Shown: in pieces, positions 1 through 64,000 of the stretch | How positions within the stretch are numbered: position 1 is the first letter of the stretch | How the letters are laid out: each line of letters begins with the position of its first letter | Origin: Alphaproteobacteria bacterium | GTDB lineage: Bacteria > Pseudomonadota > Alphaproteobacteria > Caulobacterales > Parvularculaceae | Direction: 5' to 3' | Assembly (NCBI GenBank): GCA_016125455.1 | Contig: WGLS01000012.1 | Location: forward strand, 62,001 to 126,000 | Length of the DNA: 64,000 bases | The notes under the pieces: generated by a model | The model's database searches: none | Seen by the model: the letters and a program-made list of their open reading frames with translations, nothing else | Told to the model about the DNA's origin: nothing | Position numbers and translations under genes: made by a program

Positions 1-915
1 CGCGCGAAAATCGGAGACAGCGCCGCGCGCCAGCAGCTTTACGCCAACGCCGACGTTTGCGCCAATCGACGAGACGATGCTCGCCTTGCCGACCCGGCTG
101 TCGCGCACCGTCCGTATATTTGCCTTCTTCGCGGAAACGAGCGGGCCGCCATCAAAAATGTCAATGTAGTCCTTATACTCAAAGCCTTCCGCGAGGAGCA
201 TGCGGTAGGCCGGCGCAGCGCCGTCATGCGGCTTGCCAATGCAGGCGCGCGCATCATCCGGCAGAAGAACGACATAGATCGAAATCCGCGGCATCAGGTC
301 AGCAATGAACTGATTGCCTGTCGCCGAGTTGTGAACGTCGGCTTCTTCGAAATCCATGTCGAAAAAATGCCGGCCAAGCGCATTCCAGAAGGGCTGCGCG
401 CCATCGGCCGCACGCCAACCACGCAACTCCGCACAGACGGGGTCCGCGATGATTTCCGGCTTTTGGGCAATGAACAGGTAACGCGATCTGGCGAGCAGCT
501 TCCCGAAACCGCTGCCGCGTGCGTCCGGAGACAGGTAGAGCGAGCCAACTTCGCCCGCGCCGGTGAAATCGTATGTTGGCACGAGCAACCGACGCTTGAT
601 CCGCTTGTTCAGTTGCTGCGAGGCATGGAATGTCCAGTTCACCTTGTAGTTGACGAACCCGGACTCCAGACCGATCGCGGAGAACACGGCCGTCGTGCCA
701 ACGACCTTGCCGTCCGCCTCCAACACGCAGAAGTAAACCTCGCCGCCGGGAGCGGTCGCCCTTGAAGCGAAACTTTCCACCGCCCGTTCAAGACGCTTTT
801 TCAGCGCTGACCGCTCGGGCGGAAGATTTGTCATGCCGCCGCCTGTCGCCTGCGCCAGGGCGTGAACCTGATCAAGGTCGTCCATCCGGACGGGACGAAT
901 GATGGGAAGCGCCAT
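1..915 (-). CDS. astA: Arginine N-succinyltransferase (AstA), 3' end cut by window edge
   Basis: Transfers succinyl from succinyl-CoA to arginine, the first step of the ammonia-producing arginine succinyltransferase (AST) catabolic pathway in the cytoplasm. The frame read from an ATG at 913-915 is open to base 1 (305 codons; the family is about 340), so only the C-terminus is missing. The N-terminus reads MALPIIRPVRMDDLDQVHAL; later FWNALGRHFFDMDF and EYKDYIDIFDGGP match well-known AstA blocks of the GNAT-like fold. It lies 10 bases downstream of the M20 hydrolase stop, on the same strand, so the two are probably one transcript. The rest of the pathway (astB, astD) would be expected beyond the left edge but cannot be seen. 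Confidence 0.93.
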   Translation of the reverse strand, partial: MALPIIRPVRMDDLDQVHALAQATGGGMTNLPPERSALKKRLERAVESFASRATAPGGEVYFCVLEADGKVVGTTAVFSAIGLESGFVNYKVNWTFHASQQLNKRIKRRLLVPTYDFTGAGEVGSLYLSPDARGSGFGKLLARSRYLFIAQKPEIIADPVCAELRGWRAADGAQPFWNALGRHFFDMDFEEADVHNSATGNQFIADLMPRISIYVVLLPDDARACIGKPHDGAAPAYRMLLAEGFEYKDYIDIFDGGPLVSAKKANIRTVRDSRVGKASIVSSIGANVGVGVKLLARGAVSDFRA

Positions 916-925
916 GATGTCGCCT

Positions 926-2152
926 TCAGGTCACACGGCCCGGTGCGGGGATATCGCCCGAAGCGATCCGCATCAGGAGGAGCGCCGACAGCTTCGCCCG
1001 TTCCTCAAGGCTGTCGAGCCGCGCATATTCGTCAGCAGAATGAATGTTTGCGCCGCGAACGCCAAGCGTATCGACAACGGGGGTTCCTTCCGCCGCGATA
1101 TTGTTGCCATCGCAGCAACCGCCGGTCGCCTTCCAGCCGATCTCCTGTCCAAGTTCGGCCCCGACCGACTTGACGGCCTCGAAGAAGCTGAGCAGCTCGG
1201 GCGTCATTGGCTTTGGCGGCCGGCCAAAGCCGCCATGCAACTGCGCTCCGAATCCATCCTCGGCGTTTGCGGCGGCAATGAGTTTATTCAACTCAGCTTC
1301 CGCCCAGGCCGCGTCGTCGCCAAGTTCAACGCGAACATTGAACCTCACGACGGCGCTTTCCGGCACGACGTTGTTCGGGCTGCCGCCATCAATCCGCGCT
1401 ACATTCACCGTCATTCCCGCCCGCGCGCCGGACATCCGGTCTATCCGTTCGGCGAACCGCGATGCAGCGACGACGGCATTGCGGCCAAGGTGATGCTCAC
1501 GCCCGGCGTGAGCGCTCCGGCCACGGAAAATCGCTGAAAAATTGCCGCTGCCCTTTCGTGCGCCCGCCAGCGTCCCGTCGGGAAGCGACGGCTCGTAGAC
1601 GCATGCAAAATGAGCCCGGCGCGCGGCCGCGGCGATTGTCGCAGCGGAGCCGTGGGAGCCAATCTCTTCGTCCGCATTGATAACGACTTCGTAACCGATG
1701 GCGTCCGCCACCGCCGATTGTTCGACGCACTGGAGCGCACGCAGCATGACGAGAAGGCCGCCCTTCATGTCGGCGGCACCCGGCGCGTTCATGACGTCGT
1801 CGTCTATCATGCGATGCGTCTGAAACGGGTGATCCGGCGGAAAAACGGTATCCATGTGCCCCGCCAGGAGCACGCGGATCGGCGCCTGCGGCCGCTTGAC
1901 GACGCGGACGGACCCACCGGCGGGCGTCCGCTCGACCTCGCCATCCCTGGTAACCACCTCGTGCTGCTCTGCGGGCGCGATCTCGACGTCGCCTTCAAGT
2001 TCGCCAAACGCCGTGACGAGGACGTCGCGCATCCTGTCGAGGCCGTCGATGTTGCGGCTGCCTGAATTGATTGCGCACCAATCCTTCAGCGTCGCGGTCA
2101 TCTCGGCGCGGCGGCCTGCCAGAAAGCCAAGGTCGGACGAAAAATCGCGCAT
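926..2152 (-). CDS. M20-family metallo-hydrolase (carboxypeptidase G2-like)
   Basis: Zinc-dependent amidohydrolase/peptidase of family M20, 408 residues from the chosen ATG (MRDFSSDLGF); an upstream in-frame ATG at 2302 would add 50 residues of unlike composition and run across the divergent promoter region. Metal-site signatures are all present: AGHMDTVFP, GAADMKGG, NADEEIGSHG with the catalytic Glu pair, the dimerisation-domain GRSAHAGREHHLGRNAV, and a C-terminal GANIHSADEY histidine. It directly precedes astA. M20 hydrolases next to AST genes suggest a role in arginine or succinyl-amino-acid catabolism, but the substrate is inferred only from the neighbour. Confidence 0.85.
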   Translation of the reverse strand: MRDFSSDLGFLAGRRAEMTATLKDWCAINSGSRNIDGLDRMRDVLVTAFGELEGDVEIAPAEQHEVVTRDGEVERTPAGGSVRVVKRPQAPIRVLLAGHMDTVFPPDHPFQTHRMIDDDVMNAPGAADMKGGLLVMLRALQCVEQSAVADAIGYEVVINADEEIGSHGSAATIAAAARRAHFACVYEPSLPDGTLAGARKGSGNFSAIFRGRSAHAGREHHLGRNAVVAASRFAERIDRMSGARAGMTVNVARIDGGSPNNVVPESAVVRFNVRVELGDDAAWAEAELNKLIAAANAEDGFGAQLHGGFGRPPKPMTPELLSFFEAVKSVGAELGQEIGWKATGGCCDGNNIAAEGTPVVDTLGVRGANIHSADEYARLDSLEERAKLSALLLMRIASGDIPAPGRVT

Positions 2153-2322
2153 AAATAGGCGATAGCCGAGGCGCCAGGCCCCTTCAAGCGGCGCAACTGA
2201 AAGCAGGTTCAGCCCATTTGTTCCTGGCGCGGCTTGTCGATCCCGCCGAGGCTGCTCTATTGCGGGTGCGTTCTGGTCCGATAGATTGCAACAGAGGGCC
2301 AAAATCCACGCGGGGGGGCTGG

Positions 2323-4950
2323 ATGCTGCGCGCCATCGAATACGCGTTCATCAAATGGACCTCTATCGCCCGCATGGGCGGCGCGTTCCTGGTATTGCTG
2401 ATAGTCGCCGTCACTGGCGCGGTCGGCTGGTACGCAGCGAACCATCTTTCGGTGAACACCGACACAAGCGAAATGCTCGACCCGTCCCTGGACTTTCAGG
2501 TACAGGCGCGCAAGCTCCGTGATGCTTTCCCTTCGATCAAGGAAGACGTCGTCGTCGTTATCGATGGCGCAACCGTTGACGAAGCCGAAGCCTTTACCGA
2601 CGCACTCGCAGAACGCCTTTCGACAAGGGATGATGCATTCAGGGAGGTATTTGCGCCCTCGGCATCAGCCTTCTTTCGTCGCAACGGACTTTTGTTCCTG
2701 CCGCTCGACGACTTGTCCGACAGGATGGAGAGGCTCAGCCAGGCGTCGTCACTCATAGAGACGCTTGCAACGTCGCAAACGTCGGCCGCCCTGTTCGACG
2801 CCCTGGCAGATAATGACTCCCTTGCGGAACAGGCTGATCTTGGCGCGGAGGCGCTTGACCGAATTTACGATGAGCTGGCGATCGTCGCCGAAGCGAGCAT
2901 CTCCGGCGAGACGCGCCCATTTGCATGGCTCGGCGCCTTTGCCGGCGATGGCGGTAATGGCGATGATGAAAGCGAGGCGACCGGAGATAGCCCGCCGCCT
3001 GGCCGACGTCTCATTTACGCAACGCCAAATCTCGACTTTACCCGCCTTCAACCAGCGAAACCCGCCCTGACCGCGCTGAAAGCCGATATCGCGGAACTGA
3101 CGGATCGTTTTGATGGACGGGTAGAAGCGCTTGTGACCGGCGATCCCGCCCTGCGCGCAGAAGAGCTGTCCGCCGTTTCATCGGGCATAGGCGCATCTTT
3201 TGCGCTTTCGCTGATCCTCGTCGCGGTCCTTCTCTATTTTGCATTCAGGTCCACCTACCTCGTCGTTGCAACGCTTCTGTCGCTTCTGGTCACGCTGGTC
3301 CTGACCGCCGGCTTTGCGGCGGCCACGGTAGGCGAACTCAATCTTGTTTCGGTCGCCTTCACCGTTTTGCTGGTCGGGCTCGGCCTCGATTTCGCAATCC
3401 ATCTGCTTGCCCATGTGCAGGAAAGGCGAACCGGTGGCCAGTCGCTGAAGAGCGCCCTGCGAGGGGCGGCGCACGATGTTGGCGCTGGCCTCACCCTGGC
3501 GGCGCCGACCACCGCCCTTGGCTTCTTCGCCTTCACGCCGACCCGCTTCGATGGCATCGCTCAGCTCGGCATTATCGCGGGCGCGGGCGTGCTCATCGCC
3601 TTCGCCGTTGCTGCGACCCTGCTGCCGGCATTGATGGGGGCAGCAGCGCCGCCAGCGCCAAGGCGGCAAGGTCGCATTATCCAGGGCGTATTTCGACTGC
3701 TCGAGCGCGGTTCGATCCCAATTTCAATTATTGCAATTGGGGCAGGCATCTATGCTGCAACCCTGTTGCCGCAGGCGAGGTTCGATGCGGATCCGATGAG
3801 TCTCCGCGACCCGGCTAGTCCATCGGTGCGAGGCTTCGAGAAGCTCTTCGACGACGCAGCGACGACGCCTTATCGGGCAAGTCTCCTCGCAGCCGGGGAA
3901 AACGACGCCTCGGCAATTGCGGCTCGTGCGGAAACTATTCCCGAGATTGGCTCGGTTCGCTCGCTCGCGAGTTTCGTCCCGGCAAATCAGCTCGACAAGC
4001 TAGACGTGATTGATTTCACTGCCGGCGGCTTGGCTTTCGCGCTGCAGGCGAAATCCTCGGAAGAGGACCCGAACGCCTCCCCCGCAGCCCGCGATGCCGC
4101 CGCAGCGCGCCTTATGGACCAGCTGGAGGATAGCGCGCCGAGCGACGCGAAAGGTCGGCTCCTGTCAGCCCTCGACGCGCTGCGCGGCGATCGCGAGAGC
4201 TTTGATCGGTTCGACGCCCAGCTTTTCGCGTACTGGCCGCAATTGACCGAGCGGCTCTTTGCGCAGCTTGAAGCGTCGGAGATCACGGCAACGGATTTGC
4301 CGCAATCGCTGACTGAGCGATATGTCGCCTCCGATGGCCAGTGGCGCGTCGACCTGCTCCCGTCAAAGGATGTGCGCGATCATGCGGCTCTTGAGCGATT
4401 CGTTGACGCCGTGGAATCTGCATTTCCGGACGCTGCAGGGGGCGCCGTTCAGGCGGAAGCCGCGGGCGAGGTCATTGCCAAAGCAATGATTGAGGCGACC
4501 GGCATCGCCCTCATCGCGGTGACCCTGATTTTGTGGACGTTGATGCGCCGGTTCGACAACGTGCTGCTGGTTCTGTTCCCGATCGCCCTCGCTGCAATTC
4601 TGACGATCGGGACAAGCGTCCTGCTCGACCTGCCGTTCAACTATGCGAACGTCATCGTTCTGCCATTGCTTCTCGGAATTGGCGTGGACAGCGGCATCCA
4701 CCTTGTCTTGCGCGAAAGGCACATGTCGCACGGCGCGGACGTCTTCCAGACCTCGACGCCAAGCGCCGTGTTTTTCTCCGCCACGACGACGGTCGCATCG
4801 TTCGGAAGCCTGATGTTGTCCGCCCATCGTGGCACCGCCAGCATGGGCCAGCTATTGTCGATCGCGATTGCCTTCACGCTGGTTTGCACGCTCATCGTCT
4901 TGCCCGCAGCGATGCGCCTGCGCCGGGGCCGCAAGCCTGGGCGCGCCTGA
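2323..4950 (+). CDS. hpnN: Hopanoid-associated RND transporter HpnN
   Basis: MMPL/RND-type inner-membrane transporter thought to move hopanoids to the outer membrane. 875 residues from ATG 2323 (MLRAIEYAFIKW), chosen over an upstream start because the TM helix then lies near residues 18-38. Layout: TM1, large periplasmic loop (about 40-285), a five-helix cluster (about 288-475), a second periplasmic loop (to about 715), and a final cluster to residue 870. The repeated helix motifs VGLGLDFAIHL and LGIGVDSGIHL are the two SSD/MMPL signature helices. It is followed 178 bases later by a MlaC/HpnM-like periplasmic gene, as expected for hopanoid or lipid traffic. No hopanoid synthesis genes lie in the window, so the substrate rests on family similarity. 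Confidence 0.85.
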   Translation: MLRAIEYAFIKWTSIARMGGAFLVLLIVAVTGAVGWYAANHLSVNTDTSEMLDPSLDFQVQARKLRDAFPSIKEDVVVVIDGATVDEAEAFTDALAERLSTRDDAFREVFAPSASAFFRRNGLLFLPLDDLSDRMERLSQASSLIETLATSQTSAALFDALADNDSLAEQADLGAEALDRIYDELAIVAEASISGETRPFAWLGAFAGDGGNGDDESEATGDSPPPGRRLIYATPNLDFTRLQPAKPALTALKADIAELTDRFDGRVEALVTGDPALRAEELSAVSSGIGASFALSLILVAVLLYFAFRSTYLVVATLLSLLVTLVLTAGFAAATVGELNLVSVAFTVLLVGLGLDFAIHLLAHVQERRTGGQSLKSALRGAAHDVGAGLTLAAPTTALGFFAFTPTRFDGIAQLGIIAGAGVLIAFAVAATLLPALMGAAAPPAPRRQGRIIQGVFRLLERGSIPISIIAIGAGIYAATLLPQARFDADPMSLRDPASPSVRGFEKLFDDAATTPYRASLLAAGENDASAIAARAETIPEIGSVRSLASFVPANQLDKLDVIDFTAGGLAFALQAKSSEEDPNASPAARDAAAARLMDQLEDSAPSDAKGRLLSALDALRGDRESFDRFDAQLFAYWPQLTERLFAQLEASEITATDLPQSLTERYVASDGQWRVDLLPSKDVRDHAALERFVDAVESAFPDAAGGAVQAEAAGEVIAKAMIEATGIALIAVTLILWTLMRRFDNVLLVLFPIALAAILTIGTSVLLDLPFNYANVIVLPLLLGIGVDSGIHLVLRERHMSHGADVFQTSTPSAVFFSATTTVASFGSLMLSAHRGTASMGQLLSIAIAFTLVCTLIVLPAAMRLRRGRKPGRA

Positions 4951-5128
4951 CAAAAGCACCAGGATGCGCCCCGGACGCGCGTGCTCCCGCCGTCATTTTC
5001 CCGCGATCCGGCTGGATTGCCGCCGCAATTCGCCGATATACCTGATGACGCGGGCGTAGCGCGGCCGCCGGGATGGGCGCGTTCCACCGGTTCGCGTTTC
5101 CGGGATGGAAACCGGAAAGGAGTAAGCT

Positions 5129-5920
5129 GTGAGCATGACGAGATTTTCAAACCATTTGCGCAAGGTCGTCCTTGTCCCCGCCCTGACCGCCGCCCTTGCC
5201 GCTAGCTTGGCTGGCATTGCTGCGGCGCCGGCGGCCGCACAAGGAGCTGCAAATCAGACCGATGGATCGACGGACGCCGCGGAATCGGCTTCGGCGGCGC
5301 GCGCGACCGCTTTCGTCCAGGAATTGCTTGCCAATGCCGAGGCGGCCCTGACCGAGGAAGACGCGACCGACGCCGCGCGGCTCGACGCATTCCAGACGGT
5401 CCTGCGGGATGGCCTTGCGCTTGATCTCCTGTCGCGTTTCGTCGTCAGCCGCAAGGTTTACGCCGACATGACTGACGACCAGAGGTCGCGCTACGACAAG
5501 GCTTTCCCGGACTATATTTCGAGGCAGTACGCCGAGCAATTCGACGGAATCCTCGGCCGGCCGCTCGAGGTGACAGGCACGGTGTCACGCAATGCGGACG
5601 TTTATGTCCGTACCGAATTCAAGCGCGAAGAAGGCTCGCCTCTCAAGGTCGACTGGCGGACGCGCGCGCGTAGCGAAGACCGGCTGGAGATTGTCGACAT
5701 TATCGTCAACAGCGCCTCGATCATGTCCGTCAAACGAGCGGAGTTCACAAGCTTCGTTGCGGCAAACGGCGTCGACGCCTTGCTGGTCGAAATTGAAAAG
5801 TCTGTGCGCCCGGCAACGCTGCCCTCAGAAGAGTCAATCGCGACGGACAAGGAAGCATTGCCGCCCGAGGCGAGTCCCGAAGCCGCCGAGGATGTCCAGG
5901 CGCCGCCGGCGGACCGATAG
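5129..5920 (+). CDS. hpnM: MlaC/Ttg2D-family periplasmic lipid-binding protein, HpnM-like
   Basis: Periplasmic phospholipid/hopanoid-binding family (Tol_Tol_Ttg2, MlaC). 263 residues; start is GTG 5129, with AAAGGAG at 5116-5122 six bases upstream, better placed than the ATG two codons later. N-terminal signal peptide of about 38 residues (hydrophobic LTAALAASLAGIAAAPAAAQ). The Ttg2 domain covers about 55-215 (FVVSRKVYADMTDDQRSRY, VDWRTRARSEDRLEIVDI), followed by an acidic Pro/Ala-rich tail. Its position downstream of hpnN suggests the HpnM role rather than being the MlaC of the separate Mla operon at the right end; that choice is inference. Confidence 0.8.
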   Translation: MSMTRFSNHLRKVVLVPALTAALAASLAGIAAAPAAAQGAANQTDGSTDAAESASAARATAFVQELLANAEAALTEEDATDAARLDAFQTVLRDGLALDLLSRFVVSRKVYADMTDDQRSRYDKAFPDYISRQYAEQFDGILGRPLEVTGTVSRNADVYVRTEFKREEGSPLKVDWRTRARSEDRLEIVDIIVNSASIMSVKRAEFTSFVAANGVDALLVEIEKSVRPATLPSEESIATDKEALPPEASPEAAEDVQAPPADR

Positions 5921-5998
5921 CCGCCCTGTGCGGTCGCCTTTTTGTCGGCCGGTTCTTGAAGGCTTGCCCCCTGCGCACGGCGCGGCGCACGATGGGCC

Positions 5999-6439
5999 AT
6001 GACCGATACGCCGCGAGACAAGACCCAGCCGCCCCCCGCAGATGTCGACGCTGACTTCGACGCAGATCCGGCGCGCCGGATCAGGTCGGTCATTGGCGCA
6101 TTCCTGTACGTCGCATTCGCAGATACAGCCTTCGACCACACCGAAGAAGCACGTCTTCTGGCCGGCCTGATGGGCAAGAAGCCCTTTTCAACATTCGATT
6201 CCGGGCTACTTGAGGCGGAGTACAACACCCTTGTCGGCGCCTTACGCTCGGACTTCACCGCGGCAGCGGCGCTCATTCTGGAAGACATTCAAAGGGCGCG
6301 GCATGACCCGCATCACGCAGAGGAGATTGTGCGCGCGGCGCGCGCGGCAATTGTCGCCGATGCGCGCCTTGAAGCGCAGGAGGAAGCGGCGCTCGAAAGG
6401 CTCTGCGTCGCGCTTGGTCGCGAGGCAGGTTCGATATGA
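5999..6439 (+). CDS. TerB-domain protein (tellurite-resistance TerB/DjlA N-terminal-like)
   Basis: Small (146 residues) all-helical cytosolic protein of the TerB superfamily: the core around FLYVAFADTAFDHTEEARLL and the closing helix AIVADARLEAQEEAALERL carry the typical D-x-x-x-x-x-E-x-x-x acidic helix pattern that binds metal in TerB relatives. No signal peptide or membrane segment. The stop overlaps the mtnP ATG (ATGA), so the two are translationally coupled. A tellurite role should not be assumed; single TerB proteins are common in Alphaproteobacteria and mostly uncharacterised. Confidence 0.7.
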   Translation: MTDTPRDKTQPPPADVDADFDADPARRIRSVIGAFLYVAFADTAFDHTEEARLLAGLMGKKPFSTFDSGLLEAEYNTLVGALRSDFTAAAALILEDIQRARHDPHHAEEIVRAARAAIVADARLEAQEEAALERLCVALGREAGSI

Positions 6440-7335
6440 CGGTTTCAGACGGCGCATCCCCCCGCGTGCTCGGGTTTGTTGGCGGCTCGGGGCTCTACGA
6501 CCTGGACGGGCTCGAAGGCGCAGACGCGAAAGAAATTCAGACCCCTTGGGGTCGCACGTCCGGGCCAGTTGTGTTCGCAAGGATTGGCGACGTCGACGTC
6601 CGCTTTCTGGCCCGGCACGGCCTAGGCCACACCCTGACGCCCGGCGCGGTCAACTATCGCGCCAATATTGACGCGATGAAGCGGGCCGGCGTGACCGACC
6701 TCTACTCGATATCAGCATGCGGATCGTTCCGCGAGGACCTGCCGCCAGGCGCTTTTGTCATCGTCGACCAGTTCATCGATCGCGCGGCGCACAGGGATAA
6801 CTCGTTCTTTGGTCCGGGCTGCGTCGCCCATGTTTCGATGGCCGATCCGGTCTGCCCGAATCTCGCAGCCGCCGCGGCCGACGCTTGCGCTGCGCTCGGC
6901 ATTTCGCATGAAGCCCGAGGCACGTATCTCAGCATGGACGGGCCGCAGTTCTCATCGCGGGCGGAATCGAATCTTTACCGCTCATGGGGATGCGACATTA
7001 TCGGGATGACCAATGCGACGGAGGCAAAACTCGCGCGGGAAGCGGAGCTGCCCTATGCCAGCATTGCAATGGTGACGGATTTTGACTGCTGGCGCGAAAC
7101 CGGAGAAGCTGTCGAAGTTGCCGCCATCCTTGACGTCATGCGGGATAATGTCGCGACCGCAAAGCGGCTCATTCCGTTGCTTGCCGAAAGGCTCGGCGCA
7201 ATGCGAACCCCCTCGCCGTTGGGTATCGAGACCTGCCTCGACTTTGCGATCATTACGCCGCCGGCGGCGCGCGACCCGGTCCTGCTCGAAAAGCTGGACG
7301 CCATCGCCGGCCGCGCGCTAGGGCGTCAAGCCTAG
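6436..7335 (+). CDS. mtnP: S-methyl-5'-thioadenosine phosphorylase
   Basis: Cleaves methylthioadenosine with phosphate to adenine and methylthioribose-1-phosphate (methionine salvage and polyamine by-product removal). 299 residues. PNP/MTAP family signatures in order: GFVGGSGLYDLDGL at the N-terminus, FLARHGLGHTLTPGAVNYRAN, the phosphate-site SACGSFREDLPPG, SMDGPQFSSRAESNLYRSWG, GMTNATEAKLAREAELPYA, and TDFDCW with the purine-site Asp residues. The ATG overlaps the TerB gene stop. Its own TAG is interlocked with the stop of the opposing gene at 7332-7335. A related purine phosphorylase activity cannot be excluded, because both share this fold. Confidence 0.88.
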   Translation: MTVSDGASPRVLGFVGGSGLYDLDGLEGADAKEIQTPWGRTSGPVVFARIGDVDVRFLARHGLGHTLTPGAVNYRANIDAMKRAGVTDLYSISACGSFREDLPPGAFVIVDQFIDRAAHRDNSFFGPGCVAHVSMADPVCPNLAAAAADACAALGISHEARGTYLSMDGPQFSSRAESNLYRSWGCDIIGMTNATEAKLAREAELPYASIAMVTDFDCWRETGEAVEVAAILDVMRDNVATAKRLIPLLAERLGAMRTPSPLGIETCLDFAIITPPAARDPVLLEKLDAIAGRALGRQA

Positions 7336-8054
7336 AAATTCTTCCGCAGCCAGAACCGGACGTCGACGTCAGGCGATGCGCCATTCGCGCCAAAAAGTGC
7401 GCCTGCAAAAGCGGTAAAGTCGCCGCCAAGCGGGATGAACGCAAATGGCCCGATTTGCTGGCGTCCACCGTAAAGGTCGAAGGCGGCTGTTGATCCGTGA
7501 ACGTTGTAACTTTCGACCCCGAATGCGAAGCCTGTTGAAGTCTGCTTGAACAGGTTCGAACGCGTCTCGATCAAAATGCCATCGACGGCAAGATCGCCGA
7601 CCTGTTTGGTCATCAAGACATTGAACCGCGCCCGCACGGAGTCCGTGAAACGAAATTCGTTGGCCCAGTTGACCGCAAACTGCTCCGGCGCGGAACCCTC
7701 CGAAATGCGCGCGTCAAATCGCAGGGCCGTGCGCCATGGCCCTTGCGATGGTCCGACGTCCCAGAACAGTTCCGCCTGGGCATAGTTGAACTGGGGCCCC
7801 GTCGCTTCTGCATGGCTGACAACCGCGATGCCGCGGACGAGGAGCCTTTCTGCGACGTTCTGCTGGTAGTGCAGCCGGTGGGCGAACATCGCCGGCGCTG
7901 CGCCTTCGCCAGGCCTGACAGCGAATCGATACTCAAGCTCCTTTGATCCAGGCATCGGCGGAAATACGCCGCCGAGATTCTGCGCTCGCGCATCGGTCGT
8001 CGCGGCAACGATCAACAGCAGCGAAATCGCCGCGGTCATCGCGATTCTGAGCAT
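7332..8054 (-). CDS. Putative outer-membrane beta-barrel protein of unknown function
   Basis: 240 residues. The ATG at 8052-8054 was chosen because GGGGGA lies just upstream. A signal peptide (about 20 residues ending DARAQ) is followed by alternating polar/hydrophobic strands (ELEYRFAVRPGEG, NYAQAELFWDVG, ALRFDARISEG, NEFRFTDSVRARFNVL, FAFGVESYNV) and a C-terminal Phe (DVRFWLRKNF), the usual outer-membrane barrel terminus. No named family is recognised. It ends tail-to-tail with mtnP, with both stop codons inside the same CTAG. The barrel call rests on pattern only. Confidence 0.6.
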   Translation of the reverse strand: MLRIAMTAAISLLLIVAATTDARAQNLGGVFPPMPGSKELEYRFAVRPGEGAAPAMFAHRLHYQQNVAERLLVRGIAVVSHAEATGPQFNYAQAELFWDVGPSQGPWRTALRFDARISEGSAPEQFAVNWANEFRFTDSVRARFNVLMTKQVGDLAVDGILIETRSNLFKQTSTGFAFGVESYNVHGSTAAFDLYGGRQQIGPFAFIPLGGDFTAFAGALFGANGASPDVDVRFWLRKNF

Positions 8055-8146
8055 GCTTCCCCCGGGCAATTTTGCTGAACAACAGAGCGGGATCAGCGTG
8101 TCCTAACGCGTTGCGGTCCTGCGCGTCCACTCCAAGGCAATGCCCG

Positions 8147-9244
8147 TCACGCGTTGAAACGAAACATCATCACGTCGCCATCGCGCACAAGGTATTCCTT
8201 GCCCTCAAGACGCATCTTTCCGGCTTCCTTGGCGCCTGTCTCGCCGTTGCATGCGAGATAGTCATCATAGGAAATCGTCTCAGCACGGATAAATCCGCGT
8301 TCAAAGTCAGTATGAATGACGCCGGCCGCCTGCGGCGCCGTCGCGCCGGCGCGGATCGTCCACGCCCTGGCTTCCTTGGGCCCGGCAGTGAAGAACGTCT
8401 GGAGCCCAAGCAACTTGAAACCTTCCCTTATCAGACGATTTAGGCCTGGCTCTTCAAGGCCAAGGGTTGCGAGATACTCGACTTGCTCATCCTCATCGAG
8501 TTGCGCCAGTTCCTCTTCGATTTTTGCGGCGATCGCCACGACCCCCGCGTTCTCTTCAGCGGCCCGCGCTTCAACGGCGCGCGAATAATCGTTGCCGCTG
8601 GCGGCGGACCCTTCGTCGACATTTGCGACGAACAGAACCGGCTTTTGCGTCAAGAGTTGCAAGCCTCGCCAGGCCTTGGCGTCATCCTTGCCGATTTGCG
8701 CGCGCCGCGCCGGCTGCCCTTCCTGCAAGAGATCAAGTGCAAGATCAATCAGTGGAAGAACCGTTTTGGCTTCCTTGTCGCCGCCCGTCGCCTTTTTCGC
8801 GAGGTTCGTGCGTCGCTTTTCGAGGCTCTCAAGATCGGCAATCATTAGCTCTGTCTCAACCGTTTCGAAGTCGGCGATAGGGTCTACCCGGCCCTCGACA
8901 TGGGTGATGTCACCATCGTCAAAGCACCGGAGCACGTATAGGACGGCGTCAACCTCGCGAATGTTCGCAAGGAACTGATTGCCCAGTCCCTCACCTTTGC
9001 TTGCGCCCCTCACAAGCCCGGCGATATCGACGAACTGCATCCGTGCCGGGACGATTTCCGAGGACTTTGCAAATTCGGCGAGCCTCAGCAACCTTGGCTC
9101 GGGAACGGCGACATCGCCGACGTTCGGCTCGATCGTGCAAAAGGGATAGTTCGCGGCTTGCGCCGCCGCGGTCTTTGTCAGCGCATTGAATAGCGTCGAT
9201 TTACCTACGTTTGGCAGTCCGACAATGCCACACTTAAATCCCAT
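8147..9244 (-). CDS. ychF: Ribosome-associated GTPase/ATPase YchF (OLA1 family)
   Basis: 365 residues, the normal length. Universally conserved Obg-family P-loop protein that prefers ATP and binds the ribosome. G1 motif GLPNVGKSTLFNALT at residues 8-22, G3 FVDIAGLVRGASKGEGLGNQF, a helical/coiled region in the middle (ADLESLEKRRTNLAKKA), and a C-terminal TGS domain ending EYLVRDGDVMMFRFN. It is last in the minus-strand run rplY-pth-ychF; pth lies 27 bases upstream and a small hairpin sits in that junction. Confidence 0.96.
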   Translation of the reverse strand: MGFKCGIVGLPNVGKSTLFNALTKTAAAQAANYPFCTIEPNVGDVAVPEPRLLRLAEFAKSSEIVPARMQFVDIAGLVRGASKGEGLGNQFLANIREVDAVLYVLRCFDDGDITHVEGRVDPIADFETVETELMIADLESLEKRRTNLAKKATGGDKEAKTVLPLIDLALDLLQEGQPARRAQIGKDDAKAWRGLQLLTQKPVLFVANVDEGSAASGNDYSRAVEARAAEENAGVVAIAAKIEEELAQLDEDEQVEYLATLGLEEPGLNRLIREGFKLLGLQTFFTAGPKEARAWTIRAGATAPQAAGVIHTDFERGFIRAETISYDDYLACNGETGAKEAGKMRLEGKEYLVRDGDVMMFRFNA

Positions 9245-9260
9245 GACGAGCCTTATCCTT

Positions 9261-9277
9261 CCGTAGCAAGACTACGG
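9261..9277 (-). other. Hairpin overlapping the pth stop, just ahead of ychF
   Basis: Perfect six-base stem CCGTAG / CTACGG (9261-9266 with 9272-9277) around a five-base loop. On the minus-strand mRNA the first arm contains the pth TAG stop and the second arm ends where the purine-rich ychF ribosome-binding region (AAGGATAAGG) begins. There is no T-run, so it is not a standard terminator. It could tune ychF translation or coupling; function is inferred. Confidence 0.4.
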
Positions 9278-9976
9278 CTTGAGTAGTTTCCTTAGTGCAG
9301 CCCCAATCGCCGAGGTCGCGCCTTCGCTCTCGCGATTATTCTCCGCGTGCGATTTGGGTTTACTCTCCGCATCGCTCGGCGCCGCACTCGGCGACACTTT
9401 CGCCGGCTTGCGCGGCGCAAGCCTTTGTCCAATTGCTGCGGCGTAGGCCTCGTCGCTTACGAGAAGTCTCGGGGCTTCGGCGGCGAGCGCGGCCAACGTT
9501 GCTTCAAGCCATTCAGCGTCGGCCTTGGCGAAATCGCCGAGGACATAACTTGAGACCCTCGACTTGTCGCCGGGATGGCCAATTCCGATCCGAACCCGCC
9601 TGAAATCCGGCCCCAGATGCGCAGAAATTGAGCGCAAGCCGTTATGTCCAGCGACGCCGCCGCCCGTCTTTATACGGAGCTTGCCGGGAGCGAGGTCGAG
9701 TTCATCATGGAAAACTACGATGTCGGACGGCTTGAGCCTGTAAAACCGCGCAGCCGCGGCAACGGATCGTCCGGAGTCGTTCATGAAGGTCTGCGGCTTT
9801 AGCGCAAGGACCTTTTCCCCTTCGACAATTCCTTCGGCCAGATTGCCTTCGAACTTGGCGCGAAAGGGCGAAAATCCACAGGTCGAGGCAATTTCGTCGA
9901 TCGCCATGAAACCGACATTGTGGCGATGCCGGGCGTAGCTCGCGCCCGGATTTCCGAGGCCGACGAGCAGCATCAT
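9272..9976 (-). CDS. pth: Peptidyl-tRNA hydrolase
   Basis: Releases tRNA from stalled peptidyl-tRNA in the cytoplasm. 234 residues. Active-site residues are visible: Asn9 in GLGNPG, catalytic His19 in RHRHNVGF, the Asp of [13 protein letters not shown], and Asn in [13 protein letters not shown]. The catalytic domain ends near residue 190; the extra tail is Lys/Ser/Ala rich ([18 protein letters not shown]) and ends in [15 protein letters not shown], a feature common in alphaproteobacterial Pth. It lies between rplY (79 bases upstream) and ychF. Confidence 0.96.
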
Positions 9977-10055
9977 GGCGTCGTCTCACTCCTTCAGTCG
10001 GCGTCAATCAATTGGCGGTCGCACCATGTCGCGGCCGCCTTCCGGCAACGTTACT

Positions 10056-10700
10056 CTAGTCGTCGGACTCGTTGGCGGGTTCGGCGTCGCCGCCTTCATC
10101 ATCGGATTCCGCTTCGCTCGACCGCACCGACGACGGCGCAGTGATCGTCGCAACGGTGAAGTCACGGTCCGTTATCGTCGGCTCGACGCCCTTTGGCAGT
10201 TTGAATGCCGATATCTTGACCGCATCGCCGATATCGAGACCTGCGATGTCGACTTCGAGGTATTCAGGAATAGCGGTCGCCGGCGCGTAGACTTCAACTT
10301 CGTGTCGCACAACGTTGAGGACGCCGCCCCGTTTGATGCCAGGAGAGGTTTCTTCGTTCAGAAAGCGCACCGGGATCGCAACGTCGATCCGGGTCTTTTC
10401 ATCGACGCGGAGCAGATCGACATGAACCGGAAATCCCATCACCGGGTGAACCTGCACGTCCCGCGCGATGACCGGCTGCAGGCCTTCCTGGTTCGGGACG
10501 TCGATGTTGGCGAGATGCGCCCGCATGCGTCCGGCGAAGTAAGCTTTTTGCACTTCCTTGCTGCGCAGCTGGATCGCGACCGGGTCCATGCCGCCGCCAT
10601 AAAGAACGCCCGGCACCCAACCTTCGCGCCGCGTGGCGCGCGCGCCGCCAGTCCCCGTACGTTGCCGAACTTCACAGTAGAAAACATCAGTTTCGGCCAT
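10056..10700 (-). CDS. rplY: 50S ribosomal protein L25, general stress (Ctc/TL5) form
   Basis: Binds 5S rRNA in the large subunit. 214 residues from ATG 10698-10700 (MAETDVFYCEVRQRTG), preceded by AGGAG; longer upstream reading is rejected for lack of a ribosome site and odd composition. The N-terminal L25 domain (GGARATRREGWVPGVLYGG) is followed by the TL5 beta domain (DVQVHPVMGFPVHVDLLRV, VPVRF-like IPVRFLNEETSPG, GGVLNVVRHEVEV). The acidic tail (SEAESDDEGGDAEPANESDD) is typical of alphaproteobacterial L25. First gene of the rplY-pth-ychF run. Confidence 0.95.
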   Translation of the reverse strand: MAETDVFYCEVRQRTGTGGARATRREGWVPGVLYGGGMDPVAIQLRSKEVQKAYFAGRMRAHLANIDVPNQEGLQPVIARDVQVHPVMGFPVHVDLLRVDEKTRIDVAIPVRFLNEETSPGIKRGGVLNVVRHEVEVYAPATAIPEYLEVDIAGLDIGDAVKISAFKLPKGVEPTITDRDFTVATITAPSSVRSSEAESDDEGGDAEPANESDD

Positions 10701-10855
10701 CGCCGGGGTCTCCTGAAGCCATAATGCGGTTCGATCGCCGCGGTCGGCAGCGGTCGCGAGCGCGCCAGATGTCGGAACGAGCGCGCCCATTAGAGGAAAG
10801 GCGCGCCGGGCGCAACTGGTTGAGGGCGTCGACTGATTGCCTTTTTCGCCCGAGT

Positions 10856-11602
10856 TCAAGCACTGCCATCCGCCTCGTCGGACTCGTCGATCAACGCTGC
10901 CGGCCAAGCCGACGCCAGAAAGGCTCTATAGAGAGCCTCGAGCCGTGGCGCATCAGCAAGCGCCCTTAGATTCGCCGCAACCGTCACGCGATCGGATCGA
11001 GCGACCGGTCCCGTCATTGACCTTGTGGGCGCCTCGCGAAACCGTTCGACACAGCCTTCAAGCAGCAGTGCAAGAGCATCCTCGGGCGCATCGGGAAACC
11101 GCGCCGCAAAGACCGCAGCGCTTTCATTCCAGATATGCGCCGCAAAGTTGGCGGTGAGGACGGCGATCGCGTGATAGGCCGCGCGGTCTTTTTGGGCGAC
11201 CACGAAGCAAGAGTTGGGGGCTCCGGGAATGAAATCCGACATGCGCGGCCCACCTGGATCGATTGCGAAGGGGATACGCGCCAGGGTTGCCGCCTCCAGC
11301 GGCTCGGGTGGAAACGAATACAAGGGATGAAGGCAAGCGACCCCCTCGACCAATCGCCCGCCCGCGAAATGAACCAGCATTTTGCTGCGCGCCGGTTTGC
11401 CGATGAGGTCGAGCGCCTTGGCAATCGCGTCATCCGGCGTAGCGATTGCGATTGCATCGGCGCGTGCGGCCTTGGCCCGGACCTCCTCAAGTCGGTTGGA
11501 CATGTCGTTGCGCGTCGCGAATCCAACGTCGCACCCAAGCGACCGGGCATAGGCCCCGATTGAGCGGCCGACCCGCCCTGCCCCGATTATGAGATGTTGC
11601 AA
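10856..11602 (-). CDS. Rossmann-fold protein with DUF2520 domain
   Basis: NAD(P)-binding protein of unknown substrate, 248 residues. I choose the TTG at 11600-11602 because AAGGGGAG (complement of 11611-11618) sits eight bases upstream and the protein then begins at the nucleotide-binding strand, QHLIIGAGRVGRSIGAYARS. The pattern of a short Rossmann domain (AIAIATPDDAIAKAL, HFAGGRLVEGV) followed by an all-helical C-terminal half (HPLYSFPPEPLEAATLARIPFAI, then ALALLLEGCVERFREAP) is that of DUF2520 proteins, relatives of pyrroline-5-carboxylate and ketopantoate reductases. A GTG start nine codons earlier is possible. Confidence 0.72.
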   Translation of the reverse strand: MQHLIIGAGRVGRSIGAYARSLGCDVGFATRNDMSNRLEEVRAKAARADAIAIATPDDAIAKALDLIGKPARSKMLVHFAGGRLVEGVACLHPLYSFPPEPLEAATLARIPFAIDPGGPRMSDFIPGAPNSCFVVAQKDRAAYHAIAVLTANFAAHIWNESAAVFAARFPDAPEDALALLLEGCVERFREAPTRSMTGPVARSDRVTVAANLRALADAPRLEALYRAFLASAWPAALIDESDEADGSA

Positions 11603-11803
11603 AAAAGGGACTCCCCTTCGATCTCGCACGCAACGCCGCCGAGATACCAGCGACCGCCGCCTTAGCCAACGCCTTGTCGAGATTGGTAAGTTTCGTTTCG
11701 CCTGCTATTTTGTGGATTATCGGTCTTGTGGCTGATCGGCGTTGGCGGCCTCGAGGCCGGCTTGGCCGGTGGCAATTGGCGCGTCGCGCTGGGGAGCGTT
11801 GCG

Positions 11804-12691
11804 ATGGCGAGAGAACGGGCTAAGAAGGAAACCGACGACCGGATCGGCGGCTATTTCACCAGCGCCGCGGCCTTCGCCGGCATCACGGGCCTTTGGGCCT
11901 ATGTCACCAAAGATGACCAGTTCTACGCAATGCGGGACCTTTTCGGCGTAAACCTTCCCGCGACAACTCTCTCGTATCTCGGAACAATGCCGGTCATCGG
12001 CTACCTGATGGGGCGCTGGCGGTTCGAAACGCCGGACGGTCGGGGCATCGTGGCGCTGGCGGGGAAGCTCGCCGCGCGCGCGATGAATTTTACCTATTCG
12101 CATTTGCTGATCGTCCTGTTCACCGCTGCAATGGCGTCAAAGGCATATTTTGGATGGGATCTGAATGCGGTCGTCCAGGCGATCGATGACCAGATGTTCG
12201 ACCTTGCGTCGCGATATGCGCCATGGCTAGCGGCCTATCTCGGCGGCTTTAACCTTGGCCGGGCAAATGGACTTTCCAGGTCGCGGCAGCGTCTCGCTGA
12301 TCGGGTTGCTGACGGTCTCAATAGGCGCCTTGACGATGAAACAAGGCGGTCGCCGCCAGTGATCGAAGATAGGGCGAGGCCCTCCGGCGATCGTATCCGG
12401 TCTGCGCCATCGTTTCGGCGGGATGCATCCTTCTTTCCGGAATCAACAAGGGATGCCGTCGCGCGCAGCAGCGCCCCCCCAGCGCGCCGAAACGCCGGCT
12501 CACGCCACCGCAGGGGCGGTCACGACGATGCCCTCAACGCTCTTGCCGGCGAAATCGGCGAAGCAGGCGCGCGCGGTTTCTTCGGCGGCCGCGGCCATGC
12601 CGCCGACGATCGGCCAGATGATGACCGGCCGGGCTTTGAGCCGTCGGCGAGCAGACGCCTCAACTCACCTTCCTTTGACCGGTTGCGCTAA
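11804..12691 (+). CDS. Membrane protein of unknown function with long basic/disordered tail
   Basis: 295 residues from ATG 11804, with GGGGAG at 11791-11796; a TTG 26 codons upstream is less likely. The N-terminal half has about three to four hydrophobic stretches (FTSAAAFAGITGLWAYV, TTLSYLGTMPVIGYLM, HLLIVLFTAAMASKAYFG, WLAAYLGGFNLG). The C-terminal third is Arg/Asp/Ser/Gly rich and apparently disordered (ARRNAGSRHRRGGHDD). A run of seven C at 12474-12480 falls inside this tail, but codon use looks the same on both sides, so I keep a single frame. No known family recognised. Confidence 0.5.
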   Translation: MARERAKKETDDRIGGYFTSAAAFAGITGLWAYVTKDDQFYAMRDLFGVNLPATTLSYLGTMPVIGYLMGRWRFETPDGRGIVALAGKLAARAMNFTYSHLLIVLFTAAMASKAYFGWDLNAVVQAIDDQMFDLASRYAPWLAAYLGGFNLGRANGLSRSRQRLADRVADGLNRRLDDETRRSPPVIEDRARPSGDRIRSAPSFRRDASFFPESTRDAVARSSAPPARRNAGSRHRRGGHDDALNALAGEIGEAGARGFFGGRGHAADDRPDDDRPGFEPSASRRLNSPSFDRLR

Positions 12692-12802
12692 ACCGCAATA
12701 AATTTGATCTAGCCTCTGCATCGTCCTCGCGAGAGGGTTTCGCCACAACGCCGGCCCAGGCGGCCTTCGAGACACGGCCGGCGAAAAGGAAATGCGGAGC
12801 GA

Positions 12803-13858
12803 ATGGCCGAACAAGCAACCGACCGAATCATCGTGACCGGCGGCGCAGGCTACATTGGCGCCCATGTCGCAGTGGAACTTCTTGCGTCAGGTCGATCGAT
12901 CCTCATCGTCGATAATTTCGCAAACTCATCGCCTATCGCAATCGACCGCATCCGCGAAATAGCCGGCGACGACGTCGATGTCCGGGTGCTGGCGCTCGAT
13001 CTTGCCGACGACGCAAACCGCGAAAAACTCATCGAGGCCGCGATTGATTTTGGCGCGAACGGCGCCGTGCACCTCGCCGGCCTGAAGGCAGTCGGCGAGT
13101 CGGTTGCGGCGCCGCTGCGATACTACGAAACCAACATACGGACGACCTTCAACCTGGTTCGCGCACTGGAAGCGGCTGGCGCAAGAACCCTCGTTTTCTC
13201 TTCCTCGGCAACGGTCTACGGAGACGCAAACCAAAGCCCGGTGAATGAAGCGGGCCGCTTGTCGCCCACAAATCCCTACGGCCGCACGAAATTCTTCATA
13301 GAAGAAATGCTCCGCGACGTCGCATCAGCGGATGCGCATTGGCGGATCTGCAACCTTCGGTACTTCAATCCGGTAGGCGCTCATCCTTCCGGACGGATCG
13401 GCGAAGATCCAAAAGGCCCGCCAAACAATTTATTTCCTTATATTGCTCAGGTGGCGGTTGGCCGTCGCGAAAAGCTTTCGATATTCGGCGATGATTATCC
13501 GACTCCTGACGGCACGGGCGTCCGTGACTACATTCATGTCGTCGATCTCGCGCGCGGACATGTCGCCGCGCTTCAATACCTTTTGACGCGTGAGGAAAAG
13601 GGCGCGCTTGACGTGAACCTGGGGGCAGGCCGAGGGCATTCCGTTCTTGAAGCGGTCGCCGCGTTCAGGCGCGCAAGCAATCGCGATATCCCCACCCAGA
13701 TCGTCGCGCGGCGGCCGGGCGACATAGCGGAGATATACGCAGACGCTGGGCGCGCCGCCGATCTATTTGGCTGGAAAACCGAAAAGTCGCTACACGACAT
13801 GTGTACGGACCATTGGCGGTGGCAACGCGAAAATCCTTCGGGATACGTCGAAGATTGA
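12803..13858 (+). CDS. galE: UDP-glucose 4-epimerase
   Basis: Interconverts UDP-glucose and UDP-galactose for surface polysaccharide or galactose use. 351 residues. Extended short-chain dehydrogenase: VTGGAGYIGAHVAVEL (Gly motif, residues 11-26), the Ser/Thr site FSSSATVYG, catalytic Tyr159 and Lys163 in NPYGRTKFF, RYFNPVGAHPSGRIGEDP and the GalE-typical DGTGVRDYIHVVDLARGH. It stands alone; no other sugar-nucleotide gene is adjacent. Confidence 0.93.
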   Translation: MAEQATDRIIVTGGAGYIGAHVAVELLASGRSILIVDNFANSSPIAIDRIREIAGDDVDVRVLALDLADDANREKLIEAAIDFGANGAVHLAGLKAVGESVAAPLRYYETNIRTTFNLVRALEAAGARTLVFSSSATVYGDANQSPVNEAGRLSPTNPYGRTKFFIEEMLRDVASADAHWRICNLRYFNPVGAHPSGRIGEDPKGPPNNLFPYIAQVAVGRREKLSIFGDDYPTPDGTGVRDYIHVVDLARGHVAALQYLLTREEKGALDVNLGAGRGHSVLEAVAAFRRASNRDIPTQIVARRPGDIAEIYADAGRAADLFGWKTEKSLHDMCTDHWRWQRENPSGYVED

Positions 13859-13873
13859 TCCATGCGCCGATGG

Positions 13874-14977
13874 CTACAACGCCTTTGCTGGCTTGCCAGT
13901 AACCAGCCCCGTCGCGGCGAACGGCGCCGCAGCGTTCGCTGGATCGACCTTCACGATGGTGACGTCGCGTATGCCGTACGGCAGGCCAGTTCGACCGAAG
14001 CCTGCGTCACCCGCTGCATTTAACCGCCAGAGCCATGCTCCTTCGTCGCCCGCGAAGTTGCGCGAAATCTCAAACGGCGCGGTATCGCCGTGAACGACCA
14101 GGACCGGCTTGGAAAATTCCTCGGCCGCCGCCCTCACCGTCGCGCGCAACCCCGCAAATCCATCACATGCATGATCGTCCGACGTCGCCGCATCGCGACA
14201 AATCTCGCCGCGCGGCTTGCCGCTTATGGCGGTAGGATCGCCGTGCATAAAAAGGACGACCGCTGTCGCATTTTCCGCGCGGGCGCGATCAAAAACGTCC
14301 GAGATCCATAGGAGGTTCAACGCATCGCGCGCGTTTGCGGCCGCGGCCGCGACATCGAGCGGATCGCCGGTCACCCAGTCACGGCCATTATTTGTGCCGA
14401 CCGCGTGGACCGTCGCAAACCGGACGTTTGCATGGACCCAAGTCGCGTTTTCAATCTGCGTCGCCTGACGTTCCGCCGCCATTGACGTCGGCGCATCGCC
14501 GGCAATCGCGACGCCAATTGTCGGGAAAAACCCTCTCACCGTCTTCAGCCGCGCAAGATCGGAGTATTTTTGCCCCGTCGCCGGATCGTCATGGCGATCG
14601 CAATCGGTCCATTCATTGTCCCCGGGCACGTAGAACACCGGCGTCGGCGCCAACTCCGCAAGCAGCGATTTGAACCGGAGATCGTGCTCAGGCTCGCAGG
14701 GCGCTCCGCCGCCCTTGTAGTCGCCAATGTGGGCAATGAAAGGAAAGTCGGCGCTGCGCACCTTCGGCAATGCGGCCGCCAGCATTTCCCGGTCGGCTTC
14801 ATCGTAGGGCGTGTCGCCAATCACCAGGAATGAAAGCGCGCCCGTCGGGCCGGTTGCTAGCGCCGGGGGATAGGTTTCGCCCCGGTCGCAAGCTGACAGC
14901 GCGAGCGCCATCGCCAACGAAATCGCCGCGAACGGCGCCGAAAAAAATCTGGAACCAGCCGGCCTCATTGAAATCAC
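13874..14977 (-). CDS. Secreted/lipid-anchored metallophosphoesterase-like protein
   Basis: 367 residues with an N-terminal signal ending in a lipobox-like LALSAC, predicting a lipoprotein with Cys near residue 29. Calcineurin-type phosphoesterase motifs are visible though diverged: LVIGDTPYDEAD, IAHIGDYKGGG, FYVPGDNEWTDC, VVLFMHGDPT and LVVHGDTAPFE. These would bind two metals. Substrate unknown. It ends 15 bases from galE, tail to tail, and runs divergent from the HNH gene. Confidence 0.7.
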   Translation of the reverse strand: MISMRPAGSRFFSAPFAAISLAMALALSACDRGETYPPALATGPTGALSFLVIGDTPYDEADREMLAAALPKVRSADFPFIAHIGDYKGGGAPCEPEHDLRFKSLLAELAPTPVFYVPGDNEWTDCDRHDDPATGQKYSDLARLKTVRGFFPTIGVAIAGDAPTSMAAERQATQIENATWVHANVRFATVHAVGTNNGRDWVTGDPLDVAAAAANARDALNLLWISDVFDRARAENATAVVLFMHGDPTAISGKPRGEICRDAATSDDHACDGFAGLRATVRAAAEEFSKPVLVVHGDTAPFEISRNFAGDEGAWLWRLNAAGDAGFGRTGLPYGIRDVTIVKVDPANAAAPFAATGLVTGKPAKAL

Positions 14978-15028
14978 CTGTCGCCTATACGCCGTTCCGC
15001 CGCGACGGCTACATGCTAGCCTTCAAAA

Positions 15029-15385
15029 ATGACACGCAATCGACGATTCGCACGTGAGACTGAAGACGACGATGTCGCCGCCAAGACGGACGGTGTGTGT
15101 CCGCTTTGCGAACGGCCAATTCCGCCCGACGCAAGACAGAGTGACCACCATCTCATCCCGAAGCTTAAAGGCGGCAAGGGCGGCCCGACTGTACGGCTGC
15201 ACCATATCTGCCACGCAGCGATCCATGCCCATCTGACGGAAACGGAACTGGCGCGCGCTTTTTCGACCATCGACGCGTTAAAGGGTCACCCCGACATTGC
15301 GCATTTTGTGAAATGGGTGGCCGCCAAGGACCCCGCCTTCCATGCGCCGACACGGGGCCGCGCCCGCGGTCGGCGACGTCGGTAG
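15029..15385 (+). CDS. Small HNH endonuclease-domain protein
   Basis: 118 residues. An HNH core is visible: CPLCERPI (metal-binding Cys pair), DHHLIPKLKGG with the catalytic DHH-type histidine, then VRLHHICHAAIHAHL supplying further His/Cys ligands. The tail (APTRGRARGRRRR) is strongly basic, compatible with nucleic-acid binding. No integrase, capsid or methylase lies nearby, so it is not obviously part of a phage or restriction system. Many such stand-alone HNH proteins in Alphaproteobacteria are uncharacterised. It converges on anmK with a four-base gap. Confidence 0.75.
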   Translation: MTRNRRFARETEDDDVAAKTDGVCPLCERPIPPDARQSDHHLIPKLKGGKGGPTVRLHHICHAAIHAHLTETELARAFSTIDALKGHPDIAHFVKWVAAKDPAFHAPTRGRARGRRRR

Positions 15386-15389
15386 GACT

Positions 15390-16559
15390 TCAGGCGTTCG
15401 CGAGGAATGTGCGGCCGCCGCACATTGCATGCGGTACGCCGGTCGTCTTCGGGAAGCTAAGCGGAAGTTTGCGTACGGACCGCACGGCAAGGTACGCAAA
15501 ACATTCCGCCTCGATGTCGTCGCCGCGCCAGCCGGCGTCTTCAGCGCGCATGACCCTGCCCGGCAGTCGCGCCGACAGTTCGTCCATCAGCGCCGGATTG
15601 CGTCGCCCGCCGCCGCACGCCACCCAGACCTCGGGCGGCTGCGGCAAGTGGTCGACCGACGCCGCGACGCAAGCAGCCGTAAACGCGCTCAGTGTCGCCG
15701 CGCCATCCATCATCGATAGGCCTGCAACAGGTCCGATCTTGAAATCATAGCGATCGAGGGACTTCGGCGCCGGCCGACGAATGTATGGCGCCTTGAGCAT
15801 TAGGCGAACAATGTCTTCGTGGACCGTTCCTGCGCGCGCCGCCTTTCCATCCCGGTCCATCGCAGCGCCGGTTTTTGCGTCCATCCATTCATCGAGAAGG
15901 CCATTCCCAGGCCCGCAATCAAACGCGACCAGCCCGTCAAGGCCGCCGTCGATCGGCACGAAAGTGACGTTCGCGACGCCGCCCAGATTGAGCGCGGCGA
16001 TCGGCCCTGCGATCCCCTCTCGGGACGCAAGATCGCGTGCAAGGGCGGCATGGTAAATGGGCGCGAATGGCGCGCCCTCCCCACCCGCGGCGATATCGGC
16101 CGAGCGAAAGTCCGCCACCACCGTTATTCCTGTCCCGCGAGCGAGCGACGCGGCATCGCCAATCTGCCAGGTTTGGCCAGGGCCGTCCCCCGCGCGAGGC
16201 GAGCGGTGATATATGGTCTGGCCGTGAAACCCGACCAGGTCGACTTCGGCGGCTTCGAGGCCATTATCGGCCATCAGTTTCCTGACCGCGTCAACGTGCG
16301 CTTCGGTGACGGCGCGCGTCGCATCAGCGATGTCCTGCGCGGCATTGCGGCCTTCGAGCGCAGCCTTGATGGCTCGTCGCACGAACGTCTTCACGGCCCG
16401 CGAATAAGGAAAACTCGCCGACGGTCCTGTTTCAACGACCGTATCGCCGTCAGTCCTGAGAACGGCCGCGTCGATCCCGTCAAGCGACGTCCCGCTCATC
16501 AGGCCAATCACCGTTCTATTCTCGACGTCATCGCGTCCGATCGAAAGGCTCTCCTGCAT
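15390..16559 (-). CDS. anmK: Anhydro-N-acetylmuramic acid kinase
   Basis: Phosphorylates and opens 1,6-anhydro-MurNAc from cell-wall turnover to MurNAc-6-phosphate (peptidoglycan recycling). 389 residues from ATG 16557-16559, with AAGGGAAAG upstream; an earlier in-frame start would intrude on the divergent tyrS promoter. Kinase signatures: VIGLMSGTSLDGIDAAVL, VGFHGQTIYHRSP, VVADFRSADIAAGGEGAP, NLGGVANVTF, FDCGPGNGLLDEW, and VWVACGGGRRNPALMDEL. It sits divergently from tyrS, a neighbour often seen in Proteobacteria. Confidence 0.95.
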   Translation of the reverse strand: MQESLSIGRDDVENRTVIGLMSGTSLDGIDAAVLRTDGDTVVETGPSASFPYSRAVKTFVRRAIKAALEGRNAAQDIADATRAVTEAHVDAVRKLMADNGLEAAEVDLVGFHGQTIYHRSPRAGDGPGQTWQIGDAASLARGTGITVVADFRSADIAAGGEGAPFAPIYHAALARDLASREGIAGPIAALNLGGVANVTFVPIDGGLDGLVAFDCGPGNGLLDEWMDAKTGAAMDRDGKAARAGTVHEDIVRLMLKAPYIRRPAPKSLDRYDFKIGPVAGLSMMDGAATLSAFTAACVAASVDHLPQPPEVWVACGGGRRNPALMDELSARLPGRVMRAEDAGWRGDDIEAECFAYLAVRSVRKLPLSFPKTTGVPHAMCGGRTFLANA

Positions 16560-16678
16560 AGCGCTTTCCCTTCGCTCCATTGGGGGGTACACCGCCTGCT
16601 TCGACTTAACAAACCGTTGAACGCCCCGCTTCAGATCAACTGCACTATCGCGCCTGACGTTCGCGCCACGAGACCGAC

Positions 16679-17941
16679 ATGACCGACGCACCGGCCCAGA
16701 ATTTCAAATCCGACCTCCTCGCCGTCCTATCGGAGCGGGGTTTCATCCATCAGTGCACAAACCTGACAGCGCTCGACGAAAAGGCCGAAGCCGGGCCAAT
16801 CACGGCCTATATCGGCTTCGACGCCACGGCGACGTCGCTCCACGCCGGCAGCCTGATTCAGATCATGATGCTCTACTGGCTGCAACAGACGGGGCACCGT
16901 CCGATTGTCCTCATGGGCGGCGGCACGACGAAGGTCGGCGATCCGACCGGCAAGGATACGCAACGCAAGCTTCTGACCGATGAGGCGATCGCCTCGAATA
17001 TTGCGTCGATCAAGCAGGCGTTCGATCCATTCCTGACCTTCGGGAGCGGTAAGGCGGACGCGATCATGGTGGACAATGATGAATGGCTCTCCCAACTGGG
17101 GTATGTGGAATTCCTGCGCGACTACGGGACCGCTTTCACTATAAACCGTATGCTTACTTTCGATAGCGTCAGGCTGCGCCTTGAGCGCGAGAGCCCGATG
17201 ACGTTCCTCGAGTTCAACTACATGCTGATGCAGGCCTATGACTTCCTGGAGCTGAACCGGCGCCATGATTGCAGTCTGCAGATGGGCGGCTCGGACCAGT
17301 GGGGCAATATCGTCAACGGCGTCGAGCTCTGCCGCCGCAAGGATGGCGCGGAGGTATTCGGCCTGACGACGCCTTTGCTGACCACCGCGTCGGGAAAGAA
17401 AATGGGCAAGACCGAAGGCGGTGCCGTCTGGCTGAACGCGAACGATCTCAGCCCCTATGACTACTGGCAGTACTGGCGAAATATCGAGGATGCCGATATC
17501 GGCGTGATGCTCGCGCGGTTTACGGCGTTGCCGATGGATGAAGTCAGGCGACTATCACGGCTTGAAGGCGCCGAAATCAACGAAGCCAAAAAGATCCTTG
17601 CAGACGAAGCGACGAAGATGCTGCACGGCGACGACGCTGCTGGCGCGGCGGCTGAAACTGCTCGGCGAACGTTCGAGGAAGGCGCGCTCGGCGACGAGCT
17701 GCCGACAATCGACGTGTCGGCACGCACGGTTGAAGACGGGATCCCGCTGCTCGATGCCTTTCTGGAAGCCGGCCTCATCGCGTCGAAAGGCGAGGGCCGG
17801 CGGCATATCAAGGCCGGCGCGCTTAGGGTGAACGACACGCCGATCAGCGAGGAGCGCCCGATATCGTCGGACGATGTGACTGACGGCATGGTGAAGCTGT
17901 CGATTGGCAAGAAAAAACACGCTCGAATCCGCCTCGGCTAA
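16679..17941 (+). CDS. tyrS: Tyrosyl-tRNA synthetase
   Basis: Charges tRNA-Tyr. 420 residues, class I synthetase of the bacterial TyrRS type. HIGH-like motif [11 protein letters not shown] (near residue 47-57), Tyr-binding [10 protein letters not shown] and [17 protein letters not shown]-like [14 protein letters not shown], and a C-terminal S4 RNA-binding domain ([19 protein letters not shown]). Start ATG 16679. Divergent from anmK; converges on the large AsmA-like gene with 44 bases between. Confidence 0.97.
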
Positions 17942-17985
17942 ATGCCGGCAGTGGAAAGAGCGGCGCCAGACCCTTTCGGCCTAAT

Positions 17986-20900
17986 TCACCGGGGCGTCTC
18001 CGCCGCGTCCTTGACCTCAACTTCCGACGTCGCCGGCGGCGAAATCGATCCGAGCGCTTCGAACCTTTCGTCCCGATCCGATTCAAACATGCGCCGCAAC
18101 AGGCCCGGGGTCAGCGCGGACAATGGATTGACGGTAACTCTTGGACGGTCATTAGGCCCGTCTACGCGGTAGGACAACGCAATCAGGCCCTCGCCTTCGC
18201 GATTGACGAACAAATCGCCTATTAGGGGCGCATTGCCGAGGATTGAATTGATCCCATAGGCTGGCGCCACCGCGCCGGAGATATTGACTCCGCCGCCGTC
18301 GCCGAAATTGATTGAACCTGATGCTGTAAGGCCGACCGAGGGGCCAGCGGCCCGGAAGTCGTCAACCTGAAACGAACCTTCTGCGAGGGCAAAGCGGGCA
18401 ACGGCGTCGCTAATGGCTATGCCCTCGCCTGTCAGCAGATCGGACAGCCCTGGCAACGACCCCGCCGAGAAAATCCGCGCCAACAACGGCGCGTTCCGTA
18501 TCCGTATATTCCGGGCGTCAATCCGCCCGCTTGTCGGCATAACGTCCCTATCGCCCTCATGCGGGGTCGAAAGTTCGACCTCGATTCTACCTTCGCCGCC
18601 GTCGACGGATTCGATGGCGAATATCCCGGACAAGAGCATGCCAATATTGTCCGTATCGGCTTCAATACGCCTGCGCTCCCGCCCGTCGACCTTATCGGAG
18701 ACAAGCAATGCGGAATGGCGGCCGCCATCAATGTCCCCGGCGGAAAAGTCCAACAAGCCCAATCCGTCAGCATTCGCTGCATAGTTGAAGGCGGCTCCTG
18801 TGAGCGCGATGCCGTTTCGAAGTCGGAACTCGTCGACATTGGCCGCGAGGGTGATTGCCGGCCCCGGACGCTCGCTTCCATCTCCATCGGCTTCACCAGC
18901 ATTCGAACTTTCAATGAAGTCCTTAGTCAATCCACCGATCGACAGAATCGGGCCATCGATGATGACGCCAAGAGCGCCGTCGCGATGACGGCTGACGTCG
19001 ACGGACACATCTACGGCTTCGTTGAGCTGGAGCCGGTTAAACCTGACGCCCTCAACGCCGCCTTCGGCCGCGAGGTCAATTCTCCCATCAACGACAATGT
19101 CGGCGCCATTTGCGGATATGATTGTCTGCGACGCGCCATCGTCGGAAAATTCGACCTGAGCGGAAAGACGCGCTGTGGCGCCAGGCGGCTTCATCCAGTC
19201 GATAGGATCAAGGAGGATGGATGTCGCGGTAAAGTCCGCGTCGATCGCGACCGTCCGCAATGCGCCGAGGTCGCCCCTCGCATCGATCCTGAATGGCGCG
19301 GCGCCGCCAAGATAGCGCCGTATCGAAACGCCAAACAGGTCCGCCATCGACGGTCCGAATTCTCCGCGAACCGATATGGCCGTGCTGTCGCCGCCCATCG
19401 CAAATTTCTGACGCCAGTCGATTGCAAGCGCTGCGCCATTAAGCGCGCCCCCGCCTTCAATGCGCATGCCGTCAGCGTCGAGAGCGACATTCGCTCGCGC
19501 GCCCACAAGCGAAGCGCCCCGGAAGAAATCGCGAACGACGAGATCGTCAAAGCTGGCGGTCGCCTTGTAGTCATAGCTTTCCCTTGGCGCATCCGCCTGA
19601 TTAGGACGAATGATCGTCGCGTCGACGACGCCCACGCCTTCGAATTGATCGACGCTGAAAGGACGGTCCTTGAGCACTTGAAGCGGCGGATCATTCAGAA
19701 TTGAGAGGATATCCCCGGCGTCGCCCTTGGCGCGGAATTCGAACGTAGCCGGCGCGCCTTTTGGACTGAGGATCGGGATGGAGACTTTGCCGCGCTCCAG
19801 CGTCACGCCTTCGATCATTCCTTTGCGGGCGACGAAAGAGAAGCTGTTGCCGCGAAGGACGCCGTCACCGTCAAGGCCTTTGATTGGCTGCATCCCTGGC
19901 GCATAGGTGAGCTCGGCGTCTGCAGCTGCAAACGTCAGCTCGAGCGCCTCATCCGGCATCGCCGCGCCTTCATCAAGCGCCCCTGCTTCCAGACGTATCG
20001 CCGCACTGATCCCATCGAAACGAGCACCCCTGACCCGGGTTGCAACAAATTCCCTGGCAGCCGACGCTGCGAGCGTCGGCCAGAGCCGCAATACTTCCGC
20101 TTCGGCAAGTTCGCCGACGACTTCGATGTCACCAGTGACCCCCAGCGACCTGCCGGCAGGGGCCTGCGCCATAAGCGCGCCGTCGATCCGGGCGCCAAAC
20201 ACGTCAAAGCCAATGCGGTTAAGTTCCAGGCGCCGTTGGCGCGGCTCGAACGTCCCGCCAATCGCGCCATTGGTCAGTTGAACGGGCGACTCGCCAGTCG
20301 CGGACGGCACGAACAATTCCGAAACCGTCGCGCCAAACTGCGCGCCGCCCGCAAGGTCCGGCGACACCGTAGCGGACGCGGCGAAATCGCCTAGCGAGGT
20401 TGCGCCTTCGACGCGTTCTACAACGTAGGTTCCGGCCGGGCCCGTCTCTGCGTCAAACGCCATCTTCAGCGCCAGCGACCGCACATTGATGCGACGGTCG
20501 CTATTCGCTCCCCAGGACAGGACGCCGCTTGCCGCCGCCCCGTCAATTCGCGATCTCAAGGTCCGACCGTCAAGGGTCAGTGTTATATCCGCAACGCCGC
20601 TGACCGCGCTCGTGAAACTAACCGGCTGCGGCCCGAGGAAGATCTCGACGATATCGCCCAGCGGCGCTTCCTCCACTGAGAGGCGCGCGTCGACCTTCTT
20701 CTCAACCCGGTCGATTGAGAACGTCATTTCCATGTTCGAGCTTGCGCCCGCTACGTCGAAGGAGCCGCTAGCCTTCGCTTCATAGCCAGCGGCGGATCGT
20801 TCGATAACCGCAGCGGCATCACGGGCCGTCCATGCGCGTTCCGTCGCTTCGTCGAAGAAATCAATCCGTAGACGCTGCAATTCGGCGCGCTCGAACGCGC

Positions 20901-21396
20901 CGCGAAGAAACCGGCCGCCGGTCAGGGTCTGAAAGACGTCGGATCGGCCGCCGCCGTCAGGCCCGTAGTCCAGGGCGTAGCGTCGCGCTTCACTGCGAAC
21001 GATCCGGATGCGCGCGTCGGCAAGCGAAAGTTCGCTTGGACCGAAGCGGCCGCGCGCCAGGTCGGCGCCCCTGAAATCGGCAATGACGCTGGAAAATCGC
21101 GCGACCTCCTCGCCGGCATGGTCAAGACCGACGACGCCATCAAAAGCGATTTCGATCCGTCCAGCATCAGGGGCCTTTGATACCTTGATCCCATCAATTG
21201 AAACGACGTCGATGCCGGACATCGCCCGAGCGCTAGCCCACTCCACGAATGGGCGAGCAAAACCGATATCGACCGGCGACCTTTCAGCCTTGTCGAGCGC
21301 CCACGCGGCCGCGCCCGCAATCAACGCGGCGACCGCGCCGAGGCCGATCAACAGCCACGCGACGCCAGCCGCGCATGTCCGAATGAACGCCACCAT
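17986..21396 (-). CDS. Large AsmA/YhdP-like protein (DUF3971 / AsmA_2)
   Basis: 1136 residues: an N-terminal membrane anchor (about 5-33, VAWLLIGLGAVAALIAGAAAW) followed by a very long periplasmic beta-rich region, built of repeating short strands as in the AsmA/TamB/YhdP bridge-like lipid transfer proteins. The C-terminal part (DARNIRIRNAPLLARIFSAG, GINSILGNAPLIGDLFVNREGEG, IALSYRVDGPNDRPRVTVNP) matches the conserved YhdP/DUF3971-AsmA C-terminal region, which carries the typical loss-of-repeat NPLSALTPG ending. Known members move phospholipid between inner and outer membrane; that role is inferred here. Stands alone between tyrS and bcp. Confidence 0.8.
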   Translation of the reverse strand: MVAFIRTCAAGVAWLLIGLGAVAALIAGAAAWALDKAERSPVDIGFARPFVEWASARAMSGIDVVSIDGIKVSKAPDAGRIEIAFDGVVGLDHAGEEVARFSSVIADFRGADLARGRFGPSELSLADARIRIVRSEARRYALDYGPDGGGRSDVFQTLTGGRFLRGAFERAELQRLRIDFFDEATERAWTARDAAAVIERSAAGYEAKASGSFDVAGASSNMEMTFSIDRVEKKVDARLSVEEAPLGDIVEIFLGPQPVSFTSAVSGVADITLTLDGRTLRSRIDGAAASGVLSWGANSDRRINVRSLALKMAFDAETGPAGTYVVERVEGATSLGDFAASATVSPDLAGGAQFGATVSELFVPSATGESPVQLTNGAIGGTFEPRQRRLELNRIGFDVFGARIDGALMAQAPAGRSLGVTGDIEVVGELAEAEVLRLWPTLAASAAREFVATRVRGARFDGISAAIRLEAGALDEGAAMPDEALELTFAAADAELTYAPGMQPIKGLDGDGVLRGNSFSFVARKGMIEGVTLERGKVSIPILSPKGAPATFEFRAKGDAGDILSILNDPPLQVLKDRPFSVDQFEGVGVVDATIIRPNQADAPRESYDYKATASFDDLVVRDFFRGASLVGARANVALDADGMRIEGGGALNGAALAIDWRQKFAMGGDSTAISVRGEFGPSMADLFGVSIRRYLGGAAPFRIDARGDLGALRTVAIDADFTATSILLDPIDWMKPPGATARLSAQVEFSDDGASQTIISANGADIVVDGRIDLAAEGGVEGVRFNRLQLNEAVDVSVDVSRHRDGALGVIIDGPILSIGGLTKDFIESSNAGEADGDGSERPGPAITLAANVDEFRLRNGIALTGAAFNYAANADGLGLLDFSAGDIDGGRHSALLVSDKVDGRERRRIEADTDNIGMLLSGIFAIESVDGGEGRIEVELSTPHEGDRDVMPTSGRIDARNIRIRNAPLLARIFSAGSLPGLSDLLTGEGIAISDAVARFALAEGSFQVDDFRAAGPSVGLTASGSINFGDGGGVNISGAVAPAYGINSILGNAPLIGDLFVNREGEGLIALSYRVDGPNDRPRVTVNPLSALTPGLLRRMFESDRDERFEALGSISPPATSEVEVKDAAETPR

Positions 21397-21612
21397 CTAG
21401 GACCATCAGGCCGGCGCGGCGGGAACGCCGCCGCAAACGTCGACATCAGACGATCGCAGCGTCAACGTCAACGACATTGCAATTGCAAGGCGACATCGCG
21501 AGGCGCGGCGCAACGTCCGGTTCCAGAAGGGATCGCGGTCGGCTATTCAACTCAGGCTGATCGTTGTCGCGCTTGGCGCGGCAAAGCAAGCGAGCGCTTA
21601 GCGGAGCAATAA

Positions 21613-22086
21613 ATGGCGAATGAACTGCGCGAGGGGCTCAAGGCCCCGGCCTTTAGTTTACCAACGGACGGTGGCGGGAAGGCCCAGCTCAAGGACTATG
21701 CGGGCCGAAATCTCGTCCTCTATTTCTACCCGAAAGACGATACTTCGGGCTGTACCAAACAGGCGATCAGCTTCAGCGAACATATTGCCGATTTTGAGGC
21801 GGCGGGCGCCGCCATTCTCGGCGTTTCCGCCGACCCGATCGCGAAGCACGACAAGTTCAAGGCCAAGCACGGCCTGTCTATCCGCCTTGCGTCGGACGAG
21901 GACACGACGATGCTGGCACGTTACGGCGTATGGGTCGAGAAAAGCATGTACGGGAAGAAGTACATGGGGATTGAGCGGTCTACGTTCCTGATTGGGGCAG
22001 ACGGCAAGATCGTGCGTATCTGGCGAAAGGTTAAAGTCGCCGGCCATGTTGAAGAAGTCCTGGAAGCGGCGCGCGCGCTTGGATGA
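21613..22086 (+). CDS. bcp: Peroxiredoxin of the BCP/PrxQ family
   Basis: Thioredoxin-dependent thiol peroxidase, 157 residues. LKAPAFSLPTDGGG, the active-site block FYPKDDTSGCTKQAISF with the peroxidatic Cys, and GIERSTFLIGADGKIVRIW are typical. The position five residues after the peroxidatic Cys, where E. coli BCP has its resolving Cys, is Ile here and no other Cys is visible, so it should work as a 1-Cys enzyme. The stop overlaps the next gene's ATG (ATGA). Confidence 0.93.
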   Translation: MANELREGLKAPAFSLPTDGGGKAQLKDYAGRNLVLYFYPKDDTSGCTKQAISFSEHIADFEAAGAAILGVSADPIAKHDKFKAKHGLSIRLASDEDTTMLARYGVWVEKSMYGKKYMGIERSTFLIGADGKIVRIWRKVKVAGHVEEVLEAARALG

Positions 22087-22910
22087 CCATCGGCGTGTCC
22101 CACCGCGCGCTGGCGCTTGCGGTCCTTGAGGCGGCAACGCCCGACGGCAAGACAGCTGCTGCGGCGAACGCATGTGAAGTTGCGACATTCGGCGAAGTCC
22201 GGATTGATCGAACCGAACGGTTCGCCCCCCCGATTCGCCCGGGACGCCCTCAACGGCCCGAACTGGTTGCGCCGAAGGATACGCCCCGCCGTCGACTGAG
22301 TTCCCCTGAGGGCCGGGCGATCCTGATTCACGCTGTCGCGCATATCGAGCTGAATGCGATCGATCTGGCGTTCGACATGTCGGCCCGCTTCAGCGGCGAG
22401 ATTGAAGATCTTGGCCTCGACGCGGCTGCGTTCGTTGCCGACTGGTTCGAAGTTGGCGCCGATGAGGCTCGACATTTCCGACTGCTTGCCGATCGGCTCG
22501 CCGAACTTGGTCACGAATATGGCGACTGGCCGGCCCATGACGGGCTTTGGCGGGCAGCAGAAAGCACCTCTGACGACGTTGCCGCGAGACTTGCGATTGC
22601 GCCTCTTGTACTTGAGGCGCGCGGTCTGGACGTGACGCCCGGCATGATCTCGAAACTGCGCGACGCGGGCGACGAATTAAGCGCTGTGGCGCTGTCGACA
22701 ATTTACGCCGAGGAAGTCGACCATGTCCGCAAAGGAGTGAACTGGTTCCGCCGGGTCTGCGAGGCGAGAAGGGTCGAGCCGGAAAGCGCCTTCAAGCGCT
22801 ATGTCTCGGAGCGGTTCAACGGCCCCCTGAAGCCGCCATTTAACGCAACCGCCCGGGAGCGGGCCGGCATGCCGCCTTCATACTATGCAAATGCCGATGT
22901 CGCCGTTTGA
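22083..22910 (+). CDS. DUF455 ferritin-like protein
   Basis: 275 residues. The helical core has the metal-ligand spacing of ferritin-like folds: LIHAVAHIELNAIDLAFD (Glu and His), WFEVGADEARHFRLLADRL, and STIYAEEVDHVRKGVNWF (Glu-Glu-x-x-His). The C-terminal KRYVSERFNGPLKPPFN is a conserved DUF455 ending. A diiron site is expected, but no reaction is established for the family. It is coupled to bcp through a four-base overlap, hinting at a shared oxidative-stress setting. Confidence 0.85.
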   Translation: MTIGVSHRALALAVLEAATPDGKTAAAANACEVATFGEVRIDRTERFAPPIRPGRPQRPELVAPKDTPRRRLSSPEGRAILIHAVAHIELNAIDLAFDMSARFSGEIEDLGLDAAAFVADWFEVGADEARHFRLLADRLAELGHEYGDWPAHDGLWRAAESTSDDVAARLAIAPLVLEARGLDVTPGMISKLRDAGDELSAVALSTIYAEEVDHVRKGVNWFRRVCEARRVEPESAFKRYVSERFNGPLKPPFNATARERAGMPPSYYANADVAV

Positions 22911-23112
22911 CCAAGGTCGTAAATGGCGATGTGGCCTGCGATATGCACCGGCTGCGTGTACTATCCGTAAGAAACGTCAGGTTGGGTTTTCTGATCGTTA
23001 AAATTTCCCCGCGTAGGCTCGTGTCAACTGTTGAATAGTTGGCGGTTTTCGGCTGCTATGCGCCATGGGGCGTGGCCGATGACGTCGGCGTAGGGTGTGT
23101 TGAGGGCGTTAC

Positions 23113-24429
23113 ATGGGCCGCAAGTCCGGCAAAACGACGCGTTTCATCAGTCGCTTCTTTAAGGAACGTCAGATTTACCACCGCAGCGATGGGGTGGTGC
23201 ATTTTATTTCGATGTCGACACGGACCCAGATTGCGCTGGCCGTGGTCATTGCAGGCGCCCTCATGTGGGTCGCCTACGCGTCGGTAAACGTTGTCTTCAA
23301 GGAGCAGATCATCGTTGCGAAGGACCGCAATGAGCGGGTCCAGCGGGATGCCTATGAGCGCAAGCTCGAACGGGCCCATCGCGCTTACAACGACATGAAT
23401 GCCCTCAACGTTCTCCTGGAGGAAGAATTCGACCAGGCGATGAACGACATTGCCAATCGACATCAGACTCTGCGGAACATGGTTGAGCGCAAGTCCGCGG
23501 TCGACGACGCGGTCGAGCAGCTGACCCGCAGCCTTTCGGAAGCAGGCTTCCCCAACGGCCAGCGACCGCTTAACAGCAACCGCATCATGATCGATCTGGC
23601 GCCCGCAGAGCCTGCGCCGCGCCGCTCGCGTCTGTCTGTCCTTCGCAGCGAAGCCCTCAGCGAGGCGGCGGGACGGGACAAGACCCTGCCCGCCAACAAC
23701 GCGGCAAATGAGTCCCTTACGCGCCTCGATACCGCCGCGGAGGCGCTCTATGCCGAACAAACACTGCTGCTGGCCAGAATCGAGGAGCTCTCCGAGCGTC
23801 GGATCGCCGAACTGCGCGAGATTCTCAAAACGACAGGCGTTGCCGCGGACCGGCTGACGACGCCCGACAAGATTTCGAACGATCTGCTCGCGCAGGGCGG
23901 GCCTTTTATCGATGCCGGCAACCTGGCGTCGATGTCGACGCGATTTTTCAGGCGGAGCAACAGAACCGGCCTGATTCTCGACGAACTTACCCAGCTGACG
24001 TCCATGGTCGACAATATTCCGCTCTCTTCGCCTTTGGTGGTTGCGCGCCGCCAGACAAGCGGTTTTGGCGTTCGCCGCGATCCATTTACCGGTCGTGCAG
24101 CGCGTCACTATGGCCTTGATTTTTCGGCAAAGTGGGCGGCGCCGATCGTCGCGACCGCTCCGGGCGTGGTAAAGTACGCCGGGTTCCGCAGCGGCTTTGG
24201 GCGAGTGGTTGAAATCGATCACGGGAACGGATTCGTGACTCGTTATGCCCATCTACACAAATTTGTGGTTAAAACGGGCCAGCGGGTCTCGTTGCATCAG
24301 AAAATCGGGGAACTCGGGAACAGTGGGCGCAGCACCGGACCGCACGTGCACTACGAGATTATCTATCGCGGCGCTCCAAAGGATCCCGAGAGATTTATAG
24401 AGGCGGGCAGATATGTTTTCGAAAGCTAA
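23113..24429 (+). CDS. M23-family peptidoglycan endopeptidase (LmdC-like, membrane anchored)
   Basis: 438 residues: short cytoplasmic N-terminus, one TM helix (about 37-57, TQIALAVVIAGALMWVAYA), a long periplasmic coiled-coil/linker (about 65-310), and a C-terminal LytM domain. Zn ligands are visible in RAARHYGLDFSAKW (His, Asp) and GPHVHYEI (His-x-His), with TRYAHLHKF supplying the further catalytic His. It cleaves peptide cross-links in the wall. The last 17 bases overlap the bactofilin start. In stalked/budding Alphaproteobacteria, an M23 enzyme encoded beside a bactofilin is recruited by it to shape the cell; this pair fits that arrangement. Confidence 0.88.
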   Translation: MGRKSGKTTRFISRFFKERQIYHRSDGVVHFISMSTRTQIALAVVIAGALMWVAYASVNVVFKEQIIVAKDRNERVQRDAYERKLERAHRAYNDMNALNVLLEEEFDQAMNDIANRHQTLRNMVERKSAVDDAVEQLTRSLSEAGFPNGQRPLNSNRIMIDLAPAEPAPRRSRLSVLRSEALSEAAGRDKTLPANNAANESLTRLDTAAEALYAEQTLLLARIEELSERRIAELREILKTTGVAADRLTTPDKISNDLLAQGGPFIDAGNLASMSTRFFRRSNRTGLILDELTQLTSMVDNIPLSSPLVVARRQTSGFGVRRDPFTGRAARHYGLDFSAKWAAPIVATAPGVVKYAGFRSGFGRVVEIDHGNGFVTRYAHLHKFVVKTGQRVSLHQKIGELGNSGRSTGPHVHYEIIYRGAPKDPERFIEAGRYVFES

Positions 24430-25054
24430 GTCCAAGCAGGGCGGCGAGGAAAAGGTAAAGGCGTCAATGGCTGAAGCGCCAATGGCCGCGGCAACCGCGG
24501 CGCCAGCAAAAAGGTCAAGCGCGATGAAATCCGCCGGGGTTCCTTCAATTATTTCGGCTGATGTCCGGATGCTCGGCAACATCGATTCCGCTGGCGAGGT
24601 TCAGCTTGACGGCGAGCTCGAAGGCGACATTCGCGCAGGCGTCCTGATCGTCGGCGAGAAGGCAATCGTCCGTGGCGAGATCGTTTGCGACAACGTAACC
24701 GTTCGCGGTCGCGTCGAAGGCGGGATTCGCGCAAAGAACGTGACCCTTGCTGCAACGGCGCACATCGAAGGCGATATTCTTCACAGCTCGCTTGCGGTGG
24801 AAAGCGGCGCTCACTTTGAAGGGAATTGCCGCCATTCCGACGATCCTCTTTCCGAAGCGTCGACGAATGACTTCCGCAAGGCGCGCCCATCGGGCCCCGC
24901 CCCCAAACCGGCGTCAGCGCGCGAAGCGCCCGGCGCCGTTGACCAGACGGCAAGCGATTCCTCGCTCAGCCGCACCGCGCCTCAGCCCGCAGCGGTCGGC
25001 GCCAACGACGCCCCGTCCTTCCTCAGCCCGAATCGGAATTCGCCGCTTCGTTAA
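24413..25054 (+). CDS. bacA: Bactofilin (polymer-forming cytoskeletal protein)
   Basis: 213 residues. The N-terminus MFSKAKSKQGG resembles the membrane-targeting peptide of Caulobacter-type bactofilins. A central beta-helix (about 45-140) of short repeats (GNIDSAGEVQLDGELEGD, GEIVCDNVTVRGRVEGGI, TAHIEGDILHSSLAVE) is the DUF583 core that polymerises without nucleotide. The C-terminus is Pro/Ala/Ser rich and disordered. Translation overlaps the M23 gene by 17 bases, so the two are almost certainly one unit. The symbol follows family usage; which paralogue it is cannot be told. Confidence 0.9.
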   Translation: MFSKAKSKQGGEEKVKASMAEAPMAAATAAPAKRSSAMKSAGVPSIISADVRMLGNIDSAGEVQLDGELEGDIRAGVLIVGEKAIVRGEIVCDNVTVRGRVEGGIRAKNVTLAATAHIEGDILHSSLAVESGAHFEGNCRHSDDPLSEASTNDFRKARPSGPAPKPASAREAPGAVDQTASDSSLSRTAPQPAAVGANDAPSFLSPNRNSPLR

Positions 25055-25098
25055 GCGAGTGAACCGGGAGGTCGCTGGAAGGGGAGTTGAAACGGCAT

Positions 25099-25128
25099 TC
25101 GCGGCGGCCGCGGCTTTAACGGCCGCGA
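25099..25128. terminator. GC-rich hairpin between converging bactofilin and prfB genes
   Basis: TCGCGGC (25099-25105) pairs with GCCGCGA (25122-25128); an alternative register pairs GCGGCCG (25104-25110) with CGGCCGC (25120-25126). It lies between two convergent stops and could end transcription both ways, but there is no T-run, so the call is weak. Confidence 0.3.
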
Positions 25129-25140
25129 TCGGGCTTCCGA

Positions 25141-26245
25141 TCACTCACCGCCTACCCGCTGAGCCAGCGAGGCGGTGAGGAACGGGTCGATGTACCCGTC
25201 GAGGACATCGTCAGGGCTTGGGCTTTCCACCTGGGTCCGAAGATCCTTCACCATTTGGTACGGCTGCAGCACATAGCTGCGGATCTGGTGCCCCCATCCA
25301 ATGTCAGTCTTGCTCGCCGCCGTTGCGGCCGCTTCCTCTTCGCGCTTCTGCAGCTCGAGTTCGTAGAGTCGCGCTTTAAGCATGTTCCACGCCGTCGCGC
25401 GGTTCTTGTGCTGGGATCGCTCGTTCTGACACTGGACGACGATCCCGGTCGGCATGTGGGTGATCCGGACAGCCGAATCCGTCGTGTTGACATGCTGACC
25501 GCCGGCCCCGGACGCCCGAAAAGTATCGACCCGGCAGTCGCTTTCATTGACCTCAATGTCAATCTTGTCGTCGACTTCAGGATAGACCCATACCGAAGCG
25601 AACGATGTGTGCCGGCGGGCGTTGGAATCGTAGGGCGAGATACGTACGAGCCGGTGGACGCCGGACTCCGTCTTCAGCCAACCGTACGCATTGTGCCCAC
25701 GCACCTGCACGGTCGCGGACTTGATCCCCGCCTCTTCGCCCGGCTGCTCGTCAATTACCTCGACCTTGAAGCCATTCTTCTGCGCCCACCGGACATACAT
25801 CCTCAAGAGCATCGACGCCCAGTCATTCGACTCGGTGCCGCCGGCGCCCGGATGGACTTCGAGGAAACAATTGTTGGAGTCCGCTTCGCCGGACAGCAAG
25901 GCTTCGGTCTCTGCCTTCGCCGCCCGGTCAGCGAGCGCGACGAGCATATCTTTGGTCTCGTCAAGGCTGGCGTCGTCGCCGTCCTCCTCCGCCATCGCCG
26001 CGAGGCCAATCAGGTCTTCGAGTTCGCTTGAAATTTCCGACACCGCCGCAATCTGGCCGGCGAGCGAGGTGCGCTCCTGCATCAGTTTCTGAGCGGCATC
26101 CGGGTCGTTCCAGAGGTCAGGGTCCTCGGCTCTTGCGTTCAATTCCTGCAGACGTCGTTCGGCGACGTCCCAGTCAAAGACGCCTCCTCAGCAGTCCAAT
26201 AGACTGCTTGATTTGCTCCGAAAGGTGCTCGAATTCCGCTCTCAT
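25141..26245 (-). CDS. prfB: Peptide chain release factor 2, programmed +1 frameshift
   Basis: Terminates translation at UGA and UAA. The first frame begins at ATG 26243-26245 and reads [20 protein letters not shown] then R-R-L before an in-frame TGA at codon 24 (26174-26176). Shifting +1 continues [20 protein letters not shown] to the stop at 25141, giving 367 residues, the usual RF2 length. The catalytic GGQ loop is in [17 protein letters not shown]. Annotating only the downstream frame would lose the N-terminal 34 residues. It lies downstream of mrcA on the same strand. Confidence 0.96.
26173..26188 (-). promoter_or_regulatory. prfB autoregulatory +1 frameshift signal
   Basis: On the minus strand the sequence reads AGGAGG-CGT-CTT-TGA-C: a Shine-Dalgarno-like hexamer, three-base spacer, the slippery CTT and a UGA followed by C. 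This is the classic RF2 arrangement in which low RF2 lets the ribosome slip past its own UGA stop. Confidence 0.95.
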
Positions 26246-26360
26246 AGGGGACAATTCTCCTGGACGCGCGTCCCGTCGACGATGAATTGTTGTTGATCGC
26301 GCCGCGCCGTCCGTCAAGGCATCGACGCTTCGCCTTAGCCGATCTCAGATCGGGCCACGC

Positions 26361-29102
26361 TCAATAAAGGCCTGAAAGGTCGTCGCCGTTCGCCGCGGCT
26401 TCCTCATCGGATCCGTCGGTAAGCGGATCAAAATCGAGGCCGCGATCGTAAGGCCGCTCGCCGCCGACCGCGTCTTCGGCCTTGAACGCCTCGAGGATGA
26501 CGTTGCCTTCCCCAGGACCGGCGGGCCGTCCGCTCTTCGCATTTACTCGAACAAGGCGAATGCCCGAGGGCACGCGAAAGGGCAGTCCGGGCGTGTCGGC
26601 CAGCGCGGTCGACATGAAGTCGCCGAAGATTGGCGCTGCAACAATGCCCCCGGCCTCCCCCTGGCCAAGCGTATCCGGCAGATCGAACCCGACGAACACG
26701 CCAACAGCAAGATCGGGCGCGAAACCGACAAACCAGGCGTCCTTGTATTCATTGGTCGTCCCGGTCTTGCCTGCGACCGGCTTGTTCACGACGCGACGCA
26801 CGCGGCTGCCCGTGCCGCGCTTCACGACGCCTTCCAGCATGGACACCATCTGATAGGCCGTTCGCGGATCGATCACCTGGTCGCGGCTGTCAGCGAGGGA
26901 CGGCTCGGATTGCTGCTCCCAAACCGGCGAATCGCATCCTTCACAGACCCGCTGGTCTTCGCGATAGATTGTTTCGCCGGTGCGGTTCTGAATCCGGTCC
27001 ACAATGAACGGCCGAACCGACTTGCCGCCATTGACGAATGTTGAATAGCCAGCGGTGATCCGCATCAGCGTTGTTTCGCCCGACCCCAGCGAGATCGCGA
27101 GTTCGCGCGGCAGCCGGTCGGCTAGATTGAAACGGTTGGCGTATTCTACAATCCTGCCGATCCCGATCTCCTGGGCGAGGCGAGCCGTCATTGTGTTCCG
27201 CGACTGCTCGATGCCGAGACGAAGCGTGCTCTCGCCATAGAACCGTCCAGCGACATAGTTGCCAGGTTTCCACCAGCTGTCGATGCTCGGCGCCACGAAG
27301 GGCGCGTCAAGAACGATGCTTGACGGCGTGTAGCCATTATCGAGGGCTGCTGCGTAAACGAAAGGCTTGAATGTTGAACCAGGTTGGCGTTGCGCCTGCA
27401 CGGCCCGATTGAACTCGGACAGCTGGAAGGAAAAGCCGCCCACCATGGCAAGCACCCTGCCGGTATGGGGGTCGAGGGCGACAAGCGCGCCATTTACTGC
27501 CGGCGTCTGCTGGAGCGAGAATACCGGCATGCCGGAAATCATTTTTTGCGGCTGATCAATGTCGTCGGCAAACGGATCGTCAGCGATCGCCCCGTCGTCC
27601 GTTTCCGGGGGCGGTCCGCCTTCCGCCGCCGCCGCATCCTCCTCGGAGGTCGGGACCTCATCGACCTGCGCCGCCGTCGATTCGCGAACGGGCGAGACAT
27701 AAACGACGTCGCCGCGGGCCAGAACGTCGGCCGTTGACTTGACCTCCGGCCCCAGGCTGTCAGCGGACACGTACTTCCGGGCCCATTTCAGCTGATCGAG
27801 AGGAATTACGCCGCGCGCTTCCGGTCCGAGGGCGATCGTCGCCGTGTCCTGATCGGCCGACAGGACAATGGCGGGACGCCAGGGCGCAAGGTCGTCGACA
27901 ATCTTGGGGTGATCCACAAGCGCATCGAATGCGACGGAAAGCGCTTCGGGTTCGTCGCCGGGCGCTTCGACCGTGTCAATCGGGCCGCGCCATCCGTGCC
28001 GCCGGTCGTAGGCGACCAGCCATTTGCGAAGCGTCCGGCCGGCAAGATCCTGCAATGCCGGCTCCAGGGTCGTCCGGATCGCAAGGCCGCCGTCATATAG
28101 CGCTTCAGCGCCATAGCGATCAGCGACTTCCTTGCGAACTTCTTCGGCAAAATATTCCGCAGCCCAATCGCGCGCGCCGAGTGGCGGCGCGATTTCCGCA
28201 TCGAGCGGCGCCGCCCGGGCGGCAGCGCCGACACTGGCGCTGACCTTGCCGTCTTCGACCATACGCCCGATCACCCAGTTCCGCCGTTCGGTCGCGCGTT
28301 CGCGGTAGCGCACAGGGTGATAGTTGCTTGGTCCCTTCGGAATCGCCGCAAGGTACGCGACTTCTTCGAGCGTCAGCTCGTCGAGGGACTTGTCGAAGTA
28401 ATTGAGCGCCGCCGCCGCAACGCCATAGGACCGGTTCCCGAGGTAAATCTCGTTCAGGTAAAGCTCGAGAATCTTGTCCTTTGAATAGGTGCGCTCAATG
28501 CGCCGGGCGATGAGCCACTCGCGCAGTTTCCGCTCCACTTTCTGTTCGCTGGTGAGCAGAAAGTTCTTCGCGACCTGCTGGGTGATCGTTGAGCCACCCT
28601 CAAGCCGGCGACCGTTCAGGACATTGCCGACGTTCGCGATCTGCGCGCGGAGCACGCCACGCATGTCCACGCCGTCATGCTCATAAAATTTCTTGTCTTC
28701 GGCCGAAATGAACGCCTCTTTGACAAGGGTCGGGATCGCTTCGATCGGCACGAAGATCCGCCGCTCCCGCGCGAACTCGGCCACGAGCGAACCATCGCCG
28801 GCGTAAACGCGCGTCGTGACCGGCGGCGCGTAGTCCGCAAGCACCTGATAATTCGGCAGGTCCTGGTTCAGCTTATTGAGATAGAGGGCGGCGAAAGCGG
28901 CGAACGCCACGACGCCCAGAATGCCGACGCCGAACACGAACGCAACACTATGCAAGGCGAGCCTCGCTATGCCGCCGCCCTGGCGCGCGCGCGCCGGACG
29001 TTCTTCATCGAGACTGGCGACGATCCTCTCGCGCGGCTCGGCGACCAGCGGCGCGTCCTGCTGTTTGAAAAGATCGTGCTCCATACCGTCCGCTCTTCGC
29101 AT
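26361..29102 (-). CDS. mrcA: Penicillin-binding protein 1A (bifunctional glycosyltransferase/transpeptidase)
   Basis: Class A PBP that polymerises and cross-links peptidoglycan, 913 residues (an ATG six codons later is equally possible; neither has a strong ribosome site). One TM anchor (about 47-75), then the GT51 domain with EDKKFYEHDGVD and GGSTITQQVAKNFLL, then the transpeptidase with the SxxK motif in QPGSTFKPFVYAAALD, and KTGTTNEYKDAWFVGF. Between the two domains, around residues 465-510, is an acidic low-complexity insertion (TSEEDAAAAEGGPPPETDDG). It lies downstream of amiC and upstream of prfB, a conserved alphaproteobacterial order. Confidence 0.95.
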   Translation of the reverse strand: MRRADGMEHDLFKQQDAPLVAEPRERIVASLDEERPARARQGGGIARLALHSVAFVFGVGILGVVAFAAFAALYLNKLNQDLPNYQVLADYAPPVTTRVYAGDGSLVAEFARERRIFVPIEAIPTLVKEAFISAEDKKFYEHDGVDMRGVLRAQIANVGNVLNGRRLEGGSTITQQVAKNFLLTSEQKVERKLREWLIARRIERTYSKDKILELYLNEIYLGNRSYGVAAAALNYFDKSLDELTLEEVAYLAAIPKGPSNYHPVRYRERATERRNWVIGRMVEDGKVSASVGAAARAAPLDAEIAPPLGARDWAAEYFAEEVRKEVADRYGAEALYDGGLAIRTTLEPALQDLAGRTLRKWLVAYDRRHGWRGPIDTVEAPGDEPEALSVAFDALVDHPKIVDDLAPWRPAIVLSADQDTATIALGPEARGVIPLDQLKWARKYVSADSLGPEVKSTADVLARGDVVYVSPVRESTAAQVDEVPTSEEDAAAAEGGPPPETDDGAIADDPFADDIDQPQKMISGMPVFSLQQTPAVNGALVALDPHTGRVLAMVGGFSFQLSEFNRAVQAQRQPGSTFKPFVYAAALDNGYTPSSIVLDAPFVAPSIDSWWKPGNYVAGRFYGESTLRLGIEQSRNTMTARLAQEIGIGRIVEYANRFNLADRLPRELAISLGSGETTLMRITAGYSTFVNGGKSVRPFIVDRIQNRTGETIYREDQRVCEGCDSPVWEQQSEPSLADSRDQVIDPRTAYQMVSMLEGVVKRGTGSRVRRVVNKPVAGKTGTTNEYKDAWFVGFAPDLAVGVFVGFDLPDTLGQGEAGGIVAAPIFGDFMSTALADTPGLPFRVPSGIRLVRVNAKSGRPAGPGEGNVILEAFKAEDAVGGERPYDRGLDFDPLTDGSDEEAAANGDDLSGLY

Positions 29103-29268
29103 CCCGATAGTGTTCGCCTGCTGATTCAGCGGGCCAGCGCCACACCTCTTAGCATGCCTGAGGGGTTAGCCGATCGCGGGGTTTTTGCCTATCGTCGACA
29201 CGCCCCATAGAATTTCAAATTCGTATATCATTGACGGGACAGAGCCACGCCAAGGGCGGCAATTTACT

Positions 29269-30702
29269 TCAGGGGCCGGCCGAATTTGCGGCGGCCGCGT
29301 GGCGCTCAAGTGGCGCGGCGGCGAAATAGGCGTCAATCGCGTCTGCGACCGCCTTCATGGTGCGAATTCTCCATGCCTCTGACTTGAAGTTCGCCTCATC
29401 CGCCGCATTCGACAGGAAGCCCAGCTCAAGCAACACCGCTGGGACATCAGGCGCCAGAAGGACCCTCAGGTCGCCGCGTCGATGGGTGTTGTTCAGCAGC
29501 GGCGTGACTCCGCCAAGCTTTGCCACGATCTGCTCGGCGAGCTGATCGGAACGGCTGCCAGTGTGCTCGTGGGCGAGATCGAAGAGAATATCGCGGACTT
29601 CGGGGTCAGTTTCGCGCAAATCGACGTCAAACACGACGAGGTCGCCCTCCTCGGCCGCAACATTCGCTGATCGGCGCGTGCCCTCGTCTGACAGCGTATA
29701 GACCGATGCCCCCCGAACGGATGTGTCCTTCAGCGCGTCGGCATGCAGCGAGATAAAGAGATCGGCCCCTGCCCGGCGGGCGATCGGCGTCCGCTCCTCA
29801 AGGGCCAGCCGTTCGTCGCCTTCACGGGTCAAGACGACCTTATAGCGGCCTGTCGCGTTGAGGTGGGCGGCGAGCGCCTTCGCAGCAGCGAGGGTCACGA
29901 GTTTCTCCCGCAGACCATCAACGCCGACTGCGCCCGGGTCTGAGCCGCCGTGCCCGGGATCGATCACGACAACCGGCTTGGCAACGGCTTCGGGCATGTC
30001 GCTTTTGGTGTTGGGACCCTTCGCCTTCGGCTCCGCATCGCTCATCGCCGCAAGGATCGGCCCCTCGACGCCGCGCCGCGGATTGACGGAAGGGGCAGCA
30101 TTCAGGCCCGTCCGGGCGGTGTCCCGAGCTGTCCCGCCGCTTTCCGAAATTGGCAGCCCTGCAGGCGCCGCAGTCGCGATCTTCGGGGGGGTCGGCTTGG
30201 GCGCCGCAGCCATGTCGGAAAACGCTGGCAAGCTCGCGACAAAAGCCTCTTTGCTCGCCGCGGATACATCGATGACGACGCGGTGCAGCGGCGTCGCGTC
30301 GGAAGGCGGAATCACGAATACGTCGTCGATCTTCGCCGGCCGGCGAAGCGCCAGCGTAATTCGCGAGACGTCTGGCTTCGGCTCGTAGGTTGCGCCAGCG
30401 AGCAGCCCGCGCGCCGGCGTACGACGCGCGTCTGGTCGAACGCTCGAAAGATTGGTGAAATCGACGAATATGCGGCCAGAGCCCAAGTTGTCGCCGGAAA
30501 TCCGGAAATCGGGTTGGCCGGCCAAATCAAGTACAATCCGGCTCTCGGTCGCGGACGTGATGCCGAACCTTACGTCGCGCAGTTCGCCAGCGCCCTCGGC
30601 GAGCGCAGGCGCCGCTATTGCCGCGCCAACGGCCAGAATGGCCGCTATCCACCGCAGAAAAATGCGGAAGAGCGACCGGAGCAGAGCATCAGGCCTTCCC
30701 AT
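29269..30702 (-). CDS. amiC: N-acetylmuramoyl-L-alanine amidase with AMIN domain
   Basis: Periplasmic amidase that splits daughter-cell peptidoglycan. 477 residues from ATG 30700-30702; earlier in-frame starts give a non-signal N-terminus. Signal peptide about 1-35 (FLRWIAAILAVGAAIAAPALA), AMIN domain about 40-140 (RIFVDFTNLSSVRPDARR), a Pro/Ala linker, then Amidase_3 (about 265-465): VVIDPGHGGSDPGAVG, Zn-binding SLHADALKD and LLELGFLSNAADEANF with the catalytic Glu. Divergent from rne, followed by mrcA. Confidence 0.94.
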   Translation of the reverse strand: MGRPDALLRSLFRIFLRWIAAILAVGAAIAAPALAEGAGELRDVRFGITSATESRIVLDLAGQPDFRISGDNLGSGRIFVDFTNLSSVRPDARRTPARGLLAGATYEPKPDVSRITLALRRPAKIDDVFVIPPSDATPLHRVVIDVSAASKEAFVASLPAFSDMAAAPKPTPPKIATAAPAGLPISESGGTARDTARTGLNAAPSVNPRRGVEGPILAAMSDAEPKAKGPNTKSDMPEAVAKPVVVIDPGHGGSDPGAVGVDGLREKLVTLAAAKALAAHLNATGRYKVVLTREGDERLALEERTPIARRAGADLFISLHADALKDTSVRGASVYTLSDEGTRRSANVAAEEGDLVVFDVDLRETDPEVRDILFDLAHEHTGSRSDQLAEQIVAKLGGVTPLLNNTHRRGDLRVLLAPDVPAVLLELGFLSNAADEANFKSEAWRIRTMKAVADAIDAYFAAAPLERHAAAANSAGP

Positions 30703-30938
30703 GTCATCCCCATCGAGCGCGCCTAACCTGACCGGGTCACGTCGCGCGATTATGCGGTTCGTCAAAGGAACCAGCGGCGGCAAAAGGCGGCGCTCTGTCC
30801 GGGCGATCGCCAAGCACGACCCTCTTCCCTTTGAATTAAGCTCCCGTTAAGCGCTTTACCAACATTGATAGTCCACACGAACCCGCATTTGACGCGGCTT
30901 CGACTGGAAGTTTAGCGGGAATCGCGGCGAGTCGCTGC

Positions 30939-30969
30939 TTGACAGAAACAAGCGCGGTGCGTCCTGTAG
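30939..30969 (+). promoter_or_regulatory. Candidate sigma-70 promoter for rne
   Basis: Perfect TTGACA at 30939-30944 with a poor -10 candidate (CTGTAG, 30964-30969, spacing 19). A start about seven bases later would put the first large hairpin almost at the mRNA 5' end. Confidence 0.35.
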
Positions 30970-30977
30970 TTCCCGAG

Positions 30978-31019
30978 GGCAAAGGTCGCCGGCATCGCTA
31001 ACGCGATGTCGCCTTTGCC
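30978..31019 (+). other. Two-part hairpin near the likely 5' end of the rne mRNA
   Basis: Outer stem GGCAAAGG (30978-30985) with CCTTTGCC (31012-31019), eight pairs without mismatch; inner stem CATCGC (30993-30998) with GCGATG (31003-31008) closed by the loop TAAC. An asymmetric internal loop (seven and three bases) separates them. No following T-run, so it looks like an RNA structural element rather than a terminator. Confidence 0.6.
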
Positions 31020-31162
31020 TCTAAATACCGGTTAGGGCAACCTGTTGGTGGCTCAATGGCCGGTCGTCCCGTTCGCCGCTGCTGGCAACAAGTCAGCGTC
31101 AGCGTCAGGGCGCAGAGAATGCCTTCGTCGGAGCGCTAGCTCGCCCGCCGATGGACGAAAAG

Positions 31163-31185
31163 GGCCGGCGCCCCAAAAGCCGGCC
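31163..31185 (+). other. Perfect seven-base stem in rne leader
   Basis: GGCCGGC (31163-31169) and GCCGGCC (31179-31185) around a nine-base A/C-rich loop (GCCCCAAAA). Part of the leader structure upstream of rne. Confidence 0.5.
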
Positions 31186-31321
31186 GTCATCGCCCAAGGG
31201 TCATCATCAAGACCGACCGTGCGATGAATGGGGACGGTCGAGGAAACGTTGCGGCCCACGCCGCCGGCGCTTTTTCGAGCTTCTTTTACAAGGGCGGTCC
31301 GCAATACGACCCGCCCAGCAC

Positions 31322-31343
31322 GCCGGTTCAGGCCGGCTTTTTT
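31322..31343 (+). terminator. Terminator-like hairpin inside the rne leader
   Basis: GCCGG (31322-31326), six-base loop, CCGGC (31333-31337) followed at once by TTTTTT (31338-31343), about 155 bases before the rne ATG and on the rne strand. The stem is only five pairs but all G-C. It could act as an attenuator; chance cannot be excluded. Confidence 0.4.
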
Positions 31344-31499
31344 GGACAACCGCGCCAATGGCCGACCACCAGCCGCACGCGATCAAGAGACCGGCCTTCG
31401 AGCCGAGTCATCGCCGGCCGTCGGACTCCGGGCGCCCAACCATGAACGGCGTTCCCTCATTCGCTGGAAGCGGACGAGGTCGCCGTGGAGCCATTTTGA

Positions 31500-34457
31500 A
31501 TGACACGGAAAATGTTAATCGATGCCGCGAACGAGGAAGAGGTCCGCGTTTGCGTTCTTGAAAACAACAGGGTCGAAGAATTCGATTTCGAGAATGAATC
31601 GCGCAGAGCGCTGCGCGGCAACATCTACCTGGCGAGAGTTACGCGGGTTGAACCATCCCTGCAGGCGGCCTTCGTAGAGTATGGCGGCAACCGCCACGGC
31701 TTTCTTGCCTTCAGCGAAATCCATCCGGACTACTATCAGATCCCCGTATCCGACCGGGACGCGATTCGCGCCGCCGAAGCAGAGGAAGCCGAACTCGCCG
31801 AACGGCTGAACCTATCGCCCGACGAGGACGATTCCGGATCGGGCGATGAGCATTCCGAGTTTGGCGGCGATGATGACCGCGACGCCGATGAGCCCGCTAG
31901 CGCTTTGACCTCTGACGATGACGCCGATGAGGCCGCCGACGCGGAAGAAAGCGACGAAAAGCCGAAACGCGGCCGTCGTCGCCGCAAACCGCGCGCCAGG
32001 AAAGCCGCCAGCGACGGCCTCGGCGAAGACAGGTCCGAAACCGGTGCTGACGAAGGCGATGCGGACGGCGAGGATGCGAAGGCAAAGGCAACCGCATCAA
32101 GCGCCGACGCGGGAGACGGCGTCGATGTCGCCAAAGACCACGACAGTGACGACGCTAGCGACGACGACAACGACGACCGCGACGACGAAGAGGAAGAAGA
32201 AGAGCGGGACGAAGAAGAACTCAGCGTTGACGACCAGGCGCCCGGCGACGACGCAACTGCCGCCGATGATGGCCGACGCGCGCAAGACGACAATGAAGCC
32301 GACGAACCCGGTCGCGTCGGTGACGACGAGGAAGGGCCTGCGTTCCTGACCGAGGCGAGCAACGACGCAGACGGCGTGGAAGCGAGCGACGCAGACGACG
32401 ACGAGGACGAAGACGAAGCCGAGGAATCGGACGACGCGGAACGCGAACCGGAAGAATTTGATTCTGCGACGCGCCGCGAGCTGATGGCGAGGTACGATGC
32501 GGCCCGCAAGAAGCGCATGAAGCTGTTGCGGAACTACAAGATCCAGGAAGTCGTAAAGCGTCGCCAGATACTTCTCGTTCAAGTGGTCAAGGAAGAACGC
32601 GGCAACAAGGGCGCTGCCCTGACGACCTTCCTGTCGCTCGCTGGGCGCTATTGCGTCCTGATGCCGAACACCGCTCGCGGCGGCGGCATCTCCCGGAAAA
32701 TACCGAATGCAAGCGATCGCAAGAGACTGCGCAGCGTCGTGAACAGCCTCGAGGTGCCGAAAGGCATGGGGCTGATCATCCGTACGGCGGGCGCAAAACG
32801 AACGAAAGCAGAGATAAAACGCGACTATGACTACCTGTCGCGACTCTGGGAAAACATTCGCACCCAGACGCTGAAGTCGATCGCGCCGGCGCTGATCTAC
32901 GAGGAAGCGAGCCTCATCAAGCGGGCAATCCGCGATATGTACGACAAGGACATCGACCAGGTCCTGGTCGAGGGCGACGCGGGTTATCGCGAAGCCAAGG
33001 ACTTCATGAAGATGCTCATGCCGTCCCACGCCAAGAACGTGCAGCCTTACAAGGACGAAACGCCCCTGTTCCTGAAATGCGGCGTGGAGACCCAGCTTGA
33101 CGCAATGTATCAGCCGATCGTTCGGCTGAAGTCGGGCGGCTATATTGTCATCAACCAGACCGAAGCGCTGATCGCCATCGACGTTAACTCCGGGAAGGCG
33201 ACCCGCGAACGGAACATCGAGCAGACAGCGCTCAAGACAAACCTGGAGGCGGCCAAGGAGCTTGCGCGCCAGTGCCGTCTGCGCGACCTCGCCGGCCTTA
33301 TTGTCGTCGACTTCATTGACATGGAGGAACACAGAAATAATCGCGCCGTTGAAAAGCGCTTCAAGGAAGCGCTCAAGACCGACCGGGCGCGGATTCAGGT
33401 CGGCAGGATTTCGAGCTTCGGATTGCTTGAGATGTCGCGACAGAGGCGCCGTTCCGGCATTGTCGACGGCACCACGTCCGCGTGCCCGACCTGCCAGGGC
33501 GCCGGCGCTGTGCGCTCACGCGAGGCCGCAGGACTTCGGATCCTGCGCGCCATCGAAGGTGAAGTGGTCGCCAGCCGTTCCGAGGTGCTTGCGGTGTCCG
33601 CCGCGCTGGACGTTGTCCTTTATGTCCTCAACGAAAAGCGCGACTGGCTGAGCCGCATCGAGAACGCCTACGGCGTAAAGATTGACCTCAGAGCGGATAC
33701 GGAGAAGCGCGGCGACCAGTTCGACGTCGAACGTCACGGCGTCCGCAAGACGACCGCCGTAACGGCTGCCGTCCGCGCTGACCTGTCTGAAGCGCCCGTC
33801 GACGACGAACCTGCCGAAGCGGCGTACACTGAGGAAGCAGAAGAGCGCTCAACTGATGATGGGTCTGGACGCAAGAAACGCCGCCGCCGGCGACGCAGCC
33901 GGCGCGGCGGCGAGACCCAGGGCGAGGCGTCCGCGGACGCATCGGAACGCGACGAAGCCGCCGATGAAGAAGACGATCATCCGGCGGCGGACGCCGCACA
34001 TTCGGACGACAACGAAACCGACCCGGACGGAGATCGGCAACGTAAACGCCGTCGTCGTGGGCGGCGCGGCGGACGACGCGGAGGCCGCGGTTCCGAAGGT
34101 GACGACGCCGGAGAAGTCGATGCATCGTCGCAGGACGCGACCAACGTCGACGCCGGGACTTCCCGCAAGCTTCGGTCGATCGTCGCCGAAAGCGACGACG
34201 AAGATGACGCGGTCGAAAAGGCAGTTCCTGTACTGGCGGACATCGAGCCCGTGACTGCCGCCGCCGACGAAACCGAAATGTCGGCCAACGGCGTCGATGA
34301 CGACGTGAATGAGGAGTACGCGGGCGATGACGACGTTCGCCGCGAGGACAGCGGCGACGACCATTCGTCGACCGTTGGGCTATCAGGCGAGGCGGAACCC
34401 AAGGCGACGAAAAAATCGACCCGCAAGGGCTGGTGGCAACGGGCTCTTGGCGGGTGA
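31500..34457 (+). CDS. rne: Ribonuclease E with acidic S1 insertion and GWW tail
   Basis: Single-strand endoribonuclease and degradosome scaffold, 985 residues. The S1 domain starts near residue 37 (GNIYLARVTRVEPSLQAAFV) but is interrupted by about 255 mostly Asp/Glu residues (about 88-343) containing a basic RRRRKPRARK patch near 160, then resumes at LLRNYKIQEVVKRRQILLVQ. DNase-I-like catalytic Asp561 (IAIDVNSGK) and Asp604 (VVDFIDMEE) are present, as is the Zn-link CPTCQGAG (Cys662, Cys665). The C-terminal 240 residues are disordered, alternating Arg-rich and acidic patches, ending RKGWWQRALGG; in Caulobacter a terminal GWW motif binds PNPase. Confidence 0.96.
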   Translation: MTRKMLIDAANEEEVRVCVLENNRVEEFDFENESRRALRGNIYLARVTRVEPSLQAAFVEYGGNRHGFLAFSEIHPDYYQIPVSDRDAIRAAEAEEAELAERLNLSPDEDDSGSGDEHSEFGGDDDRDADEPASALTSDDDADEAADAEESDEKPKRGRRRRKPRARKAASDGLGEDRSETGADEGDADGEDAKAKATASSADAGDGVDVAKDHDSDDASDDDNDDRDDEEEEEERDEEELSVDDQAPGDDATAADDGRRAQDDNEADEPGRVGDDEEGPAFLTEASNDADGVEASDADDDEDEDEAEESDDAEREPEEFDSATRRELMARYDAARKKRMKLLRNYKIQEVVKRRQILLVQVVKEERGNKGAALTTFLSLAGRYCVLMPNTARGGGISRKIPNASDRKRLRSVVNSLEVPKGMGLIIRTAGAKRTKAEIKRDYDYLSRLWENIRTQTLKSIAPALIYEEASLIKRAIRDMYDKDIDQVLVEGDAGYREAKDFMKMLMPSHAKNVQPYKDETPLFLKCGVETQLDAMYQPIVRLKSGGYIVINQTEALIAIDVNSGKATRERNIEQTALKTNLEAAKELARQCRLRDLAGLIVVDFIDMEEHRNNRAVEKRFKEALKTDRARIQVGRISSFGLLEMSRQRRRSGIVDGTTSACPTCQGAGAVRSREAAGLRILRAIEGEVVASRSEVLAVSAALDVVLYVLNEKRDWLSRIENAYGVKIDLRADTEKRGDQFDVERHGVRKTTAVTAAVRADLSEAPVDDEPAEAAYTEEAEERSTDDGSGRKKRRRRRRSRRGGETQGEASADASERDEAADEEDDHPAADAAHSDDNETDPDGDRQRKRRRRGRRGGRRGGRGSEGDDAGEVDASSQDATNVDAGTSRKLRSIVAESDDEDDAVEKAVPVLADIEPVTAAADETEMSANGVDDDVNEEYAGDDDVRREDSGDDHSSTVGLSGEAEPKATKKSTRKGWWQRALGG

Positions 34458-34560
34458 TGTCCCGGGGCGGCGACGGAAACCGCCTGCCCGTCCGTTTGCG
34501 CCGGGGGATCCCCGCGAGACCCCCGGCGGACGGACGGCATCGACGCGCCGAGTGCCCGTT

Positions 34561-34618
34561 CAATTGGCCCGATCAATTGGCCCGATCAATTGGCCCGATC
34601 AATTGGCCCGATCAATTG
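34561..34618 (+). repeat. 13-base tandem repeat, four and a half copies
   Basis: The unit CAATTGGCCCGAT is repeated exactly at 34561, 34574, 34587 and 34600, followed by a half copy CAATTG at 34613. No copy differs, and 13 is not a multiple of three, so it is not a coding repeat. Each junction gives ATTG-N7-CAAT symmetry. It lies between the rne stop and the M48 protease start, immediately before a large inverted repeat. Confidence 0.95.
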
Positions 34619-34620
34619 AA

Positions 34621-34654
34621 CGTGACATTTGGCCGGACGGGCCGGAATGTCACG
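34621..34654. repeat. Inverted repeat with perfect nine-base arms
   Basis: CGTGACATT (34621-34629) and AATGTCACG (34646-34654) are exact reverse complements separated by 16 bases that can form an inner GGCC/GGCC stem. No T-run follows on either strand. It lies two bases after the tandem repeat and about 110 bases before the M48 gene. Either a structured rne 3' end or an operator for the protease gene. Confidence 0.85.
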
Positions 34655-34763
34655 CCCGAAGCCACACTTCGGCCACCCATTCCGGCTAGAGTGCTGTCGA
34701 CATATCGCTCGATTGGGCGAAGCGGCGCGGAAGTCCGACGCGCCGAGTTGAGTGGAGCTTGCC

Positions 34764-36206
34764 ATGACCTCGCATCTGACCGACCGGAATTCAGCGTCGC
34801 AGCGTGAAAGCGAGCGGTCGCCAGGACCAAAGCGCCCGGGACCGAAACGCGACGTCTTGAAAGCGGCCCGACTTGGCGCGGCGGTCGTTGCTTTCGCGAT
34901 CGGCCAGACGATAGCCGCCGCGCCGGCGGCTGCCCAGACGCTGTTGCGGGACGCGGAAATTGAGGAATGGCTCGACGAGCGCGCAACGCCGTTGCTTGAG
35001 GCGGCAGGGATCCAGCCGGACCGGATCGAGATTCTTCTGATTGGCGACCCGACGTTCAACGCCTTCGCCGGCGGGCATGTCATGGGCTTCCACACCGGCA
35101 TGCTGACCACTGCCGAAACGCCGAACCAGGTCGAAGCGGTCATCGCCCACGAAGTCGGGCATATTGCCGGCGGGCATACCGCCCGCTCGGACGAAGTCAT
35201 ATCGACAGCCACCGCACCGATGCTGCTCAGCCTCGTCCTCGCTGCAGGCGCCGTTGCGGCCGGCGCGCCGCAGGCCGGCATGGGAATCCTTGGCCTCGGC
35301 CAGAACATTGGCCTCGCCAACTACCTGAAGTATAGCCGCGGACAGGAAGCGAGCGCCGACTCCGCTTCGCTCGAATTCCTCGAGAAGCTTGGCAAGTCCG
35401 GCGAAGGTGCGCTCGAAATCTGGCGCAAGCTTCGCAACACCCAGATTATTCGTGGTCAGAGGATAAACCCGTACCAGCAGACCCACCCGCTTGCCGTGGA
35501 GCGGGAAGAAGCATTGCGCGAACGCGTCGAAAGCTCGCCCTACTTCGGCAAGGAAGATTCGCCGGAAGAGGTCTATCGCCTGAAAATGATCCAGGCGAAG
35601 ATCTACGGCTTTCTTCAGGACACGAAGTTCACGCTGCGACAGTTCCCCGAAAGCGACGCCTCAGATCCGGCCCGTTACGCCAGGGCTGTCGCGTATTATC
35701 GCGGGGCCGATCTCGACAAGGCGCGAGCCGAAATCGATGCGCTTATCGAAGCGCACCCGGACAACCCCTATTTTCACGAGTTGAAGGGACAAATGTTGTT
35801 CGAATTCGGGCATGTCGCCGAGTCGATCGAACCGCACCGGAAATCAGTGGAGCTGGATCCGACCGCGGCGCTGCTTCGGGTGAATCTGGGCAGGGCGCTG
35901 CTCGGGCTTGAGGACATTGGCCATGCTGATGAGGCGATCACTGAATTGAAGCGGGCTGTCCTCCTCGAAAAGGACAATGCCTTTGCGTGGTTCGAATTAT
36001 CGCGCGCCTATGGCCTGAAGGGCGACATTCCGATGGCGCACCTTGCGACCGCTGAGTCCAAGTACCAGTCAGGCCAGGTTGGCGAGGCGGCTCAGTTTGC
36101 GCAGCGCGCGCTGGAGGGCCTGCCTCAGGGCTCGCCCGATCGACGGCGCGCGCAGGACATTCTTGCCGCCGCGCGAGCGAGAGCTGCATCTGCGCGCAAC
36201 CGCTAG
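34764..36206 (+). CDS. Periplasmic M48 metalloprotease with TPR repeats (BepA-like)
   Basis: 480 residues from ATG 34764, six bases after GGAG; the GTG four codons earlier lies on top of that site. Signal region about 35-58 (ALGAAVVAFAIGQTIAAAPAAAQ type), Zn-site HEVGH at residues 129-133 with the third ligand in RGQEASADSASLEF, and a hydrophobic stretch (APMLLSLVLAAGAVAAGA). The C-terminal half (about 300-470) is TPR-like (PYFHELKGQMLFEFGHVAES, LLRVNLGRALLGLEDIGHAD). Relatives assist or degrade outer-membrane proteins such as LptD. It is followed by a DsbA-like gene, fitting periplasmic quality control. Confidence 0.88.
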   Translation: MTSHLTDRNSASQRESERSPGPKRPGPKRDVLKAARLGAAVVAFAIGQTIAAAPAAAQTLLRDAEIEEWLDERATPLLEAAGIQPDRIEILLIGDPTFNAFAGGHVMGFHTGMLTTAETPNQVEAVIAHEVGHIAGGHTARSDEVISTATAPMLLSLVLAAGAVAAGAPQAGMGILGLGQNIGLANYLKYSRGQEASADSASLEFLEKLGKSGEGALEIWRKLRNTQIIRGQRINPYQQTHPLAVEREEALRERVESSPYFGKEDSPEEVYRLKMIQAKIYGFLQDTKFTLRQFPESDASDPARYARAVAYYRGADLDKARAEIDALIEAHPDNPYFHELKGQMLFEFGHVAESIEPHRKSVELDPTAALLRVNLGRALLGLEDIGHADEAITELKRAVLLEKDNAFAWFELSRAYGLKGDIPMAHLATAESKYQSGQVGEAAQFAQRALEGLPQGSPDRRRAQDILAAARARAASARNR

Positions 36207-36375
36207 GCGGCGGCCCGGAAGGCGTCGGCCGAAACCCGCAAATGAAGCGGCTTGACGCACCGCGCCCTACGAAGGACATCAGACGTCAAACCTGCAGACG
36301 ATCTTGCGGCGGCCGCCACTGGCGGCCACGCCGCATGTTCAGAGGCATTTGCGCCGTGAACTAGGGGACCCGACC

Positions 36376-37179
36376 ATGAACCGAATGACCGCCCTTGCCG
36401 CCATAGCCGTCGGAGCCGCTTTCGCGGGGCTGGCTTTTTCGGGATTTACGCGCGGCGTCGCACAGCAGGATGCGCCTATCAGCGATGAGTTTTCCGCGGA
36501 CCAGGAAGCCGCGATACGGGCGATTGTCGCAGACTACATCGCCAGGAACCCGGAGGCGGTAATCGATGCGCTGAATGCGTATTCGGCAGCAGAGGACGCG
36601 CGCGAAGCCGAACGCATGTCAGCCGCCCAGAAGGACGCCCTGCCCTATCTCGCGTCGGACGATGGCGCCTATGTGGCTGGCGCCGACATTGGCGCGGCGA
36701 AAGTCGCCGTGATCGAGTTCTTTGATTACCATTGCTCGTTCTGCAAACGCGCGAACGGGCTCGTCCGTGAACTGACGGCGGACGATCCCTCGGTGAAGGT
36801 CGTATTCCGCGAATTTCCCATTCTGAAGGAGGAATCCGAGTTGGCGGCGCGATATGCGCTCGCCGCGCGCGAACAGGGCAAGTACCTGGAAATGCATTTC
36901 GCAATGATGGACGAACGCGGCACAATAACCGAGGCGCGTGCGATTGAACTGGCGGCGGAGCTCGGCCTTGACGCCGACCGTCTGAAGCGCGACGCGGGCG
37001 ACGCGAAGCTGCGCAAGGCCCTGGCCCGGAACTACGGCGTCGCCAAGGACATTGGCGTCGACGGCACCCCTGGATTCCTCATCGCTGCGCTAGACGGTTC
37101 ATTCATCCAGCTGGTGCCCGGCTTCCGGCCGGATGAGATAAAGTCAGCGATCGTCGACGCGAAAAAATCAGCCAGCTGA
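36376..37179 (+). CDS. DsbA-family periplasmic thiol oxidoreductase (Com1/DsbA-like)
   Basis: 267 residues from ATG 36376, with AGGGG at 36363-36367; the longer frame start at 36304 has no ribosome site. Signal anchor about 7-28 (ALAAIAVGAAFAGLAFSG), then a helical N-terminal segment, then the thioredoxin fold with active-site Cys pair CSFC in VIEFFDYHCSFCKRANG, and cis-Pro loop GVDGTPGFLI. Follows the M48 protease on the same strand. Confidence 0.88.
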   Translation: MNRMTALAAIAVGAAFAGLAFSGFTRGVAQQDAPISDEFSADQEAAIRAIVADYIARNPEAVIDALNAYSAAEDAREAERMSAAQKDALPYLASDDGAYVAGADIGAAKVAVIEFFDYHCSFCKRANGLVRELTADDPSVKVVFREFPILKEESELAARYALAAREQGKYLEMHFAMMDERGTITEARAIELAAELGLDADRLKRDAGDAKLRKALARNYGVAKDIGVDGTPGFLIAALDGSFIQLVPGFRPDEIKSAIVDAKKSAS

Positions 37180-37194
37180 CGGCATCGCCGTCAT

Positions 37195-37965
37195 TCAGAT
37201 CAGGCCGGCAAGCGGCGATGACGGATCGGCGTAGCGTTTCTTCGGCATCCGTCCGGCGAGATACGCCTGCCGCCCGGCGATTACCGCATGGCGCATCGCC
37301 GCGGCCATCCTGATCGGGTCCTTAGCCTCGGCGATCGCCGTATTCATCAGGACGCCGTCACAGCCAAGCTCCATCGCAATCGCCGCGTCCGACGCCGTTC
37401 CAACGCCAGCGTCGACGATCACGGGCACGGACGATTGCTCGACAATGAGGCGAATATTGACGGGGTTCTGGACCCCTAGTCCCGACCCGATCAGGGAGCC
37501 GAGCGGCATGATGGCGCAGCACCCTGCGTCCTCCAGCTTCCTTGCGTAAACCGGATCGTCGGAACAGTAGACCATGACCTGAAAACCCTCAGCGAGTAGC
37601 AGCTTCGCCGCGCGGAGCGTTTCCTCCATGTCGGGGTAGAGCGTTTTCTGGTCGGCAAGAACTTCGAGTTTCACAAGCTCCCAGCCGCCGGCTTCACGGG
37701 CAAGCCTCAGCGTGCGGATTGCCTCTTCGGCCGTGAAGCATCCGGCCGTATTCGGCAGGAACACATATTTTTCAGGACTGACATGGTCGACCAGCATCGG
37801 CTGGTTCGGGTCGGTGAGGTTCACGCGCCGCACCGCAACCGTCACCATCTCCGCGCCCGCCGCTTCGGCCGCGCGCGCATTTTCCTCATACGAGCGGTAC
37901 TTTCCCGTGCCGATAATGAGGCGCGACGAAAAACGTCTGCCGGCGATTACAAGCTCGTCCTCCAC
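37195..37965 (-). CDS. thiG: Thiazole synthase
   Basis: Forms the thiazole phosphate of thiamine from deoxyxylulose-5-phosphate, dehydroglycine and ThiS-thiocarboxylate. 256 residues, TIM barrel. GTG start at 37963-37965, one base after the thiS stop; its AGGAGG ribosome site is the Gly codons at the end of thiS. Signatures: [18 protein letters not shown], the Schiff-base Lys in [32 protein letters not shown] and [20 protein letters not shown]. Confidence 0.97.
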
Positions 37966-37966
37966 G

Positions 37967-38167
37967 TCAGCCGCCTCCTACAAAATGCACGATCTCGATG
38001 CGGTCGCCGTCGCAAAGCTCCGTCGCCTCATAGGCGGATTTCGGAACGATTTCGAGGTTTCGCTCGACGGCTACCTTGCGCGGGTCGAGGCCCAGCGAGG
38101 CCGCCAGCCCCGCTATCGATGTCGCCCCTTCAAGCGCCTTTTCCTCGCCATTCAACCTGATCTTCAC
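37967..38167 (-). CDS. thiS: Sulfur carrier protein ThiS
   Basis: 66-residue ubiquitin-like carrier that is thiocarboxylated at its C-terminal Gly-Gly and hands sulfur to ThiG. GTG start (38165-38167) with GGAG six bases upstream, reading [20 protein letters not shown]; ends IVHFVGGG. Longer frame to 38197 is rejected. Tightly coupled to thiG. Confidence 0.93.
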
Positions 38168-38304
38168 GTTCGCTCCGCATCCTTGAGTTGCTGGCATGGA
38201 TTGCCACGCCAGGCCGAGCAGTCTTGCGCATTCATCGGCTCTGGCCTACCGACCCCCCTCGGCGCTCGGACTGACGCCGGGCGATGGACCGATCGGACGA
38301 GGAC

Positions 38305-38778
38305 ATGAGCACGATACCCGATCCCCTCACGCCGCTCGTATGTATTCTCAACGGGCCGAATTTGAACCTCCTTGGCGCCCGGGAGCCCGAAATTTACGGC
38401 GCGCGGACGCTGGCTGACATCGAAACGGATTGCACGGCGCATGCAGCGAAGCTTGGCCTTCGCACAGACTTCAGACAGTCAAATCACGAAGGCGCGCTCG
38501 TCGACTGGCTCCATGAGGCCGGCGCAACCGCGGTTGCCGCGATCATCAATGCCGGGGCCTACTCGCACACCTCGATCGCCCTTCACGACGCGATCAAATC
38601 AATTCCGATCCCGGTGATCGAGATGCATTTGTCCAATATTCACGCCCGAGAGGCCTTCCGTGAACAAAGCCTGACCGCGCGGGCGGCCACTGCAGTGATC
38701 TGCGGCTTCGGCGCGGATGGTTATCTTCTGGCGCTTGACGCAGCGAAACGACTAACCCAAAAGGTTAGGAATCAATAA
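38305..38778 (+). CDS. aroQ: 3-dehydroquinate dehydratase, type II
   Basis: Shikimate pathway step three. 157 residues from ATG 38305; an ATG seven codons earlier (38284) is possible. Type II signatures: [19 protein letters not shown] with the catalytic Tyr, [31 protein letters not shown], and [15 protein letters not shown] with the catalytic His. Upstream of accBC as in many Alphaproteobacteria and pseudomonads. Confidence 0.96.
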
Positions 38779-38797
38779 GTTGGCGGGTGGTAACGCA

Positions 38798-39274
38798 ATG
38801 GCGGAGCCGAATGGCGACGACGGCGGGGAAGACCTTTCCCTCATTCGCGCCCTCGCGGGCGTGCTGGAAGAGACAGGCCTGACCGAGATTGAAATTGAGC
38901 GCGCCGAAGTGCGCGTCCGGGTCGCCCGGACGGCGGCGGCGTATGCGACCTATGAAGCCCCGCCGCGCGCGCCGGCTGCGCCCGCGGCGGGCGCGTCCCC
39001 TACCCCCGCCGAGCCCTCCCAGGCGCCGGCCGGACCGCCGGCCGGGGCGGTGTCTTCGCCAATGGTGGGCACGGTCTATGTCTGCCCGTCGCCGGGCGCG
39101 GCGCCGTTCGTGACGGTGGGCCAGAGCGTCCGCGAAGGCGAAACGCTGATGATTGTCGAAGCCATGAAGACCATGAACCCCGTCGTTGCGCCGCGATCCG
39201 GTTCGGTGACGTCGATCCTTGTGCGAAATGAACAACCGGTCGAATTCGGCGAGACGCTGTTGACGATCGAATAG
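38798..39274 (+). CDS. accB: Biotin carboxyl carrier protein of acetyl-CoA carboxylase
   Basis: 158 residues from ATG 38798 (GGTGG upstream); a TTG six codons earlier is less likely. Carries biotin between AccC and the carboxyltransferase in fatty acid synthesis. N-terminal helix ([20 protein letters not shown]), Pro/Ala linker (about 55-90), then the biotinyl domain with the modified Lys in [10 protein letters not shown]. 25 bases before accC. Confidence 0.95.
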
Positions 39275-39299
39275 TTCCAGCGACGCGGAGGCCGTAGGC

Positions 39300-40646
39300 G
39301 TGATCGAGAAGGTTCTTATCGCCAATCGCGGCGAAATCGCCCTGCGCATTCACCGAGCCTGCAAGGAACTTGGCCTTTCCACCGTCGCGGTCCATTCCAC
39401 TGCGGATGCGAATGCGCTGCATGTCCGCCTCGCGGACGAAAGCGTCTGCATCGGGCCGCCGGCGTCGAAGGACAGCTATCTGAATATCCCGGCGATCATA
39501 TCCGCTGCGGAAATCACTGGCGCCAACGCAATCCACCCCGGCTATGGCTTCCTGTCCGAAAATGCGCGCTTTGCTGAAATCGTCGAAGCCCACAATATCC
39601 GGTTTATCGGTCCGACGGCGGAGCATATCCGCGTCATGGGCGACAAGATCGCCGCCAAGGCCGCGATGCGCAAGGTTGGCGTCCCGCTGGTGCCCGGCAG
39701 CGACGGACCAGTGACGACGCTTGAAGAGGCGAAGACGGCGGCGGAAAAAATCGGCTACCCGGTTATCGTAAAGGCGGCTGCCGGCGGCGGCGGACGCGGC
39801 ATGAAGGTCGCCAGGACCGCGGACGACATCGGCTCGGCGTGGTCGACCGCGCGCGCCGAAGCGGCCGCTGCGTTCGGCGACGATGCAGTCTATCTCGAGA
39901 AGTACCTGACGAAGCCGCGCCACATAGAAGTCCAGATATTCGGCGACGCCCACGGCAACGCAGTTCAGCTCGGCGAACGCGATTGCTCCCTCCAGCGCCG
40001 GCACCAGAAAGTGCTTGAGGAGGCGTTGTCTCCCGCCCTTTCCCAGGCGGAACGCGACCGGATCGGCGGCATCGCCCGCAAGGCGGTCGCCGAACTTGGC
40101 TACCTTGGCGCCGGGACGATCGAATTCCTTTATGAGAATGGCGAGTTCTATTTCATCGAGATGAACACGCGGATTCAGGTCGAACACCCCGTGACCGAAC
40201 AGGTGACGCGCCTCGACCTGATCCGGGAGCAGATCTCAATCGCGTCAGGCGCGAAGCTCAGCTTCAGCCAGGACACGGTGATGTTCCGGGGCCATGCGAT
40301 CGAATGCCGGATCAACGCCGAGAGCCCGACGGACTTCCGCCCGTCGCCCGGCACGATCACCTACTTCCATGCCCCCGGGGGACCGGGCGTTCGTTTCGAC
40401 AGCGCGATCTATTCCGGCTACGCAATACCGCCCTACTACGACTCCATGATCGGCAAACTGATTGTCTTTGGCGATACCCGCGACCTTTGCATTAAGAGGC
40501 TGCGGCGAGCCCTGAGCGAGCTTGCGATCGCGGGCGTCGAAACGACGACGCCGCTGTTCGCGCGACTGATCGAAGAGCCGGCGTTTCAGGCTGGCGACTA
40601 CCACATCCACTGGCTTGAAGACTGGCTAAAGCGGACCAGCGCCTGA
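39300..40646 (+). CDS. accC: Biotin carboxylase subunit of acetyl-CoA carboxylase
   Basis: Carboxylates BCCP-biotin using ATP and bicarbonate. 448 residues from GTG 39300, with GGAGG at 39287-39291. ATP-grasp fold: [51 protein letters not shown] (Gly-rich loop), [38 protein letters not shown] and [13 protein letters not shown]. Follows accB. Confidence 0.97.
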
Positions 40647-40712
40647 CGCGGTTTTGAAAGCCTCTGGCGACCGGGGCTTCGCAAGCGACGCAAATCGTCG
40701 CAATAATGTCCG

Positions 40713-41381
40713 ATGCCTCGCGACGGCCCCGACGCGCTTAGCGCAGACGACATACTGCCAGCCTATACGCTCGGCTATTTCCCCATGGCCCGGACGGCGT
40801 CGGACCGGGATATTGTGTGGGTCCTGCCGCATGAGCGGGGCGTGCTTGAGCTGATCCGGGCGCGCGCGCCGAGAAAGCTGCTTCGGCGCCTGCGCCGGTC
40901 GACCCTCCATATCCGGTTCGATACTGCGTTCGTGGAGGTCATGAAGGCCTGCGCCGCTCCCGCCCCCGGCCGGGAAGACACATGGATCAATGACCAGATC
41001 CTCGAAGCCTATTCAGAACTGCACTTCCGCGGCCACGCCCACAGCGTCGAATGCTGGCGGGACGATCGCCTTGTCGGCGGCCTCTACGGGGTTGCGCTTG
41101 GCGGCGTATTCTGCGGCGAGAGCATGTTTTCGCGCGAAGCGGACGCCAGCAAGATCGCGATGCTGCACCTTATTGCGCGGCTGAGGGCGGGCGGGTTCTC
41201 TCTCCTTGACGCTCAGTTCCATACGGATCATCTGGCGCAGTTTGGCGTCGAAAGGATGCCCCGCGACGCCTATCTGGCGCGACTGCAGAGCCTGCTGACC
41301 GCCGACGCCGATTTCAACGCCGCCGAAGGCTATTCGTCCGACAACGTTTCCGTCTGGCAGTCGATCACCCAGACGTCGTAG
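40713..41381 (+). CDS. aat: Leucyl/phenylalanyl-tRNA-protein transferase
   Basis: N-end-rule enzyme that adds Leu or Phe to proteins with N-terminal Lys or Arg, marking them for ClpAP. 222 residues: AYTLGYFPMARTASDRDIVWV, TWINDQILEAYSELHFRGHAHSVE, GGLYGVALGGVFCGESMFS, DASKIAMLHLIARLRAGGF and LLDAQFHTDHLAQFG are family blocks. No clear ribosome site ahead of the chosen ATG. The last 52 bases overlap the 3' end of the opposing DUF2155 gene. Confidence 0.95.
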   Translation: MPRDGPDALSADDILPAYTLGYFPMARTASDRDIVWVLPHERGVLELIRARAPRKLLRRLRRSTLHIRFDTAFVEVMKACAAPAPGREDTWINDQILEAYSELHFRGHAHSVECWRDDRLVGGLYGVALGGVFCGESMFSREADASKIAMLHLIARLRAGGFSLLDAQFHTDHLAQFGVERMPRDAYLARLQSLLTADADFNAAEGYSSDNVSVWQSITQTS

Positions 41382-42103
41382 ACAGGATGCTCCAGCGCAT
41401 TGAGCGCGGGGCTCGATGCGAACATCCAGCCGGAAAAAACTTCCTTGCCTTCAGCGCGAATGCCGTCGCCGTAAAGGCTGGCGGCGGGGTTGGCGTCGGA
41501 ATGGACGATCTCGTCGGATACGGACGACGCGACGACCGTTGATGCGACGGGTCCGTCCGTCGTTTCGGCGTTGGCGATCTTGCCCAGGCGGTCGACGCTG
41601 TCATGCGGCTCTCCGAGTTCGGGCTTTTTCGCCAGTCGCAGCGCGTCCGTGTCGTAGCCTCGGTCAAAAATCTGCAGGAACGCCGTGGTCTCCGGGAACT
41701 CTTCCGGCGGGCGCTTGTCGCAATGCCGCGCGACGATCTCAAGGGTGCCGAATCGGCCGGCGCCCTCCATCGGGATCGTGATGTCTTCGTACTTCGCCGT
41801 GACTTTGTTCAGTGCACGGACCGTAACGTCGATAGGGCTGCGGTCGGCGCTCTCGACAATGTCGGGAAAGGGATTGTCCGACCGGCGGGAAAGCGCCGTC
41901 AGCTCATCCGGGCCAGCGTACGCGTCTTCCTCGCCCGGCCCCATCTGATCGTCATTGGATTCGTCGGCTGGAGAGCTGCGTTCCGGCGCGCCGAAACGTT
42001 GCAGATTGAGCTCATCAAGGGTCTGGCCGACGGCCGGCAATGCCGGGCAAAAGGCGAGCGCGCCCGCAAGGGACGCAAGGGTGAGGCGAACGCAGTCAGT
42101 CAT
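41330..42103 (-). CDS. DUF2155 domain protein, probably periplasmic
   Basis: 257 residues from ATG 42101-42103, seven bases after AGGAG. Signal peptide about 1-28 (LASLAGALAFCPALPAVGQ). The C-terminal DUF2155 domain (about 130-250) includes VTVRALNKVTAKYEDITIP, LEIVARHCDKRPPEEFPET, and the closing GWMFASSPALNALEHPVYDV. Function unknown. Lies between aat and the NDUFA12-like gene, an order conserved in many Alphaproteobacteria. Confidence 0.88.
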   Translation of the reverse strand: MTDCVRLTLASLAGALAFCPALPAVGQTLDELNLQRFGAPERSSPADESNDDQMGPGEEDAYAGPDELTALSRRSDNPFPDIVESADRSPIDVTVRALNKVTAKYEDITIPMEGAGRFGTLEIVARHCDKRPPEEFPETTAFLQIFDRGYDTDALRLAKKPELGEPHDSVDRLGKIANAETTDGPVASTVVASSVSDEIVHSDANPAASLYGDGIRAEGKEVFSGWMFASSPALNALEHPVYDVWVIDCQTETLSDE

Positions 42104-42287
42104 GGCGCGGCTCCTGAACGCTTTCCCAAGCATACGCTCATATTCAGTCGATTTCATGGCCTGGCCTTCGCAAAATAACAGGCGACCTGACTGCTGCTTG
42201 CCAATCCATCGCCAATGCGCTGCCGGTCCATTCTCAGCTCTTTGGCGGCCCTTCCCTGTTGGACGGCCTCGCGCCATTCCGGGTCGA

Positions 42288-42689
42288 TCAACCCGCGTCC
42301 GGCGTCCACGGCTCGTAAACATCCGGCACGCCAGGCGAGACGCCCACCCGGGCAAGCGATCCCTTCGGACGATACGCCAGCGGCGTTCCAGTCATGTTCG
42401 GCAGATGATCCTTCTCCCAGTCGCGCCGCACAAGTGGTTCGTCTGTCGGCGGCGCTGAAAAGGTGTGGTGCAGCCAGCCGTGCCAGTCGGCCGGCACGCG
42501 GGACGCCTCTGCGACGCCGTGATAAAGCACCCATCGCCGGGGGTGGCCGTCGGGCGACGAAGGATCGGCCTCCTCGTAGTAGCGGTTGCCCTGCCCGTCC
42601 TTGCCGACAAGGCGCGCGCGCCGGCGAAAGAGCGTAAACGACGTTCCGAAAGTCGTTCCGTTCCACCAGGTAAAGATTTGTTTCAGCAT
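42288..42689 (-). CDS. NADH:ubiquinone oxidoreductase accessory subunit, NDUFA12 family
   Basis: 133 residues from ATG 42687-42689 (MLKQIFTWWNGTTFGTSFTL). Homologue of the mitochondrial complex I subunit NDUFA12 (B17.2), found in Alphaproteobacteria: YYEEADPSSPDGHPRRWVLYHGVAEASRVP and WHGWLHHTFSAPPTDEPL (given here in parts) with the C-terminal EPWTPDAG. Encoded away from any nuo operon, as usual. The 298 bases between it and nrdJ hold the two divergent promoters; I see no cobalamin riboswitch core there. Confidence 0.92.
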   Translation of the reverse strand: MLKQIFTWWNGTTFGTSFTLFRRRARLVGKDGQGNRYYEEADPSSPDGHPRRWVLYHGVAEASRVPADWHGWLHHTFSAPPTDEPLVRRDWEKDHLPNMTGTPLAYRPKGSLARVGVSPGVPDVYEPWTPDAG

Positions 42690-42987
42690 AGATTTTTGCT
42701 TTCGCGGGCGAATCGCAGCCGAATGGTCTTTTGTGGGTATGGCGCACCTCGGCGCGCAGGTCCAGCGGGCGTCTCGACGCGAGACGGACGCCGACAAGGC
42801 AGCGGCTCGCCAGCCGTCCGCCGCCGGCGAAGTCAGGTCGGCCAGGCGATGGCTCGGGGGTCATTGAAACCCTGGCGAGTGGACGCGACCTGCGAGAAGC
42901 CGGCGCTCGCAAGATGCGCCCGGACGGCTTAGAACGCCCGCGGGAACCAAACAGCCGAACGGCGTCGCCGCGGGCTCGGAGCGCACG

Positions 42988-45900
42988 ATGAAGTTTCGTC
43001 GACATTTCACGAGGGACGAGGAAGGGCCCTACGCAGACGTCGTCTTCGTCAAGCGCGACAGCGAAATACGCGCCGCGGGGGGCGAGCTGATGTTCGCGGC
43101 GAGCGGAGTCGAAGCCCCCGTGGAGTGGAGCCAGACAGCCGTCGACATTCTCGCGCAGAAATATTTCCGCAAGTCGGGCGTGCCGGCGGCGACAAAGCCG
43201 GTCGCCGAACAGGGGGTGCCGGATTTCCTGCGCCGCGCGGCGCCGGATATTGCGCGCCTGGCGAAGCTGCCGCCGGAGCAACGTTCCGGGCCGGAAACCA
43301 GCGCGCGGCAGGTATTCGACAGGCTCGCGGGCGCGTGGGGCTACTGGGGTTGGAAGGCGGGCCTCTTCGACGATGAGGAAAGCGCGCGAATTTTCGTCGA
43401 TGAACTGAAATGCATGCTTGCGCGCCAGATCGCCGCGCCGAACAGCCCGCAATGGTTCAATACCGGCCTGCACTGGGCCTATGGCATCGAGGGCGACGGC
43501 GGCGGGCATTACTTCGTCGATCCCGCAACGAACGAGGTCGTCGAGAGCGTCAGCGCCTATGAACGGCCCCAGCCTCACGCCTGCTTCATCCAGTCCGTCG
43601 CCGACACGCTGATCGGCGACAACGGCATCATGGATCTGTGGCGGCGCGAAGCCGCGCTGTTCAAATTCGGCTCCGGGACCGGCTCGAACTTCTCCGCCGT
43701 GCGCGGCGCCAATGAGCCCTTGTCCGGGGGCGGATCGAGTTCCGGCCTGATCAGCTTCCTGAAGGTTGGCGACGCAGCCGCCGGCGCGGTCAAATCCGGC
43801 GGCGTCACGCGACGCGCCGCCAAGATGGTCGTTCTCGATGCGGACCACCCGGACATCGAAGACTTCATCGGCTGGAAGGCCCGGGAGGAGGAAAAAGTCG
43901 CCGCCCTCGCCGCCGGCTCGCGCATCCTCGCACGACGCCTGCCGCAAGTGATGGCCGCGTGCTGGCCCCGCGGCGGCAAGGTCGACGACGCCGCGCGCAC
44001 CGACCCGCGAGCGAACAGGGAGCTTGCAAAGGCGATCCGCAGCGCCCGCGCCGACGGCGTCGCCGACGCCGCCATCAAACGGACCATCGACCTCGCCCGT
44101 CAGGGCGTTCGCGCGATCGAGGTCGACGTCTATGACGTCGACTGGGACTCCGAGGGCTATCGAACGGTGTCCGGCCAGAACGCCAATAATTCCGTGCGCG
44201 TCGGCGACGACTTCTTCGCCGCGCTGTCGGCGGGCGAGGAATGGCCCCTGAAGGGCCGCGTCGACGGCAAGACCGTGCGCGCCGTCAAGGCGCGCGACCT
44301 CTGGCAGGCGATAAACGAAGCCGCCTGGCGTTGCGCCGATCCGGGACTTCAGTTCCGGGAAACCATAAACGCCTGGCACACCTGCGCGGCGGACGGCGAA
44401 ATTCGCGCATCGAATCCGTGTTCGGAATACTTCTTCCTCGATGACACGGCGTGCAATCTGGCGTCGGTCAACCTTGTCGCTTTCGCGCGCGACGGCGAGT
44501 TCGACGTGTCGCTGTTCGAACACGCCTGTCGGACATGGACGGCGGTCCTCGAAATCTCGGTGTCGATGGCGCAGTACCCGTCCCGCGAAATTGCGCGCCG
44601 CAGCCACGACTACCGCACGCTCGGCCTTGGCTTCGCGAATCTCGGCGCGCTCGCGATGCAGTCCGGACACTCCTATGACAGCCGCGAAGCGCGTGCGATC
44701 GGCGCGGCGATCAGCTCCCTGATGACCGGGGCCGCGTATAGAGCCTCCGCCGAGATGGCGGCTTCGCTGGGACCGTTTCCCTCTTTCAAGCGCAATCGGG
44801 AGCACATGCTCCGCGTCATGCGCAATCACCGCCGCGCCGCCGCGACCTCGGATGCAAAGGGCAAGTTCGAGGGCCTGAACAAACAACCGCTCACCTTCGA
44901 TGCGGGCGCGTGCCCGTGGCCGGCCCTCGCCGCGCGGGCAAAGACTGTCTGGAACGACGTCGTCGAACTTGGCGAGGTCAGCGGCTTCCGCAATGCGCAG
45001 GCGACGGCGATTGCGCCCACCGGCACGATCGGGCTCATCATGGACTGCGACACGACCGGCATTGAGCCGGACTACGCCCTCGTGAAATTCAAGAAACTCG
45101 CCGGCGGCGGCATGATGAAGATCATCAACCGGTCGGCGCCGAAAGCTCTTGCGCGGCTCGGCTACGGGCCGGGCGAGATCGATGCGATCGTCAATTACGC
45201 CGTCGGACGCGGCACGCTCGACGGCGCGCCCGTCATCAACGCGGCGTCGCTGCAGGAAGAGGGCTTCCGCCAGAAGGATATCGATGCGCTTGAACTGCGC
45301 CTCAAGAGCGCATTCGACATCACCTTCGCATTCGCGCCGCCGCTGCTGGGCGAGGATTTCTGTCGCCATGTCCTCGGGTTTACCGACGCGCAGGTGTCCG
45401 CCAGCGGCTATCAGGCGTTGCGCGATCTCGGCTTCTCCGACGAGGACATTCACGTCGCGAACCTGTACGTATGCGGCGCAATGACCCTTGAAGGCGCGCC
45501 CTTCCTGAAGGCCGAGCACTTGCCGGTCTTCGATTGCGCGGTGCCCTGCGGTCGCATTGGCGAGCGGTCGCTGTCGATCGCCGCGCACCTCGAGATGATG
45601 GCGAGCTGCCAGCCATTTGTTTCTGGCGGCATTTCGAAGACCGTAAACCTGCCGGCCGCCGCGTCGATCGCGGACTGCGGACGCGCCTATCTGCGCGCCT
45701 GGGAGCTCGGCCTCAAGTCGATTGCGCTCTACCGCGACGGATCGAAACTCTCCCAGCCCCTGGCTGGCCGCCTCGCCCCGGAAACCGACGATGAAGAAGC
45801 CGAACTCGCCGATGAGCTCGACCGTGAGCTGACCATCGCGCCCGCGGCGGAAAAGTCGCGCATCGTCGCCGAGCGAATCGTCGAACGGATCATCGAACGG

Positions 45901-46797
45901 ACGCCCGGCCGGCGCCGCCTGCCCGATCGTCGCAAGGGCTATATCCAGAAGTCGATCGTCGGCGGTCACAAGGTCTACATCCACACGGGCGAATTTGATG
46001 ACGGCGAGCTTGGCGAGATCTTCATCGACATGCACAAGGAAGGCGCAGCCTTCCGCAGCCTGATGAACAATTTTGCAATCGCGATCTCCCTCGGCCTGCA
46101 GTACGGCGTGCCGCTGGAGGAATTCGTCGACGCCTACGTCTTCACGCGCTTCGATCCATCCGGACGGGTCGAGGGCAACGACCAGATCAAGCACGCGACG
46201 TCGATCATCGACTATATTTTCCGTGAACTGGCGATCTCCTATCTGGGCCGAACGGACCTTGCGCACGTTGATCCGGACGACTCCGCCGTTGACGCCATCG
46301 GTCGCGGCGTAGCAGGCGAAAAGTTCGAGGAATCGGCGACGCGGCTCATCTCGAAGGGTTTTTCGCGTTCGACCGTCACCGACAACTTGGTTGTCCTGCG
46401 CGGCGGGGAGTTCGACCGTTTCCGCGATGCAGGCGAGGACGGCGATGGCCATGCCGGGGATGACGACGCCGACGACGAAGTCGAAAGCCGTGACGACGTC
46501 GAGGCGATCGACGAGGGCGACGCCCGGCCCGCCGGCGAATACAGCCGCGAAACCGGTCCGCCTGAAATCGAGAGCCAGATCGCCAAACTCGCCGCCGCCG
46601 TCCGCCAGCAGGCGCCCCGAGGGCGACTGGCTGCGCCCCGTCTGCCGGAACGGTTCGGCGATAAGTCCCCTGAACGCCAGGCGCGCGCGAAGGGATACGA
46701 GGGCGACGCCTGCCAGTCCTGCGGGCAATTCACGCTGGTGCGCACCGGCGCGTGCATGCGCTGCGACAGCTGCGGTCATTCCTCGGGCTGCTCCTGA
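42988..46797 (+). CDS. nrdJ: Adenosylcobalamin-dependent ribonucleotide reductase (class II)
   Basis: Reduces ribonucleotides to deoxyribonucleotides using coenzyme B12, oxygen-independently. 1269 residues, the long alphaproteobacterial form. ATG 42988 with GGAG upstream. Blocks: [45 protein letters not shown], the active-site NPCSEYFF with Cys478, and [18 protein letters not shown]. After about residue 950 there is an acidic, low-complexity stretch ([19 protein letters not shown]) and a Cys-rich end ([20 protein letters not shown]) that should hold the redox or Zn Cys. No nrdAB seen, so this may be the main reductase. Confidence 0.96.
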
Positions 46798-46897
46798 CCC
46801 CGATAATCCCTGATCAACGTAAAGCGGCGTTCAGGATTAATCAGTCGTTGAGGCTCTCGGATGCATTCTGGCGAGAAGCTTCCGGAGCCTTTGCGTC

Positions 46898-47770
46898 ATG
46901 TTCCGCATCGTCGCACTCCTAATTTTTCTGATGATCGCCCTCTTTACGGTCGTGGCGAACCTTGTGGCGTCGACCACCGGCGAGGGCCAGCGCGTCGACC
47001 CGCTCGCCGCCGTCGGACGGTTTGTGTCCGGCACGCTGAATTCGGCGGACAGGATCGCGCCGCAGATGTCCCGCGCCTGGGATCGGGCCCGCGCAAACGA
47101 GCGCCACGGGTCGGGCGAACTTGCCGAGACCGGGGCCTATCCGCGCCGCGTCCTTACCAAAGAGGACCTCGCCGGACTTGAAGACCCTGGCGGCCTTTAT
47201 CCGGGCGCTGAGGTTTCCGGCACGCGGTTTGTCGGCGCCTGGCTCGATGAATCGGTTTTCGAAGGCGCAGCCGGCGTCGCACCTGACTTCTCCAAGGCGC
47301 GCCTTGCGCTTGCGAAGTTCACCGCAGCTTCGATGAGCGGCGCGAAATTCATCCGGGCGGACCTCCGCTCGGCCAAGGCGCGCGCCGCGAATTTCGCGTG
47401 GAGCGATTTCACCGGCGCCGACCTGACCGGCGCCGTGTTGTCCAAGGCCTTCCTCGAGGGCGGGACGTTCGACTCCGCCTATGCGGCGCGGGCTGTTTTC
47501 GTGGAGGCGGCAGCGGCGCAATCGAGCTTTCACGACGTTGACCTTCGGGGCGCGGACTTTCGACGTGCGGATCTTTCCGGCGCGTCTTTCAAGGGGGCCG
47601 ACCTGACCGCAACCCGATTCGACGGCGCAATCCTCGCCGGCGCCGACTTTGAGGGCGCCGTTGGAATATCCGCGGCCTTGTTCGAAGGCGCGTGCGGCGA
47701 CGAGGCGACAAAGGGGCTTACTACGGTCGCTCTTGATGAATGCGCCGCCGACGACGATACCCCGTCCTGA
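46898..47770 (+). CDS. Pentapeptide-repeat protein, membrane anchored
   Basis: 290 residues. N-terminal TM (about 3-24, IVALLIFLMIALFTVVANLVA), a linker, then about 100-275 of A(D/N)LxX-type pentapeptides forming a right-handed quadrilateral beta helix (ADLRSAKARAANFAWSDFTG, GADFRRADLSGASFKGADL). The helix should sit in the periplasm or cytoplasm depending on orientation. No partner recognised; DNA-gyrase protection, known for some soluble members, is not implied by a membrane-anchored form. Confidence 0.82.
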   Translation: MFRIVALLIFLMIALFTVVANLVASTTGEGQRVDPLAAVGRFVSGTLNSADRIAPQMSRAWDRARANERHGSGELAETGAYPRRVLTKEDLAGLEDPGGLYPGAEVSGTRFVGAWLDESVFEGAAGVAPDFSKARLALAKFTAASMSGAKFIRADLRSAKARAANFAWSDFTGADLTGAVLSKAFLEGGTFDSAYAARAVFVEAAAAQSSFHDVDLRGADFRRADLSGASFKGADLTATRFDGAILAGADFEGAVGISAALFEGACGDEATKGLTTVALDECAADDDTPS

Positions 47771-47889
47771 CGGCCTGCCGTCGCCTGGCCGACTTCCAAC
47801 TCAAGGGACGCCGGTTCGACGTGATGCACCGGGCGCAACCAAAAACCTTGGGCCGCTTTGTTATTCAGACGGACCTCTGGCAAGGCGCG

Positions 47890-48930
47890 CTAGAACACGG
47901 ACGCGCGTTTCGCGCCGTCGCCGAGAATTGTCGGGTCTAGCGCCTGCAGCACCATCAACGCCAGTGGATCGGCCCCGCTCACGCCGTCGACGAACCGGGC
48001 AGCGTCGCTGAGGAAGATCGCAGGCCGCCGGATTGCCGCGGCGGCAGCCGCCAGATTGGACGTCGATCCAGCTGTGTGAACGGATGCCGGGCTGCGCGGG
48101 GATTGGACCTCAACTTCCCGCAAGGGCGGCCGGGCCGGCGTAGCGTGGTCGGGCGTCAAGTGGCGAGCCGCCGGCTGAACCGGCATGGCCTGAATGTGCG
48201 CCGGCTCGAGCGACGCCGACCGGAAAGACGCCACTCGGGGTCCCGCCTCGCTCGCCTTCGGCATCGCAAGCTGCGGCGCGGCTATGGTCGCCGGCGCCGC
48301 GGCGGCGCCTATTGTCGCTTCAAATCCCGCAATCACCTCGCGCACGGATTTCGCCCGCCCGTTGTCGAAGAAGATCGCCTTGTTCGCTTTCGCGGCGGCG
48401 GGGGCAATCGACGCCGCCGACGTCTCTGGCTTCGCTGAAAGGAGCTTCGCGGCGCCACTGGCCCCGAGGAAATGGGCGGCGTAAAGCTCCGCGCCCGACA
48501 CATCACGCCCGAGCTTTCGTTCAAGGATGGACTTGTTCTGCAGGGTCATTTCCGCCGCCAGCTTTGCCGCGGCGTCCGGGTCGCGGCGCAGGTCCAGTAT
48601 CGCCGCCTTTCGGGCCGGATCGGCGACGCGATAGCCGCCCGACGACGTGCGAGAGATCGCCGCCGCCGCATCGCCAAGGCCGTGCGCCTCGCCATAGGTC
48701 TTCACCGCGGCCAGCCAGGTCTGCTCGATGAACTGGAACAATCCGGTCGCGCTCGACGTCTTCGCCTTTGCTTCCGGGTTAAGGCTGCTTTCGCGCGTCG
48801 CCACGTCATAGAGATAGGCGAAGTCGACGCCGGTGGCGTCCGCGGCGGACTTCAGCGCCGTGCGCACGCCGCCGGCGCTTTTCGTCGTGGCGGCAAGGTT
48901 CGCGCCAATGACGTCGCTGAAGTGGGCCAT
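47890..48930 (-). CDS. SLT-domain lytic transglycosylase-like protein
   Basis: 346 residues from ATG 48928-48930 (MAHFSDVIGANLA). The N-terminal 1-170 is a lysozyme-like SLT domain: DFAYLYDVATRESSLNPEAK has the catalytic Glu, and TSSATGLFQFIEQTWL is the conserved Gly-Leu-x-Gln motif. No signal peptide is visible. The remaining half is Ala/Pro-rich and low in complexity, ending LALMVLQALDPTILGDGAKR. Similar proteins occur widely in Alphaproteobacteria; lack of a signal leaves its location open. Confidence 0.75.
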   Translation of the reverse strand: MAHFSDVIGANLAATTKSAGGVRTALKSAADATGVDFAYLYDVATRESSLNPEAKAKTSSATGLFQFIEQTWLAAVKTYGEAHGLGDAAAAISRTSSGGYRVADPARKAAILDLRRDPDAAAKLAAEMTLQNKSILERKLGRDVSGAELYAAHFLGASGAAKLLSAKPETSAASIAPAAAKANKAIFFDNGRAKSVREVIAGFEATIGAAAAPATIAAPQLAMPKASEAGPRVASFRSASLEPAHIQAMPVQPAARHLTPDHATPARPPLREVEVQSPRSPASVHTAGSTSNLAAAAAAIRRPAIFLSDAARFVDGVSGADPLALMVLQALDPTILGDGAKRASVF

Positions 48931-48952
48931 CCGTAAACGTCCGGTTAACGGC

Positions 48953-48970
48953 GCGCAGGCAAACCTGCGC
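48953..48970. other. Perfect hairpin between thiO and the transglycosylase gene
   Basis: GCGCAGG (48953-48959) and CCTGCGC (48964-48970) with a CAAA tetraloop. It lies downstream of thiO and 23 bases ahead of the transglycosylase ATG on the minus strand. No T-run follows on that strand, so it may be a leader element or a rho-type processing stem. Confidence 0.45.
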
Positions 48971-49009
48971 ATATTGTGATCAGTACCGCAGAACATGGTG
49001 AAAGCTTGC

Positions 49010-50197
49010 CTAACGCGCCGCGCTTGATGGCGCTGAAGGGAGCGCGAGCTTGCGGGCGGGCGTCGCGAACCGGTCCGGCAGGAACGGCTTTGGCCATTCA
49101 GGTGAATTGGCGGTTGCGCAGGCCCGGATAATCTCCGCGGTCGCCGGCGCGAGAAGAATCCCGTTTCGATAGTGCCCGATCGCGTAGATGACACGAGGGT
49201 CGCCTGCCGCCGGTCCGATGATCGGCGCGCCGTCCGGCGCGACGGGCCTGAGGCCCGCCCAGCGCGAGGACTCGTTCGCGCGCTCGAACGCCGGCACGAT
49301 CCGCGTCGCAGCCGCCCGTAGCCCGTCGACGCGTTCGTCGTCGGTTTCGAGGCTTGCATCTCCCGGACGTTCCGTCGCGCCAATGACCACGCGGCCGTCC
49401 TGGCGCGGACATATATAGGCGTTGCGTCCGCGGATAACCCGGCGCGGCACTGCGGCTCCTGGGGCGAACGCCAACGCTTCGCCTTTCACCGGCGTCACGA
49501 TTGACGCGTTGCCGGAAAGACGCCGCGCAAATGCTCCGGCGCCAGTTGAAACGATTGCGCGATCCGCCGAGATAGCGCCGCCGCTCGCGAGCCGCATTCG
49601 AACGCCGCTGCCGTCAGGACCATTTTCGAAAACGCTGGCAATTGCGTGGACGATCTGAACGCCGGCGCGCCGCACGGCGGTTTCCAGCGCCTCAACAAGC
49701 AACACGGGATCAACCTGCGCCTCCTCTCGCGCGAGGAGGCCCGCAATGACGCCCTCGGCGAGGAGCGGCTCCAGCGCGCGCGCGGCGCGCCCGTCAAGCA
49801 GTTCCGCCCCAACGCCGGCCGCCGCCATCAGCTCCGCCTGGCGCGTCAACGCGTCCGCCTCGGCGTCAGTGGTCGCGACGCCAAGGATGCCGTCATCGCG
49901 AAAATCGATCGACTGGCCCGATGCGGCTTCGAGTTCGGGCGCAAAGCCGGCCCACATCCGAAGGGACGCAAGCGACAGATCCGCGAGCGCCGGCGAGGAC
50001 GCGGCGACCGCATGGCGTTCAGCGCGCTCGAACGAGGGCGCAAGCATGCCGGCGGCCGCCTTCGTCGCCCGCGGCGAGGCCGACCGTCCGTCAACGACGA
50101 TGACGCCGACGCCAGCAAGCGCGAGGCGCCACGCCGCGGCGAGGCCGATTGCGCCGCCGCCGACTATCACGATGTCCGTGACGATATCCGTCCGCAT
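49010..50197 (-). CDS. thiO: Glycine oxidase ThiO (FAD)
   Basis: Oxidises glycine to iminoacetate for thiazole formation by ThiG. 395 residues. The ATG 50195-50197 lies six bases after AAAGG; the GTG two codons earlier touches that site. DAO fold: DIVIVGGGAIGLAAAWRLAL (FAD), ATKAAAGMLAPSFERAER, VTPVKGEALAF, AYICPRQDGRVVIGATE, RWAGLRPVAPDGAPIIG and YAIGHYRNGILLAPATAE. It is about 11 kb away from thiS-thiG here. Substrate could be another amino acid; context does not decide. Confidence 0.88.
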   Translation of the reverse strand: MRTDIVTDIVIVGGGAIGLAAAWRLALAGVGVIVVDGRSASPRATKAAAGMLAPSFERAERHAVAASSPALADLSLASLRMWAGFAPELEAASGQSIDFRDDGILGVATTDAEADALTRQAELMAAAGVGAELLDGRAARALEPLLAEGVIAGLLAREEAQVDPVLLVEALETAVRRAGVQIVHAIASVFENGPDGSGVRMRLASGGAISADRAIVSTGAGAFARRLSGNASIVTPVKGEALAFAPGAAVPRRVIRGRNAYICPRQDGRVVIGATERPGDASLETDDERVDGLRAAATRIVPAFERANESSRWAGLRPVAPDGAPIIGPAAGDPRVIYAIGHYRNGILLAPATAEIIRACATANSPEWPKPFLPDRFATPARKLALPSAPSSAAR

Positions 50198-50216
50198 ACT
50201 CACCTTTCGCGCCAGC

Positions 50217-50795
50217 CTACCTGCGCGGCTTTGCAGGTTGCGCGCCCTGCCCGCTAAGGCCGTCGCCAGGCGACAGCAGCCGCGTCTTTTCCCGCGAGCC
50301 GGCGGACGAGCCGAAAAAATAATTGACGACCGCCGCCGTCATGGTCGCGAGGGCGCCGAGCATGATAGAAAACTCGGTTTCCGCGCCCGCCGGCAGGCGA
50401 CGGGTCACCATCGCCGCCAACACAATGAAAAATCCCGCGATGATCAATCCGCCAAGGACGGACGGCGTCAAATCGTCCATCTTCGCCTGGCGGGCGCGCG
50501 CGTCCGCGCGATCGCCAGCCGCGATCCGCAGGTCTTCAAGGCGAGCGTCCTCAAGGGCCCTGCGAAACGCAAGGTCGGCGACCTTCAACCGTAGCAAGGT
50601 GTCGGCGTCCGCGGTCCGGAGGGCGTCCGCCAGCGCGGCTTCGTCAGCGCCATCTTCGCCAAAAATCGCCCGCGAGAGGGCGCCGACCGCCGCGCCGGCC
50701 AGGGGCCCGCCAAGCGCATGGGCGATCTGCGGGGCGACGTCCGCCACCGCCCGCTTTAATCGGCCCCGCGGCCGCTTGGCATCTTCGTCCGACAT
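50217..50795 (-). CDS. Gene-transfer-agent type three-TM holin (GTA_holin_3TM family)
   Basis: 192 residues from ATG 50793-50795 with GGAG upstream. The mid-part (LLRLKVADLAFRRALEDARL, AAGDRADARARQAKMDDLTP) and the membrane part (VLGGLIIAGFFIVLAAMV, FSIMLGALATMTAAVVNYFFGSSAGSREKTRLL, shown in parts: NYFFGSSAGS) match the holin family that releases the Rhodobacter gene transfer agent. Two to three TM segments. No capsid, terminase, tail or endolysin genes lie beside it, so it is an isolated phage-like lysis gene with ordinary base composition. The stop is 19 bases before the thiO start. Confidence 0.75.
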   Translation of the reverse strand: MSDEDAKRPRGRLKRAVADVAPQIAHALGGPLAGAAVGALSRAIFGEDGADEAALADALRTADADTLLRLKVADLAFRRALEDARLEDLRIAAGDRADARARQAKMDDLTPSVLGGLIIAGFFIVLAAMVTRRLPAGAETEFSIMLGALATMTAAVVNYFFGSSAGSREKTRLLSPGDGLSGQGAQPAKPRR

Positions 50796-51196
50796 CAGGT
50801 CTTCTCCGTTGGCATCCATCTGCGGCCATCCATCTGCGCAATTCACGCGATTATGGGGCCGCCGAAATCGTGTTCGATGGACGACCTCGAAATTCCTCTG
50901 CAGCCCGCGCCAGCGCTGGCGTTGAGGCGTTCGATAGATTTTTTTTCAACAAGGATTTTTTGCCGGCCAGGCGCGTCATGGCGTCGAATGCTGATCGACG
51001 AATGCGTTGCGCGGCAGCGACAGCATTACCAAAACTTCGCAATCCGGACGAAAAGAACGTCCTTGCGCAGATTCACGGATCAATTCAGCTTGCTACGCTC
51101 ACGAATCGGTTGCGCGCGACGTCGCGTACGCAACCGTCCGGCGACGGCGTTCACCCGGACGGAGGCGATTCCCGAACAACCGTCGAGGTCCGAGAC
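50796..51196. promoter_or_regulatory. Divergent intergenic region with 14-base palindrome and T-run
   Basis: About 400 bases between the holin-like gene and the antiporter-like gene. It contains a perfect palindrome CGCCAGCGCTGGCG (50908-50921) and an AT-rich patch with eight T (50939-50946). An open frame crosses it but would encode a non-membrane, biased sequence, so I treat the region as non-coding. The palindrome may be an operator for either gene. Confidence 0.35.
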
Positions 51197-52447
51197 TTGA
51201 CCGCTGTCATTGAGTCCATCGCATTCGTTATCGCGCTCATCGCGACCGTCGCCGCTCTTGGCCATGCAATTGGCCGTCGGCCGGCTGCCGCCCCGGCGCT
51301 TGTCCTTGGCGTCGGCCTTTTGGTGGCGCTCGGCGCGCTGGCGATTGGCCTTGCGGCGCCGGCCGCGAACATCGCCGCTGGCCCCGCGAAATGGGGGCTT
51401 GCCGCCCTTGGCTTCACTGCGGCGACCCAGTTCCGGGTGCGGCTGCTGTCGCGGCTGCGCGCGCCGGCGTTCCGTCTCGCCACCGCCGGCGCGCCGCTCG
51501 CCTTCGCCTTCTGGGCGCTAACGGCGTTCGTCATGCTGCCGCAGACGTCGATGGCGACAGCGGGCCTCATCGCCGCCGCTCTCCTCCTCAATGGCGCCGC
51601 GTTTGACCGCAAGGCGGTGCTCGGCGCGCCGGCGCCCGCCGTCGTCAAACAGACCGTGCGCCTCGAAGGCGCGGCGATTACCGCATTCGGCCTGCCGATC
51701 GCCGCCTTCTGCATCGGCGCCGCGACCGCCGCGGGCCCGTCGGAACCACAACTGACGCCGCTTCTCCTGACGACGATCTCGATGCTGAAGGGTTTCGTGT
51801 TCGGCGGGCTGCTTGGTTTCGCAGCGGCGCGGATCGGACGTCGGCTCTACCGCGCTGCGGGCGGCCGCGCAGCGCCGGCCGAACGCCGAATCGATGCGAT
51901 GGGCGGACCGGCGGTGATGGCCGGTTTTGGCGCTGCGCTGCTGGCGCCCGTGATCGGCGGCGACATGCTGATCGCCGCTGTCGCAGCAGGGCTCGTCTGG
52001 AGCGAGGAAGCCGGTCGTGCGCCAGGCGTGCGCCGCGTCCTGCAACGCCTCAGCGAGCGCGCCATTCCGCCAGCAGCCTATTTCGCCTTCGGGTTCCTGA
52101 TGCTGCCGCGGCTTGCCGACGCGGACATGCTGACAACCCTCTACGCCGTCGCCGCAGTAACCATTCTGCGCGCTGCGCCGAGGCTTGCGGCGCTGTCGTC
52201 GGCGAAACTGCCCGAGGGGGCGCGGAACTTCATTGCCTGGTACGGCGGCGCCCCCGGCGCGGGCTCCGCGCTGTTCCTCATGATGCTGACGGGCGAGCCG
52301 GCGATCGCCAATCTCGATCCCGCCCTCACGGTCGGCTCCATGTGCGTCGCCTGCGGCGTTATCGGCGCGCGCGCTTCGTCGAAACCCCTGCTGGACGGAT
52401 TCCTGCAGGCCGCTGCGCGCGGGCGCTCACGGCGGGCTTACGCCTGA
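51197..52447 (+). CDS. CPA1-antiporter-like membrane protein with altered core motifs
   Basis: 416 residues from TTG 51197, eight bases after GAGG (51185-51188); this puts a TM helix at the N-terminus (VIESIAFVIALIATVAALG). About 11-12 TM helices with the CPA topology. Where CPA1 antiporters read TDPVAV and later LEGESLLND, this protein reads FDRKAV and RLEGAAITAFG, so the Asn-Asp/Asp-Asp transport site (here Ala163-Phe164) and the TDP loop are changed. It may be a transporter of different mechanism or a non-transporting relative. Function unknown. Confidence 0.6.
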   Translation: MTAVIESIAFVIALIATVAALGHAIGRRPAAAPALVLGVGLLVALGALAIGLAAPAANIAAGPAKWGLAALGFTAATQFRVRLLSRLRAPAFRLATAGAPLAFAFWALTAFVMLPQTSMATAGLIAAALLLNGAAFDRKAVLGAPAPAVVKQTVRLEGAAITAFGLPIAAFCIGAATAAGPSEPQLTPLLLTTISMLKGFVFGGLLGFAAARIGRRLYRAAGGRAAPAERRIDAMGGPAVMAGFGAALLAPVIGGDMLIAAVAAGLVWSEEAGRAPGVRRVLQRLSERAIPPAAYFAFGFLMLPRLADADMLTTLYAVAAVTILRAAPRLAALSSAKLPEGARNFIAWYGGAPGAGSALFLMMLTGEPAIANLDPALTVGSMCVACGVIGARASSKPLLDGFLQAAARGRSRRAYA

Positions 52448-52500
52448 CGAACGCCCGGACGGCCGCCTACATTCTTCGAGCATGCGCCTGACGAAACTGC

Positions 52501-53673
52501 CTACCGCGTCTGCTCGAAGATCTCGCGACCGATCAGCATGCGGCGGATCTCGCTGGTGCCGGCCCCGATCTCGTAGAGCTTCGCGTCGCGCAACAGCCGG
52601 CCGGTGGGGTACTCGTTGATGTAGCCATTGCCGCCGAGAAGCTGAATTGCGTCGAGGCAGACCTGGGTCGCCTTTTCCGCCGCATAGAGAATGCACCCTG
52701 CGGCGTCCTGGCGGGTCGTCTCGCCCCGGTCGCAGGCCGCCGCGACGGCGTAGACGTAAGCCTTGCAGGCGTTCATCGTGGTGTACATGTCTGCGATCTT
52801 GCCCTGAACGAGCTGGAACTCGCCGATCGACTTGCCGAACTGGCGGCGGTCGTGGACGTACGGCACGACCACGTCGAGCGCCGCCTGCATGATGCCGAGC
52901 GGCCCGGCCGACAGGACCGCTCGCTCATAGTCAAGGCCCGACATCAGCACGCGGACGCCGGCGTTCAGCCCGCCGATCAGGTTCTCTTCGGGCACTTCGC
53001 AATCTTCGAAGACAAGCTCGCAGGTGTCGGAGCCGCGCATGCCAAGCTTGTCGAGCTTCTGGGCCGTGGAGAACCCCTTGAAGCCCTTCTCAATGAGGAA
53101 CGCGGAAATGCCATGGCTGCCGGCGCCGACATCGGTCTTGGCGTAGACCATGAGGACATCCGCACCCGGACCGTTTGTGATCCACATCTTGTTGCCGTTG
53201 AGGATCCAGCGGTCGCCCTGCTTCTCCGCCTTCAGCTTCATCGAGACGACGTCAGACCCCGATCCGGGCTCGGACATGGCGAGCGCGCCGAGGTGCTCTC
53301 CGGAGATCAACTTCGGCAGGTAGCGATCCTTCTGGTCCTTCGAGCCATTGAGGTTGATCTGGTTGACGCACAGGTTCGAGTGCGCGCCGTAAGACAGGCC
53401 GACGGCGCCCGACCCGCGGGAAATCTCCTCCATCACGACGCAGTGCGTGAGATAGCCCTGGCCGAGCCCGCCATAGGCTTCGTCGGCGGTCACGCCGAGA
53501 ACGCCGAGCTCGCCGAGCTCCGTCCAGAGGTCGCGCGGGAACTCGTTCTTCGCATCGATCTCGGCGGCCCGCGGCGCGAGCCGCTCGTCGACCCAGCGGG
53601 CGACCGCCCCGCGCATCTCCTCGACCATCGGGTCGAGCCCGAAACTCATGCCCACGCGGCTGTTTGACAGCAT
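52501..53673 (-). CDS. ivd: Isovaleryl-CoA dehydrogenase
   Basis: Acyl-CoA dehydrogenase of leucine degradation, FAD-dependent. 390 residues. Blocks: [50 protein letters not shown] (FAD/substrate), [50 protein letters not shown] with the catalytic Glu position typical of IVD, and [31 protein letters not shown] lies just upstream of ATG. Other leu/liu genes are not in the window. Confidence 0.93.
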
Positions 53674-53832
53674 CGCCTTCCTCCGTAACGCGCCCCGCTT
53701 CGCGGCGGCATCGCCGGGCAGGGTCTATGGAGTGTCCTAAGAACGGGCGAACGCGCCGGCAATAGCTGAATATCGCGCCGCCGCGCGACTATCTCTCGGT
53801 CGCAGTGTCCGGCCTGACCGCGCCGGGCGCCG

Positions 53833-54354
53833 TCACCCGGCGAGGCCCCTGGGCCGAAGCGCCACCATCGCGACTGCGCCGAAGACCGCCGCAGCGATGA
53901 CGCCGATCACGGCGGTCTGCGCCCCTGAGAGCAGGGCGAACGTCGTTGGCGTCAGGGCCTCGAGGCTGGCGATCCTGTCGGCGACGTCCGCGCCGGCCGC
54001 GGCTTCGGCGCGCAGGGTTTCCATGGACGCGACAATCGCGGGCGGCAGGACCCCGCCGCCGATGAGGTTCAGAAACACATACATCATCGCGGCGACGCCA
54101 ATCCCGCCAAGAATTGCAGCGACGACCCCGGCCCCGAGAACGCCGGCGAACCCTGCGCCTGCGCGCCTCGCGAGGAACGTGGCCGCGACAATCGCCACGA
54201 CCAGCAAAAGGTAGAAAACCGCGAGCAGCGCAGGACGCTCATTCAGGCCGGTCGACCAGAGAAGAGCCTGCCATGCGAGGTTCGCAAGGACGAGGCCGAA
54301 ACCGGCCTGCGCGCCGATCCTGACGCCGGGCGAAACCGCTCCGTTTACTGACAT
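53833..54354 (-). CDS. Small four-TM membrane protein of unknown function
   Basis: 173 residues from ATG 54352-54354, preceded by GAGGGGCGGGAAA. Hydrophobic segments around 17-34, 42-60, 68-97 and 145-165 (FGLVLANLAWQALLW, LLAVFYLLLVVAIVAATFL, GVLGAGVVAAILGGIGVAAM, AVIGVIAAAVFGAVAMVA). A long upstream extension of the frame is Arg/Pro-rich and lacks support. Possibly a DUF4199-like protein, but I cannot assign it firmly. Confidence 0.55.
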   Translation of the reverse strand: MSVNGAVSPGVRIGAQAGFGLVLANLAWQALLWSTGLNERPALLAVFYLLLVVAIVAATFLARRAGAGFAGVLGAGVVAAILGGIGVAAMMYVFLNLIGGGVLPPAIVASMETLRAEAAAGADVADRIASLEALTPTTFALLSGAQTAVIGVIAAAVFGAVAMVALRPRGLAG

Positions 54355-54521
54355 TTTCCCGCCCCTCTGGATAGCTTCGCCGAACTGGCTGAAAGCTAGG
54401 CCGGGCGCTGGCCGACAGCGAGTCCGCCAGCCGCGCAAACGCTTCGCCTCGTCGCATGTCGGCTCGCCTGTCGTCGGCTGAGCGCTTAGGCGTAGGCAAA
54501 TTTGCCGCAGAAGGACGACCG

Positions 54522-55103
54522 GTGACGAGCCCTCCTCGCTGCATTGCGACTGGCCCGATAGCGACTGGCCCGATGGCGGCTGGCCTTCGCGCCAGCCTGT
54601 CGGCATTCGATCGACGATCGCCGGCGCGATTGACCGAAGCCGAGGCGCGCTTCGGCAACCATCCATCCTATTTCGACGTGCTGATTGATTGTCTTGCGGA
54701 TGAAGCGCCTGCGGTGTCAGCGGGCGCATCCTGGCTGATCCGGCATTCGCTGGAGCGTGGAGCGGAAATAGACGCTGACGGAACATCTCGCCTGATCGGG
54801 AAACTACCGCAGGTCGCGACCTGGGACGGCGCCTTGCACCTGCTGCAATCGATGCGGCGGCTGCGGCTCGCGCCCGCTGACATTGACAAGGCGGCGGCGT
54901 GGGCGATGCCGCACCTCGACCACGAGCGTCCGTTCGTGCGCGCGTGGGCGCTCGATGCGCTCTGCGCGCTGGCCGAGAGAGAGCCGCGGCTTCATGCAAA
55001 CGCCGCGCGCCGGCTCACAGCGGCGGCCAAGGACCCCGCCGCGTCCGTGCGCGCCCGTGCGCGGCGTCTTTCCATGGGCCCCAAACGGGGAAAACCCGCA
55101 TAA
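54522..55103 (+). CDS. HEAT-like helical repeat protein, unknown function
   Basis: 193 residues from GTG 54522, six bases after AAGGA (54511-54515); the ATG at 54456 has no ribosome site. The body consists of paired helices resembling HEAT/ARM units (YFDVLIDCLADEAPAVSAGA, IDKAAAWAMPHLDHERPFVR, AWALDALCALAEREPRLH). The N-terminus contains a short repeat ATGPIATGPMAAG encoded by a 15-base DNA repeat. Helical-repeat proteins usually bind partner proteins; partner unknown. Confidence 0.55.
   Translation: MTSPPRCIATGPIATGPMAAGLRASLSAFDRRSPARLTEAEARFGNHPSYFDVLIDCLADEAPAVSAGASWLIRHSLERGAEIDADGTSRLIGKLPQVATWDGALHLLQSMRRLRLAPADIDKAAAWAMPHLDHERPFVRAWALDALCALAEREPRLHANAARRLTAAAKDPAASVRARARRLSMGPKRGKPA
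54546..54585 (+). repeat. 15-base direct repeat in the HEAT-like gene
   Basis: GCGACTGGCCCGATA (54546) and GCGACTGGCCCGATG (54561), then a truncated GCGGCTGGCC (54576). In frame, it encodes ATGPI-ATGPM-AAGL. The core TGGCCCGAT also occurs in the 13-base repeat downstream of rne. Confidence 0.85.
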
Positions 55104-55110
55104 GGGCGCG

Positions 55111-55887
55111 CTAACGCGGCAGGTCGCGCCTCTCCGCCAGCATACGATCGACCTTTTCATGCAGGGACAGAAGCTCCGCCTTCAGGTCAGCGTCCCGGGC
55201 CGCATCCTCCTCGTCGGCATCCTCCTCCACCACGCGCACGACGATGGCCACGAACAGGTTGAGCATGGTGAATGTCGCGATCAGCAGGAACGTCAGGAAA
55301 AACGCCCACGAGTTTGGATGCGTGCACGATACCGAGTCCGCGATTTCCCGCCAGCCTTCCAGCGTCATCACCGTGAACAGCGTGTACATCGCCGCAAAGA
55401 CGTCCCCGAAGAGCTCCGGGTGCTCGACGCCGTAGAGATTGGCGGCGATCACCGCGAACACGTAAAGGATCAGGACAAGCACGACTCCCACAGATGCGAT
55501 GCCCGGCACTGAGTCGAATAGGGCGGCGACAACGACCCGCATGCGAGGGATCACCGTCACGACCCGAAGCACCCTGAGAACGCGGAGGGCCCGGACCGCC
55601 GCGAGGCCGGACGCCGTCGCCGGCAGGGAAACGGCGACCACGACAAAGTCGAACACGTTCCAGCCCGAGCGAAAGTAGTTTTTGGGATCGGACAAAAAAC
55701 GCATAATAATTTCAACAAGAAAGAGGTATAATATAACGCGATCAATCAACAGGAGGACCGGCCCGATACGGTTGCTGATCCCGTCGATTGTTTCCGCGCC
55801 AAGGACGACGGCGTTCAACAGGATCAGCGCGATCACGACCCCTTGAAACAGGTCCGATGCGACGGTTTCTCGAAGTCGCGCTTGCAT
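55111..55887 (-). CDS. Voltage-gated cation channel (single-domain, bacterial Nav/Cav type)
   Basis: 258 residues, six TM. S4 carries Arg99, 102, 105 and 108 at three-residue spacing (VRALRVLRVLRVV). The pore reads FTVMTLEGWREI: the selectivity filter is T175-L-E177-G178-W179-R180-E181. NaChBac/NavAb have TLESW; Gly at the fourth position is seen in vertebrate Cav domain I and in the Ca-selective bacterial channel CavMr. The C-terminus (DADLKAELLSLHEKVDRML) is a tetramerising coiled coil as in other bacterial channels. Ion preference cannot be told from sequence; the Arg at filter position 6 is unusual. Confidence 0.88.
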   Translation of the reverse strand: MQARLRETVASDLFQGVVIALILLNAVVLGAETIDGISNRIGPVLLLIDRVILYLFLVEIIMRFLSDPKNYFRSGWNVFDFVVVAVSLPATASGLAAVRALRVLRVLRVVTVIPRMRVVVAALFDSVPGIASVGVVLVLILYVFAVIAANLYGVEHPELFGDVFAAMYTLFTVMTLEGWREIADSVSCTHPNSWAFFLTFLLIATFTMLNLFVAIVVRVVEEDADEEDAARDADLKAELLSLHEKVDRMLAERRDLPR

Positions 55888-56162
55888 CGCGTGCGCCCCT
55901 GACGGCTCGTTTGTCCTGATGTCGTTTCATAGAAGCGGTTGCTGCGGCCGCGCCAGCCCTTCGCATGTCCCGCCGCAGCGGCGCTATCCACGCGATTGCG
56001 CCGGCTGTCATCCGGACCTGGGTCCAGCGCTGCCATCAGGGCTTGGCGATAACGCCCGGCAAGCGCGAAAAAGGAGGCGCCGATTCGTTTCAATGGCGCG
56101 CAGTTCATTGGCGCGCTGGCCGAAATCAGCTAAGCGGTCTCTTTCCCCACGATGGACGCCGA

Positions 56163-58622
56163 ATGCCAAACGTCGATGATTTTCCCTCGGAATCCGGACG
56201 CGCCGCCTCTCGCAGGCGCGATTCCGATGCCCACGACGAACCCTTGACGCTGAACGCGGGCGACCGGGCGCGCGACGATAGCGACTGCAAAGGCGGCTCG
56301 CGGGTGACTTTTCGCGCGATCTCGACCGTCGGCGGCGATGGCCCGGAACCGCCGCCCGACATGTTTGACGACCCCTCCCTTGATGAGGCGGAGAACCTGA
56401 CGGCGACGGACTGGCGCCGGCTTAGCCGGGAAACAAGCCGGGCATCGCGCATCTGCGCCATCTTTATCTTTGCGGCGATGCTGACGTTCTGGCCGGTCCT
56501 GACGGCGGTCGGGCACCTGAATGTTGTCGGCTCGCTCAGGGGCTGGAATCTGATAGGCGCCTATCCCGCCTGGGCCGTCATTTTCACCATTGTCGGGCCG
56601 GCAATGATTTACGCCCTCGGCTATATCGTCTCGCGCCAGATGCTGATGATGTCCGCCGCCGACGCCCTCGCCGCCTCTGCGGACCGCTTTATCTCGCCGG
56701 ACAAGACCGCAGTCTTCAACGTCCGCTCGGTCGGGGCGGCGGTGCGCACCCAGATCGACCAGGTCAATGCCGGCATCGACGACGCGCTGATCCGCCTTGC
56801 CTCGGTCGAAGCCATGATCCGCCAGCACGTTGAGGCGATCGAGCATGCCGGCGCGGCCATGGAAGGCGGCGCGAGCGCCGCCCTCGATCGCGTCGCCGCT
56901 GAGCGCGCGACGTTGATGACGCTCACCGAACAGCTGAACGCCCAGGCCGACGACTTTGCCGTCGCGATTGCGGAGAAGGCGCAGGCGAGCATCGATTCCT
57001 TCAGCGAAACAAACTCCCTGGCGCAGGAGGCCGAAAGCCGCCTTGAAGAGCGCCTCGGCCGCCTGGAGCATATCGCCGGCCGCGCCCTGCAAAGCTTCGA
57101 TGCGCTCTGCAATGCTCTTTTGTCGAGCGAGCGCAGGATGGAGGGTTCGGCGGACGCCATCGAACGCCACGCCGCCGAGACCCGCGCCGCCACTGAAAAA
57201 CTTAACGTCGTCGCCAACGAAGCGGCTGACTCCGCAGCCCGGAACGCCGTCAACATCGGCCAGTTCGCCAAGCGCGCCAGCGAGGAATCGATAAGGGCTT
57301 CCGAAGCTGCAATCGAGGCGGCCCGATCCGGCGCCGAGCGCGCGGCTCAATCGGCGATTGACGCTGCGGCGACGGAAAGCGGCCGGGTTGCCGACGCCGT
57401 CGTGCAGGCCGTGGAAAGCATGAAGTCGGCGACGGATACGACCGTCGAGGCCGCAGCCGAGGACGCCAGGCGCGCAATAGAGGCGTCGAACCGCCTGACC
57501 GATGCAGCGTCCAGGGCGAGCGCGGCAGCGCGCGAGGCTTCCGAGAAAGTCCGGTCCGCGGGCGACGAAGCCTCCCGCTCCGCGGAGACCGCGCTGTCAC
57601 GCACCGAACAGGCCGCCGGCAAGATTGAATCGCGCAACCGGCAGCTCTCGGATGCGCGAACGGCGCTGGAAAAGGAAAACGAACGTCTCGAGGCGTTGAT
57701 TGACGAACAACGCCAGCGCGCCGACCGCCTGGCTGACACCATCGCCCGTCAAACGGAGCGGCTGTCGCGCCTCGCGGAAGTGCAATTGCGCGAACAGGAA
57801 GCGGCCGCGCGGATCGCCGAGGCGGACGCGGCCCGAGCTGCGATGTCGGCGCGGCAACCAAAGAGCTTTGCGCCGCCGGGGCTCGTATCCAAGAGCATCA
57901 AGCCGGACGACCGCGCCGCAAAGGGCGAAATGTTCGGCGGCAAGGACATCGAAAAGCCGACAGGCCGCATCAAGGAAGCGGTAAGCTGGCGCGATATCCT
58001 GAACGCGACCGATGAAGCTGAACCGCTCGACCTGCGCGCCGCCGACAAGGCGCGGCGCAATGAACGACGCGGCGGGGACAACGAACAGCATACGGATGAA
58101 AAGCGCCGGGACGAAAACCGCCGTGACGAAAACAGGCGGGTCCCCGACCGCCGCCAGAGCGAGGACCGCAAGGGCGAAGGCCGCCGGACAAATGAGAAGA
58201 AGGCCGCCTCGACAGCCAGCGCCGCCGCGCCTGGCGCCAGGACGAGCGCGGCTGGGAATATCGAAGCCGATGCGGTGTCGATGATCCACCGGCTTCAGAA
58301 TTTCACGCTCAATCTTGATCGCCGGCTATATGGCGATCCGCCCGAGCGGCTGTTGCAGCAGTTCGACAAGGGCGACCGCAACCTTTTCGCAAACCGCCTT
58401 ATGCGGCTCGACGAAACGGACGTGAAGCGCCGTATACGGATCGAATCCGGCCGCGACGACGCTTTCGCCACCGCGATCCAGGAATTCCTGCATGGCTTTG
58501 AAAGCCTCCTGGAGGAAGCCACCACGTCCGAGACCGCCGACGAAGACCTTGAAGCCTACCTCTCCTCGCCCCTCGGCCGTGTCTACCTTCTGATTGGCGC
58601 GACGGTCGGTTACTTCGCCTGA
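56163..58622 (+). CDS. TipN-like polar coiled-coil membrane protein
   Basis: 819 residues from ATG 56163; an upstream ATG at 55965 would add 66 residues with no ribosome site. Acidic/basic disordered N-terminus (1-80), two TM helices (about 97-117 and 136-156), a long Ala/Glu/Arg coiled coil (about 170-600) with regular heptads, a charged linker (RRDENRRDENRRVPDRRQSE), and a conserved-looking C-terminal domain (about 700-819: RLYGDPPERLLQQFDKGDRN, YLSSPLGRVYLLIGATVGYF). Size and architecture are those of Caulobacter TipN, which marks the new pole and guides division-plane and flagellum placement. Homology is a judgement from layout, not a proven match. Confidence 0.5.
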   Translation: MPNVDDFPSESGRAASRRRDSDAHDEPLTLNAGDRARDDSDCKGGSRVTFRAISTVGGDGPEPPPDMFDDPSLDEAENLTATDWRRLSRETSRASRICAIFIFAAMLTFWPVLTAVGHLNVVGSLRGWNLIGAYPAWAVIFTIVGPAMIYALGYIVSRQMLMMSAADALAASADRFISPDKTAVFNVRSVGAAVRTQIDQVNAGIDDALIRLASVEAMIRQHVEAIEHAGAAMEGGASAALDRVAAERATLMTLTEQLNAQADDFAVAIAEKAQASIDSFSETNSLAQEAESRLEERLGRLEHIAGRALQSFDALCNALLSSERRMEGSADAIERHAAETRAATEKLNVVANEAADSAARNAVNIGQFAKRASEESIRASEAAIEAARSGAERAAQSAIDAAATESGRVADAVVQAVESMKSATDTTVEAAAEDARRAIEASNRLTDAASRASAAAREASEKVRSAGDEASRSAETALSRTEQAAGKIESRNRQLSDARTALEKENERLEALIDEQRQRADRLADTIARQTERLSRLAEVQLREQEAAARIAEADAARAAMSARQPKSFAPPGLVSKSIKPDDRAAKGEMFGGKDIEKPTGRIKEAVSWRDILNATDEAEPLDLRAADKARRNERRGGDNEQHTDEKRRDENRRDENRRVPDRRQSEDRKGEGRRTNEKKAASTASAAAPGARTSAAGNIEADAVSMIHRLQNFTLNLDRRLYGDPPERLLQQFDKGDRNLFANRLMRLDETDVKRRIRIESGRDDAFATAIQEFLHGFESLLEEATTSETADEDLEAYLSSPLGRVYLLIGATVGYFA

Positions 58623-58706
58623 GGGTCCGCCGTCCCGGCCCGCCCAGCAGTCAAGCCGGCGAAATCCAGGGATTGACGACGGTCTGGATCGCAGGTATTT
58701 CCGCAG

Positions 58707-58722
58707 TCAATTGCGCAATTGA
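58707..58722. promoter_or_regulatory. Perfect 16-base palindrome, candidate MarR operator
   Basis: TCAATTGCGCAATTGA is its own reverse complement and lies directly before the marR start (ATG 58732). The length and TTGC-GCAA centre suit a winged-helix MarR dimer, so autorepression of the marR-S41 unit is likely by inference. Confidence 0.7.
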
Positions 58723-58731
58723 TTGAGGAAT

Positions 58732-59271
58732 ATGTCCTGCCCGACGAGCTTCGTTGACCAGCACGAGTTCCGGCATGCGTTTCTCGGGAACCGGCTGGAA
58801 CGAGCCGTCAACCTGATCGCCGCCCAGGGCGAGGCGCTGTTGGTCGAGCGCGGCTGCACGTTCGCCTCCTATGCCGCTTCAACCCTTCTCTTCATTTCCC
58901 ATACGCCCGACTGCGCAATGGCCGATATCGCAGCGGCGTTGAACATGCCGCATCAGGTGATCGCCCAGAGACTGGAAGCGCTTGAAAAACAAGACCTCGT
59001 TTATCGCAAGCCGGACGCAAAGGATGGGCGGCGCAAGGTCGTGGTCCTTACTGACCGGGGCATGAATGAAGTTGAGCGACTGCGAGGCGTCCTCCGCGAC
59101 GCTGACATGGCGCTGCGTGCGCTGAACGCCGAGCTGGGGTTCGACGCCTCGGACGGGGCCATGAAACTGATCGCAGCGCTGCACCGGATGTCGCTTTCCG
59201 ACCGGATCGCCCATCACCGCGCAGGCGCGGAAGCGGACGTTGACAAAAAGCAAGGGACAGGCGGGGAATGA
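58732..59271 (+). CDS. MarR-family transcriptional regulator
   Basis: 179 residues from ATG 58732 (GAGG lies close upstream; a TTG three codons earlier would overlap the operator). Winged helix-turn-helix: recognition region MADIAAALNMPHQVIAQRLEALEKQDLVYRKPD (given here as DIAAALNMPHQVIAQRLEAL) and wing KDGRRKVVVLTDRG; flanking helices form the dimer interface. Likely controls the S41 gene that overlaps its stop by four bases (ATGA). Ligand unknown. Confidence 0.9.
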   Translation: MSCPTSFVDQHEFRHAFLGNRLERAVNLIAAQGEALLVERGCTFASYAASTLLFISHTPDCAMADIAAALNMPHQVIAQRLEALEKQDLVYRKPDAKDGRRKVVVLTDRGMNEVERLRGVLRDADMALRALNAELGFDASDGAMKLIAALHRMSLSDRIAHHRAGAEADVDKKQGTGGE

Positions 59272-60704
59272 AAATGCTGTTGATGCGGAGGATACTGGTT
59301 GGTCTCGCGGCGCTGGCCGAATCGGCATGCGCAACCAACCCTGCGGCAAGCGTCGATGCGGTCACGCACCAGCGCGCCGAACTCGTCGAAGACTTCGAGG
59401 CGGCGCTGCAGTTCATCATGTCGACGCACCCGGACATATCCTACTCCGCCGATCCTGCCGCGATCGATGCAAAGGCGCAGGCGGTGCGCGACTTGCTCGA
59501 GGATGGCATGACTGCGCCCGAGGCCTGGTCGGCGATGGCGTTGATGAACCCGGTCTTCGCCGATGCGCATGTGGGATTTCGCCGACCGATCGCTTCGGTC
59601 AAGTCGTACCAGGACGAGGGCGGCGCGCTCTTCCCGGTCCCCGTCGCGTTTGACGTCGACGGAAAGCTGCGCGCGGCCGCTTCGGGCCCGGGCATCGAGG
59701 CGGGCGACGAAATTATTGCCATTAACGGCATCACCGCCAGCAGGATTGTGGCCCACTCAGCGCCACGCATGCGGGGCGAAACCCAGGAGCTCGGCCTGTT
59801 GATCCTGCAACGCTATTTCCCGATCTTCTATTGGGCCCAGAACGGAGGGTTTGAGAGCTATTACGTCAGGGTCCGGCGCAAGCGCGGCGATGTGGCGACC
59901 GTCAGGCTGGCCGGCGAGGCAAGCTATCGCAGGCCGGCGAAAGACTTCGTCTACGAACAAATCGATGAGCGCGTCGGCCTCATTGAGGTGAGAACATTCG
60001 ACAAGGAGCGCCTCGCTGAATTCCGCGACTTTCTTGCAAACGCGTTTGCTCGGATCTCGTCCGGCGGCGTTGAGAGCCTGATAATTGACATTCGCGCGAA
60101 CGGCGGCGGCGCGAACGACGTCGCGGATCTTCTTATCGGTTACCTGACCGACAAGCCTTATTCCCCCATATCGAGCGTGAAGGCGCGGATCACCTTAGGG
60201 AATATCCAGCTGGCGCCGATCCCGGGCGTCGAGCCGGGCATGGTGCTCGATCTGCCTTTCACGCAGACCCGGACGCCGCCGGCCAACCTCGACAACCGCT
60301 TCGACGGCAAGGTTTACGTGCTGACCGGCCGCATGTCGTATTCGGCGGCAATTGTCTTTGCAACGATCATTCAGGATCTCGGACTAGGGCAGTTAGCCGG
60401 CGAACCGCCGATCGGGCCGGCCAATCAGACCGGCCAGGTCCAGACATTCACGATGCCGAATACGGGCCTTGAAGCGCTTGCGCCGCTCTATGTATTCCGC
60501 CGTCCGAATGGCGATGCGTCGCGTTCACGCATCGAGGTGGATATCCCGCTTGAAGACGATCCCCTTGATCCGTCCGTAAGCGTTGCAAAGCTGCTGCAAG
60601 TCGTCCGACAAACGGCGAACCGGCCGCCGCCGGAAGCGACGGCGAACGGTCCCGTTTCGCCAACGCTGGACGTCCTCAGGAATTCGTCGGAACGGCGTCG
60701 ATAG
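59268..60704 (+). CDS. S41-family (C-terminal processing type) peptidase, lipoprotein
   Basis: 478 residues. Signal with lipobox-like LAESAC gives Cys21 for lipid attachment. A helical N-terminal region (about 30-110) is followed by a PDZ-like part (GPGIEAGDEIIAINGITASR) and the S41 core: SLIIDIRANGGGANDVADLLIGY and the nucleophile Ser in GRMSYSAAIVFATII. The Lys/Gln dyad partner is not obvious. Coupled to marR by a four-base overlap. The last 29 bases overlap the opposing lipoprotein gene. Confidence 0.8.
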   Translation: MKMLLMRRILVGLAALAESACATNPAASVDAVTHQRAELVEDFEAALQFIMSTHPDISYSADPAAIDAKAQAVRDLLEDGMTAPEAWSAMALMNPVFADAHVGFRRPIASVKSYQDEGGALFPVPVAFDVDGKLRAAASGPGIEAGDEIIAINGITASRIVAHSAPRMRGETQELGLLILQRYFPIFYWAQNGGFESYYVRVRRKRGDVATVRLAGEASYRRPAKDFVYEQIDERVGLIEVRTFDKERLAEFRDFLANAFARISSGGVESLIIDIRANGGGANDVADLLIGYLTDKPYSPISSVKARITLGNIQLAPIPGVEPGMVLDLPFTQTRTPPANLDNRFDGKVYVLTGRMSYSAAIVFATIIQDLGLGQLAGEPPIGPANQTGQVQTFTMPNTGLEALAPLYVFRRPNGDASRSRIEVDIPLEDDPLDPSVSVAKLLQVVRQTANRPPPEATANGPVSPTLDVLRNSSERRR

Positions 60705-61353
60705 CCCCGCGACGGCGAGACTTTCGCGACTGACGCGCATCGTCCGAAGACGAACCGGTTACAATCGCCCAATCGACGATCTGCGGGGTGAGCTCGGTCA
60801 TCACTTCATTCAGGGCTGACGCGACAGCGGCGGGATTGTCCCGCGCCACCGGCCGGCGCGCCTCGAACAGGCGCGCGCCATAGACCTCGCCTCGAACATC
60901 CGTGAGGCGCGCATAGATCGCGACATGGGCGGACAGCGCCCCGGTCGCGTCAGCCTCGAACGAGCGAACGTCGAGCTGTAGCCCGAAATCGGCGATCGGC
61001 TGGCTCGTGCGCCCCCCGACGGCGACGATGCGCCCGGAATTCTGGAAACTGCGGACGAGCGCAAGTTGCACGAGGCGCGGCGCGCGGTCCGACCATTCGC
61101 CGCCGGCATAATAGGCGTACTCCGAGCCGCTCTTGACGAGCGCAATCTTCGAAACATCGATGGCGCGCGTCGCCACCGGATCCTCGATGGCGAGCGACCA
61201 CCCCGCAGGCGCGCCGTCGCCCGAAAGCGCGTCGGACCCGACCGCCTCAATGCCATAGCGCGCGGCGGCGGGGTCGGCTTCAGGCAGGACCGACACGCAC
61301 GCGCCGAGACAGAACGCGAGGGCGCCTGCAATAGTATAACGTAGACGGATCAC
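60676..61353 (-). CDS. ABC-type transport auxiliary lipoprotein (PqiC/MlaD-operon type)
   Basis: 225 residues. Lipobox LGAC at Cys19. ABC_trans_aux domain (about 45-210): SKIALVKSGSEYAYYAGGEW, SDRAPRLVQLALVRSFQNSG, YARLTDVRGEVYGARLFEA. Last gene of the mlaE-F-D-aux operon; its ATG overlaps the mlaD stop by four bases. Expected to sit at the outer membrane and receive lipid from the MCE protein. C-terminus is basic and disordered. Confidence 0.88.
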   Translation of the reverse strand: MIRLRYTIAGALAFCLGACVSVLPEADPAAARYGIEAVGSDALSGDGAPAGWSLAIEDPVATRAIDVSKIALVKSGSEYAYYAGGEWSDRAPRLVQLALVRSFQNSGRIVAVGGRTSQPIADFGLQLDVRSFEADATGALSAHVAIYARLTDVRGEVYGARLFEARRPVARDNPAAVASALNEVMTELTPQIVDWAIVTGSSSDDARQSRKSRRRGAIDAVPTNS

Positions 61354-62270
61354 TCGCCGCCTCCCTGATGCTGGGGCGTCGATTCGCCGAGGAGATAGCC
61401 GCGGGGGTCTCGGTCGATCTCGCGAAGGATCTGGTCGAGCGTGCGCAGCGTGCGGCGCGCCTCAACGAAGGTCGGCCCGACCTGCGACAGGCCCTGCTCC
61501 GCAAAGATCGCGAGCGGCTCGGCATTCTCGTCAACGACGCCCTGCAGGCTGGCGATCAGCACGCGAAGGTCCGAGAGCGTCGCCTTCGCCTCGGCCACCG
61601 CCTCCGGCGCATCGTCGGCGAGAAGCTTGTCGAGGCTCAAGGTGATCCGGTCGAGGCGTTCGGACGCGTTAGCGAGGCCCTCCGTGAACGTCGCTGTGTT
61701 CTGGATCGTCGCGCGGATCGCCTCGTCATTGTCGGCGACCGCCGCGGCGGTCGTTTCGAGGCTGTGGAGGATATTGGTGATGGTCTCCGTGTTCTCTTCC
61801 GACAGAAGCTGGTTGACGCGCGCGACGATTTCGCCGGAGCCGTCGAGGAAGGCCGCGAGGCCGCCCGACTGGGCGAGGATCGATTGCGGCGGACGGCCGA
61901 CTTCCTTCAGCTTCTGGGCGCCCTTCGATCCCCCTTCGAGCTGGATGATGGCGAGACCTGTGAACCCTGCGAGTTCGAGCTTGGCGACGGTGTCGGTTTT
62001 GACCGGCGTATCGTTGTCGACGCGGATCAGGGCGCGGACGATTTCCGGGTCCTCGGGATCGATCGTCAGTTCCTTAACCTCGCCCTTCTGGACGCCGTTG
62101 AAGCGCACTGCGGAGCCCTCGGAGAGGCCCGACGCATTGCCGTCAAAAATGACAACGTATTCGTCGTATTCGCTTCGGCCGCCGGCAAGGAACAGGACGA
62201 AAAGGAACGCAAGGCCAATCGCCGCCAGGACGGCGCCGCCGATCAATACATAGTGGGCGCGAGTTTCCAT
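61350..62270 (-). CDS. mlaD: MCE/MlaD-family lipid transport protein
   Basis: 306 residues. One TM near the N-terminus (YVLIGGAVLAAIGLAFLFVL), then the MCE domain (about 38-115): VIFDGNASGLSEGSAVRFNG, VKELTIDPEDPEIVRALI, LELAGFTGLAIIQLEGG. The C-terminal two-thirds is helical/coiled (LSLDKLLADDAPEAVAEAKA), forming the tube-like part. Third gene in the operon, 39 bases after mlaF. Forms hexameric rings between membranes in the family. Confidence 0.93.
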   Translation of the reverse strand: METRAHYVLIGGAVLAAIGLAFLFVLFLAGGRSEYDEYVVIFDGNASGLSEGSAVRFNGVQKGEVKELTIDPEDPEIVRALIRVDNDTPVKTDTVAKLELAGFTGLAIIQLEGGSKGAQKLKEVGRPPQSILAQSGGLAAFLDGSGEIVARVNQLLSEENTETITNILHSLETTAAAVADNDEAIRATIQNTATFTEGLANASERLDRITLSLDKLLADDAPEAVAEAKATLSDLRVLIASLQGVVDENAEPLAIFAEQGLSQVGPTFVEARRTLRTLDQILREIDRDPRGYLLGESTPQHQGGGE

Positions 62271-62309
62271 GCCTCTTGCCTTCGCCTCCCCTTCCGGCCC
62301 CGACGGGCG

Positions 62310-63137
62310 TCAGCCCAGCGCGCTTGCGCGCGCGGCGCGGCCACGCGGCCCGGAAAAATACGATCTCGTCCACGCGTGGTCGGTTTCGGCGACTTCCGAC
62401 AGCGGGCCGACCGCAATTACGTGCTTCTCGGCAAGGACAGCGACACGATCGCAGGCCGCATACAGAGAATCTAAATCGTGCGTTATCATAAAAACGGTCA
62501 AGCCTAAGGAAGTCTTGAGATCGACGATTAGCTGGTCGAATTGCGCCGCGCCAATCGGGTCAAGGCCGGCCGTCGGTTCGTCAAGGAATACAATCTCCGG
62601 GTCGAGAGCCAAAGCCCGCGCCAGTCCCGCGCGTTTGCGCATGCCGCCTGACAACTCCGAGGGGTATTTGTCGCCCGCCTCTGGCGGCAGGCCTGACATC
62701 GAGATCTTCATGGCGGCGATGTCGCGGGCGAGCGCATCAGGCATGCCAAGGTGCTCGCGGATCGGCGCCATTACGTTCTGGGCGACGGTCAGCGAAGAAA
62801 ACAGCGCCCCGCCCTGGAAAAGGACGCCCCAGCGACGCTCGATCTCGATGCGCTGGTTCTCGCTGGCGGCATAGAAATCCTGGCCGAAAACGCTGACCGA
62901 CCCGGCGCTTGGGCGCTTGAGCCCGATGATCGCGCGCATCAGGACCGACTTGCCGGTGCCGGAGCCGCCGACGACGCCGAGGATTTCGCCGGACCGCAGG
63001 TCGAGGTCGAGATCCTCGTGAATGACGGCGTGGCCGAACTGGGTCTTTAGGCCGCGCACGCGGATGATCGCGTCGCTGTCCGGCCGGCCTGTGGTTCCGA
63101 CGTCACCTTTCCTCAGTATGCGGTCATCGATCACCAT
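62310..63137 (-). CDS. mlaF: Mla-type lipid ABC transporter ATPase
   Basis: 275 residues. Walker A GGSGTGKSVL, signature LSGGMRKRAGLARALALDPE, Walker B IVFLDEPTAGLD, and the H-loop in MITHDLDSL. The first about 20 residues (DDRILRKGDVGTTGRPDSD) precede the core. ATG overlaps the mlaE stop by three bases (ATGA). Energises lipid extraction with MlaE. Confidence 0.95.
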   Translation of the reverse strand: MVIDDRILRKGDVGTTGRPDSDAIIRVRGLKTQFGHAVIHEDLDLDLRSGEILGVVGGSGTGKSVLMRAIIGLKRPSAGSVSVFGQDFYAASENQRIEIERRWGVLFQGGALFSSLTVAQNVMAPIREHLGMPDALARDIAAMKISMSGLPPEAGDKYPSELSGGMRKRAGLARALALDPEIVFLDEPTAGLDPIGAAQFDQLIVDLKTSLGLTVFMITHDLDSLYAACDRVAVLAEKHVIAVGPLSEVAETDHAWTRSYFSGPRGRAARASALG

Positions 63138-64000
63138 CAGAAATCGATCTCAAGGTAGAACATGGCGAAGAAGCTGTCGATGAAAATGACCAGGAACAGC
63201 GACTGCACCACCGACAGCGTTGTACGCTGGCCGAGGCTCTCCGCGCTTCCTTCCACCGACATTCCCTGGAAACATCCGACAACGGAGATGATGAACGCGA
63301 AGAATGGCGCCTTGATGATTCCCGCCCAGAAATTGCTTAGGACGATGGCTTCCTTCATTCTGGCGATAAATAGCGTCGGCGAGATGTCGAGCGCGCCCCA
63401 GGACACAATGATGCCGCCGAGCAACCCCATCATCGCGCCGATGAAGGCGAGGACCGGCAGCATCACGATGAGCGCGATCGTCCGTGGCAGGACGAGCACT
63501 TCAATCGGATCAAGGCCAGTCACCCGCAGCGCGTCGATTTCCTCGCGCAGCTTCATCGATCCGATCTGGGCCGTGAACGCCGAGCCCGATCGGCCGGCTA
63601 GCAGGATCGCGGCGAGGAGAACGCCAAACTCGCGCAACACGGCAAGGCTGACGAGTTCGACCGTGAAAATCTCCGCGCCAAAGGTGGCGAGGCTCTTTGC
63701 GCCCATATAGGCGACGACCGCGCCGACGAGGAATGACATCGTCGCGACGATCGGCACGGCGTCGAGGCCTGCCGATTCCATGTGGCTGACGATCGAGGTC
63801 AGGCGGAACCGGCGCGGTTCCGCTACGGCGCGAATGAACGTGCGGACGACGACGCCGATGAAATTAAGAATGTCGATCGCCGCGAAATATACGTCGCGCG
63901 CGCCAACGCCGAGCCGCACGAGCAACATGATAAAGGGGTTGCCCCGGGCCGGCTCGACAGGGCACGGCGCGAGATGCGGGCGAACATGCTCAAGCAGCGC
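63137..64000 (-). CDS. mlaE: MlaE permease, probably with N-terminal STAS domain, cut by window edge
   Basis: At least 287 residues; the frame stays open through base 64000, so the true start lies beyond the edge. The permease core has MlaE blocks: ADAVPIVA-like GLDAVPIVATMSFLVGAVV, VLREFGVLLAAILLAGRSGS, AFTAQIGSMKLREEIDALRV, and GLDPIEVLVLPRTIALIVMLP. The residues ahead of it (LLEHVRPHLAPCPVEPARGN) resemble the linker after a STAS domain seen in fused alphaproteobacterial permeases. First visible gene of the mlaE-mlaF-mlaD-auxiliary operon. Confidence 0.92.
   Translation of the reverse strand, partial: ALLEHVRPHLAPCPVEPARGNPFIMLLVRLGVGARDVYFAAIDILNFIGVVVRTFIRAVAEPRRFRLTSIVSHMESAGLDAVPIVATMSFLVGAVVAYMGAKSLATFGAEIFTVELVSLAVLREFGVLLAAILLAGRSGSAFTAQIGSMKLREEIDALRVTGLDPIEVLVLPRTIALIVMLPVLAFIGAMMGLLGGIIVSWGALDISPTLFIARMKEAIVLSNFWAGIIKAPFFAFIISVVGCFQGMSVEGSAESLGQRTTLSVVQSLFLVIFIDSFFAMFYLEIDF

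Follow-up and report, generated by a model that had tools for sequence, protein, structure and literature searches.

A probable domesticated phage holin upstream of thiO in Parvularculaceae and its possible use in gene transfer agent release

We analysed a window of 64,000 nucleotides, meaning the whole stretch of DNA presented here, which belongs to a Parvularculaceae genome of 3.6 Mb in 37 contigs (G000), and focused on the 192-amino-acid protein encoded at 50217-50795 on the minus strand, for which we use the label H. The gene is followed 13 nt downstream by a thiO-like FAD oxidoreductase gene (49010-50203, minus strand; PF01266), with which it is likely co-transcribed, and the third gene of the run encodes an SLT lytic transglycosylase-like protein (47890-48930, minus strand; PF01464). 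On the other side lies a divergent antiporter-like gene (Na_H_Exchanger, 50870-52447, plus strand; PF00999), which we regard as a neighbour only. This flank is conserved in genomes that lack H, and since the listed antiporter reading frame starts inside the upstream region of H, the actual start codon probably lies deeper within that frame. The initial annotation had placed H between thiO and an antiporter-like gene with no phage gene nearby, and both statements were borne out, as the expected Pfam domains were found in the neighbours and none of the seven neighbouring genes tested by Pfam was a phage gene. Likewise, no endolysin gene was found beside H at this locus, where the neighbours are thiO, SLT and the antiporter. 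We also observed a conserved element, TTGATCCG, followed in many genomes by CAAATTGAATTTT, upstream of H at about 51070-51095 of the window; it is probably part of the antiporter side of the region, because it persists in two genomes without H (G011 and G033).

H consists of a basic N-terminus, a helical region that includes a 43-residue helix (residues 64-106), two transmembrane (TM) helices and a basic C-terminal tail. The AlphaFold model (mean pLDDT 83.6) comprises short N-terminal helices, the 43-residue helix and the two TM helices, and it agrees with hydropathy on two clear TM segments at about residues 110-131 and 139-161. Both approaches further revealed a weakly hydrophobic stretch at residues ~27-45. 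Three TM segments had been counted at first; two of them are clear, and the third, which corresponds to the weakly hydrophobic stretch, was not confirmed. Searches of the PDB by sequence and by fold returned no match to H. H is a single-copy gene in the window's genome, and its pairwise dN/dS ranged from 0.07 to 0.34 in the 25 closest pairs, which, together with the presence of relatives across the family, indicates that this ORF is a genuine gene rather than a product of chance. H is therefore real and under purifying selection, and its strongest conservation was found in the TM hairpin and in the motifs common to phage copies.

We then compared H with known protein families. In PHROGs, H matched phrog_1544 (E = 8e-17, residues 13-174 of 192), a family that carries no function name there, and the viral copies of H matched phrog_1544 too. 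The initial annotation had assigned H to the GTA (gene transfer agent) holin family, and this assignment did not hold. A Pfam search of H (E ≤ 1) detected no GTA_holin_3TM (PF11351) and nothing above the cut-off, while the window's genome gave 0 matches to PF11351 in a search that was also silent in control genomes and positive in 4 of 61 relatives. Alignment of the H family profile by hhalign to four aligned PF11351 proteins from relatives, that is, to a profile built from four members only, yielded a probability of 0.4%. On the basis of these three results, membership of H in PF11351 was rejected. H resembles GTA_holin_3TM in being a small holin-like membrane protein, and its best fold match among viral models bears that kind of name ('Holin of 3TMs, for gene-transfer release'; E = 2.4e-5, 26% identity, TM 0.35); it differs in the missing sequence match to the Pfam model and in the low hhalign probability. 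The match between predicted folds may explain why H reads like a GTA holin.

Relatives of H were encoded in at least 582 viral stretches of IMG/VR (582 of the 600 listed), and the best 80 of these at least 582 relatives shared 39-45% identity with H over ~160 residues. In 61 of the 80 best loci, the H relative is followed by an endolysin gene that begins no more than 900 nt away (50 GH108, PF05838 with PG_binding_3; 11 muramidase, PF11860), which is the order of a holin-endolysin cassette and marks phrog_1544 as a putative holin family by gene order. GH108 is also the family to which we take the RcGTA endolysin to belong. Two of the 80 loci have less than 300 nt of downstream sequence, and among the other 17, six contain a GH108 match ~1 kb upstream, three contain a downstream ORF that on visual inspection resembles a GH19 lysozyme, and about eight showed no endolysin. 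A further viral scan, with a phage relative of H as the query, identified 76 loci, and GenBank phages yielded three weak C-terminal matches only, one of them annotated as a holin and one adjoining a lysozyme gene. When 33 bacterial and 17 viral copies were placed in one tree, the bacterial sequences formed one clade apart from the viral ones (support 100/99), which is consistent with one capture and subsequent vertical descent. The phage proteins are homologous to H over residues 17-178, nearly its full length, and have the LGGPLAG, DR..AR and LGAL motifs in common with it. In contrast, the next gene is usually an endolysin gene in phages and thiO for H, and the N-terminus of the bacterial copies is longer and basic (median 20 aa and net charge +5, versus 14 aa and 0 in viral copies). 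Kinship and the gene order of the viral relatives thus bear out the earlier suggestion that H is phage-derived, and these sequence comparisons make it very probable that H is a domesticated phage holin.

Of 37 Parvularculaceae genomes, 28 carried H (51-79% identity), and a profile search of a larger set detected it in 47 of 62, a count that includes a decayed copy (G021) and two copies interrupted by gaps or by the end of a contig (G064 and G067). The reading frame is open in almost all copies; a candidate pseudogene in G064 was rejected, as its apparent frame break is a run of N. No copy was found in 24 genomes of four sister families, and the 42 H loci recovered from GTDB contigs were all titled Parvularculaceae, its genera or unnamed Alphaproteobacteria. 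Among the genomes searched, H is limited to Parvularculaceae. The thiO gene was found in 37 of the 40 H loci examined, always downstream on the same strand and mostly 20-70 nt away. The SLT protein had been described as lacking a signal peptide, as an endolysin would, and a hydrophobic N-terminus is indeed missing (best 19-residue mean 0.61 by hydropathy). However, its distribution is independent of H, as SLT is present in 15 of the 24 sister-family genomes without H, has no match in 10 of the 28 genomes carrying H and is kept where H was lost; its role as the endolysin partner of H was rejected on these grounds.

Turning to the GTA itself, the window's genome was found to contain a complete RcGTA-like cluster on contig C20 (about 754.9-768.7 kb), with H located on contig C16. 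The lack of a structural cluster had been named among the findings that would refute the GTA reading, and this refutation fails: the structural genes sought elsewhere in the genome are present as a full set, comprising by Pfam the terminase, portal, prohead protease, capsid, connector, tail tube, DUF2460, gp84/BR0599, NlpC/P60 and GTA_TIM genes, and no holin or endolysin was recognised among the cluster genes tested. RcGTA-like clusters are known in Parvularculales, according to PMC11409702, and PMC6854486 gives a predicted small terminase of P. bermudensis at 1595455-1595796 of CP002156. The terminase match at 1595792 in G022 abuts this gene, so G022 is probably that species.

Across the 62 genomes, H and GTA_TIM occurred together in 41, H alone in 6, GTA_TIM alone in 7 and neither in 8 (Fisher's test, P = 0.0027; this and the following tests ignore kinship and rest on few events). 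The corresponding counts in genomes at least 95% complete were 27, 3, 3 and 4 (P = 0.015, or P = 0.053 without genus g7, which falls inside the family with poor support in a terminase tree where the row of G006 is in the wrong frame and its long branch meaningless). In 37 genomes in which GTA intactness was scored by hand from terminase and GTA_TIM, after the data had been seen, intact H was found in 23 of 26 with an intact GTA versus 4 of 11 with a broken or missing one (P = 0.0026), and without g7 in 23 of 24 versus 4 of 7 (P = 0.028). Three genomes were particularly informative. G011 and G033, which are 99-100% complete and belong to the genus that includes Marinicaulis flavus, have no terminase or GTA_TIM match and retain the acyl-CoA dehydrogenase, antiporter, thiO and SLT genes in order, with H alone gone and no remnant left; the two losses may be one event. 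G021 (100% complete), also without terminase and GTA_TIM, encodes an H whose N-terminus is replaced and in which G29, D95, A99 and R100, invariant in all 50 aligned bacterial and viral copies, are lost. A GTA lysis gene would be expected to disappear or decay in genomes without a GTA, as H did in these three members of the Marinicaulis group.

Exceptions were found in both directions. H is intact in G034 (Parvularcula oceani) and G083 (P. dongshanensis), with a dN/dS of ~0.33, and the GTA of these genomes is reduced to a terminase-gp15 fusion; G007 also has such a fusion, yet its H is intact. Intact H without a match to GTA_TIM, the gene scored, was likewise seen in G081 and G070. Conversely, a GTA is present and H absent in G024 and G028, and GTA_TIM was detected in 20 of the 24 sister-family genomes, none of which has H. 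G027 also has a GTA and no detected H; the SLT match there is at the edge of a contig, and H could be hidden in the gap.

The collapsed clusters showed a structure of their own, in which a single frame joins the ATPase part of the terminase to the C-terminal part of gp15 (G034, L186 895-3312, 805 aa; G083, L185 7365-9767, 800 aa; G007, L189, minus strand, 1013 aa). The gp15 junction in G007 differs from that in G034 and G083, so the fusion arose at least twice, and the G034/G083 pair has a dN of 0.29 and a dS of 0.83, as if kept by selection. Damage to the GTA cluster was also frequent in the genus that lacks H: the terminase of G008 is in two overlapping pieces (L191 4279-5527), GTA_TIM is absent from G015 and G032, and G020 has neither GTA gene. 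G024 and G028 of this genus pass both the terminase and the GTA_TIM tests.

We further examined the upstream region of H and found a promoter-type box, A[CGT][CGT]TATCGAAC, at 50929-50939 on the minus strand, ~130 nt upstream of the H start codon; the same box occurs twice upstream of the GTA cluster. A motif, AAACTTATCCCC, was derived unsupervised from 24 GTA upstream regions, after two of the 26 (G006 and G010) had been dropped as coding or fragmentary. Scores of 10 bits or more were obtained with it for 24 of the 41 regions upstream of H and for 1 of 153 controls, and in a comparison with shuffled sequences 18 of 26 regions upstream of H scored higher (P ≤ 0.05). The box is greatly over-represented in G000 (44 sites, and 1 for the reversed control pattern), G001 and G002 have 24 and 17 sites, with a control count of 4 in each, and it precedes many housekeeping genes, which we take from their Pfam hits to be prkA, queA, OTCase, gidA/mnmG, Mur ligase, HD phosphohydrolase and ccmF genes. 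In view of these numerous sites, we no longer read the shared box as a sign of GTA-specific control of H. The promoters of H and the GTA share one class that is common to housekeeping genes, and the box is a promoter class of the window's genus. In G000 the box is often paired, 57 or 77 bp apart, and a dispersed repeat of ~270 bp with a box pair is located at many contig ends (C2, C7, C8, C10, C11, C16, C20, C31 and C34; L227, L230, L237 and L246-L251), where it probably broke the assembly. A different arrangement was observed in G019 and G027, whose GTA promoter regions upstream of the terminase (L079 and L073) carry TTATCC-type boxes of 12 bp, six in tandem; in G019, H is also preceded by two boxes of this type at a spacing of 12 bp. 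A binding element for GafY has been described in C. crescentus (PMC11150451).

We propose that H is a phage holin of phrog_1544 that would have been captured once by an ancestor of the Parvularculaceae, parted from its endolysin and retained as a chromosomal gene before thiO. Like its phage counterparts, H would accumulate in the inner membrane and permeabilise it at a defined time, and its likeliest use would be the lysis of the few cells that produce RcGTA-like particles, leading to particle release; degradation of the wall would fall to an enzyme from another locus or, after membrane opening, to lytic transglycosylases of the host. The lytic activity of H, its timing, its GTA use and its wall enzyme are what we infer. 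Use in GTA release, the likeliest job for H, has close to an even chance of being correct, and the whole explanation, from captured phage holin to present-day lysis of GTA-producing cells, is advanced tentatively, at somewhat under an even chance. GTA use is favoured because H was lost within the Marinicaulis group, because the cluster is present and because no other release gene is known there, and it is held back by the exceptions, namely H in GTA-dead genomes and GTA without H. The initial annotation had read H as a possible unlinked GTA lysis gene, and this reading stands in part: the GTA cluster elsewhere in the genome and the three losses or decay speak for it, whereas neither the kinship to PF11351 nor the SLT partner was upheld.

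H might instead be a domesticated holin with a job unrelated to the GTA, such as controlled death or membrane opening, confined to a few cells, that releases DNA, enzymes or vesicles. Such a job would fit the intact and apparently selected H where the GTA has collapsed (G034, G083 and G007), the general class of its promoter box and the sister families that have a GTA without H, but it leaves unexplained why H was lost or decayed in three GTA-less genomes that kept its operon neighbours, and why H and GTA are associated in counts; we consider it a credible, though doubtful, alternative. The position of H directly before thiO in 37 of 37 loci with thiO found, the longer basic N-terminus of the bacterial copies and the lack of an adjoining endolysin might also suggest that H has lost its lytic function and now serves the thiO operon as a housekeeping membrane protein, for example an anchor or scaffold. 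This is unlikely, given that thiO survives without H in G011 and G033, and that the TM hairpin and phage-common motifs are the most conserved parts of H, which indicates that membrane activity is selected. Finally, the phage kinship of H and its loss in some lineages would be compatible with a fading, useless prophage remnant, a reading to which we give hardly any credence: it is already contradicted by purifying selection at the dN/dS values given above, as well as by a frame open in almost all copies and a position fixed across the family.

If H does lyse GTA-producing cells, then GTA release in Parvularculaceae would depend on a lone holin of a non-PF11351 family, recruited from a phage after the GTA was in place and acting without an adjoining endolysin, a wider proposal that we regard as possible and rather doubtful. 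GTA exit has so far been ascribed to a holin and endolysin in Rhodobacter and to LypABC in Caulobacter; were the proposal true, Alphaproteobacteria would have arrived at three or more separate solutions to GTA release (RcGTA holin-endolysin, LypABC and H). Because some species of the family are in culture and H is the one conserved candidate, deleting this gene alone would suffice to test how the GTA is released, and if H serves another purpose, it would exemplify neatly how selection can preserve a lethal phage protein in bacteria. The open-access literature searched contained no mention of a GTA holin in Parvularculales. What is new in H is an unlinked holin of another family, in a GTA-bearing bacterium, without an adjacent endolysin, and in the order of C. 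crescentus, a model species that lyses through LypABC (C. crescentus and Parvularculaceae both presumably belonging to the GTDB order Caulobacterales). In R. capsulatus, rcc00555 is the endolysin and rcc00556 the holin, according to PMC3423380 and PMC8601537. H resembles this pair by gene location, being a holin of a GTA-bearing alphaproteobacterium that is encoded at a distance from the head-tail cluster, and differs from it in having no adjoining endolysin. For C. crescentus, PMC13236601 and PMC9632790 report no holin-endolysin homologues and describe lysis via LypABC, with an unknown final effector. LypABC would share with H the status of a host locus for GTA release that is unlinked to the GTA, but, as described in PMC13236601, it is a CARD-NLR-like complex and not a holin.
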